From: Mycobacterium sp.
Lineage (GTDB): Bacteria > Actinomycetota > Actinomycetes > Mycobacteriales > Mycobacteriaceae
DNA: 64,000 nucleotides
NCBI RefSeq assembly: GCF_025933915.1
Contig: NZ_JAICZA010000002.1
Span: 1 to 64,000, forward strand
Direction: 5' to 3'
The position numbers were made by a program, and so were the translations under genes. A model generated the notes under the pieces. It was given only the letters and a program-made list of their open reading frames with translations. It had not been told where the DNA came from and did no database searches. Position 1 is the first letter of the stretch. Every line of letters begins with the position of its first letter. Shown in pieces: positions 1 through 64,000 of this stretch.

Positions 1-600
1 AAAGCCCTTCACCTCAGCCTTGCCGCTGTGATAACGGCGCACCGCGGCGGCGTCGATCACCCCGCCGGTATCAGCGACCAATTGAGAGCAGGCGGACGCC
101 AACTCCCGCAGATCGGAGCCGACCGCGTCCAGCATCGCGGTGACCGTCGCCTCGTCGGCCTTGACGCGCAGACCGCGGAACTCCTTGCGGATGAAATCGA
201 TGCGTTCGCTGAGTTTGGTGACCCGCGCGCACGGGTGCACCTCGGCGCCGAGCGACTGCAGCTCGGTGGATAGCGCCTTGGCCCGGCCGCCGCCCGAGTG
301 CACGATCACCAGCACGACGCCCGCCGGCATGTCGGTTGCGGCCGAAACAATCACTGCGGCAGCGTCTTTGCCCGCTTCACTGGCGGCCTCCAGCACGACG
401 ATGCGCTCGTCGGCGAACAGCGAGGGGCTCAGCAGCTCGGCAAGCTCGAAGGTACTGACGTCGCCCGCCCGCATCCGGTTGACCGGAACGTCGTCAGTGC
501 CGGCCCGTTTCCGCGCCGACTGCAGCACGTCGGCCACCGCCCGCTCGACCAGCAGTTCCTCGTCTCCCAGGACCAGGTGCAACGGCGAAACCTCGTTCAC
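1..600 (-). CDS. holA: DNA polymerase III delta subunit, C-terminus cut by window edge
   Basis: This is the clamp-loader delta subunit, which opens the beta sliding clamp during replication. It is absent from the ORF track because it runs off the left edge. Translating the minus strand from the GTG at 600 gives an uninterrupted 200 codons, starting [22 protein letters not shown], which fits the family N-terminus. Later come the helical segments around [20 protein letters not shown] and the lid-domain part ending in [13 protein letters not shown]. The gene lies 12 bases after comEC on the same strand, matching the mycobacterial order comEA-comEC-holA (Rv2415c to Rv2413c). It is probably the last gene of that transcript. 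About 115 C-terminal residues should lie outside the window. Confidence 0.9.
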
Positions 601-612
601 CCCACGATGGTG

Positions 613-2172
613 TCACGACCGACCGACGAGCCCCGACAGCGACCACGCCAGCACGCCCAACACCGCCGCCCCCGAAACGAGTCGGAACCGTCGCCACCGC
701 CACAGCACGACCACCAGCACCGTGGCACCGCCGACGATCAGCATGCCGGGCATACCGTCCGGAACCGGCACCGTCGCGCCGGGCATGCCGGCCGCCCAGC
801 GGGCCACGCCGCCCACCCACCACAACTCGGGGCCGGTGAAACGAATCAGCAGCCGCGCGGCGCCCGGCCATACCGTGCAGAGCGCGGCCGCCGCGGTGCC
901 CAGCACCGTGATCGGCGCGATCACGGCGGCGACCACGAGGTTGGCGGCGGCGGCGACCAGGCTGAACCGGCCGGAAATCGCGGCAACCAGAGGGGCGGTC
1001 ACGATCTGTGCGGCCCACGCGACGGCCAGCGCGTCGGCCAGCGGCTTGGGGCATCCCCTGCCCGCCAGCCGCCGCGACCAGACCGGTGCGATGACGATCA
1101 GCGCGGCCGTGGCGAGCACCGACAGCGCGAACCCCACGTCGACGGCCAGCTGCGGGGCGACGGCCAACAACACCAGCACCGTCCCGGCGAGGGCCGGAAT
1201 GGCTTGCCGCCGACGCGAAGACAGCATTCCCGCCAACGCGATGGCGCCCATCACGGCGGCCCGCAACACACTTGCCGTCGGCTGCACGACGATGACGAAG
1301 GCCACCAGGGTCAGGGCGGCAAGCACGACTGCCGTCCGGGGACCGATCAATCGGGCCGAGAACAGCACGGCGGCGCACACGATCGTCACGTTGGCGCCCG
1401 ACACGGCCATCAGGTGCGTCATGCCGGCCGCGCGAAAGTCACGGCCCGTTTCGCCTGGCACCGCCGAGGTGTCGCCGAGCACCAACGCTGGCAGCAGCGC
1501 CGCCTGCTCACCGGGCACCGTGTCACGGACCGCCGCGGAGAATCGACTGCGCACGCCGTGCGCGGCCCGTTGCACGGCACCCGCGGCGCCCATGGTCGGT
1601 CGGCCCGAGGCGTTGAGCACCGCGACCGTCAGGTCGCGCCGAGTCGGGCGATTGACGCGCGCCTTGAATCGCAGCGGCTGGCCCACCATCAGCCCGCCGA
1701 AATCCGCGGCGCGCGCGAAAACGACGACCCGGCCGGAGATTTGCGCGTCGCGCACGCGTTGCAGGGAGGCCCGAAACATCAATCGGCCCTGATTTCCCGA
1801 GCCCACCGACTGCGCGCTTTCGCTCGGGATGACCGTAACCGGAGCGATCGTGCCGAATGCCGCGGTGATCGGGTGGCGACCGACCGCATCGGCGCGTAGG
1901 GCGACGGCGAACCCGAATCCCGCCCCCACGACACCGATCGCCGCGAGCCCGGCGCTGATCGCCCGCAACCGCGCAGCTGCTCCTGGCCGGTGCAGCGCGT
2001 GCCACGCGAGCGCTCCGGAAGCGCCGATCAGCACGACGCAACACCAGGCGAGGGTCCGGCCGATCGGCCACCAGATTCCGCCGGCAGTCACCGCCCAGCA
2101 GGTCAGCGCGGCCGGCGCCAGCCGCACGTCGACGCGCCCCGAAGGCGAGACACCCAACCCGGGATGGTGCAC
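613..2172 (-). CDS. comEC: ComEC/Rec2-family membrane channel protein
   Basis: This polytopic membrane protein has the ComEC/Rec2 competence domain, the inner-membrane channel for single-stranded DNA in naturally competent bacteria. The 519-residue product shows paired N-terminal membrane segments, a soluble loop, and then about eight more membrane helices. The family signature is visible as HLMAVSGANV after FRAAGMT. It has no C-terminal metallo-beta-lactamase domain, as in the M. tuberculosis homologue of about 514 residues. The tracked ORF is 300 codons longer, but that extension lies over comEA and is arginine/glycine-rich shadow. I chose the GTG at 2172, five bases after the comEA stop, from homologue length. 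Competence is not established in mycobacteria, so the actual role is unknown. Confidence 0.85.
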   Translation of the reverse strand: MHHPGLGVSPSGRVDVRLAPAALTCWAVTAGGIWWPIGRTLAWCCVVLIGASGALAWHALHRPGAAARLRAISAGLAAIGVVGAGFGFAVALRADAVGRHPITAAFGTIAPVTVIPSESAQSVGSGNQGRLMFRASLQRVRDAQISGRVVVFARAADFGGLMVGQPLRFKARVNRPTRRDLTVAVLNASGRPTMGAAGAVQRAAHGVRSRFSAAVRDTVPGEQAALLPALVLGDTSAVPGETGRDFRAAGMTHLMAVSGANVTIVCAAVLFSARLIGPRTAVVLAALTLVAFVIVVQPTASVLRAAVMGAIALAGMLSSRRRQAIPALAGTVLVLLAVAPQLAVDVGFALSVLATAALIVIAPVWSRRLAGRGCPKPLADALAVAWAAQIVTAPLVAAISGRFSLVAAAANLVVAAVIAPITVLGTAAAALCTVWPGAARLLIRFTGPELWWVGGVARWAAGMPGATVPVPDGMPGMLIVGGATVLVVVLWRWRRFRLVSGAAVLGVLAWSLSGLVGRS

Positions 2173-2177
2173 CCGGG

Positions 2178-3035
2178 TCAGACACGGACCAGGGCGCGTA
2201 ACTTCTCCAGCCGCGCCGGCCCGATGCCCTCGACATCGGCGAGCTGGTCGACACTGGTGAACTTGCCGTTGGCTTGCCGCCACGCCACGATCGCGGCGGC
2301 GGTTACCGGCCCGACACCGGGCAACGCGTCGAGTTCCTGCACCGTCGCGGCGTTGAGGTCGACGGCCTGGCCGGCTTTGGGCTTGACCGACCCGGGCCGC
2401 GGTGGCGGCGCTTTCGACGTGGGCGTCGATCCGGGGGCCACCGAACTGCCCAGCGCGGTCGGCTGCCCCGCCCCCGGAGCCAGACCGACCACGATCTGTT
2501 CGCCATCGCCGAGCGGTCGGGCCATGTTCAGTCCGATGGTGTCCGCTCCGTTGACCGCGCCGCCGGCGGCCTGCAGCGCGTCGGCGATGCGCGCGCCCGG
2601 TGGGAGCGTCACGAGGCCAGGGGTGTGCACCAGCCCGACCACGCTGACCACCACCGGGTGGTCGGGTTCGGCGGTCGGGCTCGCCGACGAGCGGGGGCTC
2701 GCCGTCGACACCTTCTCCACCGGGGGCAGCTTTGCCGACATCACCGGCGCCGGCCGGTCGCGCACCAACGTGAAAACCGTGACCAGTACCGCCAGCGCCG
2801 CCACGATCGCCAACCCGATGGCGCCGGCGCGTCCCGGGTCGGCACGCACTTTCGCCACCCAGCCCCCGTTCTGGGACGAGTCGGGAAGCCACCGCGGCAG
2901 CAGCGAATTCTGGTCGTCGTTCGGGGGGTCCTCGTGCGAGGCCGCCCCGGCGTCCTCGGGCTCGGCGAGCGCATCGGTATCCGGTTCGGCGCGGAGCCGT
3001 CGCTGTAGGCGCTCGCCCGGAATTTCTGTTCGCAT
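2178..3035 (-). CDS. comEA: ComEA-like helix-hairpin-helix DNA-binding membrane protein
   Basis: This 285-residue protein is anchored by one membrane helix (about residues 85-105, IGLAIVAALAVLVTVFTLV) after an acidic cytoplasmic tail. An SLBB-type domain follows (VVSVVGLVHTPGLV, ending in GDGEQIVVG), then a proline-rich linker. The C-terminal double helix-hairpin-helix includes VDLNAATVQELDALPGVGP and VEGIGPARLEKL, the DNA-binding part of ComEA. The ATG at 3035 gives a length close to the M. tuberculosis homologue. The tracked start 85 codons upstream would run into the region ahead of the divergent fadE gene. It probably leads the comEA-comEC-holA transcript. Known ComEA proteins bind extracellular double-stranded DNA; whether this one does is inferred. 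Confidence 0.85.
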   Translation of the reverse strand: MRTEIPGERLQRRLRAEPDTDALAEPEDAGAASHEDPPNDDQNSLLPRWLPDSSQNGGWVAKVRADPGRAGAIGLAIVAALAVLVTVFTLVRDRPAPVMSAKLPPVEKVSTASPRSSASPTAEPDHPVVVSVVGLVHTPGLVTLPPGARIADALQAAGGAVNGADTIGLNMARPLGDGEQIVVGLAPGAGQPTALGSSVAPGSTPTSKAPPPRPGSVKPKAGQAVDLNAATVQELDALPGVGPVTAAAIVAWRQANGKFTSVDQLADVEGIGPARLEKLRALVRV

Positions 3036-3234
3036 GGGCCGACCGTAGGCCCGCCAGCCGTCGCGACCGCCCGGCCAACGACGCTGCCGGGCCGATCTGT
3101 GCATTAACCCGAGGCTGTGCACAGGGCCCGCACGGGATGGGTCAAGATGGAGGTCGAGCGAACGACCAGCATCGCCAGAAATCAGCTCGGGGCGAGTGGT
3201 CGTCACGTTCACCCCGAAACGACAGGAGGCCGCC

Positions 3235-4395
3235 ATGCAACTGGCGCTCACACCGGAGGAAGCCGCGTTCCGCGACGAACTCCGCAACATCTACACGACC
3301 AAGATTCCGCAGGAGATGCGCGATCGGGTGCGAGAGGGCTCGGCAGAGGTGAACCGCGACGACATCGTCGCCAGCCACAAGATCCTGCACGAGCACGGTC
3401 TGGCGGTGCCGAACTGGCCGGTCGAGTGGGGCGGCAAGGACTGGACGCCCACCCAGCACCAGATCTGGGCCGACGAAATGCAGCTCGCGTGCGTCCCGGA
3501 GCCGCTGAACTTCAACACCAAGATGGTGGGCCCGGTGATCGCCGAGTTCGGTTCGGAGGACGTCAAACAGCGCTTCCTGCCGCCGACCGCCAGCCTCGAC
3601 ATCTGGTGGTGCCAGGGGTTCTCCGAGCCGGAGGCCGGTTCGGACCTGGCGTCGCTGCGCACCACCGCGGTCCGCGACGGCGACAGCTATGTCGTCAACG
3701 GCCAGAAGACATGGACGACGCTCGGCCAGTACGCGGACTGGATCTTCTGCCTGGTGCGCACCGACCCGCAGGCGCCCAAGCGTCAGGCCGGCATCTCTTT
3801 TCTGCTGTTCGACATGCAGACCCCGGGCATCACCCTTCGGCCCATCAAGACGATCGACGGCGGCCACGAGGTCAACGAGGTTTTCTTCGAAGACGTCCGC
3901 GTGCCCGCCAACCAGCTTGTCGGAGAAGAAAATAAGGGCTGGACCTACGCGAAATTCCTGCTCGGCAACGAGCGCACCGGCATCGCCGGCGTGGGCCGGA
4001 CCAAGGTGCGCCTCGCCGAGCTGAAGAAGCACGCCGCGGCAACCGGGATCCTCGAGGACCCGTTGTTCGCGGCGCGGCTGGCCGAGGCCGAAAACGAACT
4101 GCTCGCACTGGAACTCACGCAGTCTCGGGTGGTCACCGACTCCGCGAATGGACAGCCCAACCCCGCGTCGTCGGTGCTCAAGCTACGCGGCAGCCAATTG
4201 CAGCAGGCGGCCACCGAACTGCTCGTCGAGGTCGCCGGGCCGGATGCGCTGCCGGCCAACGGTGAAGACATCTCGTCGCCGTCCTGGGCGCAACACAGCG
4301 CGCCGCACTACCTCAACTACCGCAAGACATCGATCTATGGCGGCAGCAGCGAAGTGCAGCGCAACATCATCGCGTCCACCATTTTGGGATTGTGA
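3235..4395 (+). CDS. Acyl-CoA dehydrogenase, larger subunit of a paired FadE
   Basis: This FAD-dependent acyl-CoA dehydrogenase (386 residues) introduces an alpha-beta double bond into an acyl-CoA. It shows the family features in order: an N-terminal helical domain, the central beta domain with QGFSEPEAGSDLA and VNGQKTWTT, and a C-terminal helical domain ending in YGGSSEVQRNIIA. The ATG at 3235 is preceded by CAGGAGG at good spacing; the tracked ORF starts 13 codons earlier without such a site. A second acyl-CoA dehydrogenase follows after seven bases. Such paired mycobacterial FadE proteins often form alpha2beta2 complexes acting on sterol side chains or other bulky CoA esters. Position beside a PKS suggests lipid tailoring or precursor supply, but the substrate cannot be read from sequence. 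Confidence 0.88.
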   Translation: MQLALTPEEAAFRDELRNIYTTKIPQEMRDRVREGSAEVNRDDIVASHKILHEHGLAVPNWPVEWGGKDWTPTQHQIWADEMQLACVPEPLNFNTKMVGPVIAEFGSEDVKQRFLPPTASLDIWWCQGFSEPEAGSDLASLRTTAVRDGDSYVVNGQKTWTTLGQYADWIFCLVRTDPQAPKRQAGISFLLFDMQTPGITLRPIKTIDGGHEVNEVFFEDVRVPANQLVGEENKGWTYAKFLLGNERTGIAGVGRTKVRLAELKKHAAATGILEDPLFAARLAEAENELLALELTQSRVVTDSANGQPNPASSVLKLRGSQLQQAATELLVEVAGPDALPANGEDISSPSWAQHSAPHYLNYRKTSIYGGSSEVQRNIIASTILGL

Positions 4396-4402
4396 GGCAG
4401 CC

Positions 4403-5509
4403 ATGGACTTTCAGTTGAGCGACGAGCAGTCCCTGCTCCGCGACACCACCCGCGACCTGCTGGCTCGCACCTATGACCCGGAGAGCCGCAACAAGGTCAT
4501 CGGCTCCGATCTCGGCTGGAGCCGCGACGTCTGGAGCCAGCTCGCCGACACCGGGATTCTCGGCCTCGGCTTTGAGCCCGACGAGTCCGGCCAGATCGAG
4601 ATCGCGGTGGTGCTCACCGAGATCGGGCGTCGGCTGGCCCCGGAACCCGTCCTGCACGCCGCACTGGGGCCCGGCGCGCTAATCGCCGAGCTGGGCAGCC
4701 AGGAGCAGAAACAGCTGCTCGACGAGGTCGCGTCCGGGCAGCGGCTGCTGGCGTTCGCCCACCTCGAGCCGGGCCGGCGCAAGCCGTCTGCCGATGTAAC
4801 CACCAAGGCTGTACAGCAAGGTGATTCGTGGGCGGTGAGCGGCCGGAAGAACCCGGTGCTCGCCGGGGACTCCGCCGACACGTTGGTGGTCAGCGCCGCC
4901 CTGCCGAACGGCGGCAGCGGCCTGTTCTTGGTCGACGCGGGCGCGGCGAGCCGGCACCCGTACCGGACCTTCGACGGGCAGCGCGGCGCCCAGATCGATC
5001 TGGACTCCACCCCGGCTGAACCGTTGGGTGAGGCGACCGACGCCTCGGGCGCCATCCGCGACGCCGTCGTCCGCATCCAGTCGGCGTTGTGCGCCGAAGC
5101 ACTCGGGGCGATGGAGGAATCGCTGCGCCTGACCACCGATTATCTCAAGACCCGCAAGCAGTTCGGTGTCACGCTCAACAAGTTCCAGGCGCTCACGCAG
5201 CGCGCCGCCGACATGTACGTCTCGCTGGAATTGGCCCGCAGCATGAGCCTGTACGCGGCGATGTCGATCGCCGACGGCATCCTCGATCCGCTGATCGCCT
5301 CGCGGGCCAAGCTGCAGATCGGCCGTTCGGGCCGACACATCGCGCAGGAGTCGATCCAACTGCACGGCGGCATCGGGGTGACCGCGGAATACCCGATCAG
5401 CCACTACGCGGCCCGGCTCACCGCGATCGAACACACCCTGGGTACCTCGGGTGAGCACCTGCACAACCTGATCGACCACCTCGGCGACTACGACCTGGCT
5501 CGCCTCTAG
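4403..5509 (+). CDS. Acyl-CoA dehydrogenase, smaller partner subunit
   Basis: This second acyl-CoA dehydrogenase (368 residues) begins MDFQLSDEQSLLRDTTRD and retains the C-terminal signature IAQESIQLHGGIGVTAEYPISHY. The N-terminal and middle domains are more divergent than in the upstream protein, typical of the partner in heteromeric FadE complexes where each subunit supplies part of the FAD and substrate sites. It starts seven bases after the upstream stop, so the two are almost certainly co-transcribed. It ends 87 bases from the converging stop of the PKS. The pair reads away from comEA and toward the PKS. Function beyond acyl-CoA oxidation is not assignable. Confidence 0.87.
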   Translation: MDFQLSDEQSLLRDTTRDLLARTYDPESRNKVIGSDLGWSRDVWSQLADTGILGLGFEPDESGQIEIAVVLTEIGRRLAPEPVLHAALGPGALIAELGSQEQKQLLDEVASGQRLLAFAHLEPGRRKPSADVTTKAVQQGDSWAVSGRKNPVLAGDSADTLVVSAALPNGGSGLFLVDAGAASRHPYRTFDGQRGAQIDLDSTPAEPLGEATDASGAIRDAVVRIQSALCAEALGAMEESLRLTTDYLKTRKQFGVTLNKFQALTQRAADMYVSLELARSMSLYAAMSIADGILDPLIASRAKLQIGRSGRHIAQESIQLHGGIGVTAEYPISHYAARLTAIEHTLGTSGEHLHNLIDHLGDYDLARL

Positions 5510-5596
5510 CGCATCGCCGAGCTCTTCGAACGGGTTGTCTCGTTCCTGTCGGCCGGAGCGCGTACCGGGATGCCGGGGGTGCGTCGCCGCCGACGG

Positions 5597-16681
<11,085 letters not shown>

Positions 16682-17010
16682 GCGGATGTCCTCTCTGCCA
16701 TGGCCGGCAGAGGTGGATCCCCCCGGGCCAGCCTGCTGCTGCCTGGACCGCGTTAGCTCAAACCCAGACGTTGATCGTTCACTGCACCACACCAGCCGGG
16801 TGTACAGCAGAATCATGTCTCGACGGCAAGTGGTGTCGCCGGATTCCGGACTGCGTCCCGCGCCGGGCGCCCATCACCATAACCGGCTGCCGCGCCCGTG
16901 GCTATCGCTTCTGGAGCCCGGCAAGTCGGCGATGGTGATCATCCAAGAGGCTATCTTGATCTCGCCGCCGCGGGACGGGAATCGCAGTCATCCACACCGA
17001 GGAGAAAACA
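16682..17010. promoter_or_regulatory. Divergent control region between pks and papA
   Basis: These 329 bases hold both promoters of the divergent PKS and PapA genes. No ORF is supported. At the left end is the PKS ribosome site (minus strand AGAGAGGA). At the right end is GAGGAGAAAACA just before the papA TTG start. No convincing -10/-35 pair and no StrR-type GTTCGACTG/CAGTCGAAC inverted repeat was found by eye, although the cluster encodes a StrR-like regulator. Confidence 0.6.
16693..16712. repeat. Inverted repeat over the pks ribosome-binding region
   Basis: CTCTGCC and GGCAGAG, seven bases each, are separated by six bases (ATGGCC). On the minus strand the stem lies in the PKS mRNA leader and reaches the AGAGAGGA ribosome site (16688-16695), so folding could limit access. 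The regulatory meaning is inferred and the stem is short. Confidence 0.4.
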
Positions 17011-18417
17011 TTGCGCATCGGGAAAATCACGATCGGTTCAATTGACGACTGGGAGTTGAGCCCCGGCGCGGTCACCTCCTGGCACCCGACGGCTACGGCT
17101 CTTGAAACGGCCCGGGAAGCACCGGTCAGTTCGGTACCCGTCACCTACATGCAGTCCCAACACCTTCGCGGTTACCACGAACGAACGGCCGCCGGCCTCG
17201 ATTACTCACGGCTGCTGGTCGCCACCTGTGAGATCCCGGGTCACTGCGATGTTGAGGTCATGAATTACGCCCTCAACGCATACCTGCGGCGCCACGACAC
17301 ATATCGCAGCTGGTTCGAGTACCGCGGTACCGGAGATATCGTCAGGCACGTTATCGGCGATCCCGCTGATATCGAATTTGCGCCAACCGATCACGGCGAA
17401 ATGGCGATCGAAGAACTCTACGACCATGTGGTGGCCACACCGGATCCATTGCAGTGGGGTTGCTTCAGCTTTGGAATTGTCCAAGGCGAGGACCACTTCA
17501 CGTTCTACGCGAGTATTGATCACGTCCATGGCGACGCGTCGCTGATCGGCATCACGATGCTGGAGTCTTATGCCATGTACACCTCGTTGGCGGCAGGCAA
17601 TGGGCCCCTTGCGCTACCCGATGCCGGCAGTTATCACGATCACTGCCTGCAAGAGCGCGAATACACGTCCACTTTGAATGTCGATTCACCGGAAGTTCGC
17701 GCATGGATTGACTTCGCCGAGAACAACAATGGGAGCCTTCCCGAGTTCCCGCTGCCGCTGGGTAATCCATTGGAGCCCAATGACAGTGCCATGGTCGCCG
17801 AAATCCTGCTGGACACGGAACAGACGGAGAGATTCGAATCAGCCTGCACCGCGGCCGGTGCCCGCTTCATCGGCGGTTTGTTCGCCTGCATCGCCCAGGT
17901 GGAACACGAGTTCACCGGTGCGGTCACCTATTACGGACTCACTCCCAGGGATACCCGCCGCACGTCGGAAAACTTCATGACTCAGGGCTGGTTCACCGGC
18001 ATGGTTCCGATCACCGTCCCAATAGCTGCAGCATCGTTCGGCGAAGCCGCGTGGGCGGCGCAGGCGTCTTTCGATTCGGGTCTGAGTTTGGCGAAGGTGC
18101 CCTACTATCGCGTGTTGGAATTGGCACCATGGTTGGACTGGCCTCGACCAAACTTTCCGGTGACGAATTTCCTACATGGCGGCGCGGCCCCACTCAACGC
18201 GGTGCTCACCGCGGAGTTGGGCGGTGCCAAGAATATCGGGATCTACTCCGACGGCAGGTATTCATATCAGCTGACCATCTACGTATTCCGGTATGGCGAG
18301 GGCACGGTGATGGCGGTGATGCTTCCCGACAACCCGGTAGCCCAAAAATCAGTCACCCGTTATATGGAAGCGATGAAATCCGCGTGTACGCGGGTCGCCG
18401 ATCATGGGAATTGGTGA
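17011..18417 (+). CDS. PapA-family polyketide-associated acyltransferase
   Basis: This 468-residue protein belongs to the condensation-domain-like PapA family, which moves an acyl chain from a PKS carrier protein or CoA onto an alcohol such as a sugar hydroxyl. The catalytic HxxxD motif is visible as HVHGD (His171, Asp175) in a SIDHVHGDASLIG context. The N-terminus (SPGAVTSWHPT, APVSSVPVTYMQSQHLRGY) fits the PapA1/PapA2/PapA3 group of trehalose-lipid acyltransferases. The TTG start at 17011 is supported by GGAGAAAACA directly upstream. The gene diverges from the PKS. Its base composition is visibly less GC-rich than the surrounding core genes, and Asn/Tyr/Phe-rich stretches are common, consistent with transfer or weak codon selection. 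Acceptor and donor are unknown. Confidence 0.88.
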   Translation: MRIGKITIGSIDDWELSPGAVTSWHPTATALETAREAPVSSVPVTYMQSQHLRGYHERTAAGLDYSRLLVATCEIPGHCDVEVMNYALNAYLRRHDTYRSWFEYRGTGDIVRHVIGDPADIEFAPTDHGEMAIEELYDHVVATPDPLQWGCFSFGIVQGEDHFTFYASIDHVHGDASLIGITMLESYAMYTSLAAGNGPLALPDAGSYHDHCLQEREYTSTLNVDSPEVRAWIDFAENNNGSLPEFPLPLGNPLEPNDSAMVAEILLDTEQTERFESACTAAGARFIGGLFACIAQVEHEFTGAVTYYGLTPRDTRRTSENFMTQGWFTGMVPITVPIAAASFGEAAWAAQASFDSGLSLAKVPYYRVLELAPWLDWPRPNFPVTNFLHGGAAPLNAVLTAELGGAKNIGIYSDGRYSYQLTIYVFRYGEGTVMAVMLPDNPVAQKSVTRYMEAMKSACTRVADHGNW

Positions 18418-18443
18418 CGCCCTGTTAACCGGGATACACCGTG

Positions 18444-18455
18444 CCCCCATGGGGG
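18444..18455. repeat. Perfect 12-base palindrome upstream of the Chp-like gene
   Basis: CCCCCATGGGGG lies in the 123-base gap between papA and the PE-PPE-domain gene, followed by a second short palindrome CGATATCG. It has no loop, so it is a better candidate for a protein site than a terminator. No known regulator consensus was matched. Confidence 0.3.
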
Positions 18456-18540
18456 TCGATATCGCGAGTCTTCAAGGGGCCTAAACGAATTAAACAGCGT
18501 GTAATGTGACGGCGGGTACAGGCTATCCGGGGGTGGACGG

Positions 18541-19632
18541 ATGAAACGACTGGTCGCAGCGGCATTCGCGGCATGGCTGGCGGGTCCGGGAGGCGGATTC
18601 GGACCTTGGGTCGCGGGCGGTGACCCTGGGTTTCCATGGACGCCGTCGACCCCGTCTCCGGTGGGCGACGCGGCGACCGCCAGAGTCGTCTATGGGGTAG
18701 GCGGTGCGCGACCGCCGGGCATTCCCTGGTACGAGTACACCAACCGGGCCGGGTCCGGATACTTTCCGAACGCTGAGCGCGACGTCATCGAGTATCCCGC
18801 CGGAGCCCTCTACGGCTGGGTGCCGCAAGAGCTGTTTCCTGGGCCCCGAGACAAAATGACCGTCGGCCAGGCGATCCAACAAGCCACGAACAGTCTGGAT
18901 CAGGCCATTCGGGACGGAGCAGAGCCGGCCGCCGCCGTCGGTTTGTCGCAAGGAAACCTCGCGCTCGATCAGGAACAGGCGCGGCTGGCCGACGACCCGA
19001 AGGCACCACCGCCAGACAGACTGCAGTTCACGACCATCGGTGACCCGGTGGGAACGCACGCGTTCGGGGCGAGTTTTGCGTCCGGCATCTTCAAACCCGG
19101 TGACCGCATTCCGATTGTCGGTTACACCATGCCTCAGCAGGTCGACAGCCAGTACGACACCAACAGAATCGTCGCCGCATACGACGGTTTCGGAGATTTT
19201 CCCGATAGGCCAGACAACCTGCTGGCCGACGCCAACGCGATCCTCGCCTCGACGATCGTGCACACCCCCGCGGCGTTCACCAGGCCGGACGACGTGCCAC
19301 CACAGAACATCAGGACGACAGTCAATGCGCGAGGCGCCAAGACGACGACGTATCTCGTTCCGGTGAACCATCTTCCGCTGACCTTGCCGCTGCGCTACCT
19401 CGGCTGGTCCGACGGTCTGGTAAGCCAGATCGATGCGGCATTGCAGCCGCAGATCGATGCGGGCTATTCACGCAACGACGACGTGCTTTCCAGGCCCGTC
19501 TCCGTGGATCCGGTCAACGGCATGGACCCGGTGGGCATCCTGGGCCCCGCCGCGCGCGATTCCATCGAAAGCTTCGCCGCCCAGGTTCGCGCGATCTTCC
19601 CCCCGCCCGGCTTACCTGGCCCGCCGCTGTAG
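18541..19632 (+). CDS. PE-PPE-domain serine esterase, Chp1/Chp2-like
   Basis: This 363-residue protein has an N-terminal hydrophobic segment (KRLVAAAFAAWLAG) and a PE-PPE domain of the alpha/beta-hydrolase fold. The nucleophile motif is GLSQG, with Ser about 136, preceded by ARVVYGVGGARPPG and YPAGALYGW. In M. tuberculosis, Chp1 (Rv3822) and Chp2 (Rv1184c) have this domain, sit in the sulfolipid and polyacyltrehalose loci and move acyl groups between lipid intermediates at the membrane, working with PapA proteins and MmpL transporters. The setting here, after papA in a PKS block with an mmpL, matches that role closely. The ATG at 18541 follows GGGGGTGGACGG. The N-terminal helix suggests membrane anchoring with an outward-facing catalytic domain. 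Specificity is inferred. Confidence 0.82.
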   Translation: MKRLVAAAFAAWLAGPGGGFGPWVAGGDPGFPWTPSTPSPVGDAATARVVYGVGGARPPGIPWYEYTNRAGSGYFPNAERDVIEYPAGALYGWVPQELFPGPRDKMTVGQAIQQATNSLDQAIRDGAEPAAAVGLSQGNLALDQEQARLADDPKAPPPDRLQFTTIGDPVGTHAFGASFASGIFKPGDRIPIVGYTMPQQVDSQYDTNRIVAAYDGFGDFPDRPDNLLADANAILASTIVHTPAAFTRPDDVPPQNIRTTVNARGAKTTTYLVPVNHLPLTLPLRYLGWSDGLVSQIDAALQPQIDAGYSRNDDVLSRPVSVDPVNGMDPVGILGPAARDSIESFAAQVRAIFPPPGLPGPPL

Positions 19633-19656
19633 CGCTTTCGCGAAATTAGTTGCCGT

Positions 19657-20652
19657 CTAAACGGTTTCGAACTTATTCGCGACTTCCTGCCAAGCGCACG
19701 CATTCCTTCTGGCTATTTCGGCGACCGTGGCCGAGCAGTGGATCGGAATATTTTCGACGATCGCATTGACGACGCCGATTGCGGCCATGTTCGTCGACAG
19801 TAGTCTCAGGAGTCTGCGGCCCCTGTCGGAGAACCTCACTGCGGGGTCGTTTCTGAGTCGTTGGAGAAGGTCGTGGTCGTGGACCTCAGGAGGCGCGTCG
19901 TGCCGATCGCCGGCGGATGGATCCTCGGTCGGTTGTGGAGCGTCTCCCACCGGTTCGATGCACGAGTTCGATGTCTTACCAAGGCTATCGGGTAGCGGAT
20001 TTTCGCCTCTTTCGAAACGCGCCCGTACGTCGCGCGCAGTGCTCACAGAGACGCCTGCATTGCGCGCTATCTCTCGCAATGACGCGTCGGGGTTTATCGA
20101 TAGGAATTCGGCGGCGCGTCGCCGGCCGTTGATCGGACTGATCGGTCGCGTTTTTCCGTCGCGCCCGAGTCGAACGTCTAATTGGGAATCTTCCTCAGTT
20201 GTACACCTGCGCAACGTGGCTACCGTTTTGTGTGACACCCCTGCGAGCAGCCCGATAGAGCGATCCGAGCGATGGGGGTTCAACAAGAGGATGCGTCGCG
20301 CCGCAGTCTTTCGTTCCGAAAGGGTAAGGGGTAGACCGTGTGTGACATTCAAATGTACTGCGAGCGCGAATGCTTCGGCGTCACTGCCTTCGAAGAACTT
20401 TGCTGCTATTGACTCGTCGCCCCGCAGCTGGGTCGCGCGTAGCCTGTGCACGCCATCGATCACCCGCATCGAGGTGCGCTGAATTACTATGGGAGGCAAC
20501 GGTACCGGTGATTGTGCCAAGATCTTGATGTGGTCTTCGTTCGCTTTGTTCTCCCTAGGAGAGAGTGAATTGTGAATTAACACCACGGAGACATTCTCAA
20601 CCGGCAGAGAGTTCTCTTGAGATAGCCACTCCGCCACCGGACACGTCGGCAT
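19657..20652 (-). CDS. StrR/NovG-like ParB-domain transcriptional regulator
   Basis: This 331-residue protein has an N-terminal ParB/Srx-type fold, including PLPPIVIQRTSMRVIDG and HRLRATQLRG, then NVTHGLPLTLSERKTAA and a helix-turn-helix (RSDRSIGLLAGVSHKTV). A second helix-turn-helix follows (SLREIARNAGVSVSTARDV). This layout and wording match StrR, NovG and Bbr, pathway-specific activators of streptomycete antibiotic clusters, rather than chromosome-partition ParB. It lies on the opposite strand, converging on the Chp-like gene. Its codon use is less GC-rich than core genes. It is the obvious candidate regulator of the accessory block. Targets are inferred; no palindrome matching the StrR consensus was found in the cluster's gaps. 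Confidence 0.75.
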   Translation of the reverse strand: MPTCPVAEWLSQENSLPVENVSVVLIHNSLSPRENKANEDHIKILAQSPVPLPPIVIQRTSMRVIDGVHRLRATQLRGDESIAAKFFEGSDAEAFALAVHLNVTHGLPLTLSERKTAARRILLLNPHRSDRSIGLLAGVSHKTVATLRRCTTEEDSQLDVRLGRDGKTRPISPINGRRRAAEFLSINPDASLREIARNAGVSVSTARDVRARFERGENPLPDSLGKTSNSCIEPVGDAPQPTEDPSAGDRHDAPPEVHDHDLLQRLRNDPAVRFSDRGRRLLRLLSTNMAAIGVVNAIVENIPIHCSATVAEIARRNACAWQEVANKFETV

Positions 20653-21230
20653 CCGGCCCCCCTATCGTATCCGTGCACTAACCGCAGCGCGTATTTATGT
20701 CGTGGTTACTCGTATGTCGCTCTCATTTGCCTTCGGCGTCGATCGGCGATCACCGTATTCGATTTGGCATGACCAGTCTGAAACCAGCGGTCTGTCATCC
20801 CACGCCCATCACGGCGAGTTTGTCTGCCCCGATCGGAATTGCCAGGTTCGCCGACGAGGCCGCGAGCCGCCCGGCTGAGAGGGCGGTGGTATCGACGGCC
20901 ACGAGTGGAGCTTCTCGACGCGCTGGTCGTCGCGGCAGCAAGGCCACCGCGGTCAGCTTGTTCACGATCCGCTACTCCGTTTCGGCAATCTCGATTGGCG
21001 AGAATCTACCTCTCACAGTTGAGTATCAAATTTCCATAGCGGATCGCCTTCGTCAATCTGCTCTGCAGACGCCGAGCCGGCCCATCGGTGTAGCAACAGA
21101 CAATAGCCCGCGCCGGCTCGCCGTGTCGCTCGCATCATCGCGAATTCCGACGTGCGCATCGACCCGCACCCGCGCGCACCTGGCTCTTTCGGCGATAATG
21201 ACTCCGTCACACCGGCACAAAGGAGTCCCG
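20653..21230. other. 578-base divergent intergenic region, no supported gene
   Basis: This gap separates the StrR-like regulator from the DapB-fold gene. The track extends the downstream ORF 178 codons into it, but that translation looks random and the real start has its own ribosome site. On the minus strand a TACGAT-like -10 lies just before the regulator. On the plus strand GATAATG at about 21194 could be the -10 for the downstream gene. Nothing else was recognised. Confidence 0.5.
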
Positions 21231-22289
21231 ATGAGCAACGCAACTACAGACCGTCCGCTGCGGGTGATCCAGTGGACGACCGGCAACATCGGGCGGCGGT
21301 CACTGCACGCCATCATCGGGCGAGGGGACATGGAACTGGTCGGGGTTTATGCCCACGGCGAGGAAAAGGTCGGCGTCGACGCCGCCGAACTGGCGGGCTG
21401 GCCTGAGCCGACCGGGGTGCGGGCGACGAACGACGTCGACGCGCTGCTGGCCCTGGGCGCCGACGCGTGTTGCTATAACCCGTTGTGGCCCAACATCGAT
21501 GAGCTGGTGCGGCTGCTGGAATCGGGTGTCAACGTCTGCACCAGCGCGGCCTGGATCACCGGCGGCAAGCAGACGCCCCAGGACCGCAAACGCGTCGAGG
21601 AGGCCTGCCAAAAGGGCAATTCGACGATCTTCGGCAGCGGCGCGCACCCGGGCATGACCAACATGGTCGGCATGGTGCTGTCCGCCTCGTGCGAGCGCGT
21701 CGACGAGATTCGGATCACCGAGTCCGTGGACTGCTCGACCTACGAATCGGCGGAGACCCAAACCGCCATGGGGTTCTCGCAAGACCCCGACACCCCGGGG
21801 TTGGCCGACAGCGTGCGCCGGGAAAGCGAGGTCTTCGCCGAATCGGCGGCGATGATGGCCGACGCGATCGGGGCGAAGCTGGACAAGATGACCTTCGACG
21901 TCACCTTCACCCCGGCCACCGGTGACTCCGACCTGGGGTTCATGAAGATTCCCGCCGGAACGGTCGGCAGCGTCTACGGCTACCACCGCGGCTGGGTCGG
22001 CGATCGCAACGTCGTCAGCGTCGGATTCAACTGGACCATGGGCAGCCACGTCGTCCCACCCAAACCGCTCGAGCACGGGCACGTCATACAGGTGTTCGGG
22101 CTGCCCAACATGCGCACCGTTCTGCACTGCCTGCCACCCAAAGACTGGACCGAGCCCGGGTTCATGGGGCTGGGAATGATCTACACCGCGATGCCGGTTA
22201 CCAATGCCGTCCCGGCGGTGGTGGCGGCCAGGCCGGGAATCATGACGCTGGCCGATTTGCCGCCGGTCACCGGCCGCCTGGCGCGCTAG
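21231..22289 (+). CDS. NAD(P)-binding oxidoreductase, dihydrodipicolinate-reductase-like fold
   Basis: This 352-residue enzyme has an N-terminal Rossmann domain beginning RVIQWTTGNIGRRSLHAI, a TGNIG version of the dinucleotide-binding loop, followed by GVYAHGEEKVGVDAAEL. The family is that of DapB-like and 2,4-diaminopentanoate-dehydrogenase-like proteins, of which mycobacteria have several with unknown substrates. The C-terminal half is an alpha/beta substrate domain. The ATG at 21231 has AAAGGAG at ideal spacing; the tracked upstream start was rejected. The gene is alone on its transcript, with a small hairpin overlapping its stop. A link to the lipid cluster rests only on position. Confidence 0.75.
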   Translation: MSNATTDRPLRVIQWTTGNIGRRSLHAIIGRGDMELVGVYAHGEEKVGVDAAELAGWPEPTGVRATNDVDALLALGADACCYNPLWPNIDELVRLLESGVNVCTSAAWITGGKQTPQDRKRVEEACQKGNSTIFGSGAHPGMTNMVGMVLSASCERVDEIRITESVDCSTYESAETQTAMGFSQDPDTPGLADSVRRESEVFAESAAMMADAIGAKLDKMTFDVTFTPATGDSDLGFMKIPAGTVGSVYGYHRGWVGDRNVVSVGFNWTMGSHVVPPKPLEHGHVIQVFGLPNMRTVLHCLPPKDWTEPGFMGLGMIYTAMPVTNAVPAVVAARPGIMTLADLPPVTGRLAR

Positions 22290-22302
22290 CGGCAATGCCG
22301 CT
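22288..22302 (+). terminator. Short GC hairpin after the DapB-fold gene
   Basis: AGCGG-CAATG-CCGCT forms a five-base stem overlapping the last base pairs of the stop codon of the upstream gene. There is no T-run, so termination would be weak. Confidence 0.3.
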
Positions 22303-22343
22303 CGCCCCACCCGGCGGCCCCCAGGAGGAACGCTTGCGTGCAC

Positions 22344-22362
22344 TAAGGTTAGGATGCCTAGC
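22344..22362 (+). promoter_or_regulatory. Iron-box-like sequence overlapping a -10 hexamer before mmpS
   Basis: TAAGGTTAGGATGCCTAGC contains TAAGGTTAG, a complete match to the left half of the IdeR iron box (TWAGGTWAG). The right half (TGCCTAG) is degenerate and appears one base short. A TAGGAT hexamer (TANNNT -10 type) lies inside it. IdeR represses mmpS4-mmpL4 in M. tuberculosis, so regulation by iron is plausible but unproven. A TTGACA at 22378-22383 offers an alternative -35. Confidence 0.4.
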
Positions 22363-22454
22363 TGAGCAAACGTTCCGTTGACATTGGTGTCGTCGGCGCT
22401 GGTTGGTGAGCTTTGCGGCAAGGCCCGAAGCGGTGGGCGAAAGGCGGTCGGGTG

Positions 22455-22919
22455 ATGAGTAGTCCTCACTCAGGTCCTCGCCCCGGCGTCGTGACCCGCG
22501 TCCTGAAGCACGGGTGGATACCGCTGCTGCTGGTGGTCGTTCTGGCGGTCTCGGCGCTGATCGTGTCGCGGCTACACAAGATCTTCGGCTCCGAAGATCT
22601 CAACGCAAACGCCGGCCAAGGGATCGAAATCGTGCAGTTCAACCCGAAGGTCGTCGTCTACGAAATCTCCGGCTCCCCGGGCACGACGGCGAACATCAAC
22701 TACTGGGACGAAAACGCCAACACGCATCAGGTCGACAACGCCCCGCTGCCCTGGTCGACCACGATCTCGACCACGCTGCCGTCGGTGAGCGCCAACATCA
22801 TGGCGCAGAGCGACGGCAGGACGATCAGCTGCACGATCACCGTGGACGGCGTCGTCCGCGATCGCCAGAACTCCGACGGCCATAACGCCCAGACCTTCTG
22901 CCTGGTGAAGTCCGCATGA
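22455..22919 (+). CDS. MmpS-family membrane accessory protein
   Basis: This 154-residue protein has one N-terminal membrane helix (WIPLLLVVVLAVSALIVSRL) followed by an exported beta-sandwich domain with two conserved cysteines (SCTITVDG and FCLVKS). MmpS proteins work with MmpL transporters of the RND superfamily in assembly or export of lipids and siderophores. The ATG at 22455 is preferred because AAGGCGG lies eight bases upstream; a GTG one codon earlier is an alternative. The stop overlaps the mmpL start as ATGA, so translation is probably coupled. The iron-box-like element lies about 100 bases upstream. Confidence 0.88.
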   Translation: MSSPHSGPRPGVVTRVLKHGWIPLLLVVVLAVSALIVSRLHKIFGSEDLNANAGQGIEIVQFNPKVVVYEISGSPGTTANINYWDENANTHQVDNAPLPWSTTISTTLPSVSANIMAQSDGRTISCTITVDGVVRDRQNSDGHNAQTFCLVKSA

Positions 22920-25822
22920 GCGATGTGAACAACGAGACCGAACGCGTCCTGAGCGCGGCCGACACCGGCCCGATCACAACCCGGGGCCGGTCGATGGCCG
23001 ACCGCGGCCACCGCCCCTACCTTCCCCATGCGATCCGCATCTTCGCGATACCGATCATTTTGGGCTGGCTGGCCGTCACGGTGTTGGTGAACGTCATCGT
23101 TCCCTCGTTGGAAGTCGTCGGCGAGGCGCATTCGGCGCCGATGGCGCCGCTGGACGCTCCGTCGATGAAGGCGATGCTGCGCCTCGGCCATAACTTCCAC
23201 GAATTCGATTCGAACAGCACTGTGATGATCGTCCTGGAGGGTCAGCACCCCCTCGGCCCGGACGCGCACCAGTACTACGACAAGCTGATTCGGCAACTCC
23301 GCCAGGACCCCAAGCACATTCAGCACATCCAGGACTTCTGGGGCGACCGGTTGACGGCCGCGGGCGCTCAGAGCGCCGACGCCAAGGCCGCCTATGTGCA
23401 GGTGAACCTCGCCGGTAACCAGGGCACGACGCAGGCGAACGAGTCCGTGGACGCCGTGCGGAAGGTGATCGAGGCGAACAAGGCGCCACCCGGCGTGAAG
23501 GCCTACGTCACCGGTCCCGCGGCGCTGTCGGACGACATGCACATCATCGGTAACGCCAGCCTGGCCAAGATCACGCTGTTCACCCTGGGCGCCATCGCGA
23601 TCATGTTGCTGCTGGTCTACCGGTCCATCGTCACGACATTGATCCAGTTGTTCATGACCTTTGTCGCGCTGGCCTGTTCGCGGGGCGTCGTCGCGGTTCT
23701 CGCGTACCACAACGCATTCGGTCTCACCACCTTCGCCGCCAACATCCTCACCATGCTGGCGATCGCCGCCGGAACGGACTACGGCATCTTCCTGGTCGGC
23801 CGCTATCAAGAGGCGCTGCGCGAAGGCGAGGATCGAGAAACCGCGTACTACACCACCTTCAAAGGGGTGGCCCCCGTCGTCCTGGGGTCCGGGCTGACTA
23901 TCGCCGGGGCGACCTACTGCCTGAGTTTCACGCGGCTGCCCTGGTTCAACACCATGGGCGCACCGGTGGCGATCGGCATGCTGGTGGTGGTGGCGGCCGG
24001 CCTGACGTTAGGCCCCGCGGTTGTCTTCATCGGCAGCCGCTTCCACCTCTTCGAAACCAAGCGGGCGGCCAAGGGTGGGCGGCTGTGGCGCCGCGTGGGT
24101 ACCGCCGTAGTGCGTTGGCCCGCACCGGTTTTGGTCGTCAGCGCCGCCGTCGTGTTGGTCGGCATGATCGCCCTACCGAGCTTCCACACGAGCTACAACG
24201 ACCGCCATTACCTGCCGTTGTCGGCCCCGTCCAATCAAGGGCAAGAGGCCGCGAATCGGCATTTCTCCGAGGCGCGGATGAACCCCGACCTGTTGATGGT
24301 CGAATCCGACCATGACATGCGGAACCCGGCCGACATGCTGGTGTTGGACCGAGTGGCCAAGAACGAGATGCGCACGCTCGGCATCGCGATGGTCCAGGAC
24401 ATCACCAGGCCGCTGGGCATTCCGATTCAGCACAGCTCGATTCCGTTCCAGAACAGCGTCCAAAGCCAGACGACGATGCAGAACATGAGCTTCCTCAAGG
24501 AGCGCATCGCCGACATCCTGAGGTTGACCGACGACCTGCAGACCCAGATCGACACCACGCAGCGCCAGTACGAGGTGACAAAGGATCTGGCCAAAGCCGC
24601 CGACGACAGCGCAAAGACCACGGCGCTCACGTCGGAGATCACCGATTCCGTGCGCGATCACCTCGCGGACTTCGACGACACCTTCCGACCGGTGCGCACC
24701 TACTTCTACTGGGAGAAGCACTGCTACGACATTCCGCTGTGCTACGGATTACGGTCCCTGTGGGACACGATGGACGGTTTCGACCAGCTCGCCGAGCAGT
24801 TCCACGTGCTCACGGGCGACATCCAGCACACGGCCGACGCAACCCACGAACTGATGACGCTGTTTCCCACGCTGATCGCCACGCTGAAGACCACCCGGGG
24901 CATCACGCTGACGCTCTACCAGACGTTCAAGGCGATGATCGACCAGATGGAGGCGATGAGCAACACCGCCATCGTCATGGGCCAAAGCTTCGACACGTCG
25001 AAGAACGACGACTTCTTCTATCTCCCGCCGGAGGCCTTCGATAACCCCGATTTCCAGACGGGCCTTCGGATGTTCTTGTCGCCGGACGGTAAGTCGGCGC
25101 GGTTCTTCATCACGCACCAGGGTGATCCGATGTCGCCCGAGGGCATCGCCCAGGTCGACGCCGAGCGCACCGCCGCGCAGGAGGCGTTGAAGCAGTCCTC
25201 GCTGTCGGATGCCAGGGTGTATCTCGGCGGAACCGCGGCGACGTTCAGGGACATGGCCGACGGCGAGAAATACGACCTGATGATCGCCGTGGTGTCGGCC
25301 CTGACGCTGATCTTCATGATCATGCTGCTGCTCACCAGGAGCGTGGTGGCCGCGCTGGTGATCGTCGGCACCGCGGCCAGCTCGATCGCGGCGTCATTCG
25401 GTCTGTCCGTGCTGATTTGGCAGGATCTGTTCGGCATCAGAATCCACTGGATAGTGATGGCGCTGTCGGTCATCATCCTGCTGGCCGTCGGATCCGACTA
25501 CAACCTGCTACTGGTCTCCCGGTTCCGCGAGGAGATCCATCGGGGGCTCAAGACGGGGATCATCCGGTCGATGGCCGGCACCGGCGGCGTGGTGACGGCG
25601 GCCGGCCTCGTGTTCGCCTTCACCATGGCATCCATGCTGGGTAGCGATCTGCGGGTGCTCGGTCAGTTCGGGTCGACGGTGTGCATCGGTCTGCTGCTCG
25701 ACACGCTGATCGTGCGCACGCTGCTGATGCCATCGATCGCCACCTTGCTCGGACGGTGGTTCTGGTGGCCGCAGGTTGTCCACCCGCGCGGCGACAACGC
25801 GCGCCGGCCGGTGAGCGCCTAA
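22916..25822 (+). CDS. MmpL-family RND transporter
   Basis: This 968-residue transporter has the MmpL plan: a helix near residue 45, a periplasmic porter domain, five helices, a second larger porter domain with a coiled-coil-like insert (about 500-700), then five more helices. The Asp-Tyr pairs of the proton relay are present, GTDYGIFLVGRYQEA in the first half and GSDYNLLLVSRFREE in the second. Start and stop overlap both neighbours: ATGA with mmpS, and four shared bases (CTAA) with the converging degV stop. The presence of an MmpS partner and overall wording suggest the MmpL4/MmpL5 group. Candidate cargo is either the lipid made by the neighbouring PKS/PapA/Chp genes or a siderophore; sequence alone does not decide. 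Confidence 0.92.
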   Translation: MSDVNNETERVLSAADTGPITTRGRSMADRGHRPYLPHAIRIFAIPIILGWLAVTVLVNVIVPSLEVVGEAHSAPMAPLDAPSMKAMLRLGHNFHEFDSNSTVMIVLEGQHPLGPDAHQYYDKLIRQLRQDPKHIQHIQDFWGDRLTAAGAQSADAKAAYVQVNLAGNQGTTQANESVDAVRKVIEANKAPPGVKAYVTGPAALSDDMHIIGNASLAKITLFTLGAIAIMLLLVYRSIVTTLIQLFMTFVALACSRGVVAVLAYHNAFGLTTFAANILTMLAIAAGTDYGIFLVGRYQEALREGEDRETAYYTTFKGVAPVVLGSGLTIAGATYCLSFTRLPWFNTMGAPVAIGMLVVVAAGLTLGPAVVFIGSRFHLFETKRAAKGGRLWRRVGTAVVRWPAPVLVVSAAVVLVGMIALPSFHTSYNDRHYLPLSAPSNQGQEAANRHFSEARMNPDLLMVESDHDMRNPADMLVLDRVAKNEMRTLGIAMVQDITRPLGIPIQHSSIPFQNSVQSQTTMQNMSFLKERIADILRLTDDLQTQIDTTQRQYEVTKDLAKAADDSAKTTALTSEITDSVRDHLADFDDTFRPVRTYFYWEKHCYDIPLCYGLRSLWDTMDGFDQLAEQFHVLTGDIQHTADATHELMTLFPTLIATLKTTRGITLTLYQTFKAMIDQMEAMSNTAIVMGQSFDTSKNDDFFYLPPEAFDNPDFQTGLRMFLSPDGKSARFFITHQGDPMSPEGIAQVDAERTAAQEALKQSSLSDARVYLGGTAATFRDMADGEKYDLMIAVVSALTLIFMIMLLLTRSVVAALVIVGTAASSIAASFGLSVLIWQDLFGIRIHWIVMALSVIILLAVGSDYNLLLVSRFREEIHRGLKTGIIRSMAGTGGVVTAAGLVFAFTMASMLGSDLRVLGQFGSTVCIGLLLDTLIVRTLLMPSIATLLGRWFWWPQVVHPRGDNARRPVSA

Positions 25823-26655
25823 TCCACCGGTGGTTTCGCCACGCTCACCGCGACCGCGCCCGCGCCGACGTGAAGCGCGAGCACCGGCCCCAGCTCGGTG
25901 ACGATCGCCGGCTCGCACGCCGGCAGCCGCTTGCCCAGCGCCGTCGCCACCTCGGCGGCGCCGTCCGGGTTGTTGACGTGGTGCACCGCCAGGGCGGCCG
26001 TGCCGTCGCCGACGGCCTCGCAGACCCGATCGATCATCGCCTCCGTCGCGTGACTGACGGTGCGCACCCGTTGGGCCAGAACAAGTTTCCCGTCGTCGAT
26101 ACGCAGCAACGGTTTGAGCGCCAGCGCGGTGCCCAGCCACGCCGCCGCCCCACCGATGCGCCCGCTGCGGCGCAGGTTGTCGAGTCGATGCACCACGATG
26201 AACGCGTGTCCGCGTGCCACGGCCGAGCGCGCGGCGTCCGTGACGGCGTCCAGGTCACCGCCCGCGGCCGCTGCCCGCGCGGCTGCCAGGGCGACGAAGC
26301 CGATCCCCATCGCGGCCGATTTGGAGTCGACGACCCGCACGTTGGGATCCAGGTCGGCGGCGGTGCGTTCGGCGGCCCGGCAGGTTCCCGACAGTGCCGA
26401 CGAAATGTGCACTGCCACCACACCGTCGGCGCCGCTGTCGGCCAACGCCTGCTGGTACACGTCGGCGAGTTCGGCCGGGGTCGCCGCCGCGGTGGTGGCC
26501 GCAAGCTGGTGGATGTCGTCCGGAATGTCGTCCACGCCGTCGCGTAGATCGGCCCCGTCGAGCAAGATGTGCAGGGGAACGACACGTATCCCCCACTTTT
26601 CGAGTAGGTCGGCCGGCAGCCGCGCCGACGAGTCGGTCACCACCACGACGGTCAC
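25819..26655 (-). CDS. DegV-family fatty-acid-binding protein
   Basis: This 278-residue protein has the two-domain DegV fold (VVVVTDSSARLPADLLEKWGI at the N-terminus, HISSALSGTCRAA, and VHRLDNLRRSGRIGG). DegV proteins bind fatty acids and in other bacteria present them to fatty acid kinase. It matches Rv2417c in position. Translation starts at a GTG (26655) with a very strong AGGAGGAG ribosome site that belongs to a MIRU-like repeat. It is the last gene of the nadD-rsfS-gpgP-octT-degV unit, whose other members make methylglucose lipopolysaccharide, a fatty-acyl-CoA-binding polysaccharide. A link through acyl chains is attractive but inferred. Confidence 0.9.
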   Translation of the reverse strand: MTVVVVTDSSARLPADLLEKWGIRVVPLHILLDGADLRDGVDDIPDDIHQLAATTAAATPAELADVYQQALADSGADGVVAVHISSALSGTCRAAERTAADLDPNVRVVDSKSAAMGIGFVALAAARAAAAGGDLDAVTDAARSAVARGHAFIVVHRLDNLRRSGRIGGAAAWLGTALALKPLLRIDDGKLVLAQRVRTVSHATEAMIDRVCEAVGDGTAALAVHHVNNPDGAAEVATALGKRLPACEPAIVTELGPVLALHVGAGAVAVSVAKPPVD

Positions 26656-26713
26656 GAGCGCCGCTCCTCCTCATCGCTTCGCTCTGCATCGTCGTCGACG
26701 CGGGTCACGAGCG
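26651..26713. repeat. MIRU-like unit between degV and octT
   Basis: A 53-base unit starting GTCACGAGCGCCGCTCCTCC is followed by a second copy of its first ten bases (GTCACGAGCG at 26704-26713). It spans the gap between octT and degV and supplies the degV ribosome site and start. A 35-base stretch recurs exactly at 59703-59737. Sequence, length and intra-operonic position match mycobacterial interspersed repetitive units. Confidence 0.75.
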
Positions 26714-27514
26714 CTACCCGCGTGGTTTCTCGTGGGACGCGCCGGCCTGATTGCGCGGCTCCTCCTCATCGCGCTGCGCGCTCTGCATCGTCGCCACGCC
26801 GGCCTCGGCGAGCGCCTTGAGCATCAGCTCGGCGACCGCCTGGTGGGCCTCGAAATTCCAGTGAATGCCGTCGGGGTTTCCCCGGCCGCTCATAATCTGT
26901 TCTGCGACAGCGGCTTTGAGATCAACCAGGGGTACGTCGTGGTTTTGCGCCCATTCGGTGATCGCGGCCACGGTCGCCGCCCGACCGTGGTGAGCCCTAC
27001 CGTAGGTGTCGGCGATGTGCACCGACGGCAGCGACGCCACGATCGGGATACCCGGACGGTTGAAATCGATTGCGCCACGCGTCTGTTCGAGATAGTCGGC
27101 ACTCAGGTGCGGAGGCAGGGCGGGCCTGGCCACCGGGGAGAGCCTGGGCTGCAGCCACCCGTAACCATCGCGGACCCAGCGCCTCAACCCGGGCGGCCGC
27201 ACATAGCGGATCAGCTCGCGCACCGCGGTGGGCAGCACCGACGGCAGCGAATCCATGCCGCAGGTGGCGAAGATGACGGCGCCCGCCCGCGGTAGCGCCG
27301 CCCAGGCCCGCGGGTCCTGGGTTGCCGCCCACCAGACGTCCCGGCACGTCCATCCAATGCGGCCGATCAGCTCCACATCCCAACCCAGCTGGGCGGCAAC
27401 GATATTCGGCCAGATTCGGGGATCGTCGGCGGGTAGCCCCCCGGTTGGCCCGTAGTAGGCCAGCGAGTCGGCGAAAATCAGCAGTGTGGGCCTGGGCCTC
27501 TGTTCAGAGGACAT
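26714..27514 (-). CDS. octT: Glucosylglycerate octanoyltransferase, SGNH/GDSL-like
   Basis: This 266-residue SGNH-hydrolase-fold enzyme ([16 protein letters not shown], with the catalytic Ser in ADSL, and [13 protein letters not shown] near the end) corresponds to Rv2418c. OctT puts an octanoyl group on (di)glucosylglycerate early in methylglucose lipopolysaccharide synthesis. The ATG at 27514 lies inside the gpgP stop region (11-base overlap), giving translational coupling; the tracked start 24 codons upstream lies wholly within gpgP. The last 20 or so residues (from [14 protein letters not shown]) are encoded by a second MIRU-like repeat, making the protein longer than the 247-residue homologue as I recall it. 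The core is intact, so activity is expected. Confidence 0.85.
26752..26803. repeat. MIRU-like unit forming the 3' end of octT
   Basis: GGCTCCTCCTCATCGCGCTG and then CTCTGCATCGTCGCC repeat the pattern of the unit about 100 bases to the left, with scattered differences. It is read in frame as the OctT C-terminus. Confidence 0.65.
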
Positions 27515-28178
27515 CGTTGGACACCTGTGCCGAGGCGTTCCACACATCCAGCCGCCAGCGGATGCTCTCGAAGTCGTGCCCGTCATCGCCGGAATAGCCG
27601 GAAAGCTGCACCCAGCTGGCGTTGCCCATGCCGCCCAAAATCGGCCAGTTGCCGACCGGGAGCTTCAGCAACGCGGCCGAGAGCGCGGCGATCAGCCCTC
27701 CGTGGGCCACCAGCACCACCGGGCGATCCGGCCCGTGGGGATCACCCCATTCCCGCTCGCCGGACACCAATTCGGCTACCAACGGCACGCCGCGGGCCGC
27801 GACGTCCACCCGACTCTCCCCGCCGTGCGGGGCCCAGGTGGCATCTTCGCGCCAGGCCAGTCGCGCGCCGGGGGCCTGCGCGTCGACCTCGGTGTGGGTC
27901 AATCCCTGCCAGTCGCCGAGATGAGTCTCCCGCAGCCGCTGATCCACCCGGACCGCCAGGCCGGTCCGCTCCCCCAGCCTGACCGCCGTGTCGTAGGCGC
28001 GATGCAGATCCGACGATACGATCAGCAACGGCTGCACCTTGCCCAGCACCTCGGCGGCCGCGACGGCCTGTGCCCGCCCGAGTTCGCTGAGCTCGGAATC
28101 GAGCTGGCCCTGCATCCGGCTGCCGGCGTTGAACTCGGTTTGCCCGTGCCGCAACATGATCAGGCGACGGATCTTCAT
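27504..28178 (-). CDS. gpgP: Glucosyl-3-phosphoglycerate phosphatase
   Basis: This 224-residue histidine phosphatase of the phosphoglycerate mutase superfamily has the catalytic LRHGQTEFN near the N-terminus, the conserved [11 protein letters not shown], and the second catalytic His in [10 protein letters not shown]. It matches Rv2419c (GpgP), which removes the phosphate from glucosyl-3-phosphoglycerate to give glucosylglycerate, the primer of methylglucose lipopolysaccharide. It overlaps rsfS by ATGA at its start and octT by 11 bases at its end, so the genes form one tightly coupled unit. A generic phosphoglycerate-mutase assignment is less likely given octT next door. Confidence 0.9.
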
Positions 28179-28570
28179 CGCGGGCTCGAGTCTTCGGAGT
28201 TCACGCCGTCCCCGTCAAGGTCCACCGGCACCACCGGGCAGTCACCCCACAGCCGATCCAGGGCATAGAAGTCGCGGTCATCCTGGTGCTGAATGTGAAC
28301 GACGATGTCGCGATAGTCCAGCAGCGTCCAGCGCCCTTCGCGGGTGCCCTCGCGGCGCGCGGGTTTGTAGCCCGCCTTACGCATTTTCTCCTCGACCTCG
28401 TCGACGATGGCATTGACCTGTCGCTCATTGGACGCCGAGGCGATCACGAAGCAGTCGGTGATGGCGAGCTGGGCGGAGACGTCGATGACGACGACGTCGT
28501 CGGCGAGCTTCGAGGCGGCGGCGCCGGCGGCCACCGTCGCCATGTCGATGGCTTCCGGGGTGGCGCTCAC
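28175..28570 (-). CDS. rsfS: Ribosomal silencing factor RsfS
   Basis: This 131-residue DUF143 protein ([34 protein letters not shown], with the conserved [19 protein letters not shown]) binds ribosomal protein L14 and blocks subunit joining during starvation. The tracked start is 50 codons too early, inside nadD. The GTG at 28570 overlaps the nadD stop as GTGA and gives the homologue's length (Rv2420c, about 126 residues). The nadD-rsfS order is widely conserved. Confidence 0.92.
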
Positions 28571-29235
28571 GGGTGATCCCCTGGGGTCAGGCTTGTTTCG
28601 TTCACGGCCACCGCCGGTCCCGCGTCGTCGCGGTAGAGCCGGCGCTTGGAGACGTACTGCACGACGCCGTCGGGCATCAGGTACCACAGCGGCCGGCGCC
28701 CCGCCGCGCGCCGACGACAATCGGTCGACGAGATCGCCAGTGCCGGTATCTCGACCAGGGTCAGCGCGTCGTCGGGCAGCTCACCCAGCACGCCGGTGAT
28801 GTGTTCGCGCCGCAGCTCGTAGCCGGGCCGGCTGACCCCGATAAAGTGCGCCAGCTCGAACAGCGTCTCCCAGCCCTGCCACGACAGGATGGAGGCCAGC
28901 GCGTCGGCACCGGTGATGAAGTACAGCTCGGAGTCCGGGTTGAGGGCGTGCAGGTCGCGCAGCGTGTCCTTGGTGTAGGTGGGGCCGGCGCGGTCGATGT
29001 CGACCCGGCTGACCGAGAAACGGGGGTTGGACGCCGTGGCGATCACCGTCATCAGATACCGGTCCTCGGCGGCGGAGGGGTGCCGATCCTTCTGCCAGGG
29101 CTGACCGCTGGGCACGAACACGACTTGATCGAGGTCGAACAGGTCGGCGACCTCACTGGCGGCAACCAGGTGGCCGTGATGGATGGGGTCGAACGTCCCA
29201 CCCATCACTCCTAACCTGCGAAGCTGCTTTTGCAC
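28567..29235 (-). CDS. nadD: Nicotinate-nucleotide adenylyltransferase
   Basis: This 222-residue enzyme adenylates nicotinate mononucleotide to deamido-NAD, the penultimate step of NAD synthesis; the last step enzyme, NadE, is encoded at 37770-39818. The nucleotidyltransferase motifs are present: [11 protein letters not shown] with the catalytic histidines and the C-terminal ISSTDCR (the ISSTxxR signature). The ATG at 29235 is the tracked start; an ATG ten codons later directly before GGTFDP is also possible. It is the first gene of the nadD-rsfS-gpgP-octT-degV unit, behind a hairpin element. Confidence 0.93.
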
Positions 29236-29300
29236 GATGTGCCAGCTTACTTGAGCCGGCGATCCGGGCCGATTCCCCAGGTCGCGCCGGCGTGCGCCCC

Positions 29301-29360
29301 GCGAGCGTGCATAGTTTTACCGCTAGTGCGGCGTGTCGGCGGACAAACACGCACGCTCGC
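29301..29360. terminator. Long imperfect hairpin between the VWA gene and nadD
   Basis: GCGAGCGTGC and GCACGCTCGC form a ten-base perfect stem closing a 40-base internal region. It lies downstream of the minus-strand moxR-VWA pair and upstream of nadD. The right arm with its flank (29330-29361) recurs with three mismatches at 40457-40488, indicating a dispersed family. It lacks a T-run but resembles the recurrent hairpin terminators described for mycobacteria. Confidence 0.5.
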
Positions 29361-29371
29361 GCGAACCGGCG

Positions 29372-30820
29372 TCACACCGGCAGCAGCTGGTCGATCACCG
29401 TGGCCAACTGCTTGGCGGACCGGCATTCGTGCATCGCGATGACCTCTTGATAGCGCGGCACCGCCGAGTCGCCGCTTCCCCACAGATGCTTGGGCTCGGG
29501 GTTCAGCCAGTGCGCGTGCCGGCTGGCGGTCACCATGTGGGACAGCAGCTCGGTCTCCGGATTGCGGTAGTTGGTGCGACCATCCCCCAGCACCAGCAGC
29601 GAGGTGCGCGGTGAGAGCACGTTGGGGAATGCCTGCATGAACGACGCAAACGCGTTGCCGTAGTCGGAATGGCCATCGCGACTGAAGACGCCCGACTCCC
29701 GGGTAATCCGCTGAATGGCCACGGCGAGGTCGGCTTCCGGGCCGAACATGTGGGTCACTTCGTCGGTGGTGTCGATGAAAGCGAATACGCGAACGCGCGA
29801 GAACTGTTGGCGCAGAGCATGTACCAAGAGCAGGGTGAAATGACTGAACCCGGCTACCGAGCCGGAGACATCGCACAGCACCACCAGTTCCGGCCGCGCC
29901 GGCCGGGGCTTGGCCAGCACCACGTCGATCGGCACGCCGCCGGTGGACATCGACTTGCGCAGCGTCTTGCGAAGATCGATCGTCCCGGCCCGGGTGCGTC
30001 GCCGGCGGGCGGCCAGCCGGGTCGCCAGTGTTCGGGCCAGCGGCGCCACCACTCGGCGCATCTGGCGCAGCTGCTCACCGGAGGCGCGCAGGAATTCAAC
30101 GTTCTCGGAAAGCTGCGGAATGCCGTACATCTGAACGTGATCGCGGCCCAGCTGCTCCGCGGTGCGTCGTTTGGTCTCGGCGTCGACCATCTTGCGCAAC
30201 TGGGTTATCCGCTGTGCGGCAAGCGCTTTGGCGATCTCCTCCTGCGTGGGAGTGGGCTCGTCGCCGTACGACGCGAGCAGCCCCGCCAGTAGCTTGCCCT
30301 CGAGTTCGTCCAGCGCCATCGCCTTGAGCGCCTGGTAGGACGAGAAGGACGGGCCACGGCTGGAAGTGTATTTCCCGTAGGCCTCCACGATCCTGGCGAT
30401 CATCGCGACCAGGCGCTCGTCCATGTTGGCGAGATCGGGGTTTTCGGCCAGCAGATCCAGCAGCATCTGGCGCATCGCCTCGACGTCGTCGGGGGGCAAA
30501 GCGTTGTCGTCTTGCGGGTCGTTGGCCTCGTCGTCGGTGACCACCACGCGAGCGCCCAACGCCGCCGGGAACCACAGGTCGAACATGGCGTCATACGTCT
30601 CGCGGTGATCCGGCCGGCGCAACACGGCGCATGCGATGCCCTCGCGCAGTACCTCGCGGTTGCCCAGGCCCAGGGTTGCCATCACCCGGCCGGCATCCAC
30701 CGTCTCCGACGGGCCGACCGAAATCCCCGCCCCGCGAAGCGCTTCCACGAAGCCGACCAGGTGACCGGGCAGCCCGTGCGGGGCGAGCGGCCGGGAGGGT
30801 CGGATGCGGCGGGCGGCCAT
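29372..30820 (-). CDS. CoxE-like von Willebrand factor A domain protein
   Basis: This 482-residue protein has an N-terminal helical CoxE-type region and a C-terminal VWA domain whose metal-ion-dependent adhesion site is visible as VLCDVSGSVAGFSHF (DxSxS). A later GDGRTNYRNPETE fits the domain end. VWA/CoxE proteins act with MoxR AAA+ ATPases as chaperones inserting metals or maturing enzymes, and the MoxR partner ends ten bases upstream on the same strand. The pair matches Rv2425c and Rv2426c. The client is not known. Confidence 0.85.
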   Translation of the reverse strand: MAARRIRPSRPLAPHGLPGHLVGFVEALRGAGISVGPSETVDAGRVMATLGLGNREVLREGIACAVLRRPDHRETYDAMFDLWFPAALGARVVVTDDEANDPQDDNALPPDDVEAMRQMLLDLLAENPDLANMDERLVAMIARIVEAYGKYTSSRGPSFSSYQALKAMALDELEGKLLAGLLASYGDEPTPTQEEIAKALAAQRITQLRKMVDAETKRRTAEQLGRDHVQMYGIPQLSENVEFLRASGEQLRQMRRVVAPLARTLATRLAARRRRTRAGTIDLRKTLRKSMSTGGVPIDVVLAKPRPARPELVVLCDVSGSVAGFSHFTLLLVHALRQQFSRVRVFAFIDTTDEVTHMFGPEADLAVAIQRITRESGVFSRDGHSDYGNAFASFMQAFPNVLSPRTSLLVLGDGRTNYRNPETELLSHMVTASRHAHWLNPEPKHLWGSGDSAVPRYQEVIAMHECRSAKQLATVIDQLLPV

Positions 30821-30830
30821 GGCGGTCTTC

Positions 30831-31718
30831 CTAGTTCAGCCGCAGCTCGCCGGTTGCGCGCTGCTGGTCGGATTGATGTTTGAGGACCACGCCCAGGGTG
30901 GCGGCGACGACGGCGTCGTCGATGGTGTCCAGGCCCAGCGCGAGCAGTGTGCGGCCCCAGTCGATGGTCTCGGCGATGGACGGGACTTTCTTGAGTTGCA
31001 TCCCGCGCAACACGCCGATGATGCGAACGAGCTCCTCGGCCAGATGTGCGGGCAGCTCGGGGACCCGCGACAACAGGATGCGGCGTTCCAGGTCGGGACT
31101 GGGAAAGTCGATGTGCAGGAACAGGCAGCGACGCTTGAGCGCCTCGGACAGTTCGCGGGTGGCGTTGGAGGTCAGCACCACCAGCGGCGTGCGCTCGGCG
31201 GTGATCGTGCCCAGTTCGGGGACGGTCACCGCGAAGTCGGACAACACCTCCAGCAGCAGGCCCTCGATCTCGATGTCGGCCTTGTCGGTTTCGTCGATGA
31301 GCAGGACCGTGGGCTCGGTGCGCCGGATGGCGGTCAGCAGCGGACGCTGCAGCAGGAATTCCTCACTGAACACGTCATCTTTGGTCTGATCCCAGTCCCC
31401 GTGGCCGGCAGCGTTGCTGGTTTGAATACGAAGTATCTGCTTGGCGTGGTTCCACTCGTAGAGCGCGCGAGCCTCGTCCACCCCCTCGTAGCACTGCAGG
31501 CGGACCAGGCCCGACCCGGTCGCCTGGGCGACGGCGCGGGCCAATTCGGTCTTGCCCACGCCGGCAGGGCCTTCCACCAACAACGGCTTGCCCAGCCGGT
31601 CGGCCAGGAACACGGCCGTAGCGGTGGCGGTGTCGGGCAGGTAGCCGGTCTCGGCCAACCGCCGCGAGACGTCCTCGATGTCCTCGAACAGCGGCTTTGA
31701 CCGGGCGGGCACACTCAC
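30831..31718 (-). CDS. MoxR-family AAA+ ATPase
   Basis: This 295-residue ATPase has Walker A VEGPAGVGKTELA, Walker B TVLLIDETDKAD, and sensor 1 VVLTSNATRELSEALKRRCLF. It corresponds to Rv2426c. The GTG at 31718 is chosen because TTTTAGGAG lies eight bases upstream; the track's 23 additional codons reach back toward proA without a ribosome site. It is followed after 12 bases by the VWA partner and preceded by proA with a 34-base gap, so proA, moxR and the VWA gene may share a transcript. Confidence 0.88.
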   Translation of the reverse strand: MSVPARSKPLFEDIEDVSRRLAETGYLPDTATATAVFLADRLGKPLLVEGPAGVGKTELARAVAQATGSGLVRLQCYEGVDEARALYEWNHAKQILRIQTSNAAGHGDWDQTKDDVFSEEFLLQRPLLTAIRRTEPTVLLIDETDKADIEIEGLLLEVLSDFAVTVPELGTITAERTPLVVLTSNATRELSEALKRRCLFLHIDFPSPDLERRILLSRVPELPAHLAEELVRIIGVLRGMQLKKVPSIAETIDWGRTLLALGLDTIDDAVVAATLGVVLKHQSDQQRATGELRLN

Positions 31719-31752
31719 AATCGGTTCTCCTAAAACACTTTCGAACGGGGTA

Positions 31753-33036
31753 TCAGGCCGGACGAGTCTGGCCGTCTCCCCACGCAATCCATTTGGTCGA
31801 GGTCAGTTCGGGCAGCCCCATGGGACCGCGGGCATGCAATTTCTGGGTGGAGATGCCGATTTCGGCGCCGAAACCGAACTGCTCCCCGTCGGTGAAGGCC
31901 GTGGACGCGTTCACCATCACCGCGGCCGCGTCGACGCCGTCGGTAAATCGTTGTGCCGCAGCCATATTGGTAGTCACGATGGCCTCGGTGTGGCCGGTGC
32001 CGTATTCGTTGATGTGGGCGATCGCGGCGTCGATACCGTCGACCACCGCCACCGCGATGTCCATCGACAAGTACTCGCGCCGCAGGTCGTCCTCGTGCGC
32101 ATCCTTGGAAAAACCGCCGTGCACCGTCACACCGGCGTTTTGCAGGGCGGTCAGCAGCCGCGGCAGCGCCTCCTCGGCGATGGTGGCGTCGATGAGCAGG
32201 GTCTCGGCCGCGTTGCAGACGCTGGGCCGGCGCGTCTTCGAATTCAGCAGGACCCGCTCCGCCACGTCCAAATCGGCGCCGTCGTGTACGTACACGTGAC
32301 AGTTGCCGACCCCGGTCTCGATGGTAGGCACCTGCGCGTCGCGGACGACCGCGTTGATCAGGTTCGCCCCACCGCGCGGAATCACCACGTCGACCAGGCC
32401 GCGGGCCTGGATCAGATGCGTCACCGTGGCGCGGTCGTCCGAGGAAAGCAGCTGAACCGCGTCGGCGGGCAGGTCCTCGCTGACCAGCGAGGCCCGCAAC
32501 ACCTGGACCAGCGCCTGGTTGGACCGAGTCGCCGATGAGCTGCCGCGCAGCAGCACGGCATTGCCGGACTTCAGCGCCAAACCGAACGCGTCGACGGTCA
32601 CATTGGGCCGGCCCTCGTAGATCATTCCCACGACGCCGAGCGGAACGCGCTGCTGGCGCAGCTGCAGTCCATTCGGCAACGTGTAGCCGCGCAACACCTC
32701 CCCGACCGGGTCGGGGAGCCCGGCGACCTGGTGCAGGCCGGCGGCGATGCCCTCAACGCGCTTGGTGTCCAATGCCAATCGGTCGAGCATCGCGGTCGGA
32801 GTGCCGGCGGCCCGGGCAGCCTCGACGTCTTCGGCGTTGGCCGACAGGATCAATTCGCCATGGGCGGCAATCGCTTCGGCCGCCGAGCGAAGCGCCTGGT
32901 CTTTGGCGACCGTCGGCAACAACGCCAGGACGCGGGAGGCGACGCGGGCGCGGCGGGCGGCGTCGTGCACCTCCCGGCGCAAGTCAGGCTCCCGCTGTTG
33001 AGCCGCTCCGCTGCGGAATGGTGCCTGCAGACTCAT
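31753..33036 (-). CDS. proA: Gamma-glutamyl phosphate reductase
   Basis: This 427-residue enzyme performs the second step of proline synthesis, NADPH-dependent reduction of gamma-glutamyl phosphate to glutamate-5-semialdehyde. The aldehyde-dehydrogenase fold is clear, with the catalytic Cys in [13 protein letters not shown], the [11 protein letters not shown] and [12 protein letters not shown] segments, and the C-terminal [21 protein letters not shown]. The first enzyme, ProB, is encoded 10 kb to the right, as in M. tuberculosis. No ahpC, ahpD or oxyR genes lie next to it, unlike the M. tuberculosis arrangement. Confidence 0.95.
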
Positions 33037-33130
33037 TGAACCAGGGTATCCGGCCGGGAAAGCCCGGGTGACGCGGCCCGTTCAAGCCCCGATGGCGGCG
33101 ACCCGCTTCACCCGGCGCTCGCGATCGCCG

Positions 33131-34534
33131 CTAGCCGACCCGTTCGCCGCGCCGCGCATTGCGCACCTTGCTGCGCCGCTCTTCGAGGATGCGGCCGAAG
33201 TTCTGCAGCAGCATCGGTGCACGCATCACCAGATGCTCGATGTGTTCTCGATCGATCACCAAGGCGGTGACCTCTTCCAGGGCATACGCGCTGGCCAGGT
33301 TGGGTTGGCGGGTCAGCGCCGTCAGCCCTAGAAATGCTCCCTCGGCCAGGGTGCTGATCGGCAGGATCGTCCCGTCGTCGGCGGTCGCGATGAGCTGCAC
33401 CCGGCCGGCGACCAAGAACGTCATCGCCGCGGGCACCTGCCCGACGTCCTCCACGATTTCCTCGGCGCCATACCGGACGATCCGCGCCGAGAAGCGCAAC
33501 GACCGCTGCTCTTCGGTGCTGAGCCGCAGGGCCGGCGCCACCACCGTGTGCAACGCATGCTCCACGCGTTCGACCGTTGAGAAGTCGTCGTCGGCGTCGT
33601 CGAGGTGCAAACCCTCCCGTCGCGCCGCGTACCAGGCCCACCGCAGGAACGTGGCCGTCGCGGCGCCGGCGTCAGCGGGCGAGTCCAACCCGATCGCCGT
33701 GCGGTAGTCGCCGGCGCCCACGGGCACCGAACGGGGCACGCTGCCGGGCGTGAGCTGCGGTAGCGCACACGCCACCCGCGACAACATCGCGCACACCCGG
33801 TCGGGTGCATCGGCGGTCGAGAACGTCGTCGTTATCGCCACTTTGTGCGGCCCGGGCGGCCGACTGAGATTGGTAAACGAGGTGGTGGCCAGCGCCGCGT
33901 TCGGCATGATCCGGATTCCGCTGCCGGTGTCGATATGCACTGCACGCCAGTTCACTTCGACCACACGTCCGCGCGCGGTGCCGGTGTCCAGCCAGTCCTC
34001 GATCCGGAACGGCTGCTCGAACAGCATGAACAGGCCCGAGACGATCTGGCCGACGGAGTTCTGCAGCATCAGACCGATGACGACCGATGTGACACCCAAC
34101 GCGGTGAACACGCCGCCGATCCGCACACCCCAGATGTACGACGACATCACCGCCAGCCCGATGCAGATTAACGCTATTCGGGTGACATCGATGAAGATGG
34201 TGGGAAGCCTTTTGCGCCAGCTCTTTTCGGGTGCGCCTTCGAACACGGTCGCGTTGAGCCCGGACAGCAGCAACACCACCACCAACAGGCCGAACACGGT
34301 GGTCAGGATTCGCACCGGTATGTCGCCGGCCGGAATCCCCGAGGCCTGCACCAGGAGCAGCAACAACGCGGCGAGCGGCAGCAGGTAATTGCGCAGCAGT
34401 GCGACCTGCCTGGCCAGCGGGCTTTGCCTGCGCAGCAACGCGTCGTGCAGTTCGGTGAGCAGGATCATCCCGATCGGTAATCCGACCGCGATACCGACCG
34501 CCCAGTAGAACCACGTCGAGCCGAAGACGTTCAT
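33131..34534 (-). CDS. MscS-type mechanosensitive channel with cyclic-nucleotide-binding domain
   Basis: This 467-residue protein has about four N-terminal membrane helices, then the MscS pore helix and beta domain (GGVFTALGVTSVVIGLMLQNSVGQIVSGLFML, RVVEVNWRAVHIDTGSG), and a C-terminal cNMP-binding beta-roll (about 340-460; STLAEGAFLGLTALTRQ). It matches Rv2434c. Such channels gate on membrane tension or ligand. The stop of the upstream cyclase-like gene overlaps the start here (they share base 34534), so the two are coupled and a nucleotide-signalling link is natural. The binding-loop wording (EGAFLGLTAL) is less canonical than CRP, so the ligand is uncertain. Confidence 0.85.
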   Translation of the reverse strand: MNVFGSTWFYWAVGIAVGLPIGMILLTELHDALLRRQSPLARQVALLRNYLLPLAALLLLLVQASGIPAGDIPVRILTTVFGLLVVVLLLSGLNATVFEGAPEKSWRKRLPTIFIDVTRIALICIGLAVMSSYIWGVRIGGVFTALGVTSVVIGLMLQNSVGQIVSGLFMLFEQPFRIEDWLDTGTARGRVVEVNWRAVHIDTGSGIRIMPNAALATTSFTNLSRPPGPHKVAITTTFSTADAPDRVCAMLSRVACALPQLTPGSVPRSVPVGAGDYRTAIGLDSPADAGAATATFLRWAWYAARREGLHLDDADDDFSTVERVEHALHTVVAPALRLSTEEQRSLRFSARIVRYGAEEIVEDVGQVPAAMTFLVAGRVQLIATADDGTILPISTLAEGAFLGLTALTRQPNLASAYALEEVTALVIDREHIEHLVMRAPMLLQNFGRILEERRSKVRNARRGERVG

Positions 34535-36723
34535 CAGCGCTCCAGCAACCGGTAGATCGCCTGGTCGGTCCCGCCGACCGAAATCGTGCCCGCCGCGGTG
34601 AACTGCCGGACGTCACGCATCGCCTCATACACCTGCGAGCTGACATAGATGCCGGCCTGCGGTGAGCCGCTGTGCATTTGGTAGGCGAGACTCACCGCGC
34701 CGCCCCACATGTCATAGACCAGGCCGGACCGGCCCACCAGGCCACTGACGACGTTGCCGGTGTTGACGCCGACGCGAAGGCCCAGCTGGTGGCTGCCCTG
34801 GCTGTTGAACCGATCGATGATGCGACCGATTTCGAGGGCGAAGTCAACGGCGCGGTGGATGCTGTCCAGCCGGGGGGTGACGACCCCGCAGCTGGCGAGA
34901 TACCCGTTGTGGAACGTGCGGATGCGTTCGACGCCAAGGGATTCGGCGGCCGAATCAAACTGCCGGAAGAGTTCGTCGACGGTGCCGACCAATTCGGCTT
35001 CCGGCATCTCGGTGAAGAGTTCGTCGAGGCCGACGATGTCGGCGTAGATGATGGCGACGTCCTGATGTCTTTGGGCGATGGTTTCCTCGCCATCGCGATA
35101 ACGTTGCAGGACCGACTCGGGCATCAACGCCAGCATCAGGCGGTCGTTCTCGCGACGCTGCTCGTTGAGCAGCTCTTCCTTGATGGCGAGGTTTCGGCTC
35201 ATCTCATTGAAGGCCGCTGTGAGATCGCCGAATTCGTCGCGTGTCCGCACCGGGATGTTGATGTCGTAGTCGCCGGAACTGATCTTGCGGGTGCCCTCCT
35301 CGAGGCGCCGGACCGGGCGTACCGCCGCCTGGGCCACGAACATCGAGGCCACACAGATGGCGAAAATCATTGCCGTGACCGCAATGACGAGGTTCTTACT
35401 GAAGCGGCCCAGCCGCGCAAAAGCATCGGAGTTGTCGCGGGTGGCCAGGATCGACCAGTGCAGATCGGAGTTGGGTATGTTCAACGGGGCGTAGGCTTCC
35501 AATTCTCTGTTGCCCGTGTAATCGGTGGCGCTGATGACGCCGGTCTCCCCACGTTGCGCAGCGCGCAGTCCAGCCGTCGGAACCGGCTGCACCAACGTGG
35601 TGCCACCCAGGCGAAGCGCCCGGTCCACAACGTCGGGCGGGGTGCCGGCCTCGATGGCCTCGTGCCGATATTGCTTCGGGTCTTCGATGAATACCCTTGA
35701 ATCGGAACGCATCAAGTCGTCCGGACCCGCCAGATAGGTCTCGGTGGCCGGTCCCATCCCCGCGGCATCCCAATGTTTGTTGGCGGTCATGATCGTGTTG
35801 ATCTTCCCGACCGGCACCGGCAGGGCCATGACCCCTTCGAATTTTCCGTTCATGCCGACCGGCGACACCACCCAGGCCGTGGGGGTGTCGAGTTGCGGCT
35901 GATACTGCTGGAAGTCGGTGATCCAGACGAAGTCGACATCGTTGGACGCCATGGCTTTTTGGTAGGCACCGCGCAGGTTGGATCCGCGATACGGGCCGGT
36001 GAGGATGTTGGTGCCCAGATCTGGGCCCTTCATGACGCTGTAAACGACGTTGCCCTGCATGTCCAGCAGGAGCGCATCCCGGTAATCGAACCGGGTGACG
36101 ATGCCGCGCATGAAAAAGTCGAAGTGGGCGTTGGCGGCCGACCACGCGCTGCCGTCGCCGGCGTCCTCGGCGGGCGGCGAATCAGCGGTGGGCCTGGGCG
36201 CCGCGGTGTAGTACGCCTGAAGGTATTTCTGTGCGTTGGAACTCGGCAACACGGCCTTGAGATCGATCGCGCTACCGGTGACCTTTTTGATCGGTTTGAT
36301 CATGTCGTTTTCGTAGTAATTGACCAGCGTCTGCTCTTGGGCGGGCGTGATGTTCGCATTGGCCAATTGAGCAAAGGCGGTGGTGAGGTTCGCCGTTGCT
36401 TCGTTGATACCGAAACCGCCGCTCTGCACGATCAGTGAATTCGTCAGCTCCCTGAACAGTGCCTGCACCGCCCGCTTCTGGGACTCGCGCATCTCGATCA
36501 GCCGTTCGGATTCGACTTGGCGCAACGCGGTGCGGCCGGACACGGCTCCGATGAGGCCGATCACCGCGACGCCCAAGATGCTCGAAAGGAGCATAGTGAT
36601 CAGGATTTTGGATTGAATGCCGAACCGGAACCGGCTGCGCCGCGTACGGGTACGCATTGCGGACTGGTGAGCCGGGGCGGGGTCGCTGTGGGGTGCGGCA
36701 TCGGTTAGCTCGCTCGTCGTCAA
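34534..36723 (-). CDS. Membrane class III cyclase-like protein with HAMP domain, probably inactive
   Basis: This 729-residue protein has a membrane helix near residues 36-58, an extracytoplasmic sensor region, a second helix near 410, a HAMP segment (ARPVRRLEEGTRKISSGDYD-like) and a class III nucleotide cyclase domain (about 520-700). The first metal Asp is kept (IYADIVGLDEL). The usual KTIGDGYMA is RTFHNGYLA, so the second metal Asp is Asn. The NxxxR transition-state pair is lost in DMWGGAVSLAYQM. It corresponds to Rv2435c. The TTG at 36723 follows GAAGAGGGG at good spacing and matches the homologue's length of about 730; the tracked start would overlap rbsK. It probably senses an outside cue and signals non-catalytically. 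Confidence 0.82.
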   Translation of the reverse strand: MTTSELTDAAPHSDPAPAHQSAMRTRTRRSRFRFGIQSKILITMLLSSILGVAVIGLIGAVSGRTALRQVESERLIEMRESQKRAVQALFRELTNSLIVQSGGFGINEATANLTTAFAQLANANITPAQEQTLVNYYENDMIKPIKKVTGSAIDLKAVLPSSNAQKYLQAYYTAAPRPTADSPPAEDAGDGSAWSAANAHFDFFMRGIVTRFDYRDALLLDMQGNVVYSVMKGPDLGTNILTGPYRGSNLRGAYQKAMASNDVDFVWITDFQQYQPQLDTPTAWVVSPVGMNGKFEGVMALPVPVGKINTIMTANKHWDAAGMGPATETYLAGPDDLMRSDSRVFIEDPKQYRHEAIEAGTPPDVVDRALRLGGTTLVQPVPTAGLRAAQRGETGVISATDYTGNRELEAYAPLNIPNSDLHWSILATRDNSDAFARLGRFSKNLVIAVTAMIFAICVASMFVAQAAVRPVRRLEEGTRKISSGDYDINIPVRTRDEFGDLTAAFNEMSRNLAIKEELLNEQRRENDRLMLALMPESVLQRYRDGEETIAQRHQDVAIIYADIVGLDELFTEMPEAELVGTVDELFRQFDSAAESLGVERIRTFHNGYLASCGVVTPRLDSIHRAVDFALEIGRIIDRFNSQGSHQLGLRVGVNTGNVVSGLVGRSGLVYDMWGGAVSLAYQMHSGSPQAGIYVSSQVYEAMRDVRQFTAAGTISVGGTDQAIYRLLER

Positions 36724-36860
36724 TTGCCTGCCCCTCTTCTCGGGATCCAGCGCCCCTAGCAGACTAGCGTGCGAATACCGAGATATTGAGCGTTTGCCGT
36801 GACGCGATTGGGCATCGAAAGCGCTGGTGGCCCACGTGTGCATTGCCATCCCGACGCGAC

Positions 36861-36866
36861 TAACGT
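36861..36866 (+). promoter_or_regulatory. -10 hexamer of a probable leaderless rbsK promoter
   Basis: TAACGT matches the mycobacterial TANNNT -10 and lies eight bases before the rbsK ATG. Transcription would start at or next to the A of ATG, and no ribosome site is visible, both hallmarks of leaderless mRNAs. Confidence 0.5.
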
Positions 36867-36874
36867 CGGGCGTC

Positions 36875-37753
36875 ATGGCCGAGGTATGTGTGGTGGGCAG
36901 CGTGAACATCGATCTGTCGCTGGGCGTGGACGCCCTTCCGCGGCCCGGCGAAACGGTGTTGGCGTCGTCATTGACACAAGCCCCCGGGGGCAAGGGCGGC
37001 AATCAGGCGGTGGCAGCGGCCCGCGCGGGTGCGCGCGTGCAATTCGTCGGAGCGATCGGCGACGACGCTGCCGCCGGACAGTTGCGCGCCCACCTGCTGA
37101 CCAACGGCGTCGGGCTCGACGGGGCCGTCGAAATCCCCGGGCCGAGCGGTACCGCCATTGTTGTCGTCGATGCCAACGCCGAGAACACCATCGTGGTCGC
37201 GCCGGGAGCCAATGGACGTTTCACGCTGACCGACGACCGCGCGCGCAATGTGGTCGCCAACTGCGATGTGATGTTGACCCAGCTAGAGATTCCGGTCGAC
37301 ACGGCGGTCGCAGCGGCGCAACAAGCTCGTTCGGCCGGAGCGGTCGTCGTCGTGAACGCCTCACCGGCCGGTCAGGATCCCCGCTCGTTGGGCGAGTTGG
37401 CGGCCACCACCGACGTGGTGATCACCAACGAAGAGGAAGCCGACGAATGGCCTTGGCGACCAACACATTTGGTAGTCACCCTGGGTTCGCGCGGGGCCCG
37501 GTACGTCGGCGCCGACGGCGAGTACTCGGTGCACTCCCCCGCGGTGGACGCGGTGGACACCACCGGGGCCGGCGACGTGTTCGCCGGTGTGCTGGCGGCG
37601 AACTGGCCACCCAATCCCGGCTCGCCGGATCAGCGCCGCCTCGCGCTGCACCGCGCCTGCGCGGCGGGCGCGTTGGCGACACTGGTTCCCGGCGCCGGTG
37701 ATTGCGCACCGGACGCCGAGGCGATCGAAAGGGCGCGTCGCAACGCGTCCTAG
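36875..37753 (+). CDS. rbsK: Ribokinase, PfkB family
   Basis: This 292-residue sugar kinase phosphorylates ribose at O5. PfkB motifs are intact: AQAPGGKGGNQAVAAARAG-type substrate loop near the N-terminus (PGGKGGNQAV) and the C-terminal DTTGAGDVFAGVLAA anion-hole and catalytic Asp motif. It matches Rv2436. The ATG at 36875 was chosen over the tracked start 16 codons upstream because the protein then begins directly with AEVCVVGSVNIDLSL and a -10 element is correctly placed for a leaderless transcript. It converges with nadE. Confidence 0.9.
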   Translation: MAEVCVVGSVNIDLSLGVDALPRPGETVLASSLTQAPGGKGGNQAVAAARAGARVQFVGAIGDDAAAGQLRAHLLTNGVGLDGAVEIPGPSGTAIVVVDANAENTIVVAPGANGRFTLTDDRARNVVANCDVMLTQLEIPVDTAVAAAQQARSAGAVVVVNASPAGQDPRSLGELAATTDVVITNEEEADEWPWRPTHLVVTLGSRGARYVGADGEYSVHSPAVDAVDTTGAGDVFAGVLAANWPPNPGSPDQRRLALHRACAAGALATLVPGAGDCAPDAEAIERARRNAS

Positions 37754-37769
37754 CCACGCGGCCCGAACG

Positions 37770-39818
37770 CTAGTCTTCGGGGACTTCGCGTTCGATCTCG
37801 TCGAGCCAGATGCGCGCGGACATGTCCGACGGGGCGCGCCAGTCGCCCCGCGGCGACAGTGCACCCCCGTGCGACACCTTGGGACCGTTGGGCAATGCCG
37901 AGCGCTTGAATTGGCTGAACGAGTAAAACCGCTGCACGAAAACCTGCAGCCAGTGTCGAATTTCCTTGAGCGAGTACGACGGTCGCTTGTTGTCCGGAAA
38001 TCCCGGCGGCCAGTTGCCCTGCTCGGGATCACTCCACGCATGCCAGGCCAGGAACGCGATCTTCGACGGCCGGAATCCAAAGCGCAACACGTGGAACAGC
38101 GAAAAATCCTGCAACGCAAACGGCCCGATCTTCGCCTCGCTGCTCTGCAGCTCTTCCTCTTCCCCGCTGGGAACCAGCTCCGGCGTGATCTCGGTGTCGA
38201 GCACCGATTGCAGCACCTCGCTGACCTCGGGCTCGAACTGCTCCGAGGAAATCACCCAGCGGATCAGGTGCTGAATCAGCGTCTTGGGCACGCCGCCATT
38301 GACGTTGTAGTGCGACATCTGGTCGCCGACACCGTATGTCGACCAGCCAAGGCCCAGTTCGGAGAGGTCGCCGGTACCCAGCACGATGCCGCCGCGCTGG
38401 TTGGCCAGCCGGAACAGGTAGTCGGTGCGCAAACCGGCCTGGACGTTTTCGAAGGTGACGTCATAGACCTTCTCGCCGCGCGAGAAGGGGTGATCCATCT
38501 CCTTGAGCATCAGCGCCGCGGTCTCGCGGATGTCGATCTCGGAAAACGTCACACCCAATGCGCGACACAGCTCGATCGCATTGCGCTTGGTGCGGTCCCC
38601 GGTCGCGAAGCCGGGCAGCGTGAACGCCAGAATGTCGCTGCGCGGCCGATGTTCGCGGTCCATCGCGCGGGCGGCAACGATCAACGCGTGCGTCGAGTCC
38701 AGGCCACCGGATATCCCGATGACGACCTTCGGATAATCCAAAGCGCGCAAACGCTGTTCCAGGCCGGCGACCTGGATGTTGTAACCCTCGAAGCAATCCT
38801 GCTCCAGCCGCTGTGGGTCCGCGGGGACGAAGGGGAAGCGTTCGATCTCACGCCGCAGTCCGATATCGCCATCCGGCGGGTCCAGCCGAAACTCGATGCG
38901 CCGAAATGATTCCGCCGTCGTCCGGTGGTGACGCCGGTTGTCGTCAAACGTGCCCATCCGGAGTCGTTCCGCGCGAAGCAATTCGATGTCGATGTCGGCG
39001 ACGCTGCGCCGCTCCCCTTTGGGGAAGCGCTCGGACATGGCCAGCAGCACACCGTTTTCGAACACCATGGTCTGGCCGTCCCAGGCCAAGTCGGTCGTCG
39101 ATTCGCCTTCGCCTGCGGCCGAATAGACGTAGGCGGCCAGGCAGCGCGACGACGCCGAACGGGCCAGCAGGCAGCGGTCCTCGGCGCGGCCGATCGTGAT
39201 CGGGCTGCCCGACAGGTTGGCCAGCACCGTCGCTCCCGCCAACGCGGCTTCCGCGCTGGGCGGAATCGGAACGAACATGTCCTCGCAGATCTCCACGTGC
39301 AGCACGAAGCCGGGCAGGTCGGAGGCGGCGAACAGCAGATCGGGGCCAAAAGGTACCTCGACGTCGACGCCACCGAGGCGGATGGTGCCGCGCTCGTCGT
39401 CTCCCGGCGCGATTTGGCGGCGCTCGTAGAACTCGCGGTAGGTGGGCAGGTACGACTTCGGCGCCACCCCGAGCACCACGCCGCGGTGGATGACCACGGC
39501 GGCGTTGTAGATGCGGTGCCGGTGGCGGACCGGGGCACCGACGACCAAGACCGGCACCAAATCGGCCGAGGACGCGACGATGTCCGCGATGGCCCTTTCG
39601 ACGTCGTCGAGCAGCAGGTCTTGCAAGACGATGTCTTCGATGGAATACCCGGACAGCGTCAGTTCCGGGAACACGGCCATCGCAACGCCGTCGTCGTGGC
39701 ACGCGCGGGCCAGCCGCAAGACCGACTCGGCATTCGCGGCCGGGTCACCGATGACGGTGTGGTGCGTGCACGCGGCGACGCGGGCAAAGCCCTGGCTGTA
39801 AGCGTTGTAAAAGTCCAT
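37770..39818 (-). CDS. nadE: Glutamine-dependent NAD synthetase
   Basis: This 682-residue two-domain enzyme makes NAD from deamido-NAD, using ammonia freed from glutamine. The N-terminal nitrilase-like glutaminase has the Glu-Lys-Cys triad in FPELTLSGYS, PKSYLPTYREFYERR and EICEDMF. The C-terminal synthetase has the PP-loop GISGGLDSTHAL and LGTGDLSELGLGWST. An ammonia tunnel links the sites in the M. tuberculosis enzyme (Rv2438c, 679 residues), which this matches in length. It converges with rbsK and diverges from the isochorismatase-like gene. Confidence 0.95.
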   Translation of the reverse strand: MDFYNAYSQGFARVAACTHHTVIGDPAANAESVLRLARACHDDGVAMAVFPELTLSGYSIEDIVLQDLLLDDVERAIADIVASSADLVPVLVVGAPVRHRHRIYNAAVVIHRGVVLGVAPKSYLPTYREFYERRQIAPGDDERGTIRLGGVDVEVPFGPDLLFAASDLPGFVLHVEICEDMFVPIPPSAEAALAGATVLANLSGSPITIGRAEDRCLLARSASSRCLAAYVYSAAGEGESTTDLAWDGQTMVFENGVLLAMSERFPKGERRSVADIDIELLRAERLRMGTFDDNRRHHRTTAESFRRIEFRLDPPDGDIGLRREIERFPFVPADPQRLEQDCFEGYNIQVAGLEQRLRALDYPKVVIGISGGLDSTHALIVAARAMDREHRPRSDILAFTLPGFATGDRTKRNAIELCRALGVTFSEIDIRETAALMLKEMDHPFSRGEKVYDVTFENVQAGLRTDYLFRLANQRGGIVLGTGDLSELGLGWSTYGVGDQMSHYNVNGGVPKTLIQHLIRWVISSEQFEPEVSEVLQSVLDTEITPELVPSGEEEELQSSEAKIGPFALQDFSLFHVLRFGFRPSKIAFLAWHAWSDPEQGNWPPGFPDNKRPSYSLKEIRHWLQVFVQRFYSFSQFKRSALPNGPKVSHGGALSPRGDWRAPSDMSARIWLDEIEREVPED

Positions 39819-39877
39819 CGCCCTTCCATTGTCGCCTCAATGGTGTCAACTCCGCGCCCCCGGGTATCCCCGACAGC

Positions 39878-40417
39878 ATGAGCGACACTGCTGTCCTGGT
39901 GGTCGACATGATGAATACGTATCAACATCCCGATGCTGAAGATCTAATACCCAATGTCGAGAAGATCATCGAGCCTTTGACCGATTTGGTCCGGTGGGCA
40001 CATACATCCGACGACGTCGACCTGGTCTACGTCAACGACAACTATGGCGATTTCAGCGCGGAGTTCTCCGGAATCGTCCGCTCGGCGCTCGACGGCGCGC
40101 GGCCTGATCTGGTGAAGCCGATCATGCCCGCACAAGGCAGCCGCCTGATGACCAAGGTCCGCCACAGTGCCTTCTATTCGACGGCGCTGGCATACCTGCT
40201 CGGGCGGCTGGACACCAAGCGATTGATCATCACCGGCCAGGTCACCGAGCAATGCATCCTCTACACGGCCCTGGATGCGTATGTGCGGCACTTTCCCGTC
40301 GTGATCCCGACGGATGCGGTCGCCCACATCGACCCCGACCTGGGCGCGGCGGCGTGCAAGATGATGGAGCAGAACATGTCCGCCGAGCTTACGACCGCGG
40401 CGGCCTGCCTCCGCTAG
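39878..40417 (+). CDS. Isochorismatase-like cysteine hydrolase
   Basis: This 179-residue protein of the isochorismatase-like hydrolase family has the catalytic Asp in AVLVVDMMNTY, a Lys in the RHSAF region (TKVRHSAFYSTAL), and the nucleophile Cys in ITGQVTEQCILYTALDAY. Family members include nicotinamidases and N-carbamoyl amidases. Divergent placement from nadE and proximity to a sirtuin, which releases nicotinamide, invites a nicotinamidase idea. However, the usual nicotinamidase metal-binding histidines (DxHxxxH) are not seen, so the substrate is open. Confidence 0.8.
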   Translation: MSDTAVLVVDMMNTYQHPDAEDLIPNVEKIIEPLTDLVRWAHTSDDVDLVYVNDNYGDFSAEFSGIVRSALDGARPDLVKPIMPAQGSRLMTKVRHSAFYSTALAYLLGRLDTKRLIITGQVTEQCILYTALDAYVRHFPVVIPTDAVAHIDPDLGAAACKMMEQNMSAELTTAAACLR

Positions 40418-40456
40418 GGACGCAGCCGCGAGGGTGCGCAGAATGCCGGCTCCGTC

Positions 40457-40488
40457 GGCGTGTTGGCGTGCAAACACGCACGCTCGCG
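40457..40488. repeat. Half copy of the 29.3-kb hairpin repeat
   Basis: GGCGTGTTGGCGTGCAAACA and the following CGCACGCTCGCG match 29 of 32 bases at 29330-29361. Only the right arm is present, so no stem forms. It lies 18 bases before the sirtuin start. Confidence 0.6.
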
Positions 40489-40506
40489 CAGCAGGGCCGG
40501 CTACCG

Positions 40507-41361
40507 ATGGCCCGTACCCTCGGATGGGTGGCCGTCGCCTGCGCAGAATCCCCGGAACTGGTCACGCTGCTGGCCGGGCGCAGGATCGCGGTGCTGACGG
40601 GCGCGGGCATCTCCACCGATTCCGGCATCCCCGACTACCGCGGGCCCGATTCACCGCCGAGCAATCCCATGACCATCCGGCAGTTCACCGGCGACGCGGC
40701 GTTTCGGCAGCGGTACTGGGCGCGCAACCACGTCGGTTGGCGGCACATAGACGACACGCTGCCCAACGCGGGCCATCGCGCGCTGGCCGCGCTCGAGGAC
40801 GCGTCGGTGGTCACCGGCGTGATCACCCAGAACGTCGATCTGCTGCACACCAAGGCGGGCAGCCGAAACGTCATCGACCTGCACGGCACCTACGCGCGGG
40901 TGGTCTGCCTGACCTGCGGCCACACCCTGAGCCGCGCCGCGCTGGCCGAGCAGCTGGAGGCGCTCAACCCCGGATTCACCGAGCGCGCCGAAGCGATCGG
41001 CGGGCTGGCGGTGGCTCCCGACGCCGACGCCGTCGTCGCCGATACCGCGTCGTTCCGCTATCTCGACTGTGTGCGCTGCGCCGGCATGCTCAAACCCGAC
41101 ATCGTGTATTTCGGCGAAAACGTTCCCAAAGACGTTGTGGCAGGGGCGTATAGGATGGTCGAGCAGGCCGATGCGCTGCTGGTCACCGGGTCGTCGCTGA
41201 CCGTGTTCTCCGGCTATCGATTCGTGCGGCACGCCGCCGCGCTGGGTATCCCGATCGCCATCGTCAACCGCGGCAGGACCCGCGGCGACGACCTGGCCGC
41301 CGCCAAGGTCGACGGCGGGTGCTCCGAACTGCTGGCGCTTTTGGTTGGCGAGCTGGCCTAG
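40507..41361 (+). CDS. Sir2-family NAD-dependent protein deacylase
   Basis: This 284-residue sirtuin has the NAD-binding [28 protein letters not shown], the catalytic His in [12 protein letters not shown], and four zinc cysteines (CLTCGH and CVRCAG), followed by [12 protein letters not shown] and [13 protein letters not shown]. It removes acyl groups from lysines using NAD. It is distinct from the genus's CobB-type homologue and has no counterpart at this place in M. tuberculosis as I recall it. The ATG at 40507 begins 20 residues before the core; a GTG at 40528 is an alternative, and the tracked ORF start lies inside the upstream gene. Its stop shares CTAG with the converging P450 stop. Confidence 0.88.
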
Positions 41362-42635
41362 AAGGTACAGGGCATGCTGCGGATGCCGTGGATGAAGTTG
41401 CCCGCCAGGTACTCCGGATCACCGGCCTCGAAATCGGGCAGCTGTCGGAGCAACTCACCGAAGATGGCGCGCAGCTGCGCCCGGGCCACATGTGTCCCCA
41501 GGCAGTAATGCTGCCCGCCGCCACCGAAACCGACGTGCGGGTTGGGGTCTCGGCTCAGGTCGAATCGATCCGGTTGGTTGAACACCGCATCGTCCCAGTT
41601 GCCGGACGCATAGAACATGACCACCTTCTCCCCCGCGCCGATGGTCTGACCGCCCAACTCGAAATCCGTTGCAGCGGTTCGACGGAAGGTCATCACCGGG
41701 GTGGCGTAGCGGATGAATTCCTCGACCGCCATGCCGATGCGGCTATCGAAATCTTCGGCCAGCCACGCTCGTTGCTCCGGAAAATCGGTGAGCGCTTTGA
41801 GCGCGTGGCTGGTGGTTTGGCGGGTGGTGTCGTTGCCGGCCACGGCGAGCAGCACAAAAAATGCGGCCACGTCGGCGTCGGTCAGTCGATCGCCGTCGAC
41901 GTCGGCGTTCACCAGGCTGCTGAACAGGTCGTCGCGGGGGTGCTCGCGTCGCTGGGCGGCCAGCGCGCCCGCAACTTGATGCAGATACATCACGTTTTCG
42001 AACATGACTTCCATCGGGTTGCGGCCGGCGAGATAGACCGGGTCATTTGTCGACACCAGGGCGTCGGCGGCGTGTGCGACCGACTCGCGCTCGGAGTCCG
42101 GAATCCCCATCATGTCCGACAGCGTTCGCAGCGGCAGTTCCTTGGCGCAGTGCTCGACGAAATCGGCTCCGCTGCCAGCGGCCCTCAGCTCCTCGACGAT
42201 GGTCTTGGCGTTCGACTTGATCGAGTCTTCGATGCGGCGCACCTGCCTCGGGGTAAACGCGGCGGTCGCCAGCTTGCGCAGCTTGGTGTGCCGCGGCGCG
42301 TCCATCGCCAGGAAGGACTGCGTCGACTCGAGCACCTCCTCGGGATAGCTCTCGAACATCACGCCCCTGCCGGACAGGAACACCTCGTGGGTGCGGCTGA
42401 CCGTGACGATGTCGGCGTGCCGGGTGATCGCCCAGAAGCCCGGATCGTCGGGCTCCGTCAGCGCGGCTTCTTCCACCGGTGGATGCCAGCTCACGGGGCG
42501 CTCGGCGCGCAGCACGGCGAACGAGCGTTCCCGATCCGCCGCGGTCGTGGACCAAAACGCCCGCGAGGACAGGTCGATCTCGTCGTAGGCGCGGCCGGGC
42601 GTCTCGGCCCCCGGCGTTCCCGTCAGCACAGCCAT
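41358..42635 (-). CDS. Cytochrome P450
   Basis: This 425-residue bacterial-type P450 monooxygenase has the I-helix oxygen-activation motif AVAGNDTTRQT, the K-helix ExxR in VEEFIRYATP, and the haem-ligand loop GFGGGGQHYCLGTHVARAQ. It resembles mycobacterial P450s acting on sterols or fatty acids, but the substrate cannot be assigned. It diverges from a TetR regulator across a 105-base gap holding a palindromic operator candidate, so regulation by that TetR is likely. No ferredoxin gene is adjacent. Confidence 0.92.
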   Translation of the reverse strand: MAVLTGTPGAETPGRAYDEIDLSSRAFWSTTAADRERSFAVLRAERPVSWHPPVEEAALTEPDDPGFWAITRHADIVTVSRTHEVFLSGRGVMFESYPEEVLESTQSFLAMDAPRHTKLRKLATAAFTPRQVRRIEDSIKSNAKTIVEELRAAGSGADFVEHCAKELPLRTLSDMMGIPDSERESVAHAADALVSTNDPVYLAGRNPMEVMFENVMYLHQVAGALAAQRREHPRDDLFSSLVNADVDGDRLTDADVAAFFVLLAVAGNDTTRQTTSHALKALTDFPEQRAWLAEDFDSRIGMAVEEFIRYATPVMTFRRTAATDFELGGQTIGAGEKVVMFYASGNWDDAVFNQPDRFDLSRDPNPHVGFGGGGQHYCLGTHVARAQLRAIFGELLRQLPDFEAGDPEYLAGNFIHGIRSMPCTF

Positions 42636-42690
42636 GGTGGGCGATCCTCTCTCGTATGACCCCGGTCACAAACTGCACACGACGCTATGC

Positions 42691-42707
42691 CTAGACGGTA
42701 TGTCTAG
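42691..42707. promoter_or_regulatory. Palindromic TetR operator candidate
   Basis: CTAGAC-GGTAT-GTCTAG is a perfect six-base inverted repeat with a five-base spacer, centred between the divergent P450 and TetR genes. Symmetry, size and position are typical of TetR-family operators. Confidence 0.7.
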
Positions 42708-42728
42708 TCAAGATGTCGACGACTCGGC

Positions 42729-42734
42729 TATGCT
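42729..42734 (+). promoter_or_regulatory. -10 hexamer of a probable leaderless tetR promoter
   Basis: TATGCT lies six bases before the tetR ATG at 42741, which places the transcription start at or beside the start codon. No ribosome site precedes the ATG. Confidence 0.5.
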
Positions 42735-42740
42735 CGCCGC

Positions 42741-43397
42741 ATGCCGTCGCTCACCCGTAAGCCACAGGGCCACCGAGGCGTGGGCCGCGAGCAGCGGCGC
42801 GAGCAGATGGAGCGCCGACTGCTGGATGCCACCGAGCGGCTGATGCGCGACGGCGCGAGCTTCACCGAGCTCAGCGTGGATCGGCTGTCCGGCGAAGCGG
42901 GTATCTCCCGGGCCAGCTTCTACATCTACTTCGAGGACAAAGGCCACCTGCTTCGCCGCCTCGCGGGCCGGGTGTTCGGTGATCTGACCGACGGCGCGCG
43001 GCGCTGGTGGACCGTGGCCGGGCGCCATGACCCCGACGATGTGCGCACGGCGATGAGCAGCATCATCGCCACCTATCGAGGCCATCAAGCGGTGCTGGTC
43101 GCACTCAACGAGATGGCCGCCTACGACCCGGCGACGGGGGAAACGTACCGCGATCTGCTGACCGGCATCTCCGAGCAACTCACCCGCGTCATCGAAGAGG
43201 GCCAGGCCGACGGCTCGATCCGCCCCGAGCTGGCTGCGCTGACGACCGCCAGCGCGCTGACCTGGATGGTCGAGCGTGCCTGCCAGCAGAACCTACCGGC
43301 GCGGCCGCCCGACTACGACGCCGAGCTGGCCGCCACCCTCGCCGAAATTGTTTGGGGCGCACTGTATCTCAAGCCGCTTTCGGCGAGCCGACAGTAG
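42741..43397 (+). CDS. TetR-family transcriptional regulator
   Basis: This 218-residue repressor has an N-terminal helix-turn-helix (LSVDRLSGEAGISRASFYIYFEDKGHLL) typical of TetR, then a helical ligand-binding domain ending about residue 205. It diverges from the P450 gene and probably represses both genes through the CTAGAC/GTCTAG palindrome between them, with a lipophilic P450 substrate as a natural inducer candidate. The ATG at 42741 is six bases from a -10 hexamer, suggesting a leaderless message. A strong hairpin terminator begins two bases after its stop. Confidence 0.88.
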   Translation: MPSLTRKPQGHRGVGREQRREQMERRLLDATERLMRDGASFTELSVDRLSGEAGISRASFYIYFEDKGHLLRRLAGRVFGDLTDGARRWWTVAGRHDPDDVRTAMSSIIATYRGHQAVLVALNEMAAYDPATGETYRDLLTGISEQLTRVIEEGQADGSIRPELAALTTASALTWMVERACQQNLPARPPDYDAELAATLAEIVWGALYLKPLSASRQ

Positions 43398-43398
43398 C

Positions 43399-43458
43399 GC
43401 GAGCAGACGCAGAATCGCATGCTCGAAGAACAAATCATGCGATTCTGCGTCTGCTCGC
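43399..43458. terminator. Perfect 23-base-arm bidirectional hairpin terminator
   Basis: Arms 43399-43421 and 43436-43458 are exact reverse complements (starting GCGAGCAGACGCAGAATC) around a 14-base loop. It fills the gap between the converging tetR and proB stops, so it can end both transcripts. It has no T-run. The sequence is of the recurrent type I recall as TRIT (tuberculosis rho-independent terminator) elements in mycobacteria. Confidence 0.8.
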
Positions 43459-43460
43459 CC

Positions 43461-44564
43461 TTACACCGCCACCAGGTCGTCGGCGTGCACGGCGGGCCTA
43501 CGCAGCTCGCCGGGCAGCTCGCTGGTCGAGCGCCCCATCATGGTGACGAGTTCCGTCGCGTCATAGGCGACCACGCCGCGGGCCACCATCGCCGCGTCCG
43601 GCCCGCGCAATTCGACGACATCGCCGCCATAGAACCGGCCGGACACCGCGGTGATCCCCGCGGGCAGCAGCGAGCGGCGTTGCCCCACCACGGCACGCAC
43701 CGCCCCGTCGTCAAGGGTCAGCACACCGGCCGCCTCGGCGGCGTAACGCACCCAGAACCGCCGCGCCGACATCCGGGCGGGCCGCGCGGCGAACACCGTG
43801 CCGACGGACGCATCGGTGAGCGCGGTCGAGGCGTCGCCCGCGGCCGCCAGCAGCACCGGCACACCGGCGTCGGCGGCCAGTAGCGCCGACGACATCTTCG
43901 AGGCCATACCGCCGGTGCCCAAATCACTGCCCGGCCCCGCGATCACGCCGACCAGATCCGCCGAGTCCGCCACCTCCGGGATGAACCGCGCGGCTTCGGA
44001 TTTGCGCGGATCGGAGTCGTAGAGCCCGTCGATGTCGGACAACAACACCAAGGCTTCGGCCCCGACCAGGTGCGCCACCAGCGCCGAAAGCCGGTCGTTG
44101 TCGCCGAACCGGATCTCGTTGGTGGCCACCGTGTCGTTTTCGTTGACGATCGCCACCGCATGCAGGGCACGCAGCCGATCCAGCGTGCGCTGAGCGTTGG
44201 TGTGCTGGGCCCGCATCGAGATGTCGTGCGCGCTGAGCAGCACCTGTCCGACCGTGCGGCCGTAGCGGCCGAACGCGGCGCTCCACGAATTCACCAGCGC
44301 CACCTGACCGACGCTGGCCGCGGCTTGCTTCGTCGCCAAATCCCTGGGGCGACGGGACAATCCCAGCGGTTCGATGCCGGCGGCGATGGCACCGGAGGAC
44401 ACGATGACGACGTCGGTCCCCGCTTTCATCCGCGCCTCGATCGCATCGGCGAGCCCGGCCAACCGACCGGCGTCGAACACCCCGGCCGGCGTGGTCAACG
44501 CGTTGGTGCCCACCTTGACCACCAGGCTGCGCGCATTGCGGATGACGTCGCGATGGGGGCTCAC
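43461..44564 (-). CDS. proB: Glutamate 5-kinase
   Basis: This 367-residue enzyme phosphorylates glutamate in the first step of proline synthesis. The amino-acid-kinase domain occupies about residues 10-255 ([62 protein letters not shown]) and a PUA domain follows ([24 protein letters not shown]). It starts at a GTG whose GTGA overlaps the obg stop, so proB is coupled to obg in the rplU-rpmA-obg-proB unit. Feedback inhibition by proline is a family property. Confidence 0.95.
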
Positions 44565-46009
44565 GACTCCTCACCGGGTTCGCGTCGGCGACGCCGTGCG
44601 GCCTTGCGCTCGTCGGCACCGACGCGATCGCTGCGTTCCAGCCGCACGTCGGTACCGCGGCCGGTCATAGTGACGTCGACTCCTGCCGGCGTCTGCGGCT
44701 CCCAGTCAAATGTCATCGCTCCGATGGTCACCGCGCAGCCGGACTTTGCACCCAGCCGCAGCAGTTCCTCTTCGACCCCGAGGCGCGCCAGGCGGTCGGC
44801 GAGATATCCCACGGCCTCGTCGTTGTCGAAGTTGGTCTGGCGCACCCAGCGCTCGGGTCGCGCACCGCTGACCACGAAGCCGCCCGGCTGCTGGGGATCC
44901 GGCTCAACGCGAAAGCCGCTGTCGTCGACGGGAACCGGGCGAATCACCGGACGCCGCGCCACGATCTGCGGCCGGGCTGCGTTGTAGTCCGCAATCATCT
45001 TCCACAACCCAAAGATCAATGGCTGCAAACCTTCTCGCGCGACCGCCGACACCAGAAACACCGGCCAGCCGCGCTCGGCGATGTCGTCAAGGACGAATTC
45101 GGCGAGCTCGCGCGCCTCGGGAACGTCGATCTTGTTGAGCACCACCGCGCGGGGCCGTTCGGCGAGATCACCCAATGTCGCATCCCCTTGCAGGGTCGGC
45201 GTATACGCGGCCAGTTCGGCCTCCAATGCGTCGATATCGGAGATCGGGTCCCGGCCCGGTTCCGCGGTGGCACAGTCGATGACATGCACCAGCACGGCGC
45301 ATCGCTCGATGTGCCGGAGGAAATCCAGGCCCAGGCCCCGGCCCTGCGAGGCACCGGGGATCAGGCCGGGAACATCGGCGACGGTAAAGGTGTGCTCGCC
45401 CGCCGACACGACGCCGAGATTGGGCACCAGCGTGGTGAACGGGTAGTCGGCGATCTTGGGTTTGGCCGCCGAGATCGTGGACACCAACGACGATTTGCCG
45501 GCGGAGGGGAAACCGATCAGGCCGGCATCGGCGACGGTCTTGAGTTCCAGCGTCAGGTCGCGCGTCTCGCCCTGCTCACCCAGCAGCGCAAAGCCGGGAG
45601 CCTTGCGCGCGCGCGAGGCGAGCGCGGCGTTGCCCAGACCGCCGCGACCACCCGCGGCGGCTTCGAAGCGGGTGCCCGCGCCGACCAGGTCGGCCAGCAG
45701 CCGGCCGGCTCCGTCCAGGACGACGGTTCCGTCGGGCACTTTGACTTCCAGGTCGGCGCCGGCGGCGCCGTCGCGGTTGTTGCCCATCCCCTGTTTGCCC
45801 GACGGCGCGGTGACATGGGGGTGGAAATGGAAGTCCAGCAGGGTGTGGACCTGCGGGTCGACGACGAAGACGATGCTGCCGCCGCGGCCGCCATTGCCGC
45901 CGTCGGGGCCGCCCAGCGGCTTGAACTTTTCGCGATGGACCGAGGCGCAGCCGTTACCGCCGGAACCGGCGCGCGCATGGATGACGACGCGGTCGACGAA
46001 CCGAGGCAT
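44561..46009 (-). CDS. obg: Obg/CgtA ribosome-associated GTPase
   Basis: This 482-residue essential GTPase acts in large-subunit ribosome maturation and stress responses. It has the glycine-rich Obg fold (about 1-158), the G domain with P-loop [12 protein letters not shown], switch region [17 protein letters not shown] and NKID motifs, and a C-terminal OCT domain (about 340-430). The ATG at 46009 ([14 protein letters not shown]) is the family start; the track begins five codons earlier. It follows rpmA across an 89-base gap holding a hairpin, and overlaps proB by four bases. Confidence 0.95.
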
Positions 46010-46037
46010 CGTGGGTCCTCTCACCCGACTCGCTCGC

Positions 46038-46093
46038 CGAACGTGCGGCTACCGCGAGAATTGCCTCGAATTATCGCAGTGGGTGCACGTTCG
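46038..46093. terminator. Hairpin repeat between rpmA and obg
   Basis: CGAACGTGC and GCACGTTCG form a nine-base stem around a 38-base loop in the rpmA-obg gap. The right arm with its flank (GTGCACGTTCG after GTGG) recurs near 63831-63846 downstream of clpP2. It may partly terminate transcription after rpmA and so lower obg-proB expression. Confidence 0.5.
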
Positions 46094-46098
46094 CGCGC

Positions 46099-46365
46099 TC
46101 AGTCGGTGGTTTGCCCGGCCGCGACGATGTTGACCGTCTTGCGGCCGCGCTTGATCCCGAACTCGACGGCGCCGGACTCCTTGGCGAACAACGTGTCGTC
46201 GCCGCCGCGCCCGACACCGACGCCCGGGTGGAACTTGGTGCCGCGCTGCCGGACGATGATCTCGCCGGCCTTGACGACCTGGCCGCCGAATCGCTTCACA
46301 CCCAGCCGCTGCGCGGCGGAATCGCGACCGTTGCGCGAGCTGGAAGCGCCCTTCTTGTGTGCCAT
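46099..46365 (-). CDS. rpmA: 50S ribosomal protein L27
   Basis: This 88-residue ribosomal protein begins [16 protein letters not shown] and continues [22 protein letters not shown], the invariant L27 sequence near the peptidyl transferase centre. The short N-terminus shows no cleavable extension of the firmicute type. It follows rplU after 13 bases in the standard rplU-rpmA-obg order. Confidence 0.98.
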
Positions 46366-46378
46366 GTCTTCGCCTTTG

Positions 46379-46690
46379 CTACTTGATACCGGTGACCTTC
46401 AGGACCGTCAGCTGCTGACGGTGTCCCTGACGCTTGTGGTAACCGGTCTTGTTCTTGAACTTGTGGATACGGATCTTGGGGCCCTTGGTGTGCTCGAGCA
46501 CCTCGCCGGTGACCGCGACCTTGGCCAGCGCGGCCGCGTCGGTGGTCACCTTGGCGCCGTCCACCACCAGGGCGACGGGCAGCGACACGTTCGAACCCGG
46601 CTCAGAGTCGAGCTTCTCGACCTTGACCACGTCCCCGACGGCGACCTTGTACTGCTTGCCGCCCGTCTTGACGATTGCGTAGGTCGCCAT
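46379..46690 (-). CDS. rplU: 50S ribosomal protein L21
   Basis: This 103-residue 23S-rRNA-binding protein has the N-terminal [18 protein letters not shown] and the C-terminal [17 protein letters not shown] signature of L21. It is the first gene of the rplU-rpmA-obg-proB unit, preceded by a leader of roughly 120 bases if the TAAAGT -10 candidate at 46816-46821 is used, and by an AGGAGAAGGAGC purine-rich ribosome site. Confidence 0.98.
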
Positions 46691-46815
46691 CGTTGCTCTG
46701 CTCCTTCTCCTAGCCGCTGCTCAGCGCGTCGCGCGCGAACCAGCCGCGGTGCACGTGGTGGGTCTGGGTTGCGGGCCTGCGCCGATTCCCCGGGAGTCCC
46801 GCTGCCGCCGGCCAA

Positions 46816-46821
46816 ACTTTA
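46816..46821 (-). promoter_or_regulatory. -10 candidate for the rplU-rpmA transcript
   Basis: On the minus strand TAAAGT (TANNNT type) lies about 125 bases before rplU, with TTGTCG upstream as a weak, closely spaced -35. This is the best promoter candidate in the 214-base rne-rplU gap. Confidence 0.35.
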
Positions 46822-46904
46822 GTCGCCCGGCCTGACGACAACTGTCCAAGGGTACGTGACCAGCGGCTACAGGGTCAAACCGGACACGGCCGGGTTTTCG
46901 GCGC

Positions 46905-49772
46905 TCAGTCCCCGTGGATCGGCGGTCCGGCCGGCCGGCCGGCCGCGCGTCGGCGCCGGGGGCGACCGGAGACCGAGCCACCCGCGCCCGCCCCGGCAGA
47001 GCGCTGCCCAGCGTCGCCGTCGTCGGACTCGTCGGAGTCCTCGTCGTCCAGGTCGTCGTCGTCCAGCTCGAGATCCTCGTCATCGTCGCCCAGGTCTTCC
47101 TCGTCGTCGAGGTCGTCGTCGTCCGAATCGTCGTCATCGTCCGAGTCCTCGTCGTCGTCCGAATCGTCGTCATCGTCGTCCGAGTCCTCATCGTCGTCCG
47201 AGTCCTCATCGTCGTCCGAGTCCTCGTCGTCGGTGTCGTCGAAGTCCTCCTGGTCGGTGTCCGCGATGTCCTCGTCGCGGGCCGCCTTCGTCTCGTCGAA
47301 CTCGTCGGTGACTTCCTCGGTGGCCTCGTCGGACTCGTCGTCGTCGGATGCCCCCTGCGTGGACGAGCCGGCGGCCATCGCCTTGAACATCGGATGCTCG
47401 CCGGGCGAGTGGGCCGGCACCTTGGCCACCACCGGCTCCTCGGCCTTGTTCTTCTTGCGCCGGCCGCGGCGGCCGCCCGACTCGGACTTGCGACCGTTCG
47501 ACGGGGCCGAATCCACCGGGTCGGTGTGCAGCAAGATCCCGCGACCACCACAGTTCGAGCAGGACGTCGAGAAGGCCTCGACCAGCCCGGTGCCCAACCG
47601 CTTGCGGGTCAGCTGGACCAAACCGAGCGAGGTCACCTCGGACACCTGATGACGGGTGCGGTCGCGGGCCAGTGCCTCGGTGAGCCGGCGCAGGACCAAA
47701 TCACGGTTCGACTCCAGCACCATGTCGATGAAGTCGATGACCACGATGCCGCCGATGTCGCGCAACCGCAGTTGGCGCACGATCTCCTCGGCCGCCTCGA
47801 GGTTGTTCTTGGTGACCGTCTGCTCGAGGTTGCCCCCGGACCCGGTGAACTTGCCGGTGTTGACGTCGACCACGGTCATCGCCTCGGTCCGGTCGATCAC
47901 CAGCGTGCCGCCCGATGGCAACCAGACCTTCCGGTCCATCGCCTTGGCCAGCTGCTCGTCGATCCGGTGCACCGCGAACACATCCGGTCCGCCCGATCCG
48001 TCCGGCCCGGCGGCCGGCTCGTACTTGTTCAGCTTCGAAACCAAGTCGGGCGCAACGGAATTCACGTATTCGTTGATGGTGTTCCAGGCCTCGTCACCGG
48101 AGACGATCAGGCCGGCGAAGTCTTCGTTGAACAGATCGCGGATGACCTTGACCAGCACGTCGGGCTCTTCGTACAGAGCCACCGCGGCGCCGGCGGCCTT
48201 CTTCTTGGTCTCGGTCGCCTTGCCGTCGATCTCGTTCCACCGCTCCTGCAAGCGGGTGACGTCACCGCGGATGTCGTCTTCTTTGACGCCCTCGGATGCG
48301 GTCCGGATGATCACCCCCGCGTCGGACGGCACCACCTCGCGCAGGATCTCCTTGAGACGCTGGCGTTCGGTGTCGGGCAACTTGCGGCTGATCCCTGTCG
48401 ACGACGCGCCCGGCACATAGACCAGGTAGCGGCCCGCCAGCGACACCTGCGTGGTGAGCCGCGCGCCCTTGTGTCCGACCGGATCCTTGCTGACCTGGAC
48501 GACGACGTAGTCGCCGGGCTTGAGGGCCTTTTCGATCTTGCGCTCGGCTCCGCCCAGCCCCGCGGCTTCCCAGTTGACCTCACCGGCGTAGAGCACACCG
48601 TTGCGGCCGCGGCCGATGTCGACGAAGGCCGCCTCCATCGAGGGCAGCACGTTCTGCACGATGCCGAGGTAGATGTTGCCCACCAGGGAGGCCGACGCGG
48701 CCGAGGTGACGAAGTGCTCGACGACGATGCCGTCCTCGAGCACCGCGATCTGCGTATACCGCGAACCTTGGTGCGGCGGCTCGCTGCGGACCCGGTCGCG
48801 GACGACCATGACGCGTTCGACGGCCTCGCGGCGCGCCAAGAATTCGGCCTCGGTCAGCACCGGGGGGCGGCGCCGCCCGGCGTCGCGGCCGTCTCGGCGC
48901 CGTTGCCGCTTGGCCTCCAGCCGAGTCGAGCCGTCGATGCCCTTGATCTCGCTGCTCGCACTGCTGCCGGAGCCGTCGCCGCCGTTCTTGCCATTGCGGG
49001 GCGGCCGCTCGTGCACCACCGTGTTCGGCGGGTCGTCGGGCGATGGCACCTCGTCGTTGTCGTCGCCCGATCCGGACTTGCGGCGGCGGCGCCTGCGGCG
49101 GCGGCGATTGCCACCATCCGGCGAACCGTCGTCACCGCCGTCGGAGTCGTCGTCGTCGGAATCGTCGTCGTCGGCATCGGCGGAATCGGCGGAGTCGGAC
49201 TGGGCGCCTTTCGTGCCCCGGCCCTGCGGCTCGTCGTCGTCGCCGTCGTTTTGGCCCTCGGGCCCGCCCTGCTCGCCGCGACCGCGGCCGCGACCGCGAC
49301 GGCCGCGCCGGCGCCGGCGGTTTGACGGCCGATCGGCCTGCTCGTCGTCGTCGTCGCTGTCGGAATCGTCGGAGTCGGCGCCCTCGGCGGTACCGCTCTC
49401 GTCCTCGCCGTCGAGCGGCTGCGGTGCGACGAAGAGCGGCATGTAGTGCGGTCGCTCGGCGACGTTGTCGGGAGTCTCCAGCATCAGCCGCGATTCGGGC
49501 TCGTCGGCACCTGTGTCTTCGCTGCCGCCCGCGTTCTCGGGGCTCTCCTGGGGCTGGGCGGCCAGCAGGTCACGCACCCGCACCGCGTCGGCGCGGTCCA
49601 CGGTGGAATGTGCGCTCCGAATCCGCCCATCGAGCGCGCTGAGCGCGTCCAGCACCCGCTTGCTGGTGGTTCCCAGCGTTCGGGCCAGCGAATGAACCCT
49701 CAACCGATCGGGAAGGTCCTCGGACCGAGTCGATTCTTCTGATGGCTCTGCAGTTGGTGCACCGTCTACCAC
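46905..49772 (-). CDS. rne: Ribonuclease E/G
   Basis: This 955-residue endoribonuclease is central to mRNA turnover and rRNA processing. Its N-terminal third is disordered, alternating acidic (SDDSDSDDDDEQ) and arginine-rich ([18 protein letters not shown]) tracts. The catalytic core (about 340-790) has an S1 domain (GNIYLGIVQNVLPSMEAAFVDIG), the DNase-I-like part with the metal-binding aspartates in DVNTGKF and DFIDM, and the zinc-link CSNCGGRG. The C-terminus has a basic patch and then an almost purely Asp/Glu/Ser tract of about 90 residues, ending in an arginine-rich tail. Tails in mycobacterial RNase E bind RNA and partner proteins. Length matches Rv2444c (about 953). It is transcribed alone behind a structured leader. 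Confidence 0.95.
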   Translation of the reverse strand: MVDGAPTAEPSEESTRSEDLPDRLRVHSLARTLGTTSKRVLDALSALDGRIRSAHSTVDRADAVRVRDLLAAQPQESPENAGGSEDTGADEPESRLMLETPDNVAERPHYMPLFVAPQPLDGEDESGTAEGADSDDSDSDDDDEQADRPSNRRRRRGRRGRGRGRGEQGGPEGQNDGDDDEPQGRGTKGAQSDSADSADADDDDSDDDDSDGGDDGSPDGGNRRRRRRRRRKSGSGDDNDEVPSPDDPPNTVVHERPPRNGKNGGDGSGSSASSEIKGIDGSTRLEAKRQRRRDGRDAGRRRPPVLTEAEFLARREAVERVMVVRDRVRSEPPHQGSRYTQIAVLEDGIVVEHFVTSAASASLVGNIYLGIVQNVLPSMEAAFVDIGRGRNGVLYAGEVNWEAAGLGGAERKIEKALKPGDYVVVQVSKDPVGHKGARLTTQVSLAGRYLVYVPGASSTGISRKLPDTERQRLKEILREVVPSDAGVIIRTASEGVKEDDIRGDVTRLQERWNEIDGKATETKKKAAGAAVALYEEPDVLVKVIRDLFNEDFAGLIVSGDEAWNTINEYVNSVAPDLVSKLNKYEPAAGPDGSGGPDVFAVHRIDEQLAKAMDRKVWLPSGGTLVIDRTEAMTVVDVNTGKFTGSGGNLEQTVTKNNLEAAEEIVRQLRLRDIGGIVVIDFIDMVLESNRDLVLRRLTEALARDRTRHQVSEVTSLGLVQLTRKRLGTGLVEAFSTSCSNCGGRGILLHTDPVDSAPSNGRKSESGGRRGRRKKNKAEEPVVAKVPAHSPGEHPMFKAMAAGSSTQGASDDDESDEATEEVTDEFDETKAARDEDIADTDQEDFDDTDDEDSDDDEDSDDDEDSDDDDDDSDDDEDSDDDDDSDDDDLDDEEDLGDDDEDLELDDDDLDDEDSDESDDGDAGQRSAGAGAGGSVSGRPRRRRAAGRPAGPPIHGD
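47035..47240. repeat. Trinucleotide-like repeat encoding the acidic RNase E tail
   Basis: The plus strand here is almost entirely TCGTCGTCC/GAGTCCTCATC-type triplets, imperfect tandem copies encoding (Asp)n-Glu-Asp-Ser blocks such as EDSDDDEDSDDDED. Slippage is likely, so length probably varies between strains. Confidence 0.8.
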
Positions 49773-50115
49773 GTATTCTCCTCAAGCCCCCGGGCGCGTC
49801 TTTGCGACGCGGCCACGCGAGGGCTTCGCTATGGGCCCGGGTCACTTCTCCCGGGCTTGTGATGGTCTCGCCCCGAGCGGCTCAGGTTAGAACCCACTCG
49901 GCGCCGTGCTGAATGACGGCCTGACATGCAGCGAACCAAGGCGACGGGGCTATGGTCGCGCTTGTCCAAGTCTTCATTCGGGTGTCTGAAGCCGGTCCGG
50001 CGACGTTCACCCGAGATCAGTATCCCACATCACGCCGCGGCCCAACCCACACCTGATGCAGCCCGATGCGGCGAACACCGGTCAGCGCGGCACCACGAGA
50101 CCGATCGTCGCAGCT
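49773..50115 (-). promoter_or_regulatory. Promoter and structured leader of rne
   Basis: No gene is supported in these 343 bases. On the minus strand GATACT near 50024 is a plausible -10, giving a leader of about 240 bases. Two hairpins lie close to the start: GCCCGGG/CCCGGGC with an eight-base loop (49835-49856) and GCGTC/GACGC (about 49797-49811). A long structured leader is consistent with RNase E autoregulation, established in E. coli. Confidence 0.45.
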
Positions 50116-50526
50116 CTAGGCGCCGGGAAACCAGAGCGCGATTTCTCGCTTCGCGGACTCGATCGAATCCGAGCCATGCACCAGATTGAACTGGGTCTCG
50201 AGCCCGAAATCGCCCCGGATCGTGCCGGGGATCGCCTTCTCGACCGGGTCGGTACCGCCCGCGAGCTGCCGAAACGCCGCGATCGCCCGCGGCCCCTCCA
50301 CGATGGCCGCCACCACCGGCCCCGAGGTGATGAACTCCAGCAACGGCTCGAAGAAGGGCTTGCCCTCGTGTTCCGCGTAATGCTGGGCGGCGAGGTCTTG
50401 GCTGACGTGCCGGAGTTCCAGCGCGGCGATGGTGAGGCCTTTTCGCTCGATCCGGCCGATGATCTCCCCCACCAGCTGTCGCTGGACGCCGTCCGGCTTG
50501 ATCAGTACCAATGTCCGTTCCGTCAC
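50116..50526 (-). CDS. ndk: Nucleoside diphosphate kinase
   Basis: This 136-residue enzyme transfers the gamma-phosphate from ATP to nucleoside diphosphates through a phosphohistidine. The N-terminal [15 protein letters not shown] and the active-site [16 protein letters not shown] (His117 type) are intact, and length equals Rv2445c. It follows the DUF4233 gene in the valS-folC-DUF4233-ndk unit with a 63-base gap. Confidence 0.97.
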
Positions 50527-50589
50527 GGCGGACAGCGTACATAACCAGGTGGCAATGCGGCGGGTCCGTGCTCGTGTCCTTGCGCGGGC

Positions 50590-50976
50590 CTACCCCTGTC
50601 GGCGCCGAACCTCGGCCCGGAAGTAGGCGATCAGGGCCCACAGCCCGCTGAACAGCACGCCGATGAACCCCACCCCGGGGTACACGGCGAAGCCGGCGAG
50701 CAGGATCACTTGCACGCCCAGGTTGGCCCAGATGGCCCACGGTTTGCGCTGCACCCCGGCCATCAGGATCAGCAGTACGGCCAGGCCGACCAGGTAGGTC
50801 AGCGACGCCGTCGTCAGGCCGCCGCCGACCGCGCCCACCACCGGTATCGCCAGCAGCACCACGATGGCCTCGAGGATCAGCGTCAGAGCCATCACCGCGC
50901 CGAAGCTGCGCCAGGGGTCGGCCGGTGGCGTCGGGCCCGGCTCCTCGGGGTTCTGGGGTGGGTCCGGTTGGGTCAT
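50590..50976 (-). CDS. DUF4233 four-helix membrane protein
   Basis: This 128-residue protein has a proline-rich N-terminus and four predicted membrane helices (SFGAVMALTLILEAIVVLLAIPVV, LTYLVGLAVLLILMAGV, ANLGVQVILLAGFAVYP, GVLFSGLWALIAYF), then a short basic tail. It matches Rv2446c. Its start overlaps the folC stop by ATGA, so it is translated with folC. No function is known; the fixed link to folC and valS across actinobacteria is the only clue. Confidence 0.88.
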   Translation of the reverse strand: MTQPDPPQNPEEPGPTPPADPWRSFGAVMALTLILEAIVVLLAIPVVGAVGGGLTTASLTYLVGLAVLLILMAGVQRKPWAIWANLGVQVILLAGFAVYPGVGFIGVLFSGLWALIAYFRAEVRRRQG

Positions 50977-52418
50977 TGCGGATCACGCCCGAACAGGGTG
51001 CGCGCCGCGCCGGCGGTGACGACCGAACCGGTGATGACGATGCCGGTTCCGGAGAAGGCTTCGGCGTGCCCGTCGAGCGCGGCGTCGTCGACCAGCGCGG
51101 TCGCGACGTCGATGGCGTCGCGCAGGTTCTCGGCGGTGCTCACCCTGTCGGGTCCGAACCGCTCGCGCGCCGCCAAGGCCAGCGACTCGACGTCGAGCGC
51201 GCGCGGGGACCCGTTGTGGGTCACGACGACGGCGTCGAACACCGGCTGCAGGGCGGCGAGGATGCCGTCGACATCCTTGTCGGCGAGCACGCTGAGCACC
51301 CCGACGAGATAGCGGAAGTCGAACTCGCCGGCCAGCGTCTGGGCCAGCGCGACCGCACCGGCGGGATTGTGCGCGGCGTCGATGAACACCGTGGGCGCGC
51401 CACGCATCCGCTCCAGCCGGCCGGGGCTGGCGACGGCGGCGAATCCGGCGCGGACGGCCTCGACGTCGAGCTGACGCTGCGCGCCGGCGCCGAAGAACGC
51501 CTCGACCGCCGCCAGCGCCAGCGCGGCGTTGTGCGCCTGGTGTTCGCCGTGCAGCGGCAGGTAGACATCGGAATACACGCCGCCGAGTCCCTGCAGCGTC
51601 AGCACCTGTCCGCCGATGGCGACCTGGCGGCCCAGGACGGCGAACTCCGAGTCCTCGCGGGCCACCGCGGCATCGGCTTGCACGGTTTGGGCCAACAACA
51701 CTTCCATCACTTCGGGCGCCTGGCGCGCGATGACCGCGACGGTGTCCGGTGCGCCCTCCGGCGCCCGGGTGATGATGCCGGCCTTCTCCCCGGCGATGCC
51801 GGCGAGATCGTCGCCCAGGTATTCGACGTGGTCGATGGCGATCGGGGTGATGACCGCGACCGGCGCGTTGATGACGTTGGTGGCATCCCAGCGTCCACCC
51901 ATCCCCACCTCGACCACGGCGACGTCGACGGGGGCGTCGGCGAACGCGGCGAACGCCATCGCGGTCAGCACCTCGAACTTGCTCATCGACGGACCGCCGG
52001 CGGCGTGCGATTGCGCGTCGACAATCTGTACGAACGGCTCGATCTCGCGGTAGGTCGCCACGTAGTGCGCCGGGCTGATCGGCGTGGAATCGATCGAGAT
52101 GCGTTCGACCGCCGACTGCAGGTGGGGGCTGGTGGTGCGCCCGGTGCGACGCTGTAGCGCGGTGATCAGCGCGTCGACCATGCGGGCCACCGAGGTCTTG
52201 CCGTTGGTGCCCGCGACGTGGATCGACGGGTAGGCGAGTTGCGGTGAACCCAAAAGGTCCATCAGCGCGCTGATGCGGGTCAGGCTCGGCTCGATTTTGG
52301 TCTCGGGCCAGCGTTGGTCCAGCAGATGCTCGACCTGCAGTAAGGACGCGATCTCGTCCGGGGTGGGAACCGCGCTGGGAACTTCGGCATCCTCAGCCCA
52401 CTCGGGCGGCTCCGTCAT
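50973..52418 (-). CDS. folC: Folylpolyglutamate synthase / dihydrofolate synthase
   Basis: This 481-residue Mur-ligase-family enzyme adds glutamate to dihydropteroate and then to folates. Motifs: the P-loop [28 protein letters not shown], the metal-binding [14 protein letters not shown], and [12 protein letters not shown] at the C-terminal domain. The ATG at 52418 overlaps the valS stop as ATGA and gives the family length; the tracked ORF runs 260 codons further into valS and is shadow. It corresponds to Rv2447c. Confidence 0.95.
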
Positions 52419-55063
52419 TGCATCCCGGCTAGCCGCGCGTTGATCCGCTCGGTTTCTTCTTGGGCCAGGCGTTGACGGTCCCGGATCTTGTCGACGACGT
52501 TTTGCGGGGCCTTGCCCAAGAAGTCCTCGTTGGCCAATTTGGCGGTGGTCGACGCCAGCTCCTTGTGCGCAGCGGCCAGATCCTTTTCCAGTCGGCGACG
52601 CTCGGCGGCGACGTCGATGGTGCCGGAGGTGTCCAGTTCGACGACGACGGTGCCACCGCTGAGCCTGACTTCCACGGATGCCGACGGGCGGAATTGCGGC
52701 CCGGCGGCGGTGAGCCACGCCAGCGACGTCACCGCACTCACCTGGGTGCGCAGATCGGATTCCTCCACACCAGTCATCCGGGCCGGCACCTTCTGGCGGT
52801 CCGCCAGGCCTTGATCGCTGCGGAACCGGCGAACCTCGGTCACCAATTTCTGCATATCGGTAACTCGCTGTGCGGCAACCTGATCCAGGCTTATCCCGGA
52901 CGACTGGGGCCAGTCGGCGATCACCAAAGTCTCCTTGCCGGTCAGCGCCTGCCACAGGGCCTCGGTGATGAACGGGATCACCGGGTGCAGCAGCCGCAGC
53001 AACGTGTCCAGCGTCGCCGCCAACACGGCCGTGGTGTGCGCGACCCCCTCGGCGAGTTGCGTCTTGGCCAATTCGACGTACCAGTCGCAGAATTCGTCCC
53101 ATGCGAAGTGGTAGAGCGCCTCGCAGGCGCGGCTGAATTCGTAGTTGTCGAACGCCGAATCGACTTCCGCACGAACCTCTTCCAGGCGCCCGAGGATCCA
53201 TCGGTCGGCGTCGGTGAGCTCGGTCGGCGGGGGCACGGGCGCGAGCTGAGCGCCGTTGAGGAGTGCGTAACGGGTGGCGTTGAACAGCTTGGTGCAGAAA
53301 TTGCGCGACGCCCGGACGTGGTCCTCACCGATCGCCAGGTCGCCACCGGGGCTGGCGCCGCGGGCCAGCGTGAACCGCAGGGCATCGGCACCGAAGATTT
53401 CCACCCAGTCCAGCGGGTCGATGACGTTGCCCTTGGACTTGCTCATCTTGCGGCCGGACTCGTCGCGGATCAGCCCGTGCAAAAAGACATCGGTGAACGG
53501 CACCTGCGGGCCGCGTTGACCGTCCAGGGTGATGGCGTCGTCGTCACCGACGAAGGTCCCGAACATCATCATCCTGGCCACCCAGAAGAACAAGATGTCG
53601 TAACCGGTGACCAGAACGCTTGTCGGATAGAACTTTTCGAGCTCTGGGGTCTTCTCCGGCCAGCCCAAGGTGGAAAACGGCCACAGCGCAGAGGAGAACC
53701 AGGTGTCCAGGACGTCGGGGTCCTGCTCCCAGCCTTCTGGCGGCGTTTCGTCGGGGCCCACGCAGCGCTGTTCGCCGTCGGGCCCATACCAGATCGGGAT
53801 GCGATGGCCCCACCACAGCTGCCGGGAGATGCACCAGTCGTGCATGTCGTCGACCCAGGCGAACCACCGCGGTTCCAGGCTGGCCGGGTGAATCACGGTG
53901 TCGCCGTTGCGCACCGCGTCACCGGCGGCCTTGGCCAGCGATTCCACCCGGACCCACCACTGCAGCGACAGCCGCGGCTCGATCGGCTCACCACTGCGCT
54001 CGGAGTGTCCGACGCTGTGCAGGTAGGGTCGCTTCTCCTCGACGATCCGACCTTCGGCCGCCAGGGCTTCGCGCACCGCGACCCGGGCCTGAAAACGGTC
54101 CATGCCGTCGAATTGCGTTCCGGTGTCGGTGATCCGCCCGCGGGTGTCCATGATCGAGATCATCGGCAGCTGATGACGCAGGCCGATCTCGAAGTCATTG
54201 GGGTCATGCGCGGGTGTGACTTTGACTGCGCCGGTGCCGAATTCGGGATCCACATGCTCGTCGGCGACCACGACGAGCTGACGGTCCACAAACGGGTGCG
54301 GCAGGCTGGTGCCGACCAGGTGACGGTAGCGATCGTCGTCGGGGTGCACCGCGATCGCGGTGTCGCCGAGCATCGTCTCCATCCGGGTGGTGGCGACCAC
54401 GATGTGCGGTTGTGAGTCGTCCATCGAGCCGTACCGGAACGACACCAGTTCGCCCTCGACGTCAAGGTAGTTGACCTCGAGATCCGAGATCGCCGTCTCG
54501 AGAATCGGCGACCAGTTGACCAGCCGCTCCGCTTGATAGATCAAACCGGCGACGTAGAGCCGCTTGAAGATCGTGCGGACCGCCCGTGACAGGCCCTCGT
54601 CCATGGTGAACCGGTCGCGGCTCCAGTCCACCCCGTCGCCGAGCCGGCGCATCTGCCCACCGATGGCCCCGCCGGACTCGCGCTTCCAGTCCCACACCTT
54701 CTCGACGAACAGCTCCCGACCGAAGTCCTCCTTGGCCTTACCGTCGACCGCAAGCTGCTTTTCCACCACGCTCTGCGTGGCGATACCGGCGTGGTCCATG
54801 CCCGGCTGCCACAACACCTCATATCCCTGCATCCGCTTGCGGCGGGTCAGGGCGTCCATCATGGTGTGCTCCAGCGCATGGCCCATGTGCAGGCTGCCGG
54901 TCACGTTCGGCGGCGGCAGCACGATCGAGTAGCCGGGCTTGTGGCTGGCCGGGTCCGCCGCGAAGTACCCGGCATCCACCCACTTCTGGTAGATGGCGCT
55001 TTCGGCCGCAGCGGGGTCCCACGACTTGGGCAGGTCGGTGGCGGGGCTGCGGCTGGCGGTCAC
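52415..55063 (-). CDS. valS: Valyl-tRNA synthetase
   Basis: This 882-residue class I synthetase charges tRNA-Val. It has the HIGH-type motif ([18 protein letters not shown]), the editing domain in the middle, KMSKS ([14 protein letters not shown]), an anticodon-binding helical domain, and a C-terminal coiled coil (about 810-880; [15 protein letters not shown]) typical of ValRS. It leads the valS-folC-DUF4233-ndk unit. No T-box or other leader was recognised in the short gap upstream. Confidence 0.97.
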
Positions 55064-55121
55064 CCGTCAATTCTAGGGAGCGCTGTTTACCCCCATGTAA
55101 GTGCCCGAACCGTGAGCCGGG

Positions 55122-56381
55122 TCACTGTGCCAGCCGGTCAACCTGCAAGGACACACCCGCGGCGGGGAATCGGTCCAGCAGAGCGTCGCCCATCGCCGCC
55201 GCGGGCGTGAGGACGCCATGCAGGTCTGGGAGCTTGTCACGGTCGAATGCCAACGCGAGGCCGCACTCCCCCAGCAACACCGACGTCGCCTTGTAGCCGG
55301 GGTCGCCGCGTTGCTCCATGCGCGCCACGTACCGGGCGCCGGTGGTTGTGGTGGTGTAGGTCTCGATCCGGTAGTAGCCGCGCTCCCGCGCGGCCGGGCT
55401 GGGGCCGGTTCCGGGTTTGGGCACGATGCGCTCCACCAGCCGGCGCGGCAGCAGCCGGAAAAAGCGGCTGCCCAACCCGAAGGTTGCGGCGGCAGCCCCG
55501 CCCACCACAGCGGAGGCCACCGGTGCGATCGGCGAGGACCCCAGGCTCATGCTTTCGCTGTAGCGCAATTCACGCCCGTACGCCCAGTCCAGCAATGCAT
55601 TGCTGCGCCGTACGATCCGCGTGTTGTAGGGCGCCATGACGAAACCCGCGGTCCACAGCCCACTCAGTTCCGGCGCGATCCGACGACCTCGACGCCACGG
55701 CAGGTCGGGCTGCGCCCCGATTTCAGGTTCGGCGCCGCGGTCGCTGCTCAGCGTGTATGGGTCGGCGAGTTGGCGCCGGACCTCGGGATCACGCGACGCG
55801 CTATCCAGCACCTCCAGCATCGATGCGACGGTGCCACCGGAAACCCCGCCGGAGAAGGAACGGACCACGAGGTCGGTGTCGACGAGCTCGCCGGCGCCGT
55901 CGTCACGCGCAGCACGGTAGAGCCCATACACGCTGAGGTCTGAAGGGACGGAATCGAATCCGCACGCGTGCACGATGCGGGCACCGGTGTCCGCGGCCTG
56001 CTTGTGGAATTGGTCGATGCTGTCGCGGACGAACATCGCCTCTCCGGTCAGATCGGCGTAGTCGGTTCCCGCGGCGGCGCAGGCGGCCACCAGCGGCAAC
56101 CCGTAGCGGGTGTAGGGCCCGACCGTGGTGATGACGACTTGGGTGCGCGCCGCCATCTCGTTCAGCGTCGAGGGCGAGGAGGCGTCTGCGTTCAGGACGG
56201 GCCACGACTGCGCGGGTTCGCCCAGCGTGTCGCGGACGGCGCGCAATCGGTCGGGCGACCTGCCGGCCAGCGCGACCCGTTTGTCAGGTGCCGAGCTGGC
56301 CAGGTATTCGGCAGTGAGCTTGCCGACGAAGCCGGTCGCCCCGTACAGCACAATGTCGAATTCGCGCGGCGTTGCGGTCAC
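55122..56381 (-). CDS. Saccharopine-dehydrogenase-family oxidoreductase (trans-acting enoyl reductase type)
   Basis: This 419-residue protein has an N-terminal Rossmann domain (DIVLYGATGFVGKLTAEYLA) and the conserved TVGPYTRYGLPLVAACAAAGTDYADLTGE and VHACGFDSVPSDL of mycobacterial saccharopine-dehydrogenase-like proteins. It matches Rv2449c. The same family includes Rv2953, the trans-acting enoyl reductase of phthiocerol dimycocerosate synthesis, so a lipid substrate is plausible, and a link to the PKS is possible but not indicated by position. A hydrophobic segment near residue 280 (PVASAVVGGAAAATFGLG) suggests membrane association. Translation begins at a GTG. Confidence 0.82.
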   Translation of the reverse strand: MTATPREFDIVLYGATGFVGKLTAEYLASSAPDKRVALAGRSPDRLRAVRDTLGEPAQSWPVLNADASSPSTLNEMAARTQVVITTVGPYTRYGLPLVAACAAAGTDYADLTGEAMFVRDSIDQFHKQAADTGARIVHACGFDSVPSDLSVYGLYRAARDDGAGELVDTDLVVRSFSGGVSGGTVASMLEVLDSASRDPEVRRQLADPYTLSSDRGAEPEIGAQPDLPWRRGRRIAPELSGLWTAGFVMAPYNTRIVRRSNALLDWAYGRELRYSESMSLGSSPIAPVASAVVGGAAAATFGLGSRFFRLLPRRLVERIVPKPGTGPSPAARERGYYRIETYTTTTTGARYVARMEQRGDPGYKATSVLLGECGLALAFDRDKLPDLHGVLTPAAAMGDALLDRFPAAGVSLQVDRLAQ

Positions 56382-56483
56382 GAGCCTGACGCTACCCGAC
56401 GGCGGGGGCGGCGACGGCTGGAGCTAAGGAGTGCCGGGCACAGCGGCCCGGCACTCCTTTATGTGTGTCTGCGAAGCCGTCGA

Positions 56484-57209
<726 letters not shown>

Positions 57210-57987
57210 TTTTTTTGATTACTCTTCCGTAACCCGTTGCGGGCTAACACGGACCGACCGTAGAAGACGCCGAGCCATTCGTCATCTTCGGAAATCGCGT
57301 ATCTCGTTTCGGTAACGAGCCGATCACGCCGCGATCGCGACCCCATTCGTGCAGGTCACCGCGGACTTTTCGGCGACGGCACGCCGATCGCACGCACAAA
57401 CAAATGGTGAGCCTAATCACCCATATTTTGTGAGCTGGCGCACGTTTATTTGGGGCGTTATTGCCGATTCGCCGCAGCCACAACGGATCCGCCGTCGCTT
57501 GCCATCGGGCCGGCGCAAGGTACCGCAAGTCGAGCCGTTTCTCAGGTCGCCACGCCAGATGAGCGAGCGTCAATCATTTCTGCGACGGATTATTGTGTCC
57601 CACAACATTATTAGCTAAGCACAGACTCGCCTAACCCCGAGTTGGCCGATTCGATGATGCGTATTACCTTTTCCGACAATGTCTTTCATTGAACATCGCA
57701 CTGCGACAAAGCATTTCATGATCGGCCGGCTACGCATCACAACCCATCGGCGCCCACTCTAAACCCGTCAATGGGCGGCGCTCATCCGCACCTCGGGTTT
57801 CACGCAGTCGAAATTTGCCACGAAGACCACGGCCGCGTACCAGGGCGGCTCTTCACGGAGCCTCAAATCGCCGCAGCGCCAACAGATCACGGTGTCCCTT
57901 GGCGCAGTCGGCCTTTGCGAAAGTACTCAACAGATCGCCATGGGCAACGCGGGCCCATTAGGGACCCGATCGGCGCAGCGTCGGGCC
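57210..57987. other. AT-richer intergenic region with rpfE promoter candidate
   Basis: No gene is supported; ORFs on both strands here look random. On the minus strand TACGGT (57257-57262) with ATGACG 17 bases upstream is a fair promoter for the rpfE leader. Bases from about 57400 to 57760 are much more AT-rich than the surroundings (TTATTGTG, ATTATTAGC, TTACCTTTTCC), which may mark other promoters or foreign sequence. M. tuberculosis has small hypothetical genes at this place, not recognisable here. Confidence 0.45.
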
Positions 57988-58605
57988 TCAGGCCTGGAGT
58001 TGCGCCAGAGCGCGCAGGTCACTCTCCGAGTTGACGTTGGCCAGGAAACGCGATTCCGGCAGCACGATCTGCTGGGAGTCGGAGGCATCGATCAAGGCGC
58101 GCATCGAGCGGGCGCCGGCGCCGACCAGGCCGTCGATCCGCTCCGCCAGATCGGTCCGGTAGACCGCGGCGAGGTAGTGGCTGCGACCGTCCCACGGCAG
58201 CACGATTTCGGCGTCGGTCTCGGTCGCCAGCGCCACCAGGTCGTCGATCAATCCCGTTGACAGAAGCGGCATGTCGACGGCGCAGACGAAGGCGAACCGA
58301 GCGCCCGCCGCCGCGGCGGCACGCAGGCCGCCTCCGGTCGCCGGCAGTGGCCCCTGGCCGCGCACCTCGTCGCGAATCACATGCGCCTGCACCTCGGGTA
58401 GCGGTTGCCCCGGCGCGGCCATCACGAAGACCGGGTCGCAGCGTTGTGCGACGACGCCGGCGACGTACTCGAGAAGCGTGGTGGCCCCGCCGGGCGCCGG
58501 CAAGGTTGCCTTGTCACGGCCCATCCGCCGCGATTCGCCACCGGCCAGCACTATCCCCGCTAGCAACCCGGCCTGTTTCATTGTGTCGGGCACCTGCTTG
58601 TCCAC
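57988..58605 (-). CDS. mobA: Molybdenum cofactor guanylyltransferase
   Basis: This 205-residue enzyme attaches GMP to molybdopterin. The nucleotide-binding signature [21 protein letters not shown] and the later [18 protein letters not shown] and [15 protein letters not shown] are diagnostic and match Rv2453c closely. The GTG at 58605, one base after the korB stop, places the start at the same distance from PDT as in the M. tuberculosis protein; the tracked ORF extends 89 codons into korB. It is the last gene of korA-korB-mobA. Confidence 0.92.
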
Positions 58606-58606
58606 G

Positions 58607-59707
58607 TCAGTCGACGGTCCAGGTGTCGCGGCCACGCAACAGCGATTGCAGCGCCGCGGAGTCGGACGGCTTCGCCGACTGGGCCGCCTGGACCTGCGAG
58701 CGCGCCGCGTCGTCGTAGGTGGGCCGGCTGACATCGCGGAAGATGCCCAGCACCGTGTGCTCGAGGTTCTGATCCGACAACCGCGACAGGGCGAAGGCGT
58801 AGGCCGAGTTGTCGCTGTGCGCGTCGTGCACCACGATCTCGTCAACCGACACGTCGGCGGTCTTGGCCACATCCAGGCCGAAGCCGGACTTCACCACGCA
58901 GTATTCGCCGTTGGCGCCGAACGTAATTGGCTCGCCGTGATGGACGCTGATGACCCGCTCCTCGGAGCCTTCCTTGCGCAGCGCGTCGAACGACCCGTCG
59001 TTGAAGATGGGGCAGTCTTGCAGGATTTCGACGACGGCGGCACCCCGATGGCCAGCGGCGCCGCGCAGCACCTCGGTCAGGCCGTTGCGGTCGGAGTCCA
59101 GCGCACGGCCGACGAAGGTCGCCTCGGCGCCGAGGGCCAACGACACCGGGTTGAAGGGGTGGTCGAGCGACCCCATCGGGGTCGACTTCGTGATTTTGCC
59201 GACCTCCGAGGTCGGCGAGTACTGCCCCTTGGTCAGCCCATAGATCCGGTTGTTGAACAGCAGGATGGTGATGTTGACGTTGCGGCGCAGCGTGTGGATC
59301 AGGTGGTTGCCTCCGATGGACAACGCGTCACCGTCACCCGTGACCACCCACACCGACAGGTCCTCGCGGGCCAGCGCCAGGCCGGTGGCGATGGCGGGCG
59401 CGCGGCCGTGGATCGAGTGAAACCCGTAGGTCTCGAGGTAGTACGGGAACCGGCTCGAGCAGCCGATACCGCTGATGAATACGATGTTCTCGCGGCGCAA
59501 GCCGAGGTCCGGCAGAAAGTTGCGGATAGTGTTGAGGATGACGTAGTCCCCGCAACCCGGGCACCAACGCACCTCCTGGTCACTGGTGAAGTCCTTGGAC
59601 TTCTGGGGCTGGTCCTCAGCAGACAACGTGGGGACCCCGTCGTTCTTGGTCAACTTCGCGGTCACACCGAGGTCTTTGCCCGCCAAATTGCCGATCAGAT
59701 CAGTCAC
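58607..59707 (-). CDS. korB: 2-oxoglutarate:ferredoxin oxidoreductase beta subunit
   Basis: This 366-residue subunit binds thiamine diphosphate and an iron-sulfur cluster. Cluster cysteines are seen in [12 protein letters not shown] and [11 protein letters not shown], and the TPP motif is [15 protein letters not shown] continuing to [13 protein letters not shown]. With KorA it oxidatively decarboxylates 2-oxoglutarate to succinyl-CoA using ferredoxin, an oxygen-tolerant alternative to the dehydrogenase complex in mycobacteria. Translation starts at a GTG with AGGAGGAG, both provided by a MIRU-like repeat in the korA-korB gap. Confidence 0.95.
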
Positions 59708-59756
59708 GAGCGCCGCTCCTCCTCATCGCTTCGCTCTACGTTGGCACCGGCGCGAA
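59703..59756. repeat. MIRU-like unit between korA and korB
   Basis: Starting GTCACGAGCGCCGCTCCTCC, its first 35 bases are identical to 26651-26685. It fills the gap between korA stop and korB start, and carries the korB ribosome site and GTG. Confidence 0.75.
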
Positions 59757-61727
59757 TCATGCGCTGGCTCCAACCGTTGCCGCCGCCATCCTGGCGACCA
59801 TCGTCTTGTCGTTCTCGATTTCGGCCAATGTCCCGCCCAGCGCGGCGCGGATGACGCGACCGATCTCGTCGGCCAAAAATGCGACACCCTGCACCTTGCT
59901 GACCGATTGCACGTCCACCAGGTACTTGCCGCGCAGCACGAACGCCAGTTGGCCCAAGTTCATTTCGGGCGCCACCACCTGCGGGTAGCGCCGCAGCACC
60001 TCACCCAGGTTCGCCGGGAAGGGGTTCAGATAACGCAAGTGGGCGTGCGCCACCTTGATGCCTTTGCGCCGCGCGCGCCGGCAGGCTTCGCCGATCGGAC
60101 CGTAGGAGCTGCCCCACCCGATCAGCAGTAGCTCCGCATCGCCGGTCGGATCGTCGACCTCCAGATCGGGAACGGAGATGCCGTCGATCTTGGCCTGGCG
60201 CAACCGCACCATGAGGTCGTGGTTGACCGGCTCGTAGGAGATGTCGCCCGAGCCGTTCGCCGCTTCCAGACCGCCGATACGGTGCTCAAGTCCCGGGGTG
60301 CCGGGGACGGCGAACTGCCGGGCCAGCGTCTCCGGGTCGCGGGCGTAAGGCTGGAACGGCTCGTCGGACTTGGCGAAGGTGTGTGTGATGCGCTGCAGCG
60401 TGCTGATGTCCGGAATGCGCCACGGCTCAGACCCGTTGGCGATTGCGCCATCGGACAACACGATCACCGGCGTGTGGTAGGAGACCGCGATGCGCGCCGC
60501 CTCGAGCGCCGTTTCAAAGCAGTCGGACGGTGACCGCGGCGCGATCACCGCAACCGGCGACTCGCCGTTGCGGCCGTACAACGCCTGCAGCAGGTCGGCC
60601 TGTTCGGTCTTGGTGGGCAGCCCGGTCGACGGACCGCCGCGCTGCACGTCGACGACGAGCAACGGCAGTTCGGTCATGACGGCCAGGCCGAGCGCCTCGG
60701 ACTTGAGCGAAATGCCCGGCCCGGAGGTGGTGGTGACTCCCAGCGCGCCGCCGTACGAGGCGCCGATCGCCGCGCAGATGCCGCCGATTTCGTCTTCGGC
60801 TTGAAATGTGATGACGTTGAAGTTCTTGTGCTTGGACAGCTCGTGCAGGATGTCGGAGGCCGGGGTGATCGGGTAGCTGCCGAGCAGGACCGGGATGTCC
60901 GCCAGCTGACCAGCGGCGACGATGCCGTACGCCAGTGCGGTGTTGCCCGAGATCTGGCGGTATTCGCCCGTCGGCAGGGTCGCCCGGGACACCTCGTAGG
61001 TGGTGCCGAACGCCTCGGTCGTCTCGCCGTAGTTCCAGCCGGCCTTCAGCGCCAGCACGTTGGTCTCGGCGACCTCGGGCTTGCGGGCGAACTTCTCCCG
61101 GATGAATTTTTCGCTGGTTTCGATCGGCCGCCCGTACATCCACGACAGCAGCCCCAGCGCGAACATGTTCTTGGCGCGCTGGCCATCCTTCTTCGACGCG
61201 CCGATCGTTTCGACGGCCCCGAGCGTCAGCGTGGTCATCGCGACGGAATGCACGACATAGTCGGACAATTCGTCGGTCTCGAGCGGGTTGGTTACGTAAC
61301 CCACCTTCGTCAGGTTGCGCTTGGTGAACTCGTCGGAGTTCGCGATCACCATGCCGCCGCGGGGCAAGTCACCGATATTGGACTTGAGCGCAGCCGGATT
61401 CATCGCGACGAGAACGTCGGGCCGGTCGCCGGCGGTCAAGATGTCGTAGTCGGCGATCTGAATTTGGAAGGACGAGACGCCGGGCAGAGTGCCTGCGGGG
61501 GCGCGAATCTCGGCGGGGTAGTTCGGCTGGGTCGCCAAGTCGTTTCCGAAAAGCGCTGCCTCCGAAGTGAACCGGTCACCGGTGAGCTGCATGCCGTCAC
61601 CGGAGTCACCGGCGAAACGAATGACGACTTGTTCCAGGCGCTGACGGGCAGATCCGTTAGGGGAAGTCCCGTTCTGTGAGTCTGATCCGGCTCCGCTGCC
61701 GTTCGGATCCACGTCTTTGCCCTCCAT
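59757..61727 (-). CDS. korA: 2-oxoglutarate:ferredoxin oxidoreductase alpha subunit (fused gamma-alpha)
   Basis: This 656-residue protein combines the gamma domain (about 25-220; VIRFAGDSGDGMQLTGDRF, DILVAMNP-like text) and the pyrimidine-binding alpha domain (about 230-600; GNTALAYGIVAAGQLADIPVLLGSYPITPASDILHEL, TSGPGISLKSEALGLAVMTELPLLVVDVQRGGPSTGLPT). It matches Rv2455c in order and length. Partner of KorB in CoA-dependent oxidation of 2-oxoglutarate. A CATAAT hexamer about 95 bases upstream on the minus strand (61821-61826) is a -10 candidate. The MFS gene that follows clpX in M. tuberculosis (Rv2456c) is missing between korA and clpX. Confidence 0.95.
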   Translation of the reverse strand: MEGKDVDPNGSGAGSDSQNGTSPNGSARQRLEQVVIRFAGDSGDGMQLTGDRFTSEAALFGNDLATQPNYPAEIRAPAGTLPGVSSFQIQIADYDILTAGDRPDVLVAMNPAALKSNIGDLPRGGMVIANSDEFTKRNLTKVGYVTNPLETDELSDYVVHSVAMTTLTLGAVETIGASKKDGQRAKNMFALGLLSWMYGRPIETSEKFIREKFARKPEVAETNVLALKAGWNYGETTEAFGTTYEVSRATLPTGEYRQISGNTALAYGIVAAGQLADIPVLLGSYPITPASDILHELSKHKNFNVITFQAEDEIGGICAAIGASYGGALGVTTTSGPGISLKSEALGLAVMTELPLLVVDVQRGGPSTGLPTKTEQADLLQALYGRNGESPVAVIAPRSPSDCFETALEAARIAVSYHTPVIVLSDGAIANGSEPWRIPDISTLQRITHTFAKSDEPFQPYARDPETLARQFAVPGTPGLEHRIGGLEAANGSGDISYEPVNHDLMVRLRQAKIDGISVPDLEVDDPTGDAELLLIGWGSSYGPIGEACRRARRKGIKVAHAHLRYLNPFPANLGEVLRRYPQVVAPEMNLGQLAFVLRGKYLVDVQSVSKVQGVAFLADEIGRVIRAALGGTLAEIENDKTMVARMAAATVGASA

Positions 61728-62071
61728 TTGTTCACCGGACAGACAGTTCGCGCAGCTTCACGTTACGCGTCGGCGAAGGGAGCCTCCGGCCATCACGGTT
61801 TTATGTCACTGGCGGTACCAATTATGGCACTGATTTTGGGTGGGCATCGCCATCCCATCCCCGTTACACGCGGGCAAAAAATTACTAAAAGTCCAAGTCA
61901 GCCAGGTGACAGGCGTTCAGACCATACGAAACTGTGTTGTTGGTCACGTCTTGGACGTTAGCTACTGTTGCCGATACCGAGTCGGCCTCCGATTGCCACA
62001 TTTTCGGCGTCCCGACGAACCGCGGATCACGTCACGCCGTCGCGGGCGTGCTGGGGCGCTCCAGGATCTGG
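61728..62071. other. 344-base korA-clpX intergenic region, no gene
   Basis: In M. tuberculosis a membrane transporter gene occupies this interval; here no coding frame is convincing on either strand. It holds a minus-strand CATAAT -10 candidate for korA and an AT-richer stretch around 61795-61960. No terminator with a clear stem was seen after clpX. Confidence 0.5.
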
Positions 62072-63352
62072 TTAGGCGCTTTTGTCGCGACGCTCGGTGC
62101 GCGACGGCTTGCGCGGCACGATCGTCGGCAACACGTTGTCCTGCACGGTCTCCTTGGTCACCACGACCTTGGCGACGTCGTCGCGGCTCGGGATGTCATA
62201 CATCACGGGCAGCAGGACTTCTTCCATGATCGCGCGCAGGCCACGAGCTCCGGTGCCGCGGTGGATCGCCTGATCGGCGATCGCTTCCAGCGCGTCGTCG
62301 GTGAACTCGAGCTCCACACCATCCATCTCGAACAGCCGGAGGTACTGCTTGACCAGTGCGTTCTTCGGCTCGGACAGGATCTTGACCAGCGACTCGCGGT
62401 CCAGATTGGTGACCGAGGCGACCACCGGCAGCCGGCCGATGAACTCGGGGATCAGGCCGAACTTGATCAAGTCTTCGGGCATGACGTCGGCGAATTGATC
62501 GGTGGTGTCGATCTCGGCCTTGGAGTGCACCTCAGCGCCGAAGCCCAGGCCCCGCTTGCCGACGCGCTCGTAGATGATCTTCTCCAGGCCGGCGAACGCC
62601 CCGGCGACGATGAACAACACGTTGGTGGTATCGATCTGGATGAACTCTTGGTGCGGGTGCTTGCGGCCGCCCTGCGGGGGAACCGACGCCTGCGTGCCCT
62701 CCAGGATCTTCAGCAGGGCCTGCTGCACGCCCTCCCCGGAGACGTCGCGGGTGATCGACGGGTTCTCGCTCTTGCGGGCGATCTTGTCGACCTCGTCGAT
62801 GTAGATGATGCCCGTCTCGGCGCGCTTGACGTCGTAGTCGGCGGCCTGGATCAGCTTGAGCAGGATGTTCTCGACGTCCTCACCCACGTAGCCGGCTTCG
62901 GTCAGCGCGGTGGCATCGGCGATGGCGAACGGGACGTTGAGCATCTTGGCGAGCGTCTGGGCCAGGTAGGTCTTGCCGCATCCGGTCGGTCCGAGCATCA
63001 AGATGTTGGACTTGGTCAGCTCGACCGGCTCGTGCCGTGAGTCCCGGCCCTTTTCACCGGCCTGAATCCGCTTGTAGTGGTTGTAGACGGCCACCGCCAG
63101 CGTCCGCTTGGCGGTGTCCTGCCCGATGACGTAGCCCTCGAGGAACTCCCGGATCTCCATCGGCTTGGGGAGTTCGTCGAGTTTCACGTCGTCGGCGTCG
63201 GCGAGCTCCTCTTCGATGATCTCGTTGCAGAGATCGATGCACTCATCGCAGATGTACACACCGGGGCCGGCAATGAGCTTCTTCACCTGCTTCTGGCTCT
63301 TCCCACAGAACGAGCACTTCAGCAGGTCCCCGCCGTCTCCGATGCGCGCCAT
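62072..63352 (-). CDS. clpX: ATP-dependent Clp protease ATP-binding subunit ClpX
   Basis: This 426-residue AAA+ unfoldase feeds substrates to ClpP1P2. The N-terminal zinc-binding domain ([27 protein letters not shown]), Walker [15 protein letters not shown], Walker [15 protein letters not shown], the pore loop GYVGEDVE and the IGF-type ClpP-docking region ([11 protein letters not shown] nearby) are all present. Length equals the M. tuberculosis protein. It lies about 500 bases downstream of clpP2 and probably has its own promoter; a hairpin terminator separates it from the clpP genes. Confidence 0.97.
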
Positions 63353-63701
63353 GGTGCTGAGGGCCTACTTCCTATTCGCCGTTGGTCTTCCCTGTCCCCG
63401 CATGTATTCACCGACGCTACCCGCTTGATCGGGCCCGCCGCGACCATAAACGCCGAATCGCGCCCATGGTATTTGCGGGAGCTCATGCCTCATTCCCTAT
63501 GGAGGAAAGATATAGGCAGACGGTGCCCGTCACTCGCGAACGACGCGCTTTGCGTGTCTTTGGCGTGTCGCGGTTGTAATGCGATCGAGTCTGGCGGCCG
63601 TCAAACCCTGCCTCCGGTGGAGGTGTCGACCCAACCCGAACGATCACACGAGGACCGGGCGCACCCCCAGAAATCACCCTACCGTGGCCACGTGGTCGGC
63701 C

Positions 63702-63752
63702 GTGAGCTTTGCCCGGCCCGGCGCAGCCGTGGTGCTCGATGGCGGCTTGGCC
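63702..63752 (+). pseudogene. Probable remnant of homocysteine S-methyltransferase gene mmuM
   Basis: A plus-strand GTG frame reads VSFARPGAAVVLDGGLA before losing similarity. VLDGGLA is the N-terminal signature of MmuM-type homocysteine methyltransferases. M. tuberculosis has mmuM (Rv2458) in this position and orientation, between clpX and clpP2. The rest of the gene is gone: the gap to clpP2 is under 120 bases. The match is short, so this is a tentative relic. Confidence 0.4.
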
Positions 63753-63805
63753 CCGGCGATATCGCGGAGGTGGGCAACCTGCTGCGCCGAACGGGTAATC
63801 AGCGC

Positions 63806-63831
63806 GAAAAATAGGCCGGCGAAAAATCGCC
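63806..63831 (-). terminator. Intrinsic-type terminator after clpP2
   Basis: On the minus strand CGGCGA-TTTT-TCGCCG is followed by GCCTATTTTT, a stem with a following T-run, 33 bases after the clpP2 stop. A member of the GTGCACGTTCGGCG repeat family precedes it (63831-63848). Confidence 0.6.
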
Positions 63832-63863
63832 GTGAGTGCACGTTCGGCGAACGACCTGTGGGG

Positions 63864-64000
63864 CTAGGCGGATTGCGCCGACAGCTTCCGGTACTCCAGC
63901 ACGGTGTCGATGATCCCGTAGTCCTTGGCCTCTTCGGCGGTCAGGATCTTGTCGCGGTCGGTGTCCTTGCGGACCGTCGCGGCGTCCTTACCGGTGTGGC
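63864..64000 (-). CDS. clpP2: ATP-dependent Clp protease proteolytic subunit 2, C-terminus only
   Basis: The last 45 codons of ClpP2 lie at the right edge, translated from the minus strand: HTGKDAATVRKDTDRDK, then ILTAEEAKDYGIIDTVLEYRK and a stop at 63864. This is the handle and C-terminal helix typical of ClpP, which sits next to clpX in mycobacteria (Rv2460c). The catalytic residues are outside the window. It was not in the ORF track because of the edge. Confidence 0.9.
   Translation of the reverse strand, partial: HTGKDAATVRKDTDRDKILTAEEAKDYGIIDTVLEYRKLSAQSA

Follow-up and report, generated by a model that had tools for sequence, protein, structure and literature searches.

A StrR-type regulator gene in a mycobacterial lipid locus

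The 64,000-nucleotide stretch of Mycobacterium sp. DNA that we analysed (hereafter the window) carries, on its minus strand at 19657-20652, a gene whose product is, as sequence comparison indicates, a StrR-family transcription regulator; partition ParB proteins resemble it by fold only. The gene lies in a lipid locus of the trehalose-polyphleate (TPP) type, and we consider it probable that its product is a cluster-situated regulator of this glycolipid locus, with a putative operator inside its own gene. The family is known; its setting, a mycobacterial envelope glycolipid locus, is unusual.

The reading frame starts with ATG, encodes 331 residues and converges with the end of the neighbouring chp gene. 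It contains the motifs RVIDG, HRLRATQLRG and THGLPLTLSER. Orthologues in six other mycobacteria are 62-83% identical, and dN/dS within the seven-member clade described below is 0.08-0.21 over dS values of 0.5-2, the mark of purifying selection: the frame is thus, on comparative grounds, a conserved gene and not a chance ORF. As noted originally, its codons are less GC-rich than those around it: its GC3 is 0.64, while papA has 0.70, chp 0.76 and pks 0.80, and most of the other genes called in the window have 0.80-0.91.

Naming the protein by single-sequence Pfam and NCBIfam searches was abandoned, as these gave nothing beyond weak matches (ParB_N at E = 0.14 and several helix-turn-helix models between 3e-4 and 1e-3, none of which reached the cut-off). 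Over 95% of its length, the regulator matches Dbv4 of Nonomuraea gerenzanensis (L016) at 38% and a StrR-like gene next to a strB1-type amidinotransferase (L018) at 39%, both with E ≤ 5e-54. We identify L016 as Dbv4 of the dbv cluster because vanY, which is dbv7 (PMC6022936), lies 3 kb away; L018 is flanked by a StrS-type aminotransferase and inosamine-phosphate amidinotransferase 1. With cluster-situated regulators as its nearest matches, the proposed StrR/NovG/Bbr-type identity holds. A six-frame search of plasmid records found homologues in 87 of them, with coverage of 80% or more in 78. Most come from Streptomyces, under the annotation of a ParB N-terminal, HTH or 'streptomycin biosynthesis' protein; the majority of the annotated ones examined adjoin biosynthetic genes. 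The earlier description of the family as normally streptomycete is too narrow, since homologues occur in 45 of the 399 sampled Mycobacteriales genomes. A phage origin of the regulator was considered and dropped: no phage record matched.

The trehalose-polyphleate-type locus

The pks, papA and chp neighbours are as described earlier. A two-module, TPP-type polyketide synthase gene (5597-16816, minus strand) and a papA3-type acyltransferase gene (17011-18417, plus strand), both assigned by domain search and locus comparison, diverge from a promoter region at 16817-17010. They are followed by a chp/pE-type acyltransferase gene with a PE-PPE domain (18541-19632, plus strand), assigned by domain search and from relatives, and, beyond the regulator, by a gene for a DAP_DH_C-domain dehydrogenase (21231-22289, plus strand). 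Judged from relatives, the dehydrogenase most likely starts at 21231 rather than at the listed 20697, which places this start 578 bp from that of the regulator.

By its gene content and order, the lipid locus of the window is TPP-type. In 20 mycobacterial loci lacking the regulator, the divergent pks (minus strand) and papA3 (plus strand) are always followed by mmpL10 and pE; fadD23 is present in about half, and the dehydrogenase, usually directly after the TPP operon, mmpS4 and mmpL4 in most. This papA3-mmpL10-pE-fadD23 order matches that of the TPP locus in PMC10465359. The canonical pks-papA3-mmpL10-pE-fadD23 locus (M. smegmatis MSMEG_0408-0412, M. abscessus) thus has in common with the window the divergent pks/papA3 pair and a pE-type acyltransferase, and in most sampled relatives it is followed by the dehydrogenase that also lies near the locus here. 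It differs in that no regulator is described for it. The window keeps pks, papA3 and a divergent pE-type gene in order and has no mmpL10 or fadD23 in place; its product may therefore differ. The chp protein itself is 80-86% identical to its counterparts in G247 and G265, 64% to a chp protein on contig C82 of the same genome, and 46% to canonical pE.

Contig C82 also holds an mmpL10 orthologue (87% identical) and a fadD23 homologue (64-65%). The mmpL10 gene (L073, G000:C82, 14923-18502) lies beside a fragmentary papA gene and a PKS gene; near it are a chp gene, a fadD and ORF starts that, on a tentative reading, resemble sulfate-activation enzymes. In another carrier, G071, the dehydrogenase gene beside the regulator (L186, G071:C3:278287-279324) carries one in-frame TAG.

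Linkage of the regulator to pks-papA genes

Among 298 mycobacterial genomes, that of the window included, a regulator homologue was found in 12; the match in G270 is weak and partial (E = 6e-4). Seven carriers (the window genome, G189, G030, G071, G117, G247 and G265) form one clade with support of 100/100, and in all seven the regulator adjoins pks-papA genes. In the window, G189, G030, G071 and G117 it fills the slot ahead of the dehydrogenase. In G247 and G265 the dehydrogenase is distant, at 288 and 39 kb respectively, and yet the regulator has remained attached to pks-papA-chp-mmpL10. The sister of the clade is a gene on an M. chimaera plasmid, and the next branch a G207 gene adjoining an NRPS. 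The suggestion that the regulator was acquired is consistent with this plasmid-borne sister, the low GC3 and the patchy distribution; together they suggest acquisition and fall short of proving it.

In most sampled mycobacteria the TPP locus has no such regulator, which is therefore not a general requirement for TPP genes. This absence would also fit a regulator that only regulates itself, or is left over from a plasmid-borne cluster since lost, and that stands by the TPP locus without controlling it, as would the position of the sister gene by an NRPS/halogenase/MmpL cluster and the two TPP-linked carriers, G189 and G030, whose sole near-perfect genomic operator lies within the regulator gene. 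We regard such a bystander as unlikely, though it is the most serious of the alternatives: purifying selection has remained strong over the divergence given above, the linkage of the clade to pks-papA is exclusive and was kept after relocation, and StrR-type regulators usually control their own cluster (PMC10886168). Conserved linkage of this kind speaks for the cluster-specific control of the lipid locus that was originally proposed; the control itself we infer.

An operator-like dyad inside the reading frame

The StrR-family operator consensus, which comes from work on StrR and NovG, is GTTCRACTG-N11-CRGTYGAAC. When the carriers were scanned for the family dyad, the site fell inside the regulators' own reading frames, in the stretch that encodes a disordered linker. 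Among 53 homologues, 18 have a site with at most two mismatches to this consensus; in 17 it falls on identical codons of the alignment, and in the remaining one it is shifted by one codon.

Codon choice was examined by fixing each protein and redrawing codons from the gene's own usage, with no preselection of genes; a version restricted to genes with few mismatches is biased by that choice, and we rely on the unselected one. Over the 53 homologues the outer arms score 281 for symmetry where 185 would be expected (z = 12.1), and none of 44 other registers exceeds |z| 3.2. Such counts are inflated by relatedness, but the protein tree is bush-like and its branches are long. The variable pair of the dyad covaries: it is A-T in 14 cases and G-C in 13, with A/G mispaired with C/T in 3. 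By these measures, the family-wide intragenic dyad is held by selection at the DNA level.

The symmetry could in principle arise from an mRNA hairpin or as a by-product of conserved protein sequence rather than from an operator, since perfect copies could form a 9-bp RNA stem and there is partial conservation of the RST...Q(L/S)N peptide that the site encodes. We consider this improbable. Synonymous resampling with the protein kept gives far less symmetry, as the figures above show; mismatches of the G-U type (16) are no commoner than those of the A-C type (15), which fits DNA symmetry and disfavours an RNA stem; and near-identical sites occur outside StrR-type genes. One of the latter (L143, 1501-1529), a StrR-type operator in a non-mycobacterial genome, precedes an MbtH-like gene by about 130 bp and has two StrR-type regulators in its vicinity. 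Another (L146, 1501-1529; G055:C2:155043-155071) is a perfect StrR-type dyad in a gap that separates two called ORFs of a mycobacterium, on its second contig of 228 kb.

A further 14 plasmid loci had no part in pattern discovery. In 5 of them the intragenic site is the top-scoring one of its locus, and two have an operator-like site within about 50 bp past the gene end. The codon symmetry test on this set (z = 1.4) was misregistered in several genes, and only its site scores are used. Genome-wide, at most one mismatch being allowed, exactly one site was found in each of G189, G030, G172 and G063, inside the regulator in every case; no such site was found in G071, G117, G207, G247, G265 or the window genome.

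The intragenic operator is more surprising than the setting of the regulator, though it is a trait of the family and not of the copy in the window as such. Earlier accounts of such operators may exist: Retzlaff and Distler (1995) may have described intragenic StrR sites in strR of S. griseus.

Operator search in the window

At the StrR-family operator position, 20176-20204, the window has the dyad GTACAACTG-N11-CAATTAGAC (coding strand), which encodes linker residues 150-159, CTTEEDSQLD. It is degenerate, with four mismatches and six of nine outer pairs formed. The codon test gives P = 0.085 for mismatches and 0.04 for symmetry; with a profile built without mycobacterial sites it scores 12.0 bits where shuffled sequence reaches a mean maximum of 10.8, which is not significant alone. 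A looser, clade-derived pattern, drawn partly from this same site, has it as its sole match in the 5.0-Mb assembly.

Binding sites had been predicted in the pks-papA and papA-chp gaps. This did not hold: no StrR-type operator was recognised in either gap or upstream of the regulator, where a diverged site could escape the scans, and the family operator lies inside the regulator gene. A dyad upstream of target genes does not define the protein family, since its more divergent members may recognise divergent sites. Two other candidates were rejected. The classical StrR operator scan of the window gave two matches at three mismatches, which are both orientations of one site and at chance level; this site (44246-44274, profile score 15.6-18.5 bits) lies within a coding region and is probably fortuitous. 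A CCRTACC-N4-GGTAYGG dyad upstream of papA3 was set aside as a target site because its four carriers fall into two closely related pairs and no copy is present in the window. Perfect copies occur in the pks-papA3 gap of these four carriers (L021 at 1307, L022 at 19018, L023 at 1374, L024 at 18723) and in none of 20 non-carriers.

Predicted architecture

We built an AlphaFold2 model of the regulator from 39 locus-derived sequences (mean pLDDT 84, pTM 0.50). An N-terminal domain of ParB/sulfiredoxin fold (residues 18-104; 20341-20601, minus strand, as are all the following segments), predicted by profile, model and Foldseek, carries DGxHRxRA at residues 66-73 and N102. It is followed by a three-helix segment (residues 111-154; 20191-20322) at the position of the ParB-type helix-turn-helix, where Foldseek matches ParB, Noc and KorB, and, after a low-confidence linker (residues 154-157), by a two-strand hairpin with a second helix-turn-helix (residues 160-215; 20008-20175). 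The latter, predicted from the model and the weak Pfam matches, corresponds to the DNA-binding domain described for StrR (PMC10886168). A disordered stretch (residues 227-254) leads to an all-helical C-terminal domain (residues 256-330; 19663-19887).

In a search of PDB folds with the model, Foldseek retrieved ParB, Noc and KorB at E values as low as 4e-7, followed by sulfiredoxin and SbnI; differences in domain placement keep the whole-chain TM-scores low. The predicted architecture agrees with that of StrR: a ParB-like N-terminal domain, two short strands with a three-helix HTH, and a helical C-terminal domain (PMC10886168). The layout of ParB fold plus helix-turn-helix that had been read from the letters alone is thereby borne out by family profile, model and fold search.

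The ParB CTP-clamp motifs GERRxRA and ENxQR are replaced: the family has DGxHRxRA and keeps N102, with the adjacent glutamate gone and R changed to H. Since this glutamate of CTP-hydrolysing ParBs is not kept, CTP use should not be assumed. That the protein is a partition-type ParB or a nucleoid protein with no cluster-regulator role is highly improbable: the predicted fold and the annotation of some homologues as 'ParB/RepB/Spo0J family partition protein' point that way, but solved ParBs match the single regulator sequence at E = 0.18 at best (5e-5 with the family profile), far behind Dbv4 and the StrR-like gene, the ENxQR glutamate is absent, and there are an extra HTH and a different C-terminus. 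Best matches among partition ParBs, the outcome named beforehand as contrary to the original prediction, were looked for; cluster-situated regulators match best. Among the neighbouring genes examined, none bears a ParA-type name.

Proposed mode of action

StrR, Bbr, Tei15* and Dbv4 raise expression of their own clusters. By analogy with them, the cluster-situated regulator that we favour would bind the 29-bp dyad and raise expression of the TPP genes; the target promoters and the direction of control are our reading of the comparison. Of the operators recognisable in these loci, the strongest is located midway in the regulator ORF, and the first site that the protein binds is therefore probably in its own gene. 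From there, a mid-gene site could serve autoregulation, or be a loading or looping point for promoters a few kb away. The operator of the window has drifted, which makes its use less certain there than in G189 and G030. More tentatively, many StrR-type regulators of Actinomycetota may have an operator in their own frame, kept by selection on the DNA where it encodes the disordered linker, and in some mycobacteria without a second near-perfect copy in the genome. The regulator described here may then resemble a ParB loaded at a parS-like internal site and so control the neighbouring glycolipid locus without promoter operators.

How StrR proteins work is poorly defined (PMC10886168), and the family-wide intragenic operator offers a simple, testable handle on their mechanism. 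In M. smegmatis and M. abscessus the therapeutic phages BPs and Muddy depend on TPPs (PMC10465359), which also contribute to the fitness of M. abscessus (PMC11633156); the literature searched contained no description of a dedicated regulator of TPP genes. If a StrR-type regulator governs some TPP loci, some species would turn this surface lipid on and off, and with it perhaps their sensitivity to phages.

Comparison with known systems

Dbv4, of the A40926 cluster, is a full-length homologue with the predicted domain order in common. It is a cluster-situated activator, and its 29-bp dyad, GTCCAR-N17-TTGGAC, shares its frame with the dyad in the window (PMC6022936). It differs in governing a glycopeptide antibiotic, in the lack of an intragenic operator in dbv4 and in belonging to a separate subclade. 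The StrR-like gene L018, on a plasmid of Streptomyces sp. NBC_00853, has a perfect dyad at the same codons, in contrast to the four mismatches of the window, and stands within an aminocyclitol-type cluster.

Nearest outside the clade (support 97/66) is the plasmid regulator of Mycobacterium intracellulare subsp. chimaera (NZ_CP015269.1, L017), mycobacterial like that of the window and with a near-perfect intragenic operator (one mismatch). It differs in being plasmid-borne, and its neighbours, in place of TPP genes, are those for NRPS, halogenase and MmpL. The cluster beside it (L017, 12121-24688) comprises an ACP, an MmpL transporter, an adenylation protein, an acyl-CoA dehydrogenase and a chlorinating enzyme.
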